DNA of 35,604 nucleotides from Anaeroplasma bactoclasticum. GTDB taxonomy: Bacteria > Bacillota_I > Bacilli_A > Acholeplasmatales > Anaeroplasmataceae. The notes below the pieces were generated by a model. The model did no database searches and was not told the origin of the DNA. It saw only the letters and a program-made list of their open reading frames with translations. Location of the stretch: assembly GCF_003550015.1 (NCBI RefSeq), contig NZ_QXEV01000017.1, forward strand, positions 1 through 35,604, read 5' to 3'. Made by a program: the position numbers and the translations under genes. Positions 1-35,604 of this stretch are shown one piece after another. The stretch's first letter is position 1, and each line of letters begins with the position of its first letter.

Positions 1-2
1 TT

Positions 3-371
3 ACTTCTATTCCAGGTGTTGGTACCATTACGGGTGCAATGATTATATCTGAAATAGGAGATATAAACAATTTTAAATCACCAGATCAATTATTAGCTTT
101 CGCTGGTTTAGATCCAAGTGTCTACCAATCTGGTGAATTTGAAGCATCACACACTAAAATATCTAAACGTGGTTCTAAATACTTAAGATGGTCTATTCAC
201 CAAGTCTCATCAGGTATTTGGAGATGGGATAAAACATTTGGTGATTATTATTCTAAAAAGATTAACGAAGGTAAACATCATTATGTAGCAATTGGTCATA
301 TTGACAAAAAACTAGTAAGAGTTATTTTCTCGCTTTTAAAGAATAAGCAATCTTTTATTCCACAAAAATAA
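3..371 (+). CDS. IS110-family transposase, C-terminal part (cut by window edge)
   Basis: This is the C-terminal catalytic domain (Transposase_20, IS116/IS110/IS902 type) of a transposase that moves an IS110-family element with a DEDD N-terminal half. The open frame runs in from the left edge, and the ATG at 39 is internal. Just before it the frame reads TSIPGVGTITG, the helix-hairpin-helix-like signature of this family. It is followed by the conserved FAGLDPSVYQSG and the ISKRGSKYLRWS block, and it stops at 371. The N-terminal RuvC-like half lies outside the window, so intactness cannot be judged. IS110 elements lack terminal inverted repeats, so the right end of the element cannot be placed. 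A hairpin terminator follows at 406-442. Confidence 0.9.
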   Translation, partial: TSIPGVGTITGAMIISEIGDINNFKSPDQLLAFAGLDPSVYQSGEFEASHTKISKRGSKYLRWSIHQVSSGIWRWDKTFGDYYSKKINEGKHHYVAIGHIDKKLVRVIFSLLKNKQSFIPQK

Positions 372-405
372 CCATATATAATTTTCAAAGAGCTAGATAA
401 TTCAT

Positions 406-442
406 ATCCTCGTTTTTAAAAATCTCAAAATCGAGGATTTTT
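406..442 (+). terminator. Terminator after the IS110 transposase
   Basis: ATCCTCG (406-412) pairs with CGAGGAT (432-438) and a T-run follows to 442. It probably ends transposase transcription or protects downstream DNA. The rest of the gap to 570 is AT-rich and I see nothing else in it. Confidence 0.6.
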
Positions 443-570
443 ATGCTTGATATAAATAAATCTTAATTATTTTTTCAAATCTCTCTTGATTTATTTATAG
501 TAGGCTTTCATCCATTATAGCATTTATAAATATAAATACTAAAATTTGGGATAAATCACATCATTTCACT

Positions 571-1650
571 CTATTTTAAATCTAAAACCTGGATATCCTT
601 TGGATATTCATTTAATACCTTTACACCAGTTTTGGTAACCATAACTAAATCTTCAATTCTTACACCAATCTTATCCTTAATATAGATACCGGGTTCAATA
701 GAAAAAATCATACCTGGCTTGGCAATAATATCACTAGATAGAGATACATCACCAAAATCATGATCCTCTATTCCAATGAAATGACCAAGTCTATGATTAA
801 AATATTCACCATAGCCAGCAGAGTCAATAATATCTCTTGCAATCTTATCAATATCCTTTAGGGCTACACCTGGCTTTATATGCTTAATCGCTTCTTCATT
901 GGCGCGTCTTACCAAATTATAAATTTCTCTTTGGAAAGCTGTAGGCTCAGCTGTAAAGAATACTCTAGTCATATCAGAGCAATAATCCTTATATACTCCA
1001 CCAACATCAAATAATACCATATCGCCTGCCTCTAATATGGTTTTATCATCAGGCTCATGATGTGGGTCCGCTGCAGTTGCTTTAAATGCGACAATTGGAG
1101 TGAAGGATACTCTATCTATGCCATGCTTCTTATATATTTTATAGCATTCCTCTTGCATTTCTTTTTCACTCATGCCTATTCTTAATGCACATTTAAAATC
1201 CTCCATACATAAATCATTAATATGAGAAGATTCAATCATAAGCTTTTGTTCATCCATATCCTTAACAAAACGAGCATAATCAATAGCCATACATGTTTTA
1301 AATGCACTTGCTGCATGTAAATTCATAAGGCTAATTAAAAATCTCGATGGAAAGAATTTATCTATGCCTAAGGCCTTATGATGAATGATATATGGTAATA
1401 ATTTATCTGGGCCTGATTCTTTATCATTAAAATATACAATCTTAGTATCCTTATCCTCAAAAGAAAATAAATCATTTAATACTAAAATAGGAGTTTCATC
1501 AATTCTTAAAAGTAAGGCAATCATTCTTTCTCCTACATTAAACCATTTACCATACAAATAAAATAATGCATTTTTATCCGATACTATCGTTTGGGATAAG
1601 CCTTCTTGTTCCATTATCTTATATACATTTTCTAATCGATTTAAAAACAT
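571..1650 (-). CDS. M24-family metallopeptidase (Xaa-Pro aminopeptidase/dipeptidase type)
   Basis: A cytosolic dinuclear-metal peptidase that removes or splits residues next to proline, as in peptide turnover. At 359 aa it has the usual length of bacterial PepQ/aminopeptidase P-like proteins. The N-terminal ~130 residues form the creatinase-like domain and the rest is the pita-bread catalytic domain. The five expected metal ligands are visible: two Asp in VLFDVGG and CSDMTRV, His in HRLGHFIG, Glu in SIEPGIYI and Glu in RIEDLV. It starts one base after the upstream gene stops and is probably translated from the same mRNA. Whether it acts on dipeptides or longer peptides cannot be decided from sequence. 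Confidence 0.88.
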   Translation of the reverse strand: MFLNRLENVYKIMEQEGLSQTIVSDKNALFYLYGKWFNVGERMIALLLRIDETPILVLNDLFSFEDKDTKIVYFNDKESGPDKLLPYIIHHKALGIDKFFPSRFLISLMNLHAASAFKTCMAIDYARFVKDMDEQKLMIESSHINDLCMEDFKCALRIGMSEKEMQEECYKIYKKHGIDRVSFTPIVAFKATAADPHHEPDDKTILEAGDMVLFDVGGVYKDYCSDMTRVFFTAEPTAFQREIYNLVRRANEEAIKHIKPGVALKDIDKIARDIIDSAGYGEYFNHRLGHFIGIEDHDFGDVSLSSDIIAKPGMIFSIEPGIYIKDKIGVRIEDLVMVTKTGVKVLNEYPKDIQVLDLK

Positions 1651-1651
1651 A

Positions 1652-2071
1652 TTATTTTACCTCTTCTAATTCTTCTGTCTTTACGCATTGATTAATCATT
1701 CCATTAATCTTATCAATTTCGCTATTTAATTTTTTCATAGCCTCTTCTCTTAAGGGCTTCATACTTTTTAATAAAAATTTCTTTTTAAAAAAGCCACCCT
1801 CAAGCATTTCATATGGCTTATAGGATAATACCTCTAAAGCATATTCAGATACCTTTACAAGCTCTTTAGCGTATTCTTCCTCATCCTTCATATAAACATA
1901 TAATCTTTGATATTGATTAAATAGTCTAACCATACCTTTCGCAAACTTCGTATATTCATGATCTATACCAAGCTGTTCTTTAAATAAGGTATGCTCTTTT
2001 GCAACCTCAGTAAGATTATTTAAAAATAGTGTCATAATGTCATTAATTTCATCAATTCTATTATTTTCCAT
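1652..2071 (-). CDS. Hypothetical small helical protein
   Basis: A 139-aa charged protein predicted to be almost all alpha-helical, with no signal peptide, membrane segment or cysteine pair. I do not recognise a family. It begins after a good ribosome binding site (AGGAG, 6 nt before ATG) and ends one base before the M24 peptidase start, so the two form an operon. The basic stretch FFKKKFLLKSMK lies near residue 95-105. A TATAAT-like -10 and a perfect palindrome lie upstream. Function unknown. Confidence 0.7.
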   Translation of the reverse strand: MENNRIDEINDIMTLFLNNLTEVAKEHTLFKEQLGIDHEYTKFAKGMVRLFNQYQRLYVYMKDEEEYAKELVKVSEYALEVLSYKPYEMLEGGFFKKKFLLKSMKPLREEAMKKLNSEIDKINGMINQCVKTEELEEVK

Positions 2072-2083
2072 ATATAACTCCTA

Positions 2084-2120
2084 ATATGGATTATATCCAT
2101 ATTTCATATTCTTTATTATA
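2084..2120 (-). promoter_or_regulatory. Promoter and palindrome ahead of the peptidase operon
   Basis: On the minus strand TATAAT (2115-2120) is a good -10; the matching -35 position reads TAGGCA, a weak match. Downstream, ATATGGAT (2084-2091) and ATCCATAT (2095-2102) form a perfect 8-bp inverted repeat with a 3-nt centre, ending just before the ribosome binding site. It could be an operator or a 5'-UTR hairpin. Confidence 0.4.
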
Positions 2121-2133
2121 ACCGATTTATATA

Positions 2134-2550
2134 TCATTGCCTAGAAAATATTGAAAAAACAAAGGAAAAATTACTTTTGAATATATGAATTATTTCTTTA
2201 GTTTGTATAGATACATCATAGGATATATTTAATACATTTTCAAATATATATAAACTAAATGTATAGGCATCCCCTTCCATATAGGATAAATTGTATTCAA
2301 TATCATGATTTATTTCATAATTAATTATTTTAGATATATTATCTTTAATATTCTTTCTATATATGAATTGGTAATGATGCCTAAGCTCATGTAATGCGAT
2401 AAATAATGTTTTATTATAATCATCATATATCTTTAAATGAATTACTCCATCCGTATAATAAGAATTATCCATATCATAAATAATTTTAGGCATAGCTATA
2501 TTTAACATATTAGCTATTTTAATTAAAACACTCTTAATTTTATGTTTCAT
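2134..2550 (-). CDS. Small HExxH (zincin-like) protein
   Basis: This 138-aa protein carries HELRHHYQF (residues about 54-62), an HExxH zinc-binding motif followed by bulky residues. Later it has YMEGDAYTFS, where the Glu/Asp could supply a third ligand. That layout resembles ImmA/IrrE-like and related small metalloproteins found beside mobile DNA, but no DNA-binding domain is present and I cannot name a family. The N-terminus is basic and helical. The ATG lacks a strong ribosome binding site, so expression is probably low. It diverges from the RNA methyltransferase gene. Proteolytic activity is inferred only from the motif. Confidence 0.65.
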   Translation of the reverse strand: MKHKIKSVLIKIANMLNIAMPKIIYDMDNSYYTDGVIHLKIYDDYNKTLFIALHELRHHYQFIYRKNIKDNISKIINYEINHDIEYNLSYMEGDAYTFSLYIFENVLNISYDVSIQTKEIIHIFKSNFSFVFSIFSRQ

Positions 2551-2651
2551 AGTATAAACAAGGTCAAATATATTATATCTTAGAATATATGAAATAAATT
2601 TTCAGGTTTTTGCTAAAAAAATTATGATATAATGACCTAGGAGGTAATTAT

Positions 2652-3548
2652 ATGGAAAATATAGTTGATATTCCAAAGTTTTTAAATGACTTACTAAATA
2701 AGCAATATGGAAATGAATTAAAAAATGAAATCATAAAAGGATATAAGAGTAAAAGAATTACATCCTTTAGAGTAAATACGTTAAAGGCTACGGATTTAGA
2801 GGTATTAGATGAAATCAAAAATATGGGAATAGACTGTAAAGCATATTCCGATATTCCTCATGCATATATAATTACAAATGGAACTGCCAAGGATTTTTAT
2901 GATACAAAATTAGTTAAGGATGGCAAAATCTATTTTCAAAGCCTATCTTCTATGCTTCCACCATTATTCTTAGATGCCAAGGAAAAGGAAACTATCTTAG
3001 ATATGGCTGCAGCCCCAGGTGGTAAAACCACAGAGCTTGCTGCAATCACAAATAATAAGGCAGAAATTACAGCCTGTGAGGTAAATAAGATTCGTGCAGA
3101 AAGATTAAAATATAATATTAATCTTCAAGGAGCAAATGTATTTGTTATGAACCAGGATGCGAAAAGATTAGATGATTATTTTTCTTTTGATAAGATTTTG
3201 CTTGATGCACCTTGTAGTGGAGCAGGTACCCTAGATTTAAATAATCCAAAGAATATAAAATCATTTAGCTTTGAGCTTGTTAAAAATTCAGCAAAGCTTC
3301 AAGAGGAATTATTAAAAAAAGCTTTAAAAATATTAAAGCCTAATCACGAAATGATTTATTCTACTTGTTCTATTTTAGCTTTAGAAAATGAAGATGTATT
3401 AAATAAAGTATTAAAACAATTTAATGCGAAAATAGTACCTATTTCTTTTCCAAATTTACCAACTCTACCATCTAAAATTGATGGTACCATTCTAGTTAGA
3501 CCAAATGAATATTTTGAAGGCTTCTTTATAGCCAAGATAAAAAAGTAA
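2652..3548 (+). CDS. NOL1/NOP2/Sun-family RNA m5C methyltransferase (RsmF/RsmB-like)
   Basis: An SAM-dependent cytosine-C5 methyltransferase acting on rRNA or tRNA. The SAM-binding motif DMAAAPGGKT sits near residue 117. The two family cysteines are in DAPCSGAGT (motif IV) and YSTCSI (motif VI, catalytic pair). At 298 aa it lacks the NusB-like N-terminal domain of RsmB and the long C-terminal extension of RsmF, so it is a minimal RsmF-type enzyme. The start has AGGAGG 7 nt upstream. The gene ends in a hairpin shared with the convergent NYN gene. The exact RNA target cannot be read from sequence. Confidence 0.9.
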   Translation: MENIVDIPKFLNDLLNKQYGNELKNEIIKGYKSKRITSFRVNTLKATDLEVLDEIKNMGIDCKAYSDIPHAYIITNGTAKDFYDTKLVKDGKIYFQSLSSMLPPLFLDAKEKETILDMAAAPGGKTTELAAITNNKAEITACEVNKIRAERLKYNINLQGANVFVMNQDAKRLDDYFSFDKILLDAPCSGAGTLDLNNPKNIKSFSFELVKNSAKLQEELLKKALKILKPNHEMIYSTCSILALENEDVLNKVLKQFNAKIVPISFPNLPTLPSKIDGTILVRPNEYFEGFFIAKIKK

Positions 3549-3570
3549 AAGGGATATAAAATCCCTTTTT
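3547..3570. terminator. Bidirectional terminator between convergent genes
   Basis: AAAAGGGAT (3547-3555) pairs with ATCCCTTTT (3561-3569) around a 5-nt loop, with A/T runs on both sides. It serves the methyltransferase (plus) and the NYN operon (minus); the stop codon of the latter overlaps the hairpin. Confidence 0.85.
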
Positions 3571-4447
3571 AAATAGACAAATCATCATCCATAATTGTTT
3601 TTACAACTTCAACTGGCTTTGTCTTTTCTCTTTTAGGCTTCATAGGAGCCTTTTTCTTTTTTGATTCTCTTGGCTTAACTTCCTTTTTAGGACCTTGTTT
3701 TTTAGGCTTAGCTTTCTTTTCTTCCTTTTTGACATCAACTACAATTCGAACATCTTCTTTATCCTTGAATGATAAGAAATAGGAATTTTTCTTTTCTTCT
3801 GTTAGCTTTAATCTATCCTTGAAGGATGCTTGGAAGAAATCTCTTGCCTTTTCATAGCCATAATTTCTTACATCGAAATCTGTATAAGCCTTACGAATGG
3901 ACTCCACAATAACAGATAGCTGTGCCATACCATTATTTTCATTAAGTACTGCTTCTATGATTTCATATAATTTTTCAATAGATACAATTTCTGTATCATC
4001 CTCTTCTATTCTTTCCTTCTTAGAGAAGATATTTTCAGAATAGATAAACTTTGTACAGGATGCCCTATAGGATTCAGGAGTAAGCTTTCTTCCTATTCCA
4101 ATTACTTCCTTACCTGCATTTCTCCATTCTCTTGCAAGAGGGGTGTAATCCGAATCGGATGCGACAATAATTACTCCATCAATAAAGGATTTTTCATATA
4201 GGACCTTCATTCCTTCAATAACTAAGGAAATATCAAGTGAATTCTTTCCCTTAGTAAAATTCATAGTCTGCACACATGTAATTGCATGCTTCTGAGCTAT
4301 TTTTAACCATGGATGAGATTGAGGAATTTGTGTAAAATTACCAATTAAATAACGAATTGGAGTATCTCCAAGCTTAGTTAATTCTTGAAAAACCTCATCC
4401 ATTCTTGGTTCAGCATTTTCTGAATCAATTAATAAAGCGTATTTCAT
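3569..4447 (-). CDS. NYN-domain (LabA/PIN-like) protein with OST-HTH/LOTUS domain
   Basis: Residues 1-140 form a NYN domain, a PIN-like nuclease fold. Acidic residues are in LIDSEN (D8), SLDISLV and ASDSDYTPL, matching the metal-binding Asp set of LabA-like proteins. Residues about 155-225 look like an OST-HTH/LOTUS RNA-binding domain, with the typical G-M-x-L-S and yGYEKARDFF pattern. The C-terminal ~65 residues are a Lys/Pro-rich basic tail (KKEEKKAKPKKQGPKK and similar) that probably contacts nucleic acid. The combination suggests an RNA-processing or RNA-binding role; substrate unknown. It is the last gene of a four-gene operon, 11 bp after the preceding stop. Confidence 0.85.
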   Translation of the reverse strand: MKYALLIDSENAEPRMDEVFQELTKLGDTPIRYLIGNFTQIPQSHPWLKIAQKHAITCVQTMNFTKGKNSLDISLVIEGMKVLYEKSFIDGVIIVASDSDYTPLAREWRNAGKEVIGIGRKLTPESYRASCTKFIYSENIFSKKERIEEDDTEIVSIEKLYEIIEAVLNENNGMAQLSVIVESIRKAYTDFDVRNYGYEKARDFFQASFKDRLKLTEEKKNSYFLSFKDKEDVRIVVDVKKEEKKAKPKKQGPKKEVKPRESKKKKAPMKPKREKTKPVEVVKTIMDDDLSI

Positions 4448-4458
4448 TTTTTCTCCTA

Positions 4459-5295
4459 TTATTCTTCAGTTACTTCATATCTAAATTGAGTGAGATAGAA
4501 GTTTTCCTTTAGGTTTGCTTTAATATCCTCTATATCTACTTTAGTAAAGTCAACACCAAGCATTTCTTTAGGATTAGTATTATCATTTGGCTTTGCCATA
4601 GGGTCACCTAAGGCAAGTAATACATTATCTTGATTCCCCTCAAATATACCATATCCTTCTGCATCAAGTAAAAGAATAGGCTCCTTTGCCTTATTATCAT
4701 CTAGGATACGAATATGCTTAGCTTCAACTAAAAATACCCACGCATCCATATAACCATAGCACATTCTTGGTTCAGTTAAATTATAAATTGCATATGCTGC
4801 ATAATCCGATGCTAAATAAGAGTAATCATCTAAATCAGAATACTCTATAGAGGATACAAATGCATAATCTCCACTTTCTAGATAAACCATTTCACTCATT
4901 AGGCTTCTCATAGTGGATAATGCTCCATACATAATATCGGACAAGCTTGCTCTTAGAGGGATTAAAAGCTTTCTATTAAATTCTTTAGAGCTTCTCTCCC
5001 AAGAAATAGTAACTGGGATTGCTCCATGTGTCCATATGTATAAAAGCTCATTTGTTAAGGCAGTAAAATCATTTTCTTTTGATGTAACCTTCTCTTTAAT
5101 ACTAGAAGAAACATAATCTGAAGAAGTTAAAAAGCAATATAGGCTATAAAGAATAGATGGCATCATTTCCTTAAAGCCTTCTACATTTACCTTCATAGCT
5201 TCTGAATTGATATATTCATTAATTATATCCTCTAAAATATTACTATTTTCATTAAAATAGTTTTTTATAAAGGATAAATATTCTTCTGGATTCAT
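4459..5295 (-). CDS. Hypothetical acidic cytosolic protein
   Basis: A 278-aa protein that I do not recognise. It is acidic, without membrane segments or signal peptide, mostly helical at the N-terminus and mixed later. I placed the start at the ATG at 5295 rather than at an in-frame ATG 27 bases upstream. AGGAGAGG lies 4 nt before 5295, and the upstream ATG would lie inside the preceding gene. With this start the gene begins one base after the RluA-type synthase stops. Its position between an RNA-modifying enzyme and an NYN protein makes an RNA-related role conceivable, but nothing in the sequence shows it. Confidence 0.7.
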   Translation of the reverse strand: MNPEEYLSFIKNYFNENSNILEDIINEYINSEAMKVNVEGFKEMMPSILYSLYCFLTSSDYVSSSIKEKVTSKENDFTALTNELLYIWTHGAIPVTISWERSSKEFNRKLLIPLRASLSDIMYGALSTMRSLMSEMVYLESGDYAFVSSIEYSDLDDYSYLASDYAAYAIYNLTEPRMCYGYMDAWVFLVEAKHIRILDDNKAKEPILLLDAEGYGIFEGNQDNVLLALGDPMAKPNDNTNPKEMLGVDFTKVDIEDIKANLKENFYLTQFRYEVTEE

Positions 5296-5296
5296 A

Positions 5297-6247
5297 TTAC
5301 CTCTCCTTTTCAAATGGTCCAAAGAAAATGTTTGGTACAGGAGCCTTAATGGAGATTAGCTTACCTGTAATTGGGTTTTTAAATTCTAGCTTAGAGGCAT
5401 GGAGTCCTAGTCTCTTTAAAGGATTTTTTGTATACCCATATTTTTCATCACCGACAATAGGATGTCCTAAATCCTGCATATGAACACGAATTTGGTTCTT
5501 TCTTCCGGTGTAGATTAAAACAGACAATAAGGAATACTGTCCATTTTCTTTTTTGACCTTATAATCCGTTACTGCCTTTTGTCCGGATGGGTCTTGTGTG
5601 GAGTAAACCAAATTATTTTGGTTTTCTTTCAAATAAGAGGTAATTCTGCCTTCCTTTTCCTTTAAGGTTCCCTCAATCATAGCATAGTACTCTCTTGTTT
5701 GGATTAATTCATTCCATTTTAATCTTAGCATAGAATGAATTTTAACATTTTTGGCAAAAACTAGTACTCCACTAGTTTCCTTATCAATTCGATGTAAAAC
5801 GAAAGGACGAGATGTAGGATCATTATCCTGCATATATTCTAAGACATAAGAGAAAGCACATTCTCTTTCCTTATCGCTTTCAACACTTAATAAGCCAGCT
5901 GGCTTATTAATCGCAATAAAATCATCATCCTCATATATAATATCCAAAAATACCTTTTTAGGCTTACTATTCTTATTCTTTGGATCAGTTTTCATTCTTG
6001 GCATTTCAGTAACTGGTCTTTTAGATATTTTAACCTCATCGTCCTTCGCAAGCATTAAATTATACTGAGATACAGGACTACCATTTACTAATACCATATG
6101 ATGAGATAATAAATTCTTAACATTATTTCTAGAAGTATTCATTTTTTTTAGAAGGAATTCTAATAATTCATCACTACGATTTACTTTAAATGTAGCTGTA
6201 AATTCCATTTTAGGTGTATCATCTTTTTTTCTTATATTGTTTCTCAT
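5297..6247 (-). CDS. RluA/RluD-family pseudouridine synthase with S4 domain
   Basis: Converts uridine to pseudouridine in rRNA or tRNA. Residues about 18-80 form an S4 RNA-binding domain, and the catalytic domain follows from about residue 98. The active-site motif is HRIDKETSG, whose Asp is the catalytic residue. The conserved YAMIEG and GRKNQIRVHM blocks also fit the RluA family. At 316 aa it has the normal length. It starts 2 bp after the radical-SAM-like gene and overlaps the ribosome binding site of the next gene, so the operon is tightly coupled. RluC/RluD-type specificity cannot be separated by eye. Confidence 0.92.
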   Translation of the reverse strand: MRNNIRKKDDTPKMEFTATFKVNRSDELLEFLLKKMNTSRNNVKNLLSHHMVLVNGSPVSQYNLMLAKDDEVKISKRPVTEMPRMKTDPKNKNSKPKKVFLDIIYEDDDFIAINKPAGLLSVESDKERECAFSYVLEYMQDNDPTSRPFVLHRIDKETSGVLVFAKNVKIHSMLRLKWNELIQTREYYAMIEGTLKEKEGRITSYLKENQNNLVYSTQDPSGQKAVTDYKVKKENGQYSLLSVLIYTGRKNQIRVHMQDLGHPIVGDEKYGYTKNPLKRLGLHASKLEFKNPITGKLISIKAPVPNIFFGPFEKER

Positions 6248-6249
6248 AC

Positions 6250-7434
6250 TTATTTCCTCTTTAAGGATTTCTTTCTTAGCTTTTTAGCAAAGCTTGATGT
6301 AAATACATTTTCTATTTTATCCATAGATAAGCTACCCAAGCGATATTTTAAATCCTTATCTGCATATAAACCAAAATCACCATGGGTATAATAGCTAGAT
6401 ACCATATCTTGTCTATAAACTGGGATAATATTCATTTTGGAAATATCCTTTTCTTTTAAAATAGCTTTAGAATCTAGCTTTAATTCTAAAGAATACATAT
6501 TGGCATAATAATATATTTGTTTTAATAAAATATCTTTATTCTCAATAGTATCATCTATTTCAACCTCAAAGCTTCTGATTCCCTTTTGATGTAAGTATTT
6601 CATTAAATCTAAATAATTTAAATTATCTTTAGTTATTCTTGTTTTAATAGATATCTTTAAATTTGCTTGCATAGCCAATTTGATTAAAGATAATAAATCC
6701 TTTGTATTTAAATTGGAAAGCTTCATTTCAACTTCATTATCTAAGCTATTCATAGGAATCCTAATTTCATCTAAGCCAGCTTCTTTTAATCTTAAAAGTC
6801 CAGCTACAGGCATTTTACCATCAGATTCATAAATATTATAAAAGCATTTTTTATCACTTAAATAGCTTGTTGCATTAGAATCTTCTGATAATATCTTTGG
6901 ATATATGATAGTTAATACCTTTTGATATTCTAAGGAACTTAAAATTTCATGCATCTCATGAATAGATGATACCTTACCATCTGCCATAACATATACCCTA
7001 GATGGTCTATGATATAAATAAGAATATAAATATTCTGGGAATCTTTTACATAGTTTCGTTAAAATCTCACCATTCATATATCTTTTGATTTCATCTAAAT
7101 ACCTATTTATGACTTCTATAACCTCTTCTGTTGGTGTATTTGGAATCATCTTACTAATTACACGAATAGTTTCATCTAAAATGAATGAAGTATTCTTTTT
7201 ATCCTGAATAGGATATAAATTCTTATTTAACACCTTCATAAACTCATTAAAATAAATACCATCCATACATTTAATTTTTGTATAATAGGATCCACCTAGA
7301 ATAAGAATAAAGTCAAAAGACTCCTTTCTTTTTAAAGGAGCAACGAGCTGCAGCTTTATTCTTTCATCCTTCTTTGGAGTAAAGAATACTGTATTCACTT
7401 CTTCCATTTTTTCTAAGTAATCCTTTATTTCCAT
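6250..7434 (-). CDS. Radical-SAM/SPASM-like protein lacking the cluster cysteines
   Basis: This 394-aa protein has the layout of a radical SAM enzyme in its second half. LLRLKEAGLDEIRIPMNSL resembles the barrel strand of the family, then ISIKTRITKDN, and near the C-terminus DKDLKYRLGSLSMDKIE leads into VFTSSFAKKLRKK. The last block mimics the SPASM ending ('lGNl ... iw ... a..lr'). The protein has only three cysteines, all scattered, so neither the CxxxCxxC [4Fe-4S] motif nor SPASM cysteines exist. It is therefore probably a non-catalytic relative with a structural or binding role. It is first in a four-gene operon with RNA-related genes. The family link is inferred from pattern only. Confidence 0.55.
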   Translation of the reverse strand: MEIKDYLEKMEEVNTVFFTPKKDERIKLQLVAPLKRKESFDFILILGGSYYTKIKCMDGIYFNEFMKVLNKNLYPIQDKKNTSFILDETIRVISKMIPNTPTEEVIEVINRYLDEIKRYMNGEILTKLCKRFPEYLYSYLYHRPSRVYVMADGKVSSIHEMHEILSSLEYQKVLTIIYPKILSEDSNATSYLSDKKCFYNIYESDGKMPVAGLLRLKEAGLDEIRIPMNSLDNEVEMKLSNLNTKDLLSLIKLAMQANLKISIKTRITKDNLNYLDLMKYLHQKGIRSFEVEIDDTIENKDILLKQIYYYANMYSLELKLDSKAILKEKDISKMNIIPVYRQDMVSSYYTHGDFGLYADKDLKYRLGSLSMDKIENVFTSSFAKKLRKKSLKRK

Positions 7435-7473
7435 AAATGTAACCTCATAACCATTATATCATAGATATAATAA

Positions 7474-7499
7474 GAACAAAAGATTCCTTAAAGGAATCT
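7474..7499 (-). terminator. Probable terminator after the GNAT gene
   Basis: AGATTCCT (7481-7488) pairs with AGGAATCT (7492-7499) around a 3-nt loop. On the minus strand it is followed by a short T-rich tract. The GNAT stop codon overlaps it. Confidence 0.6.
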
Positions 7500-7989
7500 A
7501 ATAGTCAAATTCATTGTCCATAATTTTTATTTTGGATAATGTTTCTTCCCCATTATACTTTTTTCTAATCTCAATTAAATTAATTACAGTATAATCTTTG
7601 GATTTTAAGAAATTAATAATCGCATTATTATTTGGATGAACATAATTATATAATGTATCTTCTCCCATCGCTTTTGATACATTCTCTGAAAAATCATATA
7701 AAAGGGAGGCAACACCTTTTCTTCTTGATTCTTCTAATACATAAATTTGTTCCACCCAAATTACTCCATCAATTCTTAAAATGATATAGCCTAAGGCCTT
7801 ATCATCCTCTATACAAAGATATATTTTATATTTCTTTTTATAAGTTATATATTCTTCTAATTCTTCTTTGGCATCTTCTATATTTGGCTTAGATTCTATA
7901 TTTTTAAATCTTCTTAAAGTAACCCTGAATAAAGAAATCATAGTTGCCAAATCTAAATAATATTTTTCATTATATTCTATAATTTCCAT
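7498..7989 (-). CDS. GNAT-family N-acetyltransferase
   Basis: A 163-aa acetyl-CoA-dependent acyltransferase. The acetyl-CoA binding motif A is EQIYVLEESRRKGVASLLYDF-like, with the R-x-x-G-x-A loop at residues about 90-97, preceded by the beta strand ALGYIILRIDGVIWV. The C-terminal half (NAIINFLKSKDY) is also typical. The substrate cannot be predicted. The start codon overlaps the stop of the TfoX-N gene by one base (TAATG arrangement), which indicates translational coupling. Confidence 0.85.
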   Translation of the reverse strand: MEIIEYNEKYYLDLATMISLFRVTLRRFKNIESKPNIEDAKEELEEYITYKKKYKIYLCIEDDKALGYIILRIDGVIWVEQIYVLEESRRKGVASLLYDFSENVSKAMGEDTLYNYVHPNNNAIINFLKSKDYTVINLIEIRKKYNGEETLSKIKIMDNEFDY

Positions 7990-8282
7990 TATTTATCACC
8001 CAATTCTAAAGTCATATTTTCAATGATTTTTTTTATTTCATTTCTATTTTCAATATCTATTAAATACATAGCTTTCGCATTTGTATAAGGTATTTCTTCT
8101 TTAAAGCCTAAGCTTTGGGTATATTTCGTTTTTTTAATTAAGAATCTATCATCATAGATTCCCCCAAATAAAACCCCATCATTATATAATAAATATTCTC
8201 CCATCATCTTTTTGTATGTAATAGAATCTATTTCAGATAATAAGCTTAATACATAATCTAAATATTCTTCTTTACTTGGCAT
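7989..8282 (-). CDS. TfoX N-terminal-domain protein
   Basis: A 97-aa single-domain protein matching the TfoX_N family. The landmarks are ITYKKMMGEYLLYNDGVLFG (conserved K-x-M-x-G-E/Y-x-Y and the G-x-I/V-F/Y-G turn) and DRFLIKKT. In gammaproteobacteria TfoX is a competence regulator, but stand-alone TfoX_N proteins in Bacillota have no settled role. I chose the ATG at 8282, which has GAGGTG 6 nt upstream. A GTG at 8291 would lie within that ribosome binding site. It is co-translated with the GNAT gene. Confidence 0.82.
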   Translation of the reverse strand: MPSKEEYLDYVLSLLSEIDSITYKKMMGEYLLYNDGVLFGGIYDDRFLIKKTKYTQSLGFKEEIPYTNAKAMYLIDIENRNEIKKIIENMTLELGDK

Positions 8283-8330
8283 AGGAATCACCTCATTTTT
8301 ATAATAATATAGATAGAAATATCATTCAAT

Positions 8331-8365
8331 AAATAAGAAAAAATGATACAAAAAGTATCATTTTT
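8331..8365 (-). terminator. Terminator of the antiporter-luxS operon
   Basis: An 11-bp stem, 8339-8349 with 8355-8365, closes a 5-nt loop. On the minus strand a T-rich tract follows. It ends transcription after luxS and separates it from the TfoX gene. Confidence 0.8.
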
Positions 8366-8367
8366 CA

Positions 8368-8892
8368 TTAGGAATCATAGAAATTATTTCCATCATTAGT
8401 AACTAAGCGTTCCATCTTAGGATATTCATAAATTAATTTATTGTTCTTATTTTGAATTAAATAATCTACAAATTCCTTAGCGTAGAATTTAGCCATTGGT
8501 AAATTATGCAATAAATAATTACCACAATTGGCCTCTGTTGCCCCTGGAACAGTTTCATATTTTTCTACTTCCTTGAAGGAATCTAAAATCAAATCATAAA
8601 TTGCTTCAGGCTTTCTATCTCCTTTTAAGATTAAATAGAATCCTGTTAAGCACCCCATAGGGCCCCAGTAAATAACCTCATCCTTCCAAGCTGGATTATT
8701 TCTTAAATATGTAGCAATGATATGTTCTAAAGTATGCATTGCAGCTACATCGATTGCTGGTTCTCTATTTGGTTTTTTTAATCTTATATCATAAGTAGAT
8801 GCCTTACCATTTAAAATAGTATCTCCTCTACTAAAAAATATACCAGGAATTATATATCTATGATCTATAGAAAAACTTTGAATTAAATCCAT
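8368..8892 (-). CDS. luxS: S-ribosylhomocysteine lyase LuxS
   Basis: Cleaves S-ribosylhomocysteine to homocysteine and DPD, the precursor of autoinducer-2, in the activated methyl cycle. The metal site is intact: HTLEH (H53, H57) and the Cys in TEANCGN (C123). The catalytic Cys is in GPMGC (C81), and the Glu of the HxxEH motif is present. At 174 aa it is slightly longer than typical LuxS (about 155-160), with a short C-terminal extension. The ribosome binding site GAGGTG overlaps the stop of the upstream antiporter and the genes are 4 bp apart, so luxS is probably transcribed from the fluoride-riboswitch promoter. No Pfs (mtnN) gene is in the window. Confidence 0.97.
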   Translation of the reverse strand: MDLIQSFSIDHRYIIPGIFFSRGDTILNGKASTYDIRLKKPNREPAIDVAAMHTLEHIIATYLRNNPAWKDEVIYWGPMGCLTGFYLILKGDRKPEAIYDLILDSFKEVEKYETVPGATEANCGNYLLHNLPMAKFYAKEFVDYLIQNKNNKLIYEYPKMERLVTNDGNNFYDS

Positions 8893-8896
8893 ATAT

Positions 8897-10144
8897 TTAC
8901 ACCTCTATTTCTTCCTTTGATATTATATCATATTCTTCATTAAGTTCACTATCTATAATATCTTTTTCTAATAGCTTTTTATATGTATTATCCATTAATA
9001 TTGCACCTAAAGGTGCAGTAATTAATATAGAAATAACTGCACCAGTTAATACAATACTACCACAAGCTAATCCTTCAGTTAGTGCAATTGCACCAATTGA
9101 TGCTTGAACAGTAGCCTTAGGAAGGTATGAGAATATAATAAATAGCTTCTCTTTTTTAGTGAAGGAGGTTGCAAGGATAGATATAAATACACCTATACTT
9201 CTAAAGATTAGGGCAATACATATAATACCAACTAATATAGCACCATCCCTAGAGAATGCATAATGGATATTAGTTGCAATACCTACTAAAGTAAATAATA
9301 ATATTTCAAAACCACTCCATAAGGAATTATAGGTCTTTTGCATATCTTTGGCTTCCTTCTTTTTAAATATATTCACTGTTAATGCCATAACAATTATTGC
9401 AAGCAAAGAAGATATACTAAAATATGGCTTTAATAATGCTTCTAAATATAATATTCCAAAGGATGTACCAAGCATAAGAATAACATGAATAATAGTACTC
9501 ATTTTTAATTTATGAATAATAAATACAATTAAAAATCCAACCAGAATTCCTAGTGTAATACCACTAACTATGCTTAATGGAATTTGAGTAATATTCCAAA
9601 GATTAAAGTTGGAGTTTTTGGCTAATTCTTTAAAAGAATAAAATAATACGATTACAAAAATATCATCACAAGATGCTCCTGCCATAATTACCTCTGGTAC
9701 ACTATTTTTCTTTCCATATCCTTCTTCCATTAGTTTAATCATTCTAGGTACAACGATAGCTGGTGATACAGCAGCTATAACAGAGCCTAGTAATAATGCT
9801 TCAATGTAAGATATTCCTAAAAATATAGGAGCAAATATTGTAATTCCTATTATTTCAAAGGTAGCTGGTATGAAACACAAAAATATAGCTGGTCTACCTA
9901 TTTTCTTCAAATTATGAATATCTAAGGATAATCCACTTCTAGTTAATATAATAACTAATGCAATTTGTCTTAAATAAGATGATATATCTATTAAAGTATT
10001 ATCTACTATATTAAATACAGATGGTCCTATTAATATTCCAAGTATTATATACCATACTAGCTTAGGTAGTTTTATTTTTTCAAATATAAATCCACCCAAT
10101 ATACCACAAGTAAATATTAAAAATAATGATAAAAATATGTTCAT
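8897..10144 (-). CDS. CPA-family cation/proton antiporter, fluoride-associated
   Basis: An integral membrane monovalent cation:proton antiporter (Na_H_Exchanger fold) of 415 aa with about 12 hydrophobic segments. The block LLLGSVIAAVSPAIVVPRMI is typical, and MAGASCDDIFVIVLFYS carries the paired Asp of the CPA core. I set the start at 10144, where AGGAGG lies 4 nt upstream. The longer open frame to 10252 runs through a riboswitch and is not coding. CPA antiporters are among the genes known to be controlled by fluoride riboswitches, where they are thought to help expel fluoride or rebalance protons. luxS follows in the same transcript. Confidence 0.9.
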   Translation of the reverse strand: MNIFLSLFLIFTCGILGGFIFEKIKLPKLVWYIILGILIGPSVFNIVDNTLIDISSYLRQIALVIILTRSGLSLDIHNLKKIGRPAIFLCFIPATFEIIGITIFAPIFLGISYIEALLLGSVIAAVSPAIVVPRMIKLMEEGYGKKNSVPEVIMAGASCDDIFVIVLFYSFKELAKNSNFNLWNITQIPLSIVSGITLGILVGFLIVFIIHKLKMSTIIHVILMLGTSFGILYLEALLKPYFSISSLLAIIVMALTVNIFKKKEAKDMQKTYNSLWSGFEILLFTLVGIATNIHYAFSRDGAILVGIICIALIFRSIGVFISILATSFTKKEKLFIIFSYLPKATVQASIGAIALTEGLACGSIVLTGAVISILITAPLGAILMDNTYKKLLEKDIIDSELNEEYDIISKEEIEV

Positions 10145-10162
10145 AATTCCTCCTAAATAATG

Positions 10163-10257
10163 AAAAAAAGCTGATTTGCCCATGATTAAAAAATCATAGA
10201 CGTCATCAGCTTTAGATAAGCGGTTTAGCATTTCTGCAAGGGAGACAATCATTCCCC
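10163..10257 (-). promoter_or_regulatory. Fluoride (crcB) riboswitch with overlapping terminator
   Basis: Reading down the minus strand, GGGGAAUGAUUGUCUCCC (10257-10240) is the GG-x-G-AUG stem-loop. A small GCA-GAAA-UGC hairpin follows, then UAAACCGC, a GCUU/AAGC stem and UGAUGACGUCUAUGA (ending near 10194). These match the conserved features of the fluoride aptamer (RF01734). AAAGCUGAU (10213-10205), part of the aptamer 3' strand, can instead pair with AUCAGCUUU (10175-10167), followed by a T7 run. Fluoride binding should therefore block termination and turn the antiporter-luxS operon on. A TATAAT at 10272-10267 is a good -10. Confidence 0.87.
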
Positions 10258-10319
10258 ACGAAATTAATTATACTATATTTAAAAAAATAATAAATATGCA
10301 ATTTAATAAAAGTTGTATT

Positions 10320-10664
10320 TTAAAGAGAATAACCCAAATTTATATCAAATGGTGCAATTAAAAGTTTTTGTAAGTCTTTATTATAATTTTGAAAGAAGGT
10401 TTTAATGGCTTTACCATAGTTCTCTTTTGTATCAAACTCCCAAATAGAATAATATTTAACACATTTTACAATCTTAGTTAATTCTCTTGGAGCTTCTCCA
10501 AGTTCAATTCCATCTATTGTGTAAAATCTTTTAAAATACTTTAAAGATATACATCCATTACACTTTAATTGCTTTATTGAAATTTCTTCTATCTTTGCTT
10601 CAAATTCATTTAGTTTATCTGGTTTAACCTGAAAGAGTTTCATCTCTATAAAACTATTATTCAT
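10320..10664 (-). CDS. Hypothetical dimeric alpha/beta-barrel-like protein
   Basis: A 114-aa soluble protein with the alternating strand-helix pattern of dimeric alpha-beta barrel proteins (ABM/Dabb-like). MKLFQVKPDKLNEFEAKIEE leads in and YYSIWEFDTKENYGKAIKTF near the end fits the final strand-helix. It has three cysteines (KCNGC and VKC). The start has GGTGGGAAGA just upstream. It is monocistronic, read away from the RhuM-PLD gene. The fold assignment is by pattern and no catalytic activity can be assigned. Confidence 0.6.
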   Translation of the reverse strand: MNNSFIEMKLFQVKPDKLNEFEAKIEEISIKQLKCNGCISLKYFKRFYTIDGIELGEAPRELTKIVKCVKYYSIWEFDTKENYGKAIKTFFQNYNKDLQKLLIAPFDINLGYSL

Positions 10665-10737
10665 AATATCTTCCCACCTTATGTTTCATATAAAATCCAT
10701 TATTAGAATAATTGTACCATAACACTAAATAATATGC

Positions 10738-10854
10738 TATAATACTGGTAGTAAAGGAAGTTGTAAAATGAAACATAATATTCAATTGAAATTACAACTT
10801 AATAGATTTGTATTTAGCTCCATTGCATAAAATTGCAGTGGAGTTTTCTTTTTT
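10738..10854 (+). promoter_or_regulatory. Structured leader with attenuator-like terminator ahead of the RhuM-PLD gene
   Basis: TATAAT (10738-10743, preceded by TGC) is a likely -10. Two hairpins follow in the leader. AAGTTGTAA (10758-10766) pairs with TTACAACTT (10792-10800). CTCCATTGCA (10818-10827) pairs over 10 bp with TGCAGTGGAG (10834-10843), and TTTTCTTTTTT follows directly (10844-10854). The second hairpin is a strong intrinsic terminator placed only about 10 nt before the ribosome binding site, so expression should depend on read-through. No known riboswitch aptamer is recognisable. Confidence 0.6.
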
Positions 10855-10876
10855 AGAAAACCAGGAGGAAAATCAT

Positions 10877-11719
10877 ATGAATATCAATGAAAAGAAATAT
10901 GAATTAATAAAATTTGAAGATGGAGAATTCAGTTTAGATGTAAATGTATCGCCTGATGAAGAGACTGTATGGATAAATGTTCATGATCTTGCAAAATTGT
11001 TTGAACGAGATGAAAAAACAATAAGAAAGCATATTAATAACATTTTAAATGAAGAATGTGATAATTCAGCTGTCGCATTTTTTGCGACAACTGCTTTAGA
11101 TGGCAAAACATACAATGTCGCTTATTATAATTTAGATGTAATAATATCATTGGGATATAGAGTTAAATCTAAACGAGGTATTCTATTTAGGAAATGGGCC
11201 AATTCAGTTTTAAAACGATATTTATTAAATGGTTATTCTATAAATAATAAAAGATGTATTGAATGCCAAGAAAATATAATTACATTAAATAATAAAGTAA
11301 ATAATTTAATTGAAAATACATCTATTATAAATACTAGATTATTATCACTTGAATCAACTGATAATATATTATCTAATATGCTATTTTATGAAAACAATAT
11401 ATTTGAGGCATATTCTTATATTAAAAAGCTTCTTCTATCTGCTAAGAAAGAAATAATAATTATCGATGGATATATTGATATAACTGTATTAGATATGTTA
11501 AATGAAATACATATACCTATTACTATTTACACATTACCTTCAGCTAGTATTACTAAACAAGATATTAATAAATTTCAAATTAATCATAATTTAATAGTAA
11601 ACAGAAATAATATAATACATGATAGATTTTTGATAATAGATGCTGATATTTATTCAATTGGTTCTTCTATAAAGGATGTTGGAAAGAAAAGATTTGTTAT
11701 GACAAAATTTTTACAATAA
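10877..11719 (+). CDS. RhuM-domain / phospholipase-D-like fusion protein
   Basis: Residues about 20-125 are a Virulence_RhuM (KilA-N/BRO-like DNA-binding) domain. WINVHDLAKLFERDEKTIRKH is its helix-turn-helix, and YNLDVIISLGYRVKSKRG leads into FRKWANSVL. A coiled linker follows. The C-terminal ~90 residues form a PLD-like domain with a single HxRxxxxD motif, HDRFLIID, then YSIGSSIKDVGKK. One such motif implies a dimer for activity. The start at 10877 has AGGAGG 8 nt upstream; a TTG at 10808 would run through a terminator hairpin and was rejected. Such genes occur in accessory DNA near phage and defence loci. Function, toxin or nuclease, is unproven. Confidence 0.82.
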   Translation: MNINEKKYELIKFEDGEFSLDVNVSPDEETVWINVHDLAKLFERDEKTIRKHINNILNEECDNSAVAFFATTALDGKTYNVAYYNLDVIISLGYRVKSKRGILFRKWANSVLKRYLLNGYSINNKRCIECQENIITLNNKVNNLIENTSIINTRLLSLESTDNILSNMLFYENNIFEAYSYIKKLLLSAKKEIIIIDGYIDITVLDMLNEIHIPITIYTLPSASITKQDINKFQINHNLIVNRNNIIHDRFLIIDADIYSIGSSIKDVGKKRFVMTKFLQ

Positions 11720-11746
11720 ACAAAAATGAATTATTAAAGAATATAT

Positions 11747-11776
11747 AAAAAAGCCTTGATACAATGTATCAAAGCT
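11747..11776 (-). terminator. Terminator of the tRNA-Thr transcript
   Basis: An 11-bp stem (11752-11762 with 11766-11776, one G-T pair) and 3-nt loop is followed on the minus strand by TTTTTT. Confidence 0.8.
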
Positions 11777-11787
11777 ATTGTTTCAAA

Positions 11788-11861
11788 TGGTGCTTCTTGC
11801 CGGGGTCGAACCAGCCTTTCAGCCTTACCATGGCCGCGTACTACCGATGTACTAAAGAAGC
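11788..11861 (-). tRNA. tRNA-Thr (anticodon GGU), CCA encoded
   Basis: The acceptor GCTTCTT pairs with AAGAAGC, followed by discriminator A and an encoded CCA (74 nt total). The D stem is GTAC/GTAC with a 7-nt loop. The anticodon stem CGGCC/GGCTG holds the loop ATGGTAA, giving anticodon GGT, which reads ACC and ACU. The T stem GCTGG/CCGGC encloses TTCGACC. Position 32 is A, which is uncommon. The gene lies 42 bp after the flavin reductase stop with no terminator between, so it may be partly co-transcribed. A TATAGT about 10 bp upstream of the 5' end could be its own -10. Confidence 0.93.
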
Positions 11862-11903
11862 AAGCATTTATACTATACCACAAAGTACATCTATTTTAAA
11901 ATA

Positions 11904-12464
11904 TTATTTTTTCTTTTTTACAGAATATCCAAACTTACCCAAATATTCTCCAAGACCATAATATTCTCCATGAGAATATGTAATTACTTTGGCTTTTTTT
12001 AAATCAAATTTACCACTTTCATCCATATATTTACTATCTACAGTAACGCCTAAAATATCTGCAAGTAGCATTGTATGAGATCCTAATGGAATAATTTCTT
12101 TTACTCTACATTCAATATTAACAGGAGATTCATCTATTGATGGAGCCTTAACATATTTTGATTCAATTGCAGTTAAATTTAAATCTTTAAATTTATCTGT
12201 ATCTCTACCAGATTTTACTCCTGCATAATCTGTTGCGAAAGCAAGCTCTTCTGTTGTTAAATTAACAACAAATTCCTTTGTTTCTAAAATCATAGGCATA
12301 GAGAATCTTTCAGGTCTTACTGAAATATATAACATTGGTGGATTTGTGCATACAGTACCACACCAAGCAACAGTTAATACATTCTTCTTTTCCATTGTAC
12401 CTACACTAACTAAAACTGCAGGTACAGGGTATAGCATATTTCCGCCTTTCCAATACTCTTTCAT
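11904..12464 (-). CDS. Flavin reductase-like (FMN-binding split-barrel) protein
   Basis: A 186-aa flavoredoxin-type protein that binds FMN and probably reduces flavin or transfers electrons from NAD(P)H. The pattern PVPAVLVSVGTMEKKNVLTV is followed by CTNPPMLYISVRPERFS and KEFVVNLTTEELAFATD, and these are the family's FMN-binding blocks. The start is supported by GGAGGAAG just upstream. It is divergent from a TetR regulator across a short region with two matching palindromes, so it is the likely regulated target. The electron acceptor is unknown. Confidence 0.85.
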   Translation of the reverse strand: MKEYWKGGNMLYPVPAVLVSVGTMEKKNVLTVAWCGTVCTNPPMLYISVRPERFSMPMILETKEFVVNLTTEELAFATDYAGVKSGRDTDKFKDLNLTAIESKYVKAPSIDESPVNIECRVKEIIPLGSHTMLLADILGVTVDSKYMDESGKFDLKKAKVITYSHGEYYGLGEYLGKFGYSVKKKK

Positions 12465-12490
12465 AATACTTCCTCCACCATTTTTATCAA

Positions 12491-12562
12491 TATCATTTTA
12501 TGATAATAATATTTTATTTTCAAGTTCATTTGATTGACATAAATTATCATAAATGATAAAAT
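12491..12562. promoter_or_regulatory. Divergent promoters with twin operator palindromes
   Basis: Plus promoter: TTGACA (12534-12539), 17 nt, TAAAAT (12557-12562), for tetR. Minus promoter: TTGAAA (12523-12518), 17 nt, TAAAAT (12500-12495), for the reductase. Each is overlaid by an inverted repeat with the same half-site. TATCAT-TTT-ATGATA spans 12491-12505 and TTATCAT-AA-ATGATAA spans 12544-12559. This is a strong candidate for autorepression and target repression by the TetR protein. Confidence 0.8.
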
Positions 12563-12601
12563 AACTAGCGGCGTTACAAATGTTACGTCTATGGAGGGAC
12601 T

Positions 12602-13111
12602 ATGAGTACAAACCAAGAAATTTCAAATCTAACAAAATCTTATATTAAAACTGCAATGCTAGAATTATTATCTAAACAAAGATATGATAAAATCTCTATT
12701 ACGGATTTAGTTGCAAGAGCTGGTGTATCAAGAACTGCCTTCTATAGAAATTACTCATCTAAGGATGATTTAATTGAAGATATTGTTCATGATTTAATTG
12801 AATCAACAAATATAGATATACAATTATTCTTAAATTATAATGTTAAAGAACTTGAAACGTTCTATAATTGTTTAAGAAGTAGAAAGAAAGAAATTGAAAT
12901 CATTACAAAAGCAAGCTTAGAAAACCTACATATTTTAAATCATAAAAAGGATTTAGCCTGTGAAATCATTAAAAGAAATACGGAAAAGCAATATGAGGAT
13001 GCAGCTATTGGTGGTGCAATCAACGCTATCGTTTATAAATGGATATTAGAAAACATGAACGAAACTGATGAAGAAATGGCTAAAATTACATATAAGATTA
13101 TTCATAAGTAA
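12602..13111 (+). CDS. TetR/AcrR-family transcriptional regulator
   Basis: A 169-aa repressor-type protein. Residues about 10-58 form the TetR_N helix-turn-helix: ISITDLVARAGVSRTAFYRN, followed by SSKDDLIEDIV. The remaining 110 residues are the helical ligand/dimer domain, with a C-terminal pattern (GGAINAIVYKWILENMNE) typical of TetR_C proteins. The start has GGAGGG 3-4 nt upstream. Divergence from the flavin reductase and shared half-sites in both promoters indicate it controls both genes. The ligand is unknown. A hairpin terminator follows. Confidence 0.92.
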   Translation: MSTNQEISNLTKSYIKTAMLELLSKQRYDKISITDLVARAGVSRTAFYRNYSSKDDLIEDIVHDLIESTNIDIQLFLNYNVKELETFYNCLRSRKKEIEIITKASLENLHILNHKKDLACEIIKRNTEKQYEDAAIGGAINAIVYKWILENMNETDEEMAKITYKIIHK

Positions 13112-13120
13112 AATAGAATT

Positions 13121-13148
13121 ACATGTTGAATCGATCAACATGTTTTTG
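13121..13148 (+). terminator. Terminator after tetR
   Basis: ACATGTTGA (13121-13129) pairs with TCAACATGT (13135-13143) around 5 nt and is followed by TTTT. Confidence 0.85.
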
Positions 13149-13197
13149 TTTTATTTCTATATAAACCTATAGTTGAATTTAATAATCTATTAAGTTA

Positions 13198-13225
13198 TTG
13201 AAACGAATGAATAATTTCATATAAT
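13198..13225 (+). promoter_or_regulatory. Promoter of the XRE regulator gene
   Basis: TTGAAA (13198-13203), 16-nt spacer, TATAAT (13220-13225). The spacer begins and ends so that TGAAA and TTTCA form a loose inverted repeat across the promoter. Confidence 0.55.
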
Positions 13226-13248
13226 TGGTAGTGTAGGAGAAAAGAATA

Positions 13249-13770
13249 ATGGATATTATTAAAATTGGAGAATATATTAAAAAACTAAGAATTAAAAACA
13301 ACCTCACTCAACAGGAACTTGGAGAAAAACTTAATGTTAGCTTTCAAGCAGTTTCTAAATGGGAAAGAGGTCTTGCATTGCCAGATTCAAGTATACTATT
13401 AGATCTTGCAGATATATTAGGAACTACAACAGACTTATTATTAAATGGTGGTACACTAATCTGTGGTAAAAGAAAACAAGCAACTGTTAAAGAAATTATT
13501 AATGGCTTTGAAGCAATAGAAACTATTCGACAAGCATTTGGTGAGCATAGTATGTTCTATTTAGGAATAAAAGAAGGTATTAGTACAAAAATGAATTTTG
13601 ATTTTGAAGAGGCCTTAATAAAGCATAGAGAAGTTCTATATACAGAAGCAATTTTGCAAGCAATTATTTTTGAAAACAAGATGTTTAATATGGATGATAT
13701 TCAATCTTATATAAAAAGCGAAAAGATGCTTTTAGAAATTGAAAATGCAATAAATAAATACAGCAAATAA
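13249..13770 (+). CDS. XRE-family helix-turn-helix regulator
   Basis: A 173-aa DNA-binding protein. Residues 5-65 form a Cro/CI-type HTH: LRIKNNLTQQELGEKLNVSF, then QAVSKWERGLALPDSSILLDLA. The rest is a helical domain of unknown role without membrane segments. In this family the C-terminal part often senses a signal or oligomerises. The start follows TAGGAG. It is monocistronic, with a promoter at 13198 and a terminator shared with copA. Targets cannot be predicted; nearby copA already has CsoR. Confidence 0.88.
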   Translation: MDIIKIGEYIKKLRIKNNLTQQELGEKLNVSFQAVSKWERGLALPDSSILLDLADILGTTTDLLLNGGTLICGKRKQATVKEIINGFEAIETIRQAFGEHSMFYLGIKEGISTKMNFDFEEALIKHREVLYTEAILQAIIFENKMFNMDDIQSYIKSEKMLLEIENAINKYSK

Positions 13771-13792
13771 AAAAGACCCGAGGGTCTTTTTA
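13771..13792. terminator. Bidirectional terminator between XRE gene and copA
   Basis: AAAAGACC (13771-13778) pairs with GGTCTTTT (13783-13790) around CGAG, with A/T runs on both sides. It serves both convergent transcripts. Confidence 0.85.
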
Positions 13793-13993
13793 TTTTGCTT
13801 CATAGCCAGCTTCATTAATCGCATTTTTAAGTGTATCTATACTAACATCCTTATTTAATGTAACAGTTACATTCTTATCCTCTAGGGATGCAACAGCATC
13901 TTCTACACCTAAAACATTCTTGCAAGCCTCTTCTACATGAGCCTTACAATGCTTACACATCATACCTTCAACAGGTATTACAACCTTATTCAT
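13790..13993 (-). CDS. Possible stand-alone CopZ from an internal start in copA
   Basis: Within copA the linker codons read AAGGAGG, 11 nt later ATG (13993-13991), in frame. Translation from there would give a 67-aa protein with the exact layout of CopZ: PVEGMMCKHC metal site near the start, beta-alpha-beta fold, no extension. Free copper chaperone and fused domain could thus come from one gene. The spacing is longer than the optimum of 5-9 nt and the Glu/Lys-rich linker naturally creates GGAGG-like codons, so this is a hypothesis, not a firm call. Confidence 0.35.
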   Translation of the reverse strand: MNKVVIPVEGMMCKHCKAHVEEACKNVLGVEDAVASLEDKNVTVTLNKDVSIDTLKNAINEAGYEAK

Positions 13994-16252
13994 TATTTCT
14001 TCTTCCTCCTTCTTTTCTTCTATTATATTTTTACTTCTTTTTAATTTAAAGAAATTAATAGATAAAGCATTTAATACTACAGATACAGATGATATACTCA
14101 TCGCTATAGAGCCATATTCTGGCTTCATTTGGAAGCTACCTTTACTTATATGATAGAAAATTCCTGATGCTAAAATAACACAAATGAAATTATAAAAGAA
14201 TGCCCAGAATAATCCTAACTTTATAGTAAATACAGTTCTTTTAGATAGCATAATCGCATTTACTACATCTAGAATATCATTTCTAACTAATACAATATCT
14301 GAATTTTCTCTTATAGCTTCGCTTCCAGATCCTATCGCAATACCTAAATCCGATTTAGCTAGTGCTACTGCATCATTGACACCATCCCCAACCATAGATA
14401 CAAGCTTACCATCTTTTTTTAAGCTATCGATTACCTCTGCCTTTTGGCTTGGTAAGAGATTAGATATTACAGTATCAATTCCAACCATTTTGGATATAGC
14501 ATTTGCAGTTTTTTCATTATCTCCTGTAAGCATTACTACATGAATATTCATATCCTTTAATAAGGAAATAGCTTCTTTGGAGTTCTCTTTTACCTCATCT
14601 CTTACTGCAATAATACCTAAAAAATTATCATTTTCTTTTATATAGAGAACTGTTTTACCTTCATCCTCTAGATTAGAATAATCCATTGGTTCATTTATAC
14701 CTTTTATATTACCAATATAATATTCATTGTCTACTACCTTAGCCTTTAATCCCATTCCATCTAAGGCTTGATAATCTTTAACTAAATACTTTTTTAAATT
14801 CTTATTCTCTGCATATTCAATAATTGCTTTAGATAATGGATGATTCGATAATAATTCAATAGAATATATTTTAGACAATATTTCATCATTTATAGTAATG
14901 TCTGTTACTATTGGATGTCCAATAGTAATCGTACCTGTTTTATCAAAAACAACTGTATCTATTTTACCTGTTCTTTCTAGAATTTCGGCATTTTTTATAA
15001 TAAGACCATTTTCAGCACCCTTGCCTGTACCTACCATTATCGCAACAGGAGTTGCAAGACCAAGTGCACATGGACAAGCAATTACAATAACAGTAATTGC
15101 ATAATTGAATGCTACTTCAAAGGCATTTGTTGTAACATAATCTAAATTATTAAACTGAACATATAAGAAATTAGCAATAAATACCAAAATAGCTATGATA
15201 AATATAATTGGAACAAAGATTCCTGCAATTTTATCTGCAAGCTTAGATATAGGTGCTTTGGAATTTGCTGCTTCTTCAACTAAATGAATAATATGGGCAA
15301 ATGTAGTATCTTCATTTACCTTAGTAGCTTCCATTTCTATATAACCATTTTCTACTGTGGTTGAAGAATATAATATATCATTTTCTACTTTATATACAGG
15401 AATAGATTCTCCTGTAATATTTGCTTGATTAATGGATGCATTTCCTTTTTTTACAATACCATCTACAGGAATTACATCACCTTTTTTTATAATTACAATA
15501 TCTCCAACATGAATATCTTCTACCCCTACAATAACCTCTATACCATTTTTAAGTAGTCTTGCATTTTTAGGTGCAAGGCTATATAAGGATTCTAATGATT
15601 TGGAAGTTTTCTTTTTCGATAGATTCTCTAAGTATTTACCTAAGGATACAAACACTAAAATCATTCCTGCAGCTTCAAAATATAGACTCATATGAAGCAT
15701 TTTAGAATCACTTGGGTCATATGCAATAGAAAATAATGCATATATACTATAAAGAATGGAGGCTGTTGCGCCTACGGCAATTAAAGAATCCATAGTTGGA
15801 CCCTTAAATAATCTTTTATATCCTCTTATAAAATATCCTCTATTTAGATAAATAATAGGTAAGACTAAAAGGAATTGGATTAAGGCAAAGCCCATTTTAG
15901 AATAATGCATGTTAAAAATATCCCATATAGGCCAACCCCACATCATATGTCCCATAGAAAAATACATTAATATGAATAAAAATATAATAGATATAATCAG
16001 ATTTAATAAAGAATTATCCTTTTCCTTTATTTCTATCTTTTCCTTTGGTAAGGAGGCCTTATAGCCTGCTTTAGATACGGCATCTTCTATATTTTTTATA
16101 GAACATACATCTTCTTTATAAGATACATCCATTGTATTTTGTAATAAATTTACATTTACAGATTCAATACCCTCTAAGCTCTCTACTGCCTTTTTTACAT
16201 GGGCTTGGCAGGCCGCACAGGTCATTCCAGTAACATTAAATTTCTTTTTCAT
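13790..16252 (-). CDS. copA: Copper-exporting P1B-type ATPase CopA with C-terminal CopZ-like domain
   Basis: An ATP-driven Cu+ export pump in the cytoplasmic membrane, 820 aa. An HMA metal-binding domain with GMTCAAC lies at residues 8-15. The transport motif CPC is at 393-395, the phosphorylated Asp in DKTGT is D437, HP is near 471, and GDGVNDA is near 622. The Cu-specific YN and MSISS residues are in the last helices. The C-terminus carries a second HMA domain (CKHC, C766/C769) after a Glu/Lys-rich linker. That tail is a full CopZ-like chaperone and has its own possible start at 13993. The gene overlaps csoR by one base and is controlled by the CsoR box. Confidence 0.97.
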   Translation of the reverse strand: MKKKFNVTGMTCAACQAHVKKAVESLEGIESVNVNLLQNTMDVSYKEDVCSIKNIEDAVSKAGYKASLPKEKIEIKEKDNSLLNLIISIIFLFILMYFSMGHMMWGWPIWDIFNMHYSKMGFALIQFLLVLPIIYLNRGYFIRGYKRLFKGPTMDSLIAVGATASILYSIYALFSIAYDPSDSKMLHMSLYFEAAGMILVFVSLGKYLENLSKKKTSKSLESLYSLAPKNARLLKNGIEVIVGVEDIHVGDIVIIKKGDVIPVDGIVKKGNASINQANITGESIPVYKVENDILYSSTTVENGYIEMEATKVNEDTTFAHIIHLVEEAANSKAPISKLADKIAGIFVPIIFIIAILVFIANFLYVQFNNLDYVTTNAFEVAFNYAITVIVIACPCALGLATPVAIMVGTGKGAENGLIIKNAEILERTGKIDTVVFDKTGTITIGHPIVTDITINDEILSKIYSIELLSNHPLSKAIIEYAENKNLKKYLVKDYQALDGMGLKAKVVDNEYYIGNIKGINEPMDYSNLEDEGKTVLYIKENDNFLGIIAVRDEVKENSKEAISLLKDMNIHVVMLTGDNEKTANAISKMVGIDTVISNLLPSQKAEVIDSLKKDGKLVSMVGDGVNDAVALAKSDLGIAIGSGSEAIRENSDIVLVRNDILDVVNAIMLSKRTVFTIKLGLFWAFFYNFICVILASGIFYHISKGSFQMKPEYGSIAMSISSVSVVLNALSINFFKLKRSKNIIEEKKEEEEIMNKVVIPVEGMMCKHCKAHVEEACKNVLGVEDAVASLEDKNVTVTLNKDVSIDTLKNAINEAGYEAK

Positions 16253-16545
16253 TATTGGAATCTCCTTACTAAATCTATAATCTCATCTATAATGGCATAG
16301 TCTTTATTTTCAATATGCTCTATTAAGCAAGTATGCATATGAGAATCTAATACAACATTCGCTAAGCTTTTTACAGATTTATCTACTGCGGATAACTGTA
16401 TTAAAACATCATTACAATACTTATCCTCTAAAATCATATTTTTAACACCATTTAATTGACCAATTATTCGGTTAATTCTAGTTGTGATTTCCTTCTTTTC
16501 TTCATCTGTTCTCACTTTCATTTTTTTATTGCATGAACATTCCAT
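16252..16545 (-). CDS. csoR: CsoR-family copper-sensing repressor
   Basis: A 97-aa helical tetrameric repressor that releases DNA on binding Cu+. The diagnostic C-H-C ligands are present: C44 (KYCNDVLIQ), H69 and C73 (SHMHTCLIE). RINRIIGQLNGVKNMI is the typical first helix. It also has a Cys-rich N-terminus (ECSCNK) that is uncommon in the family. The start follows GGAGGTGAAG. It overlaps copA (TAATG), and its promoter contains a perfect CsoR-type palindrome, so it represses its own operon. Confidence 0.95.
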   Translation of the reverse strand: MECSCNKKMKVRTDEEKKEITTRINRIIGQLNGVKNMILEDKYCNDVLIQLSAVDKSVKSLANVVLDSHMHTCLIEHIENKDYAIIDEIIDLVRRFQ

Positions 16546-16566
16546 ATCTTCACCTCCAGCACAAAT

Positions 16567-16595
16567 AGTATATACCCCCTAGGGGTATATGTCAA
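16567..16595 (-). promoter_or_regulatory. csoR-copA promoter with CsoR operator
   Basis: TTGACA (16595-16590), 17 nt, TATACT (16572-16567). The spacer is filled by the palindrome ATATACCCC-CTA-GGGGTATAT (16570-16590), the G/C-tract-flanked-by-TA form of known CsoR boxes. Bound CsoR would cover both promoter elements. Confidence 0.93.
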
Positions 16596-16601
16596 GATAT
16601 T

Positions 16602-16626
16602 AAAAAAGAAAGATTATTTGCTTTCT
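16602..16626 (-). terminator. Terminator after the acyltransferase gene
   Basis: AGAAAG (16607-16612) pairs with CTTTCT (16621-16626) and a T-run follows on the minus strand. The stem overlaps the end of the gene. Confidence 0.55.
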
Positions 16627-17387
16627 TCTTTAGGCTTATGAATGTATTCATTTATAGAATATGTAGAATACTGCATAGTTCTTGTTTTTAATGCAGCATA
16701 TATATCATCCGCAAGCTTTTCTTCTCTTTCTTTATTTGGTAAATCTAAATCTGGGTAGAATGGTCCATCTAAGCATACTACCATTTTAGGTTTATTACCA
16801 AATCTTCTCCTTTGATAACAAATCGTCATCGCAATAGATGGTACCCCCATCATGATAGGATATTTCATACAAGAACTAGAAAAAGGACGAATACCTGTAT
16901 AATATGGCCAAATATGAGCCTCAGGATAAATCGTTATAGATTCTTTTTTCTCTATTCTTTTTTTCATTTCCTTTAATAAATTCTTACTTGCTTTATAGGT
17001 ATCTCCTAAGGGTAGTGCACCTAAGTCCTTAACTAAATGCTTTATACCTGTAATAGAAACTGTATCGCTTCTTACAATAATATTATTTCTTCTATATTGA
17101 AGTAGGCTTGGCATTAATGCGTCTCCTACAAAATTTGTATGATTTGCATATACATAAAATCCTGTCTTTTTAACTTCTTTTATTATCTTTTTATTTATAA
17201 ATTTATAGTGAAAGGAGATCTTCATAATAAGAAAAGCTATAGGCATAGCGATTAAGTAATACCATAAAAAACTAAATAGATTACTTGGATTATATTTATA
17301 ATCATCTCCAACTATGGTCTTTTTAACATTCTCTGTTATACCAAAGTCATCGGTATAAGATGAATAATAATATGTTTTTCTTTTCAT
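16614..17387 (-). CDS. PlsC-like 1-acylglycerol-3-phosphate acyltransferase family protein
   Basis: A 257-aa membrane-associated acyltransferase, probably transferring an acyl chain to lysophosphatidate or a related lipid. After an N-terminal hydrophobic segment (WYYLIAMPIAFLIM) comes YANHTNFVGD, the NHx-D acyltransferase box; spacing here is H-x5-D instead of the usual H-x4-D. ALPLGD and IYPEAHIWPYYTGIRPF follow, a variant of the FPEG block. I chose the ATG at 17387 with AAGGGGG just upstream; an open frame to 17495 runs into the promoter. The C-terminus is charged. The precise lipid substrate is unknown. Confidence 0.8.
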   Translation of the reverse strand: MKRKTYYYSSYTDDFGITENVKKTIVGDDYKYNPSNLFSFLWYYLIAMPIAFLIMKISFHYKFINKKIIKEVKKTGFYVYANHTNFVGDALMPSLLQYRRNNIIVRSDTVSITGIKHLVKDLGALPLGDTYKASKNLLKEMKKRIEKKESITIYPEAHIWPYYTGIRPFSSSCMKYPIMMGVPSIAMTICYQRRRFGNKPKMVVCLDGPFYPDLDLPNKEREEKLADDIYAALKTRTMQYSTYSINEYIHKPKEESK

Positions 17388-17418
17388 TATAATCCCCCTT
17401 TCATAAGTGTTGCTTGTT

Positions 17419-17448
17419 AAGTATACTATACTTATTACTAAATTACAA
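17419..17448 (-). promoter_or_regulatory. Acyltransferase promoter with palindrome
   Basis: TTGTAA (17448-17443), 17 nt, TATACT (17425-17420). AAGTATA-C-TATACTT (17419-17433) is a perfect inverted repeat over the -10 and could be a repressor site. Confidence 0.5.
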
Positions 17449-17467
17449 GATGCTATTAAAACATTAG

Positions 17468-17488
17468 AAAAGAGGTCACATGACCTCT
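17468..17488 (-). terminator. Terminator after the diguanylate cyclase gene
   Basis: GAGGTC and GACCTC pair around ACAT (within 17472-17487), and TTTTC follows on the minus strand. Confidence 0.65.
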
Positions 17489-18540
17489 TATACAATACCG
17501 AAATGAGTAATCATTCCTAAAGACTTTACAAAGACTACAAATACAGCTAAATCATCTTCTTGCCATACTCTTCTAAAGTCAGAATCATAAAACATTACAT
17601 AACCTAGCTTCTTCTCTTTTTCTGTAACACGGAATACAACAAAGGATAAAAGATTATTCTTATAACAAAATTCATAAAGGGCCGGATCTTTTTCTTTTAT
17701 TCTTTCAATATCGTCTACCCTTATGTATTCCTTTTCCTCTAAATCCTTGATAAAGTCATCGGGTAATAATGGTGGTTTACCATATTCCTCATTCTTTTCA
17801 TAAGATATTTGGATTTTATTTTTATTAAAATAAGCAACACCTGAAATGGACATATCATTTGTAATATATTCCATACCCTTATAAGCCTTATTCTTTTTTT
17901 CTGCATTCGCTAAAATCTTATAAAGCTTTATAATTCTTTCAGATATTCCTCTTTTCTTTGTTTTAGATAAATCTATTTTCGAATGAAGTAATTCTACATA
18001 TATCGTATAACAGTTTCTTCCTTCATGCTTACCAAAGTATAAGCATTTATCACAAAGTAAGAATAATTCTTCATATTTCTTTCCATCCTTAGGAAATGTA
18101 CAAATACCTGTTGTTGCAGAAACCATTAAGGATTTACCTGTAGAAAGTAATATTGGCTTTCTGACTCCAGTATTATAAATATGTCCTACAAATTCATTGA
18201 TTTCATCATAGGACTTCTCCCCTTCTCTTACAATTAAAAACTCATCTCCACCATATCTTCCCATTACAGCAGTACTTCCAAAGGAATTCATTACATTCCT
18301 TGAAAAATTAACTAATATTTCATCACCTATTTGATGTCCATAATTGTCGTTGACATTTTTAAAATTATCAACATCAAATATCCCCATAGTAAATGGAATA
18401 TTATTCTTAATTAAATACTTAATGTAGGAAATCATTGGACTTCTAGCTATCGTTTTGGTAAGTGGATCTAATATTTGTCCATTTTTCATACGAATAGCTT
18501 GAAAATACTTATGCTTTAAAATTAATTCTTCCATCAGCAT
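17488..18540 (-). CDS. GGDEF-domain diguanylate cyclase with C-terminal GAF-like domain
   Basis: Makes c-di-GMP from two GTP. The intact active-site motif is RYGGDEF (GGDEF at residues 97-101) and the metal-binding Asp is in FDVDNFK (D56). No RxxD inhibitory I-site is found at the expected position upstream of GGDEF, so allosteric product inhibition is probably absent. Residues about 190-350 look like a GAF-type sensory domain (LLSFVVFRVTEKEKKLGYVM and similar), placed unusually at the C-terminus. The start follows GGGAGGGG by 7 nt. The gene lies directly behind a c-di-GMP-I riboswitch, so its product controls its own mRNA. Confidence 0.92.
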   Translation of the reverse strand: MLMEELILKHKYFQAIRMKNGQILDPLTKTIARSPMISYIKYLIKNNIPFTMGIFDVDNFKNVNDNYGHQIGDEILVNFSRNVMNSFGSTAVMGRYGGDEFLIVREGEKSYDEINEFVGHIYNTGVRKPILLSTGKSLMVSATTGICTFPKDGKKYEELFLLCDKCLYFGKHEGRNCYTIYVELLHSKIDLSKTKKRGISERIIKLYKILANAEKKNKAYKGMEYITNDMSISGVAYFNKNKIQISYEKNEEYGKPPLLPDDFIKDLEEKEYIRVDDIERIKEKDPALYEFCYKNNLLSFVVFRVTEKEKKLGYVMFYDSDFRRVWQEDDLAVFVVFVKSLGMITHFGIV

Positions 18541-18557
18541 ATGATATCCCCTCCCTT

Positions 18558-18684
18558 AAAAAAAATAAGCTTACGAATATTCCGTAAGCTAAATTTGCAA
18601 ATATTTTATGCAACTGGCTGCCATTTTAAAGGCCCTATAGCTTTGCGTCATATCCTTTCGAATACTTTGCCCTATTCAATTCTT
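18558..18684 (-). promoter_or_regulatory. c-di-GMP-I (GEMM-I) riboswitch with terminator
   Basis: On the minus strand AGGGCAAAG (18675-18667) is followed by a UAUUC-GAAA-GGAUA hairpin, GACGCAAAGC, then AGGGCCUU and UGGCAGCCAGUUGC. These are the invariant blocks of the GEMM-I aptamer (RF01051), including the GAAA tetraloop. The hairpin AGCTTACG/CGTAAGCT (18568-18590) with a T8 run ends before the ribosome binding site, forming an expression platform. It controls the diguanylate cyclase. Whether ligand turns it on or off cannot be fixed by eye. Confidence 0.95.
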
Positions 18685-18693
18685 TACACTTCA

Positions 18694-18722
18694 AATTTAC
18701 AACATTTCGAAAGCGCTGTCAA
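18694..18722 (-). promoter_or_regulatory. Promoter of the c-di-GMP riboswitch/GGDEF gene
   Basis: TTGACA (18722-18717), 17 nt, TAAATT (18699-18694), placing the start of transcription just before the aptamer. Confidence 0.75.
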
Positions 18723-18788
18723 TGGGATAACCAAAATTATGTTGTGTTATTAAAAAGAATTCAAAGATATGTAACAAATATTAATAAT

Positions 18789-19562
18789 TTATTCCATAAC
18801 TTCTTTTGATTTATGTGTAAATAAATATACTTCTGCAAGTATCATAATAATACCTACAATAAAATACATAGAGATTAATATGACATAAGTAACTACTTGT
18901 GTTTCACTATCCATTGCATAATAGCTTGGAAGCCTTGTAATACCAACAAGACCAAAGAATATTGCAGGAATCACTAAAGAATTTTCATTTAAAACAAAAT
19001 AAGAAGTAAGTAAACCCATACCAAATCCAATAGCTATATGATATGTCATAGCTAGTGATGAAAAGCCTATATGATATATTATAGTTACTAAAACATATAA
19101 TAAAATAGATAAAGCTATTATAATAAAATCCTTATACTTTCCTAAAGGGAATAAGGTTAATGATTTTGTAAATAATACCAATGATAAAATAATCGATGCA
19201 TTTCTTAAGAATCCATTCGCTAATGCATCAAAGAATATTACATCAAATGTAGGCGCAAATTTATAATCACCAATATGACCAATAAATTCAGCAATCAAAG
19301 ATATAAATAAAACTGCTAAAAATAAAATTCCATATTTTACAACTACTCCTTCATTCATCTTTTTATAATAGCCTAATAAAAGAGAGGTTAGAGGAGCGAG
19401 TAAAAAGAATATACAAGAATTCACAAGCTGTCTTAATATAGGTGTACCCATACTTAAAAATGAACCATGTACAATCCATTCGGAAGGATACCCATTAATA
19501 CAAAAATAAACATAGAGGGTTCCTAATATAGTTCCTATAATTCCTTTAACTATACTTTTCAT
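18789..19562 (-). CDS. Hypothetical multi-pass membrane protein
   Basis: A 257-aa protein with about eight hydrophobic segments and a short charged tail (THKSKEVME). There is no recognisable transport or enzyme motif and I do not know the family. It has the size and spacing of small integral membrane proteins such as transporters or sensors. It starts with GAGGTGG just upstream and diverges from the pseudouridine synthase gene. I see no clear terminator in the gap to the riboswitch promoter. Confidence 0.7.
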   Translation of the reverse strand: MKSIVKGIIGTILGTLYVYFCINGYPSEWIVHGSFLSMGTPILRQLVNSCIFFLLAPLTSLLLGYYKKMNEGVVVKYGILFLAVLFISLIAEFIGHIGDYKFAPTFDVIFFDALANGFLRNASIILSLVLFTKSLTLFPLGKYKDFIIIALSILLYVLVTIIYHIGFSSLAMTYHIAIGFGMGLLTSYFVLNENSLVIPAIFFGLVGITRLPSYYAMDSETQVVTYVILISMYFIVGIIMILAEVYLFTHKSKEVME

Positions 19563-19635
19563 AGAATCACCACCTCGTATAAATAATTATACAATAATTT
19601 ATTCATTTTTGGTAAAATAAAATATGAGGTATACT

Positions 19636-20286
19636 ATGAGACTATATAATTTATTAAAAAATAGTCTAGATTTAACTAGACTAGAATTAACAGAATATAT
19701 GAATAAACATAAGGTCACTGTAAATAATATAGTTGTTCCACTATCTACAATAATAAACCCAAATGATATTGTATCTATAGATGGAAATAAAATAGAAATG
19801 ATTCAATTTCATTATTATTTATATTATAAACCAAAAGGTATTTTATCTACTATTTCAAATAAAGAAAATAGCTATATAAATCAAATAAATATTCCTTTTA
19901 AGGTTACTCCTGCCGGAAGATTAGATAAAGAATCTGAAGGATTAATGGTTTTATCGAATGATGGTAATTTTTTAAACAAAATTACAGGAGATAAAAATGA
20001 ACATGAAAAGGAATACATTGTAAAAGTTTCTAAAAGTATTACTATAGATTTTTTAAATGGTATGGGAAAATCCTACCTTATGGATGGAAAAATGACTAAG
20101 CCTGCAAAGGTAAAGAAAATAGATGATTATACTTTTTCTATCATTTTATTTGAAGGATTATATCATCAAATTAGAAGATTAGTTCAAATGTGTAATAATA
20201 AAGTAGTTGAATTAAAAAGAATAAGAATTTCAAATTATTATCTAAATGATATGAAACCAGGAGATATAATTGAATTTAAACCATAA
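19636..20286 (+). CDS. RsuA/RluB/RluF-family pseudouridine synthase
   Basis: A 216-aa rRNA pseudouridine synthase. An S4-like RNA-binding N-terminus (residues 1-55) is followed by the catalytic domain. The catalytic Asp is in AGRLDKESEGL, and the family's YYKPKGILST and GLYHQIRRLVQM blocks are present. I chose the ATG at 19636 because GAGGT lies 5 nt upstream; the ATG at 19624 has no ribosome binding site. It is slightly short compared with RsuA (about 230 aa). It converges on the TrkA-C gene. The target uridine is unknown. Confidence 0.9.
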   Translation: MRLYNLLKNSLDLTRLELTEYMNKHKVTVNNIVVPLSTIINPNDIVSIDGNKIEMIQFHYYLYYKPKGILSTISNKENSYINQINIPFKVTPAGRLDKESEGLMVLSNDGNFLNKITGDKNEHEKEYIVKVSKSITIDFLNGMGKSYLMDGKMTKPAKVKKIDDYTFSIILFEGLYHQIRRLVQMCNNKVVELKRIRISNYYLNDMKPGDIIEFKP

Positions 20287-20289
20287 AAA

Positions 20290-20312
20290 TGGACAAGGCT
20301 AGTCCTTGTCCA
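20290..20312. terminator. Terminator between convergent genes
   Basis: TGGACAAGG (20290-20298) pairs with CCTTGTCCA (20304-20312) around 5 nt. The minus strand continues with TTTTT, so it mainly ends the TrkA-C gene, whose stop codon lies in the loop. Confidence 0.8.
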
Positions 20313-21291
20313 CATTTTCTTCATTTTCTTTATCTGCGAATGCTTCTTTTATTTTTGTATATGTACCAAACACAACGATTATATCTCCACGCTGAAGCAT
20401 TGTTGTTGCGGTAATAGGTACAATAGTATCTTTTCTTTTGATGGTTAATAAATTAATATTATAATTAATCTTTAATCCACTTTCATATAAACCCTTATCC
20501 TTTAAGAAATCAGGTAGACGATTTAATTGAATTTCTGTCATGGCCTCATCACCATATTCTTCAATAAGCTCAATGACATTCTTCTTTGTTTCTCGTGCCT
20601 TTTTCGTGAAGCAATTTCTTATACCAGAATAAGAACCAAATACAACTAAAGAATCCTTTTTCTTAAATATAGTATCTTTAGTAACATCTAAAATCTTACC
20701 ATTTCTTTTACACATTAAGATATTAATCTTATATTTTTCTTTAATCTTACTGTCTATAACTGTAGTATCTACCATAAAATCAGGTACTCTATTTAAATAG
20801 ATTTCTGCAATGGCATCCTTACCATAATTATCTAAAAGAGTAATGATATTTTCTCTATTATTTCTTCTTAAAACGATAGATGCGATTGCTTCTATTATTC
20901 TTTCAAATAATCTTTTAACAACAGGAATTTGCATGAAAATCAAAAATAGAATAAAACCACCAAAGGATATAAATATCCAAAAATGATTGGATTCTGATAC
21001 TCCATTTCCTGCATTCATAAACACATTGATTAATAGGGATACAATTACTACTGAAAAACTATAACCTGAAATCATAGCAGCAATGGCAATTCTTCTTCTT
21101 ATTCTATCTGAAGTAATAACTTCACTTTCACCTGTAGTAAAACCACAGCTAGTTAATAAAGAAATAGCCTGAAAGCTCGCTTTTTCTTTAGTAAGACCTG
21201 TAATACGAAAAAGCACTGAAAATATTTGTATTAAGATGACATAAATGACTACGAATACCATAATCAAGATGACTGATGTCATAAAATCCAT
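20299..21291 (-). CDS. Membrane protein with two TrkA-C (RCK_C) domains
   Basis: Probably a potassium- or ion-flux-linked membrane protein. The N-terminal ~130 residues have three hydrophobic segments. Between the first two lies LLTSCGFTTGESE, reminiscent of the T-x-G-F pore loop of TrkH/KtrB-type transporters. Two tandem TrkA-C domains follow (around residues 145-225 and 235-315), each with the IAEIYLNRVPDF or MTEIQLNRLPDF start and a GD-I/S-x-V-V-F-G end. TrkA-C domains bind small ligands such as c-di-AMP in some proteins. I prefer the ATG at 21291; the one at 21303 lies in the ribosome binding site. Function in transport is inferred. Confidence 0.78.
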   Translation of the reverse strand: MDFMTSVILIMVFVVIYVILIQIFSVLFRITGLTKEKASFQAISLLTSCGFTTGESEVITSDRIRRRIAIAAMISGYSFSVVIVSLLINVFMNAGNGVSESNHFWIFISFGGFILFLIFMQIPVVKRLFERIIEAIASIVLRRNNRENIITLLDNYGKDAIAEIYLNRVPDFMVDTTVIDSKIKEKYKINILMCKRNGKILDVTKDTIFKKKDSLVVFGSYSGIRNCFTKKARETKKNVIELIEEYGDEAMTEIQLNRLPDFLKDKGLYESGLKINYNINLLTIKRKDTIVPITATTMLQRGDIIVVFGTYTKIKEAFADKENEENVDKD

Positions 21292-21343
21292 ATACACACA
21301 CATCCTTTAATACTAATATTATAAATGAAACTTATTGATTTGA

Positions 21344-21370
21344 AAAGAAAAAGCCTTCAAATGAAGACTT
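21344..21370 (-). terminator. Native terminator of the membrane XRE gene, displaced by the IS element
   Basis: AAGCCTTCA (21351-21359) pairs with TGAAGACTT (21362-21370), and on the minus strand a T-rich tract follows (21350-21344). Without the IS it would sit directly after the stop of the 23099-23833 gene. Confidence 0.75.
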
Positions 21371-21382
21371 TTTAGTTTATTT

Positions 21383-21422
21383 GGTTAATTACAAAAGTAA
21401 TTTCCGCTGATAAAGGTTGTAA
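21383..21422 (+). repeat. Left terminal inverted repeat of the IS30-family element
   Basis: A 40-bp perfect inverse match of 23051-23090. It contains TTCCGCT at 21402-21408. Confidence 0.95.
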
Positions 21423-21496
21423 CTTTAAAAAAGACTTTCATATGTAAATTCCGCTATAATAAATATTACCAGTTAGTCAGATAGACGGAGGCTATT

Positions 21497-22819
21497 ATGG
21501 CAACAAACACTAAGCATATAGATAGTAAAAAATATGGTAAGGCATTAACGCTTAAAGACAGAATTACTATTGAAGATATAATTAAAAATAATCGAGCCTT
21601 GAATGGTTCAATGATAGTAACATTAAATAGCATTAGCGATATATTAGAAAAAGATCCTACTACTATTTCTAAAGAAGTTAAAGCTAGACGTACTCCAATA
21701 GATAAAAGACAACCAAACTATAAAGTCATGTCTCAAGTATGTAATACCTGTGTAAAAAAGGCAAAATGTGAATTTAAACAAAATAGCAATATACAAGCAT
21801 ACTTATGTGAGTATTACGAAAAATATACATGTAAACATCTCCTACGGTTCCCTTGGGTATGTAATGGGTGTCATAAAAGAGGACATTGTACACTGTCAAA
21901 AAGTTATTATAATCCTATTCCAGCTCACGAATCATATGAATATACGTTAACCGATTCAAGACAAGGCGTTTATATGACTCAAAAAGAATTTGAAAAAATT
22001 AATGAAGTCATATCATCTGGATTAAAGAAAAAACAAAGTATAGAACACATACTACATTCTAATAACGTACCGATTTGTGTAACAACAGCTTATACATACC
22101 TTCATAAAGGATATTTTAACGCAAATATATTGGATACACATAGAATCGCATACTTTAAAGGACTTAATGGTACCAAACCTCAAAACTCAAAAATTTTGAA
22201 AAACAAAAAAGTCGGAAGACATTATGAAGACTTTCTAGATCTGTTGGCTAAAAATCCTGATTTAACATATACTCAAATGGATACAGTTGAAGGTGTTAAA
22301 GGTGGAAAAGTATGCTTGTCACTTAAGATAGTTAAAATCCAATTACAATTATATTTCATAATGAACGATAAGACTGCAGCAACTGTGGTTAATACTCTTA
22401 ATACTATTCAATCTATAATTGGAATTGAGAATTACAAAAAAATATTTGGAACAATATTAACTGATAATGGTAGTGAATTCACAGATATTGATGGAATAAT
22501 GTATGACCCAGAAAATGGCGAATTAAGAACGGATTTATATTTTTGTCATCCTCAATGTAGTGGCGAAAAAGGATCATGTGAAAGAACTCATGAATTGTTT
22601 AGATATATTATTCCAAAAGGTAGTTCTCTTAACGATTTTAACCAAAATGATTTTAACAAAATAACATCGCATGTAAATTCGCTAAAGAGAAAAAGCACAG
22701 ACTATTCTACGCCAATAGAATTATTCTATGCCTTTTTCGGTCGTGAGATTTTAGATAAACTAAATATCTCGCTTATTGAGCCTAATTCAGTTATACTTTC
22801 ACCAGAGTTATTGAAATAG
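21497..22819 (+). CDS. IS30-family transposase
   Basis: A 440-aa DDE transposase. An N-terminal HTH (TISKEVKARR) is followed by a Cys-rich zinc-finger-like region (residues about 80-140: CNTCVKKAKC, CNGCHKRGHC) seen in one branch of IS30 enzymes. The catalytic residues are Asp in QMDTVEG, Asp in LTDNGSEF and Glu in GEKGSCERTHE, all intact. It is longer than classic IS30 transposases (about 340-380 aa) because of the Cys-rich insert. TATAAT at 21455-21460 is a probable -10, overlapping one TTCCGCT site, so the transposase may repress itself. Confidence 0.95.
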   Translation: MATNTKHIDSKKYGKALTLKDRITIEDIIKNNRALNGSMIVTLNSISDILEKDPTTISKEVKARRTPIDKRQPNYKVMSQVCNTCVKKAKCEFKQNSNIQAYLCEYYEKYTCKHLLRFPWVCNGCHKRGHCTLSKSYYNPIPAHESYEYTLTDSRQGVYMTQKEFEKINEVISSGLKKKQSIEHILHSNNVPICVTTAYTYLHKGYFNANILDTHRIAYFKGLNGTKPQNSKILKNKKVGRHYEDFLDLLAKNPDLTYTQMDTVEGVKGGKVCLSLKIVKIQLQLYFIMNDKTAATVVNTLNTIQSIIGIENYKKIFGTILTDNGSEFTDIDGIMYDPENGELRTDLYFCHPQCSGEKGSCERTHELFRYIIPKGSSLNDFNQNDFNKITSHVNSLKRKSTDYSTPIELFYAFFGREILDKLNISLIEPNSVILSPELLK

Positions 22820-22893
22820 GCCATTTTAAATAAAAATCTGACAACTGGGTAAATTAATCTTATGAAAATCATAGCGGAATTCAAGTCCAAAAA

Positions 22894-22936
22894 AAGATTT
22901 GAGTCCTATCAAAGATAGGTCTAGGTTCTTTTTTTT
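22894..22936 (+). terminator. Terminator downstream of the transposase
   Basis: A long imperfect stem (22894-22910 with 22914-22930) with an AAA loop and perfect CCTATC/GATAGG tip, followed by a T-run to 22936. Confidence 0.7.
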
Positions 22937-22992
22937 CGATTTTTTTACCTATTTCTATTATATACCAAATTTCAATTTGAAGAAAATAAAAA

Positions 22993-23030
22993 GGTTAATT
23001 TCAACTGCCAGATAACAGCGGAAACTAACC
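22993..23030. repeat. Subterminal inverted repeat inside the IS right end
   Basis: GGTTAATTTCAACTG (22993-23007) and CAGCGGAAACTAACC (23016-23030) form an imperfect inverted repeat that echoes the tip of the terminal repeat (GGTTA and TTCCGCTG). Probably an extra transposase-binding site. Confidence 0.6.
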
Positions 23031-23050
23031 ATAAAATCAATTTTTATTTT

Positions 23051-23090
23051 TTACAACCTTTATCAGCGGAAATTACTTTTGTAATTAACC
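23051..23090 (-). repeat. Right terminal inverted repeat of the IS30-family element
   Basis: A 40-bp perfect inverse match of the left end, containing the inverted TTCCGCT at 23065-23071. Confidence 0.95.
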
Positions 23091-23098
23091 TTTTTAGT

Positions 23099-23833
23099 TT
23101 ATTTTTCTAAAGATTTTTCTAAAGAAGCACTATAACAATCAATTAAATCTTTTAGTGGTGGATTACCATCCTCATATATTACTAAATAATACCAAATGCT
23201 ATAACCTACAATTTCAAATGAATAAGAATACTCTCCTTCATATATATTTCCATGAGCAACAGTTAAAAAGCCTGAAGAAATATCAATAATATTCTTTTGC
23301 TTACCATTAGAAAAGAAAATCATATATTGTCTAGATACTGGTACAATAGCAACACTACTCATATAAATATCTGCTTGAATTCCGCAATTCTTATTAGCGT
23401 ATCCCAATAGTTTTTCAACACTCATATCATCGCCCAATCTTTCATGAACGTAATCTACAGCTTGACTATAACAAGAATCCGCATGCATCTTTGCATGAAT
23501 TTGAGGAGCAAGATTTACTAATATAGAAATCGCTGTTGCGATAAAAGCGACAATCACAGTTAAAGCAATCCAAATCTTAGTGATTCTTTTTGTATATCTT
23601 TTCTTTACAGCATCCCTTCTCATAGAAAAGTCTAAATCATCTTGCTTCTCATAAGCAATGATTTCATCATAGCCAACTCCAAATAAATAAGAAAGGCTAT
23701 ATAAATACATAGAAGGAATATCCGCTGTATCATTTTCCCATGAAAGATACTTTCCTCTAGTCACCTTTAATAAGTGTGCCATATCTTTTACTGTAAGGTT
23801 ATTTTCTTCTCTCAGTCTCTTTAAATTTGTCAC
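23099..23833 (-). CDS. Membrane-anchored XRE-family regulator
   Basis: A 244-aa protein with a Cro/CI-type HTH in residues 4-60 (LREENNLTVKDMAHLLKVTR). A basic stretch (KKRYTKRITK) comes next, then one transmembrane helix (IWIALTVIVAFIATAISILV, about 87-107). The ~135-residue outer domain has two cysteines (ADSCYSQ, NKNCGIQ). It could sense an envelope or extracellular signal. The start is GTG with GGTGG upstream. Two 12-bp direct repeats in the promoter region suggest autoregulation. The IS30-family element inserted at its stop codon; the target duplication preserves TAA. Confidence 0.82.
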   Translation of the reverse strand: MTNLKRLREENNLTVKDMAHLLKVTRGKYLSWENDTADIPSMYLYSLSYLFGVGYDEIIAYEKQDDLDFSMRRDAVKKRYTKRITKIWIALTVIVAFIATAISILVNLAPQIHAKMHADSCYSQAVDYVHERLGDDMSVEKLLGYANKNCGIQADIYMSSVAIVPVSRQYMIFFSNGKQKNIIDISSGFLTVAHGNIYEGEYSYSFEIVGYSIWYYLVIYEDGNPPLKDLIDCYSASLEKSLEK

Positions 23834-23841
23834 AATAAACC

Positions 23842-23897
23842 ACCATTTTCAAAACAAAATTCTTCCTTTATTATACCATTTTCAAAGATACATTCAA
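23842..23897 (-). promoter_or_regulatory. Promoter with 12-bp direct repeats 33 bp apart
   Basis: TTGAAT (23897-23892), 16 nt, TATAAT (23875-23870). ACCATTTTCAAA occurs at 23842-23853 and 23875-23886, exactly 33 bp apart (about three helical turns). One copy lies between -35 and -10 and the other downstream of the start site, the usual layout of an autorepressor site. Confidence 0.6.
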
Positions 23898-23909
23898 GTA
23901 TAATATTTC

Positions 23910-26843
23910 TTACTTATCTTTGTTTTCACTCCAAGAGATAATAAACTGAAGCTTGTATTCTCTATCTGCATAATAAGAATGTTCTTTTAGGGTTGATGGT
24001 CCACATGAACCTGTACCAATTCCCATTTGGAATTTAGAAATTGTTATATAGGTTCCACTTCTTACCTCATCTTTTCTATGTAGCATTTTTGTAAGCTCCA
24101 AATCAGAATATGGTTTAATACCTAAATTGAACGCTTCAGATACTGCTTCAAAGCGGTATGTTACTTTACCATTCGATAATTCTGCATATCTTGTATCCAT
24201 ACGGTTACCAGATTCTTGAGGCTTAATGTTGTTTTCAACCATATCTAATACTTTAGAATGGCATAAAGCAATCTTAGAATGATCTACCATATCAATATAG
24301 GATTCCTTATCTCTACCATAATATGTAACATCATCAAAGCTTGAATCTAATTTGAATGCTTTACCAAATCTAGGTAAGAAGCCTGATACAGAAATTGGTT
24401 TAATAATAGATGTTACAAAAACACCATTTTCTAATCCCAAATATGTATCTTCTACCTCAAAGGTATTCTTATTTGCAGTAACAATTGTCTTTACAACACA
24501 CTTTTCCTTACCAATAAATGTTTCCGTTATTTTTTCTTTTTCATCATACCATTTTGGCATTGTTTTGAAATAGAATCTTTCCTTATCATTATCTGTACCT
24601 GCACGGAATAGAATCGAATATGGAATCGATGTATTTATTTTAGAATCTTTAAACTCTATTACAGGATTTCCATCTACTAGCTTAAATTCCTCTGGTAGAG
24701 GCATCTTTTTAGGCTTTAATCTTATTTCTTCAGACAGAATAAGCTGTGCTTCATCTACTAAACGATTTGTTTTAATTTCATAAATCTTCGCATTTAAGAA
24801 GCAATCCTTATCCCCGATTTCTCCTAAATCTATTTCAAAGATTTTCTTTCTTAATGGTTTGACATCAGGAATTAAAGAGAATTCTTTTCCATTAATTTCA
24901 AAATCAATTCTAAATTCCTTACCACTAGTGAAGGATAAGGTATTAAATATTCTAATTTCTCTTTCACTTGCAAGCTCAAGCCTTAATGGGCGATAGGCAT
25001 GCTTCATGATATATGCGCCTGTGGAAGGCATACGGTTTGGATAGAATAATCCATCACAACAGAAATTAGAATCATGAATCCATTCGCCATGGTCTCCACC
25101 ATAAGTATAAGATCCATCTTCATGTAATACCGCGTGGTCTACCATTTCCCAAATACAACCACCCATGATGTTGTCATATTTATAGAATACATCCATATAA
25201 CCTTCTAAGTTACCTGGACCTGTACCCATCGCGTGAGCATATTCACATAGCCAATATGGTCTATCATTAAACTGCTTAGTCTTACTTTTGCGTTCACCAA
25301 CTAAAGTAATATCAGCTACCGATGGATACATTTGAGATGCAATATCATAAGCCTTTGTTCTATTATATACTGCGCCCTCATATTGAACTGGAATATCACT
25401 TCTCTTTTTAATCCATTCATACATAGCCATTGTATTACAGCCATCACCAGATTCATTACCTAAGCTCCACATAATAATTGGAGTTTTTAGTAATTTATCT
25501 CTACCATAATGTCTTTCCATACGATTGACATAATGGCTCATCCAGCTTCTCTTTTTCGATAAATAATTAAAATTAAATAGGAAGGATTGTGTTCTACATC
25601 CATGTGCCTCTAAATCACATTCATCTACAATGTATAAACCAATTTCAGAAGCAAGCTCTAAAAGATATGGATCTGGCTGATAATGAGATGTACGAATTGT
25701 ATTCACATTATATTCCTTACATAGCTTTAAATCCTGTTCTATTTCATCTAAAGTCATTGTATAGCCATTTACAGGAGATGTATCATGGTGATTTACACCA
25801 CGAATTTTAATCTTTTTATTATTTAAATAATAAATAGCATCATCAATTTTGATATTTTTAAATCCAACCTTTGTATATACATAGGAATTTGGAATAGATA
25901 CCATTAAATCATATAGGGTTGGCTTTTCAGCGTTCCATTCTATAACATCTAAATCCTTAAATTCGACACTAATTTTACCATCTACTGGTGTACCTATAAT
26001 ATTCTTTTCAATGCCATGACCTGTTAAGGATACTTCTATTTCTTCTTTACCATTACCAGATAATTCAACTAAGATCGTTGCGGTATATTTCCCATCCTTA
26101 GCCTTTTTATATTTGAAATCAATATCCCAAATATCTACCTTATCTTCTACTTTTAATAATACATCTCTAAAGATACCATTATTTCTAAACATATCCTGGC
26201 ACTCTAAATAAGAACCATTACACCATCTATGTACAATACATACAAGCTCATTTGCTTCTGGCTTTATATGATTTGTTAAATCAAATTCAGAAGTCATATG
26301 AGATTCTTCAGAATAGCCTATGAATTCTCCATTTAAATATACCTCAATACAAGAACATACACCTAAAAAGGATATAATATATCTTTTATCCTCTCTTGCA
26401 TTAAAGAAGGTACGATAAACACCCAAATGATTATATTCTCCTTCTTTGGCATGAGTAAACCATGTCTCATAGGAGAAATATTTGGTTACTGGTTCTGTTG
26501 TTGGAATCTTTGGTGGATTAAAGCGGAATGGATATCTCGCATTTAAATACATTGGATTACCATATCCATTAAATTGCCAGCAGGATGGAACATCTAGCTT
26601 ATCCCATTTCATTGTATCTGTATCAAAGGTGTCTAATAAATCATTTGGATTATCATAATAAGCAAAATCCCAAATACCATTTAGACATACTACCTTATCT
26701 GAATCATATCTCTTATTTTTAATATCTGAACCTAAAGCTCCCTTTTTAGTAGTAAAAGGAATAAAATAGCTTCTTATAGGAAGACGATTAACCTCTATTG
26801 TATTAAAATCAGCATAATAAGCTTGAGCCTTCTTATATTTCAT
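23910..26843 (-). CDS. lacZ: Beta-galactosidase, GH2 family (LacZ-type)
   Basis: Hydrolyses lactose and other beta-galactosides with retention. At 977 aa it has the LacZ layout: sugar-binding domain, Ig-like domain, TIM-barrel, Ig-like domain and Bgal_small_N at the end. The acid/base Glu is in MWSLGNESGDG and the nucleophile Glu in RPYWLCEYAHAMG. The N-terminus lacks a signal peptide, so it is cytosolic. I start it at 26843, where GGAGGT lies 7 nt upstream; the TTG at 26858 overlaps that site. No lactose permease lies next to it. A near-perfect palindrome upstream may be its operator. Confidence 0.95.
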   Translation of the reverse strand: MKYKKAQAYYADFNTIEVNRLPIRSYFIPFTTKKGALGSDIKNKRYDSDKVVCLNGIWDFAYYDNPNDLLDTFDTDTMKWDKLDVPSCWQFNGYGNPMYLNARYPFRFNPPKIPTTEPVTKYFSYETWFTHAKEGEYNHLGVYRTFFNAREDKRYIISFLGVCSCIEVYLNGEFIGYSEESHMTSEFDLTNHIKPEANELVCIVHRWCNGSYLECQDMFRNNGIFRDVLLKVEDKVDIWDIDFKYKKAKDGKYTATILVELSGNGKEEIEVSLTGHGIEKNIIGTPVDGKISVEFKDLDVIEWNAEKPTLYDLMVSIPNSYVYTKVGFKNIKIDDAIYYLNNKKIKIRGVNHHDTSPVNGYTMTLDEIEQDLKLCKEYNVNTIRTSHYQPDPYLLELASEIGLYIVDECDLEAHGCRTQSFLFNFNYLSKKRSWMSHYVNRMERHYGRDKLLKTPIIMWSLGNESGDGCNTMAMYEWIKKRSDIPVQYEGAVYNRTKAYDIASQMYPSVADITLVGERKSKTKQFNDRPYWLCEYAHAMGTGPGNLEGYMDVFYKYDNIMGGCIWEMVDHAVLHEDGSYTYGGDHGEWIHDSNFCCDGLFYPNRMPSTGAYIMKHAYRPLRLELASEREIRIFNTLSFTSGKEFRIDFEINGKEFSLIPDVKPLRKKIFEIDLGEIGDKDCFLNAKIYEIKTNRLVDEAQLILSEEIRLKPKKMPLPEEFKLVDGNPVIEFKDSKINTSIPYSILFRAGTDNDKERFYFKTMPKWYDEKEKITETFIGKEKCVVKTIVTANKNTFEVEDTYLGLENGVFVTSIIKPISVSGFLPRFGKAFKLDSSFDDVTYYGRDKESYIDMVDHSKIALCHSKVLDMVENNIKPQESGNRMDTRYAELSNGKVTYRFEAVSEAFNLGIKPYSDLELTKMLHRKDEVRSGTYITISKFQMGIGTGSCGPSTLKEHSYYADREYKLQFIISWSENKDK

Positions 26844-26862
26844 TTTAGATACCTCCAAAATC

Positions 26863-26881
26863 GATAATATTACTTATTATC
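26863..26881 (-). promoter_or_regulatory. Palindrome upstream of lacZ
   Basis: GATAATA (26863-26869) and TATTATC (26875-26881) are perfect arms with a 5-nt spacer. The repeat lies just upstream of the ribosome binding site and could be a repressor site. The sequence is AT-rich, so chance is possible. Confidence 0.35.
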
Positions 26882-26894
26882 ATTATTTTAACAC

Positions 26895-26920
26895 AAAAGA
26901 AAAGCCTACACAATGCAGGC
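26895..26920 (-). terminator. Terminator after the flavin-reductase-like gene
   Basis: GCCTACA (26904-26910) pairs with TGCAGGC (26914-26920; one G-T pair) and a T-rich tract follows on the minus strand. It separates that gene from lacZ. Confidence 0.7.
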
Positions 26921-26957
26921 CTAAAAAATATAACTAGATTATCGAAAATATTTCGAT

Positions 26958-27893
26958 TTATTTGGATTTTCCTTTTTCCTTAGATCTCTTATCATTAATA
27001 ATCTGCATTTCACGCTCTGTAATTAGCTTGCAGTTATTCTCATTTGCCCAGTTGACGCAGCCCTGTAAAACAAGCTTTAAGAATGGTCTTGGAACCTTTA
27101 CAAGCATCTTTAAGGCATCATCTGTAAATTTTACATCTGTTTGTAATCTATCTGCAGCATATCTTACACTAGATAAGTCAACCTCTCTATCTGGAATACC
27201 AATTGCATCTGGCTTTACATAATCACTACACCAGAAGAATTTAGAATCTCTATAACCCCAGTTTGTAGGTAGTGGTGCAAAGTTCTTTCTATTTACACCA
27301 TTAACTAAGGCATTATAATATTCATCCTTTAATAAAATATGGTCAACCTTTAAAATGAAATGTGCACCAAATTTAGATGTAATACCATTAAAGTTATGAT
27401 ATGGGCCATTATATTCTTCTTCTACCTTATCATTTTCTGCCCCATCTAATTCCCTAACCCAAGTACATTCCATTACCTGAATAGCTTCAAATAAAATCTT
27501 AGGGAATTTTTCATTAGGGTTTAATTCTTGGCTCTTAGAATCTATTGGATGAAAGCTTGTTAAATTCTTCATCTTTTCTTCAGGAGTATCTCCTGGGAAT
27601 CCCATTAAAACATGCTGTTCAAAGTTTTTCTTAGAATAAGGCATAAAATTAATTGTACATTTACCATGTCTTAATAAGCCCTTTGCAGTATTTGATGTAT
27701 TTCTACATTCTAGTAGCATCGCATAAAACTCCTTACCTGCGATATAGTATGGGAATACTAAGGAATATGCTCCATAGCTTGTTCCACTTCCATCCTCATT
27801 TAAAGTTCCAATTAATGTAAGTGGCATTGGAAAAAAGGATGAGGATTGATAGAAATTGTCCATAATACGGACATCCTTAAATTCTTTATTCAT
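26958..27893 (-). CDS. Flavin reductase-like (FMN-binding split-barrel) protein, long form
   Basis: A 311-aa protein with a flavin-reductase-like core. FPMPLTLIGTLNEDGSGTSYG is the usual strand plus loop, and LLECRNTSNTAKGLLRHGK with INFMPYSK completes the FMN-binding half. The C-terminal ~110 residues are an extension rich in charged residues (PTNWGYRDSKFFWCSD and a Lys/Arg tail) not seen in short members. It may reduce flavin or act as an FMN-linked electron carrier; the partner is unknown. It starts with AAGGAGG upstream and is monocistronic with a terminator. Confidence 0.72.
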   Translation of the reverse strand: MNKEFKDVRIMDNFYQSSSFFPMPLTLIGTLNEDGSGTSYGAYSLVFPYYIAGKEFYAMLLECRNTSNTAKGLLRHGKCTINFMPYSKKNFEQHVLMGFPGDTPEEKMKNLTSFHPIDSKSQELNPNEKFPKILFEAIQVMECTWVRELDGAENDKVEEEYNGPYHNFNGITSKFGAHFILKVDHILLKDEYYNALVNGVNRKNFAPLPTNWGYRDSKFFWCSDYVKPDAIGIPDREVDLSSVRYAADRLQTDVKFTDDALKMLVKVPRPFLKLVLQGCVNWANENNCKLITEREMQIINDKRSKEKGKSK

Positions 27894-27960
27894 ATATCTT
27901 ATCCTCCTTGATATTTCAATTATATCACTAACTATATTAAATTTTGAACATTATACCAAA

Positions 27961-27989
27961 ATAAGACAGTTTAGATTAAACTGTCTTAT
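27961..27989 (-). terminator. Terminator of hypB
   Basis: ATAAGACAGTTTA (27961-27973) pairs with TAAACTGTCTTAT (27977-27989) around 3 nt. The hypB stop codon lies in the stem. Confidence 0.65.
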
Positions 27990-28659
27990 TATTCTTTATA
28001 TTATGTATTTCTTCTTCAATATAATCCGCTAAAGCTTCTAAACCTTCTCCTGTTTTACTAGAAACTAAGAAGAATTTTGCCTTTGGATTTAAAGAAAGTA
28101 TTCTTTCTTTTGCTTTATCAATATCAAAATCAAAATAAGAAAGTGTATCTATTTTAGAAATAATAATAACATCAGATACAGTAAACATTAATGGATATTT
28201 CAGTGGCTTATCATCACCTTCTGGGATAGATAATATCATATAATTTTTATGAGCGCCTGTATCAAATTCTGCAGGACAAACTAAATTACCAATATTTTCA
28301 AGTATTAATAAATCTAATCCATCTATATTATATTCATTAATAGCCCTCTTTGTCATATCTGCATCAATATGACATAATCCACCATTATGGATTTGTAATG
28401 TTTCAATACCTGATGCTTCCATTACTTTTTTGGAATCTAAATCGGATTCAATATCACAATCCATTTCACCAATTTTATACCTTTTACTCAACATAGGTAT
28501 AAGTTTAGTTAATAGAGTGGTCTTACCAGAACCAGGAGAGGACATAATATTCATAAAATATGTTCCTTGATTTAATAATATTAATCTTGTCTCTTCTGCT
28601 GTTTTATTATTGTTTGAAAATACATCTTCATTCACTAAAATAGTTTTTACTGTAGCCAT
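27976..28659 (-). CDS. hypB: HypB-like GTPase (nickel insertion into hydrogenase)
   Basis: A 227-aa SIMIBI-class GTPase that inserts nickel into [NiFe]-hydrogenase with HypA. The P-loop is SPGSGKTTLL (residues 40-49), and GEMDCDIESDLDS gives the switch I/metal-linked Asp. The G-domain metal site is C96-H97 (GGLCHIDA) and C128 (NLVCPAEFD), and the guanine-specificity block is IISKIDTL. It lacks the His-rich N-terminal stretch of E. coli-type HypB. No hypA, hypC-F or hydrogenase gene lies in the window, so it is an orphan here. It follows a PAS gene whose terminator separates the two transcripts. Confidence 0.9.
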   Translation of the reverse strand: MATVKTILVNEDVFSNNNKTAEETRLILLNQGTYFMNIMSSPGSGKTTLLTKLIPMLSKRYKIGEMDCDIESDLDSKKVMEASGIETLQIHNGGLCHIDADMTKRAINEYNIDGLDLLILENIGNLVCPAEFDTGAHKNYMILSIPEGDDKPLKYPLMFTVSDVIIISKIDTLSYFDFDIDKAKERILSLNPKAKFFLVSSKTGEGLEALADYIEEEIHNIKNNKTV

Positions 28660-28683
28660 AGGAATACCTCTTTTTTTAGTATA

Positions 28684-28717
28684 ACATAAAAAAAGAATTG
28701 CCGAAACAATTCTTTTT
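28684..28717 (-). terminator. Terminator after the PAS gene
   Basis: AAAAAGAATTG (28690-28700) pairs with CAATTCTTTTT (28707-28717) around 6 nt. A T7 run follows on the minus strand. The PAS stop codon overlaps the stem. Confidence 0.85.
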
Positions 28718-29090
28718 AGCCAAAGGAATAAAAAGGTTGATTATCCTTATTTCTATATTCATGCTTTTCGTAATAGCCAATTAGTTTTCCATCATTATCT
28801 CTTAGGGCAACCATATAACCATCTTTATTATTCTTTTCATCATAGAATGTATGAATTATATTATTTTCCTTAGAATCATTAAACCAATGTAGGACTTCAG
28901 AAATCTTAAATGCAGAGTTGGGATTGTGGCATCCTAGTAAACTTTTTCCAACTAAAGAGACTCCGCCTCTTTTTTCATAATTTGAAATAGCCTTAGGGTT
29001 CATATAAATGATTGTATGCTTTGTATCACATACAACAATAGGACATAAATCCTGATCAATTATACTTTTAAAAAACAAATTCAATTCCAT
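28716..29090 (-). CDS. Small stand-alone PAS-domain protein
   Basis: A 124-aa single PAS domain. CPIVVCDTKHTIIYMNPKAI is the opening strand-helix, GKSLLGCHNPNS leads to the core helix, and DGYMVALRDNDGKLIGYYEK forms the last strands. GCHNPxS-x-x-K-I followed by HWF is characteristic of PAS domains found in DUF438-type sensors, which may bind haem or another cofactor through His/Cys. No output domain is present, so it must act through a partner. The adjacent gene is hypB, but a terminator lies between them. Confidence 0.75.
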   Translation of the reverse strand: MELNLFFKSIIDQDLCPIVVCDTKHTIIYMNPKAISNYEKRGGVSLVGKSLLGCHNPNSAFKISEVLHWFNDSKENNIIHTFYDEKNNKDGYMVALRDNDGKLIGYYEKHEYRNKDNQPFYSFG

Positions 29091-29200
29091 AAATACTCTT
29101 TTACTCCTCTGATTTAATCTCTCTTTTCGCTATTATAACAAACAAGAAAATAAATAAAAAGGTTAGTGAAACACTTTCATAGTAACGTAAACGATATAGG

Positions 29201-29228
29201 AAAAAGGCTATGCCCTAAGACATAGCCT
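29201..29228 (-). terminator. Terminator of the glycosyltransferase operon
   Basis: AGGCTATG (29205-29212) pairs with CATAGCCT (29221-29228) around 8 nt. TTTT follows on the minus strand. Confidence 0.8.
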
Positions 29229-29235
29229 AAATGAA

Positions 29236-30594
29236 TTAATTCTTTCTCTTTTCGTCTAACGTATTAATTGTTGTTTTATCATCATGTGGAATAACCTTCC
29301 AACCTAAGTTTCTTGAGCACATAGCTACAAAATCAATAGGGAACTGAATCATTAAGAATAATGGCCATAATAAGGAAACTAAAATCTTCTTTCCTAAGCT
29401 TACATGGAATATTCTCTTTCTACATACAATAAACACAATAATTGCAAGAGCTAGCATACCAAAGTATGTACCTATAGTAGATCTAGCTAATCCCCATAAT
29501 GCACCATCACCTAATAATAAATTATACCACCACTCATTTGCTTGATTGCCAAATAATACGGTATTATAATCTATTCCAAAGCATGGAGCAAATGCTAATA
29601 AGATGTACTGTAAAATACCAATAAATCCTAATACTAAACAGAAAGGTAGACAGTTCATAGCAATATCAAATGTAGACATTCTATGCTTTGTTTTTGGACT
29701 AAATAAAGCTTTTAATAAATCTTTAACACGAGAATATAATACTAATAGGTGTCCTCTAGACCAACGTACTCTTTGACGCCACATTACCTTAAATGTTGTT
29801 GGCTGCTCATCATAAAAGATTGCCTCATCACAATAACGAATCTTATTAGAATCTAAAATTTGGTCTGCTGAGAATTCCCAGTCCTCTGTTAATGTTACAT
29901 ATGGCCAACCATTTTCTACAACCTTAGAAGAGATTACATAACCGCATCCTGCGATTCTTGTGGAGCATCCACAAACATTTCTTCCTCTAAACTCGCATAC
30001 ACAGCCTAATGCGAAATACATACCGTATAAGCCAGACATAATATTAGAACCAAAGTTCTTAGAGTTACGGAAGGATGTAACTACATACTGATGATCATAA
30101 TATTCAAATGCATCATTCATCTTAGTAAAGTAATTCTTTTCAACAATATTATCTGCATTAAAGATAAAGAATCCATCAAAGCTTTGTGTACCATAATCCT
30201 TCTCTATACAAGAGAATAAATGACGGAATGCATAACCCATTGTACATTCATTTGGATTATTATACTCATATACAGAAATATTTGCGAAGCCTTCCTTTTG
30301 AAGTCTTCTTGCTACTTCTGCAGTATTATCTGTACAGTTGTGAGCTATAACAAAGATGTGTAATTTATCCTGTGGGTAATCAGATTTATGGATACTTTCA
30401 ATTAAATTACCAACAACCTTCTCTTCGTTTCTAGCTGGAATAATTAAACCATACTTGTTTATAACATCTGTCTTAGGATACTTCTTGTATGTAAATACAC
30501 CAATAATACCGAATATTACAAAGTGTAGCATTAATAAACCATATAGGCCAAAAATGCATGTAAATACAAGATTAACTATTTCTACGTAATTCAT
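29236..30594 (-). CDS. Membrane GT2 glycosyltransferase (cellulose synthase/NAG-transferase-like)
   Basis: A processive-type family 2 glycosyltransferase in the cytoplasmic membrane, 452 aa. One N-terminal helix is followed by the GT-A domain (LIIPARNEEKVV nucleotide site; NADNIVE for the DxD-like metal site). The TEDWEF acid and the QRVRWSRG (QxxRW) block follow, and three to four C-terminal helices complete it. The QxxRW motif and topology place it near BcsA/NodC-type enzymes, but no chitin or cellulose partner genes are present. It is second in an operon (13 bp) with a GT28 enzyme, so a glycolipid or lipid-linked polymer product is likely. Confidence 0.85.
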   Translation of the reverse strand: MNYVEIVNLVFTCIFGLYGLLMLHFVIFGIIGVFTYKKYPKTDVINKYGLIIPARNEEKVVGNLIESIHKSDYPQDKLHIFVIAHNCTDNTAEVARRLQKEGFANISVYEYNNPNECTMGYAFRHLFSCIEKDYGTQSFDGFFIFNADNIVEKNYFTKMNDAFEYYDHQYVVTSFRNSKNFGSNIMSGLYGMYFALGCVCEFRGRNVCGCSTRIAGCGYVISSKVVENGWPYVTLTEDWEFSADQILDSNKIRYCDEAIFYDEQPTTFKVMWRQRVRWSRGHLLVLYSRVKDLLKALFSPKTKHRMSTFDIAMNCLPFCLVLGFIGILQYILLAFAPCFGIDYNTVLFGNQANEWWYNLLLGDGALWGLARSTIGTYFGMLALAIIVFIVCRKRIFHVSLGKKILVSLLWPLFLMIQFPIDFVAMCSRNLGWKVIPHDDKTTINTLDEKRKN

Positions 30595-30607
30595 AAGTCA
30601 CCTCTAA

Positions 30608-31783
30608 CTACTTATTTTCTTCTTGTTTTTCATCTAATACTTGTGGGAATCTCTTTACGATTTCTTCCCAAAGTAAATCTGCGGTTGCCTCAGCTCCATA
30701 GGAAGAGTGATGGTCTTTTGCAGCTTTAATATAAGGAACTAATATTGTAGGGTCCTTTACACATCTTTTAATAATCTTTACGACCCTAGATGGATGAAAT
30801 TCCTTAACGGCACAATGGACATAATTAATATAATAGTCACCAATATTTGTTTCAATGGATGTTGATGTTCCTGTAATAATGGATGGAACTCCAAAGAAGG
30901 TTGGTTCAGCTATCATATTACCTGCCTTACCACAGAATAAATCTGATGCAACCATATATTCAAATATATTCGTAATGAAGCCTTGTGGAAGGAATGTAAT
31001 TTCTTCTGTTGGAGTAAGCTTTTTAAAATACTCTAGCAATTCTTCATTCTTACCACAAACTGGAATAACAGTAACAGGAACATGCTCTTTCAAAAGCTTA
31101 GTAACAATTTTTTTCATTGCTCCTCTACCATATCCACCTTCTGCAAGTACAACTGTAAACTTATCTGGTAAATTTAATTTCTTTCTTGCAGATTCTTTTG
31201 TTTCTTTCATCTTAAATGCATCATTTCTAATACAGAATGGTACAAGTTTAAGATTTGATGAGTCATAGGTTGTATCTCTTTTCGCTTCCGTATATCCTGT
31301 TTCCATAGATACTAAAGATAAATCTGCTCTAAATTTAAATAATTTATTTAATAATGCATCAGGACAATACATTACTGTAAATGGCTTTGGATTCATTAAT
31401 TCTGCATAATAATTTGTTGCCCAGTGTGTAGAAAATACTACATCTGGTTGAAAGGATTGTAAGAATTCAATACCCTTCTTATAAGAACCTGGAACCTGAA
31501 ACTTTAGTGTGCCCCAAGTGGATAAATCCGTACCCCAAAACTCACAAGAGAAGGTAGCAAAATGTCCAAGCATTGGATGTGCTGTATAATTCCTTACCTG
31601 TGTTTTTAAGAATTCACCATATTTTTTTAGTTTTGCATCTTGTGTATCCGAGTAAAAATTGATATTAATAACTTCAACTCTGCTTCCATATTTTTTACTA
31701 AATATTTCTTCAACAGCATTACAAGTCATAATATGTCCAAATCCCGCTTCTACTCTAGGAAACATGACTTTTATCTTTGCCAT
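30608..31783 (-). CDS. GT28/MGDG-synthase-like glycosyltransferase
   Basis: A 391-aa peripheral membrane glycosyltransferase of the MGDG-synthase/UgtP type that adds sugar from UDP-sugar to diacylglycerol. The N-terminal MGDG_synth domain begins PRVEAGFGHIMTCNAVEEIF and includes the acceptor-side block HPMLGHF and FSTHWATNYYAELM. The C-terminal GT-B half has the donor loop LAEGGYGRGAM and LFCGKAGNMIAEPTFFGVPSI. It precedes a membrane GT2 enzyme and is probably needed for glycolipid or lipid-anchored polymer synthesis. The start has GGGTGAT upstream and TATAAT lies further up. Sugar specificity is not visible. Confidence 0.85.
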   Translation of the reverse strand: MAKIKVMFPRVEAGFGHIMTCNAVEEIFSKKYGSRVEVININFYSDTQDAKLKKYGEFLKTQVRNYTAHPMLGHFATFSCEFWGTDLSTWGTLKFQVPGSYKKGIEFLQSFQPDVVFSTHWATNYYAELMNPKPFTVMYCPDALLNKLFKFRADLSLVSMETGYTEAKRDTTYDSSNLKLVPFCIRNDAFKMKETKESARKKLNLPDKFTVVLAEGGYGRGAMKKIVTKLLKEHVPVTVIPVCGKNEELLEYFKKLTPTEEITFLPQGFITNIFEYMVASDLFCGKAGNMIAEPTFFGVPSIITGTSTSIETNIGDYYINYVHCAVKEFHPSRVVKIIKRCVKDPTILVPYIKAAKDHHSSYGAEATADLLWEEIVKRFPQVLDEKQEENK

Positions 31784-31867
31784 ATAACATCACCCTATTT
31801 AAATATGTGGTTTCACTCTATGTTATTATACCAATATTATTAAGAAAAAGAAAGAAAAAACTCTTTT

Positions 31868-31907
31868 TTGAAAGAAAATCACTAATCCAAAACGAATTAG
31901 TGATTTT
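31868..31907 (-). terminator. Terminator of the ABC exporter operon
   Basis: AAAATCACTAAT (31875-31886) pairs with ATTAGTGATTTT (31896-31907) around 9 nt; a T-rich tract follows on the minus strand. Confidence 0.8.
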
Positions 31908-31912
31908 TCCAT

Positions 31913-33526
31913 TTAATGTCTTGTAATTATTCGATCAAATAGAGTTCTACCTCTTTTTTTAATCCAGAAAGTAAGTAAGATTGCTGCAACCAAATAAATA
32001 ATAGTAATTACACCAAATGTAATATAATGTATGAATTCAAAATATTGTATACCAAAAATAGTACCAGTCATATGTATTCCAAATAGTATCATAGATGGTA
32101 GCATCACAAATAGCATAATAAAATTACTTGCTGCAGAATTCTTTAATACCTGAGCCTCATTTTCAAAATCAAGCTTAGGCCATCTTAAGCCTGTTAATGT
32201 ACCCACTAAAGCTGTAACAATACCTGCAAGTAATGGATATAAATATACAGGTATTAATTGATATGGCATATAGAATCCCTTAACAATCATAATTATAGCT
32301 GCAATTGTAGATACAAATAAATTAACAGTGATAGAAAGAATAATACCTATTTTAATCTTTGCTTTAATAATAGACATAGGATCTATTGGATAGCTTCTTA
32401 ATAATTCATAACCATTTCTTCCCTCAAAGGAAATACTTGATGAGGTTGTTGTTGCAATAGAATTCATTAGCATTCCCATTGGAGCTACAAGCATTGCAAA
32501 TACAAGTGGTAAAGATTCAGGAATTTCTTCAGAGCCTCCAACAAACATATTAGGTAATAATATGAACATAATAGCGAATATTAAAAAGAAAAATTGTCCT
32601 AAGACACAGTTAATTAAATACTGTGGTCTTCTTGATACCATATTCCATTCTTTCTTTAATAAAACCTTATCTAAGTTTAAATCAACTTTCTCGTTATTCT
32701 TCTTTACCTTATCATAATCGACATGGACAACTCCTGCCTTTAGCCATGTATTTACCGGACGATAAATTAAAGAAATCATAAGTGTTACTATAATAGCACC
32801 ACCTAAATTAAATAATACAAAATATAAATAATTAATGTATTCACCCAAAAGTGCATCCTTCATCCACTTTAAAAAGAATACATGATCAAGTACACCAGTA
32901 AGCATATCTGCACCAGCATAATTAATATAGAAATATCCGCCAAAGAATACGACAAAGAATAATAAACTTAAAATGATATTAATTAAATTAGAATGTCTAC
33001 TTTTAGCTGAAATAAGTGCAGATATTGAACCAATAATTGCAGAAAGTAAAATTGGAACAACACTTATCAATAATGCACTAACAAAAGAAAGTATTCCAGG
33101 AACTATAGTTCCTCCATTAGCAAAATATATTCCAAGCGCAGGTAATATTAATGCAACATCCTCTGCTACATTAATTAAATAAGTTGCGAATAGTTTTGCT
33201 GCAATAATGCAAGGCTTTGAAATAGGCAAGCTTTCTAATAGCTCATAATCCTTAGTGTTAAAAATAATGGATTGTAGCTGAAAAATAGAAATAATAAAAT
33301 TCAACATGAATCCCATCATTAATAATACACATAAGAATAATTCTATTGGAAGGGATGCTTCTTTCATCTTCATTATCATGGAAAATGATATACCCAAAGA
33401 AGATATTGCAAATAAAACTAGCGTAAGTCCAAATAGGCCAAGGGCACTTTTTTGGTTTTTCTTTTTACTGTTTACATTAAATCCAGATAAAAAGAATACC
33501 TTTGTTAATGTAAAGAAATTATTCAT
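31913..33526 (-). CDS. ABC-2-type exporter permease
   Basis: A 537-aa permease with about twelve hydrophobic segments arranged as two similar halves, each ending in the loop ending before a hydrophobic hairpin (LLESLPISKPCIIAAKLFAT and LLRSYPIDPMSIIKAKIKIG). That repeated motif is a hallmark of two-domain ABC-2/YhgE-like exporter permeases. It is probably a multi-substrate or antimicrobial-peptide exporter; the substrate is unknown. The start overlaps the stop of the ATPase gene by 8 bases, so they are translated together and form one transporter. Confidence 0.82.
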   Translation of the reverse strand: MNNFFTLTKVFFLSGFNVNSKKKNQKSALGLFGLTLVLFAISSLGISFSMIMKMKEASLPIELFLCVLLMMGFMLNFIISIFQLQSIIFNTKDYELLESLPISKPCIIAAKLFATYLINVAEDVALILPALGIYFANGGTIVPGILSFVSALLISVVPILLSAIIGSISALISAKSRHSNLINIILSLLFFVVFFGGYFYINYAGADMLTGVLDHVFFLKWMKDALLGEYINYLYFVLFNLGGAIIVTLMISLIYRPVNTWLKAGVVHVDYDKVKKNNEKVDLNLDKVLLKKEWNMVSRRPQYLINCVLGQFFFLIFAIMFILLPNMFVGGSEEIPESLPLVFAMLVAPMGMLMNSIATTTSSSISFEGRNGYELLRSYPIDPMSIIKAKIKIGIILSITVNLFVSTIAAIIMIVKGFYMPYQLIPVYLYPLLAGIVTALVGTLTGLRWPKLDFENEAQVLKNSAASNFIMLFVMLPSMILFGIHMTGTIFGIQYFEFIHYITFGVITIIYLVAAILLTFWIKKRGRTLFDRIITRH

Positions 33527-34244
33527 TACTTAAAGCCTCTTTTTCATCGAAGATTTCTAAGAATACATCCTCTAAAGAATGATCTTTAATTACTTCTTCC
33601 ATAGCACCAGATGCAACTAATTTACCTTGCTTTATAATTGCAACCTTATTACATAATTTCTCTGCAACCTCAAGAACATGGGTAGAGAAGAAAATTGTAT
33701 TTCCTGCTTGTGTATATTCTTTCATCTTTTCCTTTAATATATGAGTTGCCTTAGGGTCTAAACCTACAAATGGCTCATCTAATACTAAAATCTTTGGATG
33801 ATGCAAGAATGCTGCAAGTAATACTATTTTTTGCTTCATACCATGAGAATAGGAAGATACTAAATCACCTAAGGCATTATATATCTCTAATTCCTTAGCG
33901 AATGCTTCCATTTCACCCTCATTAAATGGAACACCATAAATAGATAAAATAAACTTAATATAATCGATACCCTTCATGAATGCATATACTTCAGGATTAT
34001 CTGGTACATATGCCATCATTTTCTTAATCTCTACTGGGTTAGATTTTATGTTTTTCCCATCAACTAAAATCTCCCCATCTTCAAATGGTAAAATCCCCAT
34101 TAGAGCTTTAATTGTTGTACTCTTACCTGCACCATTTAAACCAACGAATGCACATAAGTCCCCATCTTCAATTGTTAAAGATAAATCATCAACAGCCTTA
34201 ACGCCTTTTACGTAAGACTTTGAAAAATTTTTAATTTCAATCAT
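33519..34244 (-). CDS. ABC transporter ATP-binding protein
   Basis: A 241-aa nucleotide-binding subunit. Walker A is GLNGAGKST, the signature motif is a variant (YSHGMKQK in place of LSGGQ), and Walker B plus the catalytic Glu is ILVLDEPFVGLD. The switch His is in FFSTHVLE. The type resembles the CcmA/drug-exporter group. I chose the ATG at 34244 because AGAGGT lies 8 nt upstream; an open frame to 34301 has none. It is paired with the downstream permease through an 8-base overlap. Confidence 0.93.
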   Translation of the reverse strand: MIEIKNFSKSYVKGVKAVDDLSLTIEDGDLCAFVGLNGAGKSTTIKALMGILPFEDGEILVDGKNIKSNPVEIKKMMAYVPDNPEVYAFMKGIDYIKFILSIYGVPFNEGEMEAFAKELEIYNALGDLVSSYSHGMKQKIVLLAAFLHHPKILVLDEPFVGLDPKATHILKEKMKEYTQAGNTIFFSTHVLEVAEKLCNKVAIIKQGKLVASGAMEEVIKDHSLEDVFLEIFDEKEALSNE

Positions 34245-34340
34245 TATACTATACCTCTTTCCGTAAACGATTATATAACAAATATCATTGTTTTTCCACA
34301 AAAATCGTACTTGTGTGTTGAATTTATATCATAATGTGAC

Positions 34341-34372
34341 AAAAAAAGAGCCTAATACAATGTATTAAGCTC
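34341..34372 (-). terminator. Terminator after the DUF1508 gene
   Basis: GAGCCTAATAC (34348-34358) pairs with GTATTAAGCTC (34362-34372; one G-T pair) around 3 nt. A T7 run follows on the minus strand. Confidence 0.85.
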
Positions 34373-34386
34373 ATTTACTTTAGTTT

Positions 34387-35214
34387 TTAAGATACAACCT
34401 TTGCATCCTTTGCAAACTTTAATACAGATTTTGCAGCACTAATTGCTAAATCCTTATTCTTATATGTTTCACCTGTCATAACTAAACGTAATTGTTTTGA
34501 ATATAATTTAAAGAATGCTTGTTTTCTCTTATCAATAAAAATATAGAAATTTCCTTCATATACATTCTTACGGAAGTTTTCCATTGCTTCCTTTACACTC
34601 TTTTCAGATACGTATGCTTGAGATGTACATAATACCTGACCATTATTCGCTTTTAATTGGTAATAGAAATCGCCGCCCTCAGTAATAATAGAGAATTTAC
34701 CATTTGCTGAAGGAGTGATATCACCATCAATAATTTGTACATCATAATGATCATCAGAATATGTATTATCCTCATCAATAATCTTATCTGTTTCTACAAA
34801 TTTTTTAAATGATGTAGTAGCTCTTTCTGCATCTTTTTGAGATTTATAGTTTGCGCTTTGTGCTAAAGGTCTACCTTGAGATGTAATTAATCTGAAGCAC
34901 CATGCGCCCTTCTTATCCTTTTCATAATCAATCTTTAAGTTATCTACATTTTTCTTTAATGTATCAATACCACCTAAACAAGCCTTTCTATCTTTGTATG
35001 CTTCGCTAATGATAATTGCTTGTCCATTGTTTGCATATAAGCGGTATTTATAAAAGAAATCGCCCTCATTAAAGATTACATACTTACCAACTACTGCCTT
35101 AGTAGGTGCCTTAACTTCTTCTTTCTTTGGAGCCTCTTTTGCCTTTGCTGGTGCCTTTTCAGGTGCTTTTGCTGGAGCTTTTGCAGTAGCCTTTACTGGA
35201 GTCTTTGTTGCCAT
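34387..35214 (-). CDS. DUF1508 (YegP-like) protein with four repeats and Ala/Lys/Pro-rich N-terminus
   Basis: A 275-aa protein. The first ~38 residues are an Ala/Lys/Pro-rich linker with repeats such as APAKAPEKAPAKA. Four YegP-like (DUF1508) units follow, at residues roughly 40-93, 97-140, 166-220 and 222-272. Each has a strand pair ending in a Lys/Arg-Ser-Ala/Gln pattern. ANNGQAIIISEAY, SQGRPLAQSANY and ANNGQVLCTSQAY show the shared core; the fourth (KLYSKQLRLVMTGETY) is more divergent. YegP units are thought to be small stand-alone or tandem domains of unclear function, so function here is unknown. The ATG at 35214 has AAAAGGA upstream; one at 35226 lies in that site. Confidence 0.82.
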   Translation of the reverse strand: MATKTPVKATAKAPAKAPEKAPAKAKEAPKKEEVKAPTKAVVGKYVIFNEGDFFYKYRLYANNGQAIIISEAYKDRKACLGGIDTLKKNVDNLKIDYEKDKKGAWCFRLITSQGRPLAQSANYKSQKDAERATTSFKKFVETDKIIDEDNTYSDDHYDVQIIDGDITPSANGKFSIITEGGDFYYQLKANNGQVLCTSQAYVSEKSVKEAMENFRKNVYEGNFYIFIDKRKQAFFKLYSKQLRLVMTGETYKNKDLAISAAKSVLKFAKDAKVVS

Positions 35215-35313
35215 AATATATTCCATCCTTTTCTCTAAATTGAATCGCCTTTATATAATTATAAACCATTTTTTAAAAAAATTTAATAGAAAACATATGA
35301 TTTTTATCATAAA

Positions 35314-35604
35314 ATCGAGTAGAGTAGGAAAATAATTATTTCTAACTATCTTCCATCCCCTCTCACACCACCACATCGTGCCGTTCGGCAATGGGCGGTT
35401 TGAAACTTGCATATTCTTTCTTTATTGCTAACAAAGTATCATTGAATTCATATTACACTTTACTGCCTTTTCATATCATATACGTTTCTATTACTTGGGC
35501 TCATCATACATATCCAAGAGATTTGTTTGCTTCTTTATATGCAGTTTCATTCAGTCCTTCGGCATTTCTACCTACTATGACCTCTGCTGACTCCTTGTGA
35601 CAAA
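35314..35604 (-). ncRNA. Group II intron, 3' end (domains V and VI), cut by window edge
   Basis: On the minus strand, 35399-35367 fold as domain V: ACCGCC/GGUGGU, CAU/AUG and UGCC/GGCA around GAAC, with a 2-nt CG bulge on the 3' strand. A GUGAGAGGGG linker leads to domain VI, a 12-bp stem (35354-35343 with 35338-35327) with a GAAA-type loop. CCTACTC-TACTCGATT follows at the 3' end, like known bacterial introns. The region 35400-35604 has AAGGAGTCAGCAGAGG and other intron-type sequence but no reverse-transcriptase frame, so the protein is missing or beyond the edge. The exact 3' boundary is uncertain by about 12 nt. Confidence 0.72.

Follow-up and report, generated by a model that had tools for sequence, protein, structure and literature searches.

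The only luxS gene of the Anaeroplasma bactoclasticum genome lies directly behind a fluoride riboswitch and a CPA-superfamily antiporter gene. Within the window (the whole stretch of DNA that was analysed, 35,604 nucleotides of contig NZ_QXEV01000017.1), all parts of this locus are found on the reverse strand in the order given in Table 1. We consider it likely that a luxS gene with its own promoter has moved behind an ordinary riboswitch/antiporter unit, its base level of expression being independent of fluoride and read-through from the riboswitch possibly adding to it. Fluoride control of luxS would be at most a local side effect, and the analysis brought no evidence for a fluoride-luxS regulon.

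Table 1. Features of the riboswitch, antiporter and luxS locus, in the direction of transcription (window positions).
Feature	Position	Strand	Evidence
Likely -10 (TATAAT) of the riboswitch/antiporter promoter	10267..10272	-	sequence; without a good -35
Fluoride riboswitch aptamer (RF01734)	10190..10265	-	39.5 bits (gathering score 34); E 1.1e-7 in a search of the window
Intrinsic terminator (expression platform), overlapping the 3' side of the aptamer	10163..10213	-	-22.4 kcal/mol, z -7.5 against shuffles
Ribosome-binding site of the antiporter gene, AGGAGG	10149..10154	-	sequence
CPA-superfamily Na+/H+ antiporter, 415 aa	8897..10144	-	PF00999, 154.9 bits, residues 9-381 (transmembrane domain)
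C-terminal extension of the antiporter, about 19 aa	8900..8956	-	alignment; nearly all orthologues lack it
Extended -10 TGATATAAT, putative luxS promoter	8922..8930	-	comparison with luxS of relatives; motif counts
Ribosome-binding site of luxS, AGAGGTG, within the last codons of the antiporter gene	8900..8906	-	sequence; same motif upstream of luxS in relatives
luxS, S-ribosylhomocysteine lyase, 174 aa	8368..8892	-	PF02664, 171.8 bits; NCBIfam NF002604, 183.2 bits against a cut-off of 158
Terminator hairpin and T-run behind luxS	8338..8366	-	-11.5 kcal/mol, z -6.7

The riboswitch and the antiporter gene

A fluoride-type aptamer overlapping a terminator had been proposed in a first-pass annotation of this DNA, and both elements were borne out. 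The aptamer passes the cut-off of the RF01734 covariance model, and the hairpin behind it, which stands well apart from its shuffles, shares positions with the aptamer. This is the sole RF01734 match in the 2.2-Mb genome, and it lies upstream of the antiporter gene. Under an order-wide riboswitch model, which was built partly from the same aptamer, the score rises to 77.5 bits. The 5' arm of the terminator overlaps aptamer positions that are conserved across the order, and a hairpin followed by a T-run is found at a similar position across the order, indicating that the layout itself is conserved.

The reading frame of the antiporter could be extended upstream to a start at position 10252. This longer form was rejected and the ATG at 10144 retained, because the aptamer and the terminator fill the earlier part of the frame and the ribosome-binding site is found at 10154-10149.

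The pairing of riboswitch and antiporter is ordinary in the order. A fluoride riboswitch is present in 73 of 160 genomes, and an antiporter orthologue (39-90% identical) was found directly downstream in all 30 of the riboswitches that were fetched, one of these orthologues being represented by no more than 30 terminal residues at the edge of a contig.

Other structured elements were also detected. In a genome elsewhere in the class, two equally scoring fluoride riboswitches stand in tandem, separated by about 230 nt (G256:C6:22553-22849). The window itself contains a c-di-GMP-I riboswitch (63.1 bits, 18606-18681, reverse strand) directly upstream of a gene for a GGDEF-domain diguanylate cyclase (17488-18540, reverse strand), an arrangement in which feedback control is possible. 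A group II intron fragment (D1-D4-1; 35554-35604, reverse strand) is cut by the contig end.

The junction between the antiporter gene and luxS

The product of luxS keeps the HTLEH, GC and CGN motifs of the family. The antiporter-then-luxS order described in the first-pass annotation was confirmed in the sequence, as were the 4-nt spacing from the antiporter stop to the luxS start and the single terminator at the end. No terminator was found between the two genes in the window sequence; therefore, a read-through transcript starting at the riboswitch would take in luxS.

Gene order in relatives

Apart from this genome, luxS was detected in 18, the fluoride riboswitch in 12 and both in nine of the 27 genomes of the genus. 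In all nine, luxS and the riboswitch are carried on different contigs. The genes around luxS change from species to species in the genus, and luxS was never the next gene among relatives in which the downstream side of the antiporter gene could be read. The order-built riboswitch model gave no match in the luxS loci of relatives, and no riboswitch was found by it within up to 6 kb on each side of luxS at 80 loci of named genomes, two of which belong to the genus of this genome. In a class sample of 395 genomes, 18 contained both luxS and the riboswitch, and the two were close together only in this genome; in most of the others the two are on separate contigs, so that their distance is not measurable. 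On the sequences searched, the antiporter-luxS order is private to this genome and is not a conserved regulon. The survey of luxS neighbourhoods suggested in the first-pass annotation thus found the same order in none of the relatives searched.

A candidate promoter of luxS within the antiporter gene

A promoter for luxS itself seems to lie within the end of the antiporter gene. The DNA encoding the private C-terminal tail of the antiporter contains an extended -10 element, TATGATATAAT, its TG being 38 nt upstream of the luxS ATG. A simple sigma-70 scan had omitted this site since a -35 was required, and it emerged from the comparison of relatives. The best -35 candidates match at 3 of 6 positions, with none better, so that the putative promoter would depend on the extended -10 alone.

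The exact element TGNTATAAT is found 28-58 nt before luxS in four other genomes (G024, G025, G013 and G008). Of 13 further long-form luxS genes in the genus, four had the exact TGNTATAAT upstream and four more a plain TATAAT, while an exact TATAAT was not found upstream of the other five. In G006 and G026, luxS may be cotranscribed with genes upstream.

Judging from its distribution, the extended -10 element acts like a promoter among these genomes. Non-coding DNA makes up 8% of the window but holds nine of the 12 copies of the element, most of them at a distance of 27-73 nt from a downstream start codon; the site close to luxS is one of only two in sense coding sequence. Seventeen copies were counted in 340 kb of coding sense DNA, which corresponds to an expectation of about 0.003 for a stretch of 54 nt. 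Only two of 103 genes situated at most 15 nt from the upstream gene have TGNTATAAT 22-75 nt upstream, namely the luxS genes of the window and of G027. Moreover, the 60 nt before luxS in the window are more like the luxS upstream regions of relatives than those of other genes (p 1.2e-6, or p 0.003 when restricted to TATAAT-bearing upstream regions), in a comparison of AT-rich 60-mers whose individual scores are modest.

The first-pass annotation had placed luxS in a fluoride operon and expected the activated methyl cycle and AI-2 production to rise with fluoride stress if the gene has no other promoter. This premise is probably false, given an extended -10 element common to the luxS genes of several relatives. 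Indeed, the counter-evidence that the annotation itself had named, a strong separate luxS promoter inside the antiporter gene, is seen at the sequence level as a promoter-like element. The operon reading holds insofar as a read-through transcript would include luxS; it is weakened by the candidate promoter and by a gene order that is unique.

Ancestry of luxS

Two types of luxS occur in the genus, a short form and a long form (L183, L197, L179-L197). In G010, metF-like and methionine-synthase-like genes accompany the short form, which is also linked to a methionine-synthase-like gene in G027, a member of a related genus. The long form, which includes the luxS of the window, has a different neighbourhood in nearly every species. 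The main luxS clade of the genus groups with the LuxS of Pseudobutyrivibrio (96/89), and this grouping with rumen Clostridia suggests that the long form was gained horizontally.

The LuxS of the window and that of G016 are sisters (99/80); in G016 the gene sits after an mnmA-like gene and a gene for a small membrane protein. The branch of the window LuxS is 0.44 long, against 0.045 for its sister, pointing to faster change after the split, with the catalytic motifs kept. The fluoride riboswitch of G016 is slightly degraded (32.5 bits, below the cut-off; L176 7900-7973, reverse strand; G016:C44:43899-43972). It has no antiporter gene downstream; a ribosome-binding site and an antiporter-like ATG-AAT-ATT start remain. 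The antiporter was apparently lost recently in this genome, the one with the closest LuxS.

Proposed origin of the arrangement and alternative explanations

We infer a rearrangement in this lineage that would have put luxS downstream of the fluoride-riboswitch/antiporter transcription unit. Together with luxS, its extended -10 promoter and its ribosome-binding site would have been carried over; the antiporter reading frame would have taken in the promoter region at its end, and this stretch would now encode the private C-terminal extension. Basal expression of luxS would be independent of fluoride. When fluoride is bound by the aptamer, the overlapping terminator would fail, and transcription would proceed through the antiporter gene and probably into luxS, adding some expression. 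A measurable rise of luxS and AI-2 output through such read-through under fluoride seems rather unlikely in this species.

Were luxS genuinely part of a fluoride regulon, without a working promoter of its own, it would be made only when the riboswitch opens. The 4-nt gap, a luxS ribosome-binding site within the antiporter gene and a terminator only at the end would suit this design. However, the extended -10 lies at the right distance and is common to other luxS genes of the genus, and the gene order is kept in no relative. Moreover, this sole luxS belongs to a genome that retains genes for SAM synthetase and MTA/SAH nucleosidase. Strictly fluoride-dependent expression is unlikely because S-ribosylhomocysteine should form without fluoride and its recycling would be blocked; we regard membership of such a regulon as very improbable. 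Dual control could also be in use, the own promoter providing the base level and fluoride read-through raising luxS to a physiological effect. Both signals are present with nothing between them, but the arrangement is not conserved and LuxS answers no known fluoride-sensitive step, which leaves dual control with little likelihood. Finally, the order is unique to one genome and the assembly is in 58 contigs, as could be expected if the junction were an artefact joining two loci. Yet the coding sequence in which the junction lies is coherent, the promoter, ribosome-binding site and spacing there would be usable, the genome is 99% complete with 1% contamination, and luxS gene order varies widely in the genus anyway, making an artefact extremely unlikely.

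With a self-promoted luxS behind an ordinary riboswitch/antiporter unit as the preferred explanation, the locus illustrates that two genes only 4 nt apart behind a riboswitch can be mistaken for a regulon, and that a newly arrived gene may have its promoter inside the reading frame of a neighbour. If read-through into luxS does take place, it would link fluoride stress to AI-2/methyl-cycle flux or signalling in a single species and would not constitute a general rule.

Comparison with known systems

Na+/H+ antiporters are the commonest genes associated with fluoride riboswitches after exporters (2024 review, PMC11139923), and the fluoride-riboswitch operon of C. difficile includes an NhaP-type antiporter (PMC11477304). 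A literature search under the exact wording 'CPA antiporter' and 'fluoride riboswitch' returned no match. The locus described here resembles known systems of the crcB motif (RF01734) with a Na+/H+ antiporter, in having an aptamer, an overlapping terminator and an antiporter gene directly downstream; it differs from them in the additional luxS gene after the antiporter. The LuxS proteins of rumen Clostridia (Pseudobutyrivibrio, Ruminococcus and Lachnospiraceae) are 66-72% identical to that of the window and share its 174-aa long form, whereas none of their luxS genes has a fluoride riboswitch nearby. In C. difficile, luxS is under a SAM-I riboswitch; luxS and the fluoride riboswitch are named together in a single informative paper, which handles them as separate systems (PMC11477304). 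In both species, luxS is thus found in a unit headed by a riboswitch. However, the ligand in C. difficile is a metabolite of the pathway itself and the operon is metabolic, while in A. bactoclasticum the ligand is fluoride and the neighbouring gene is unrelated.
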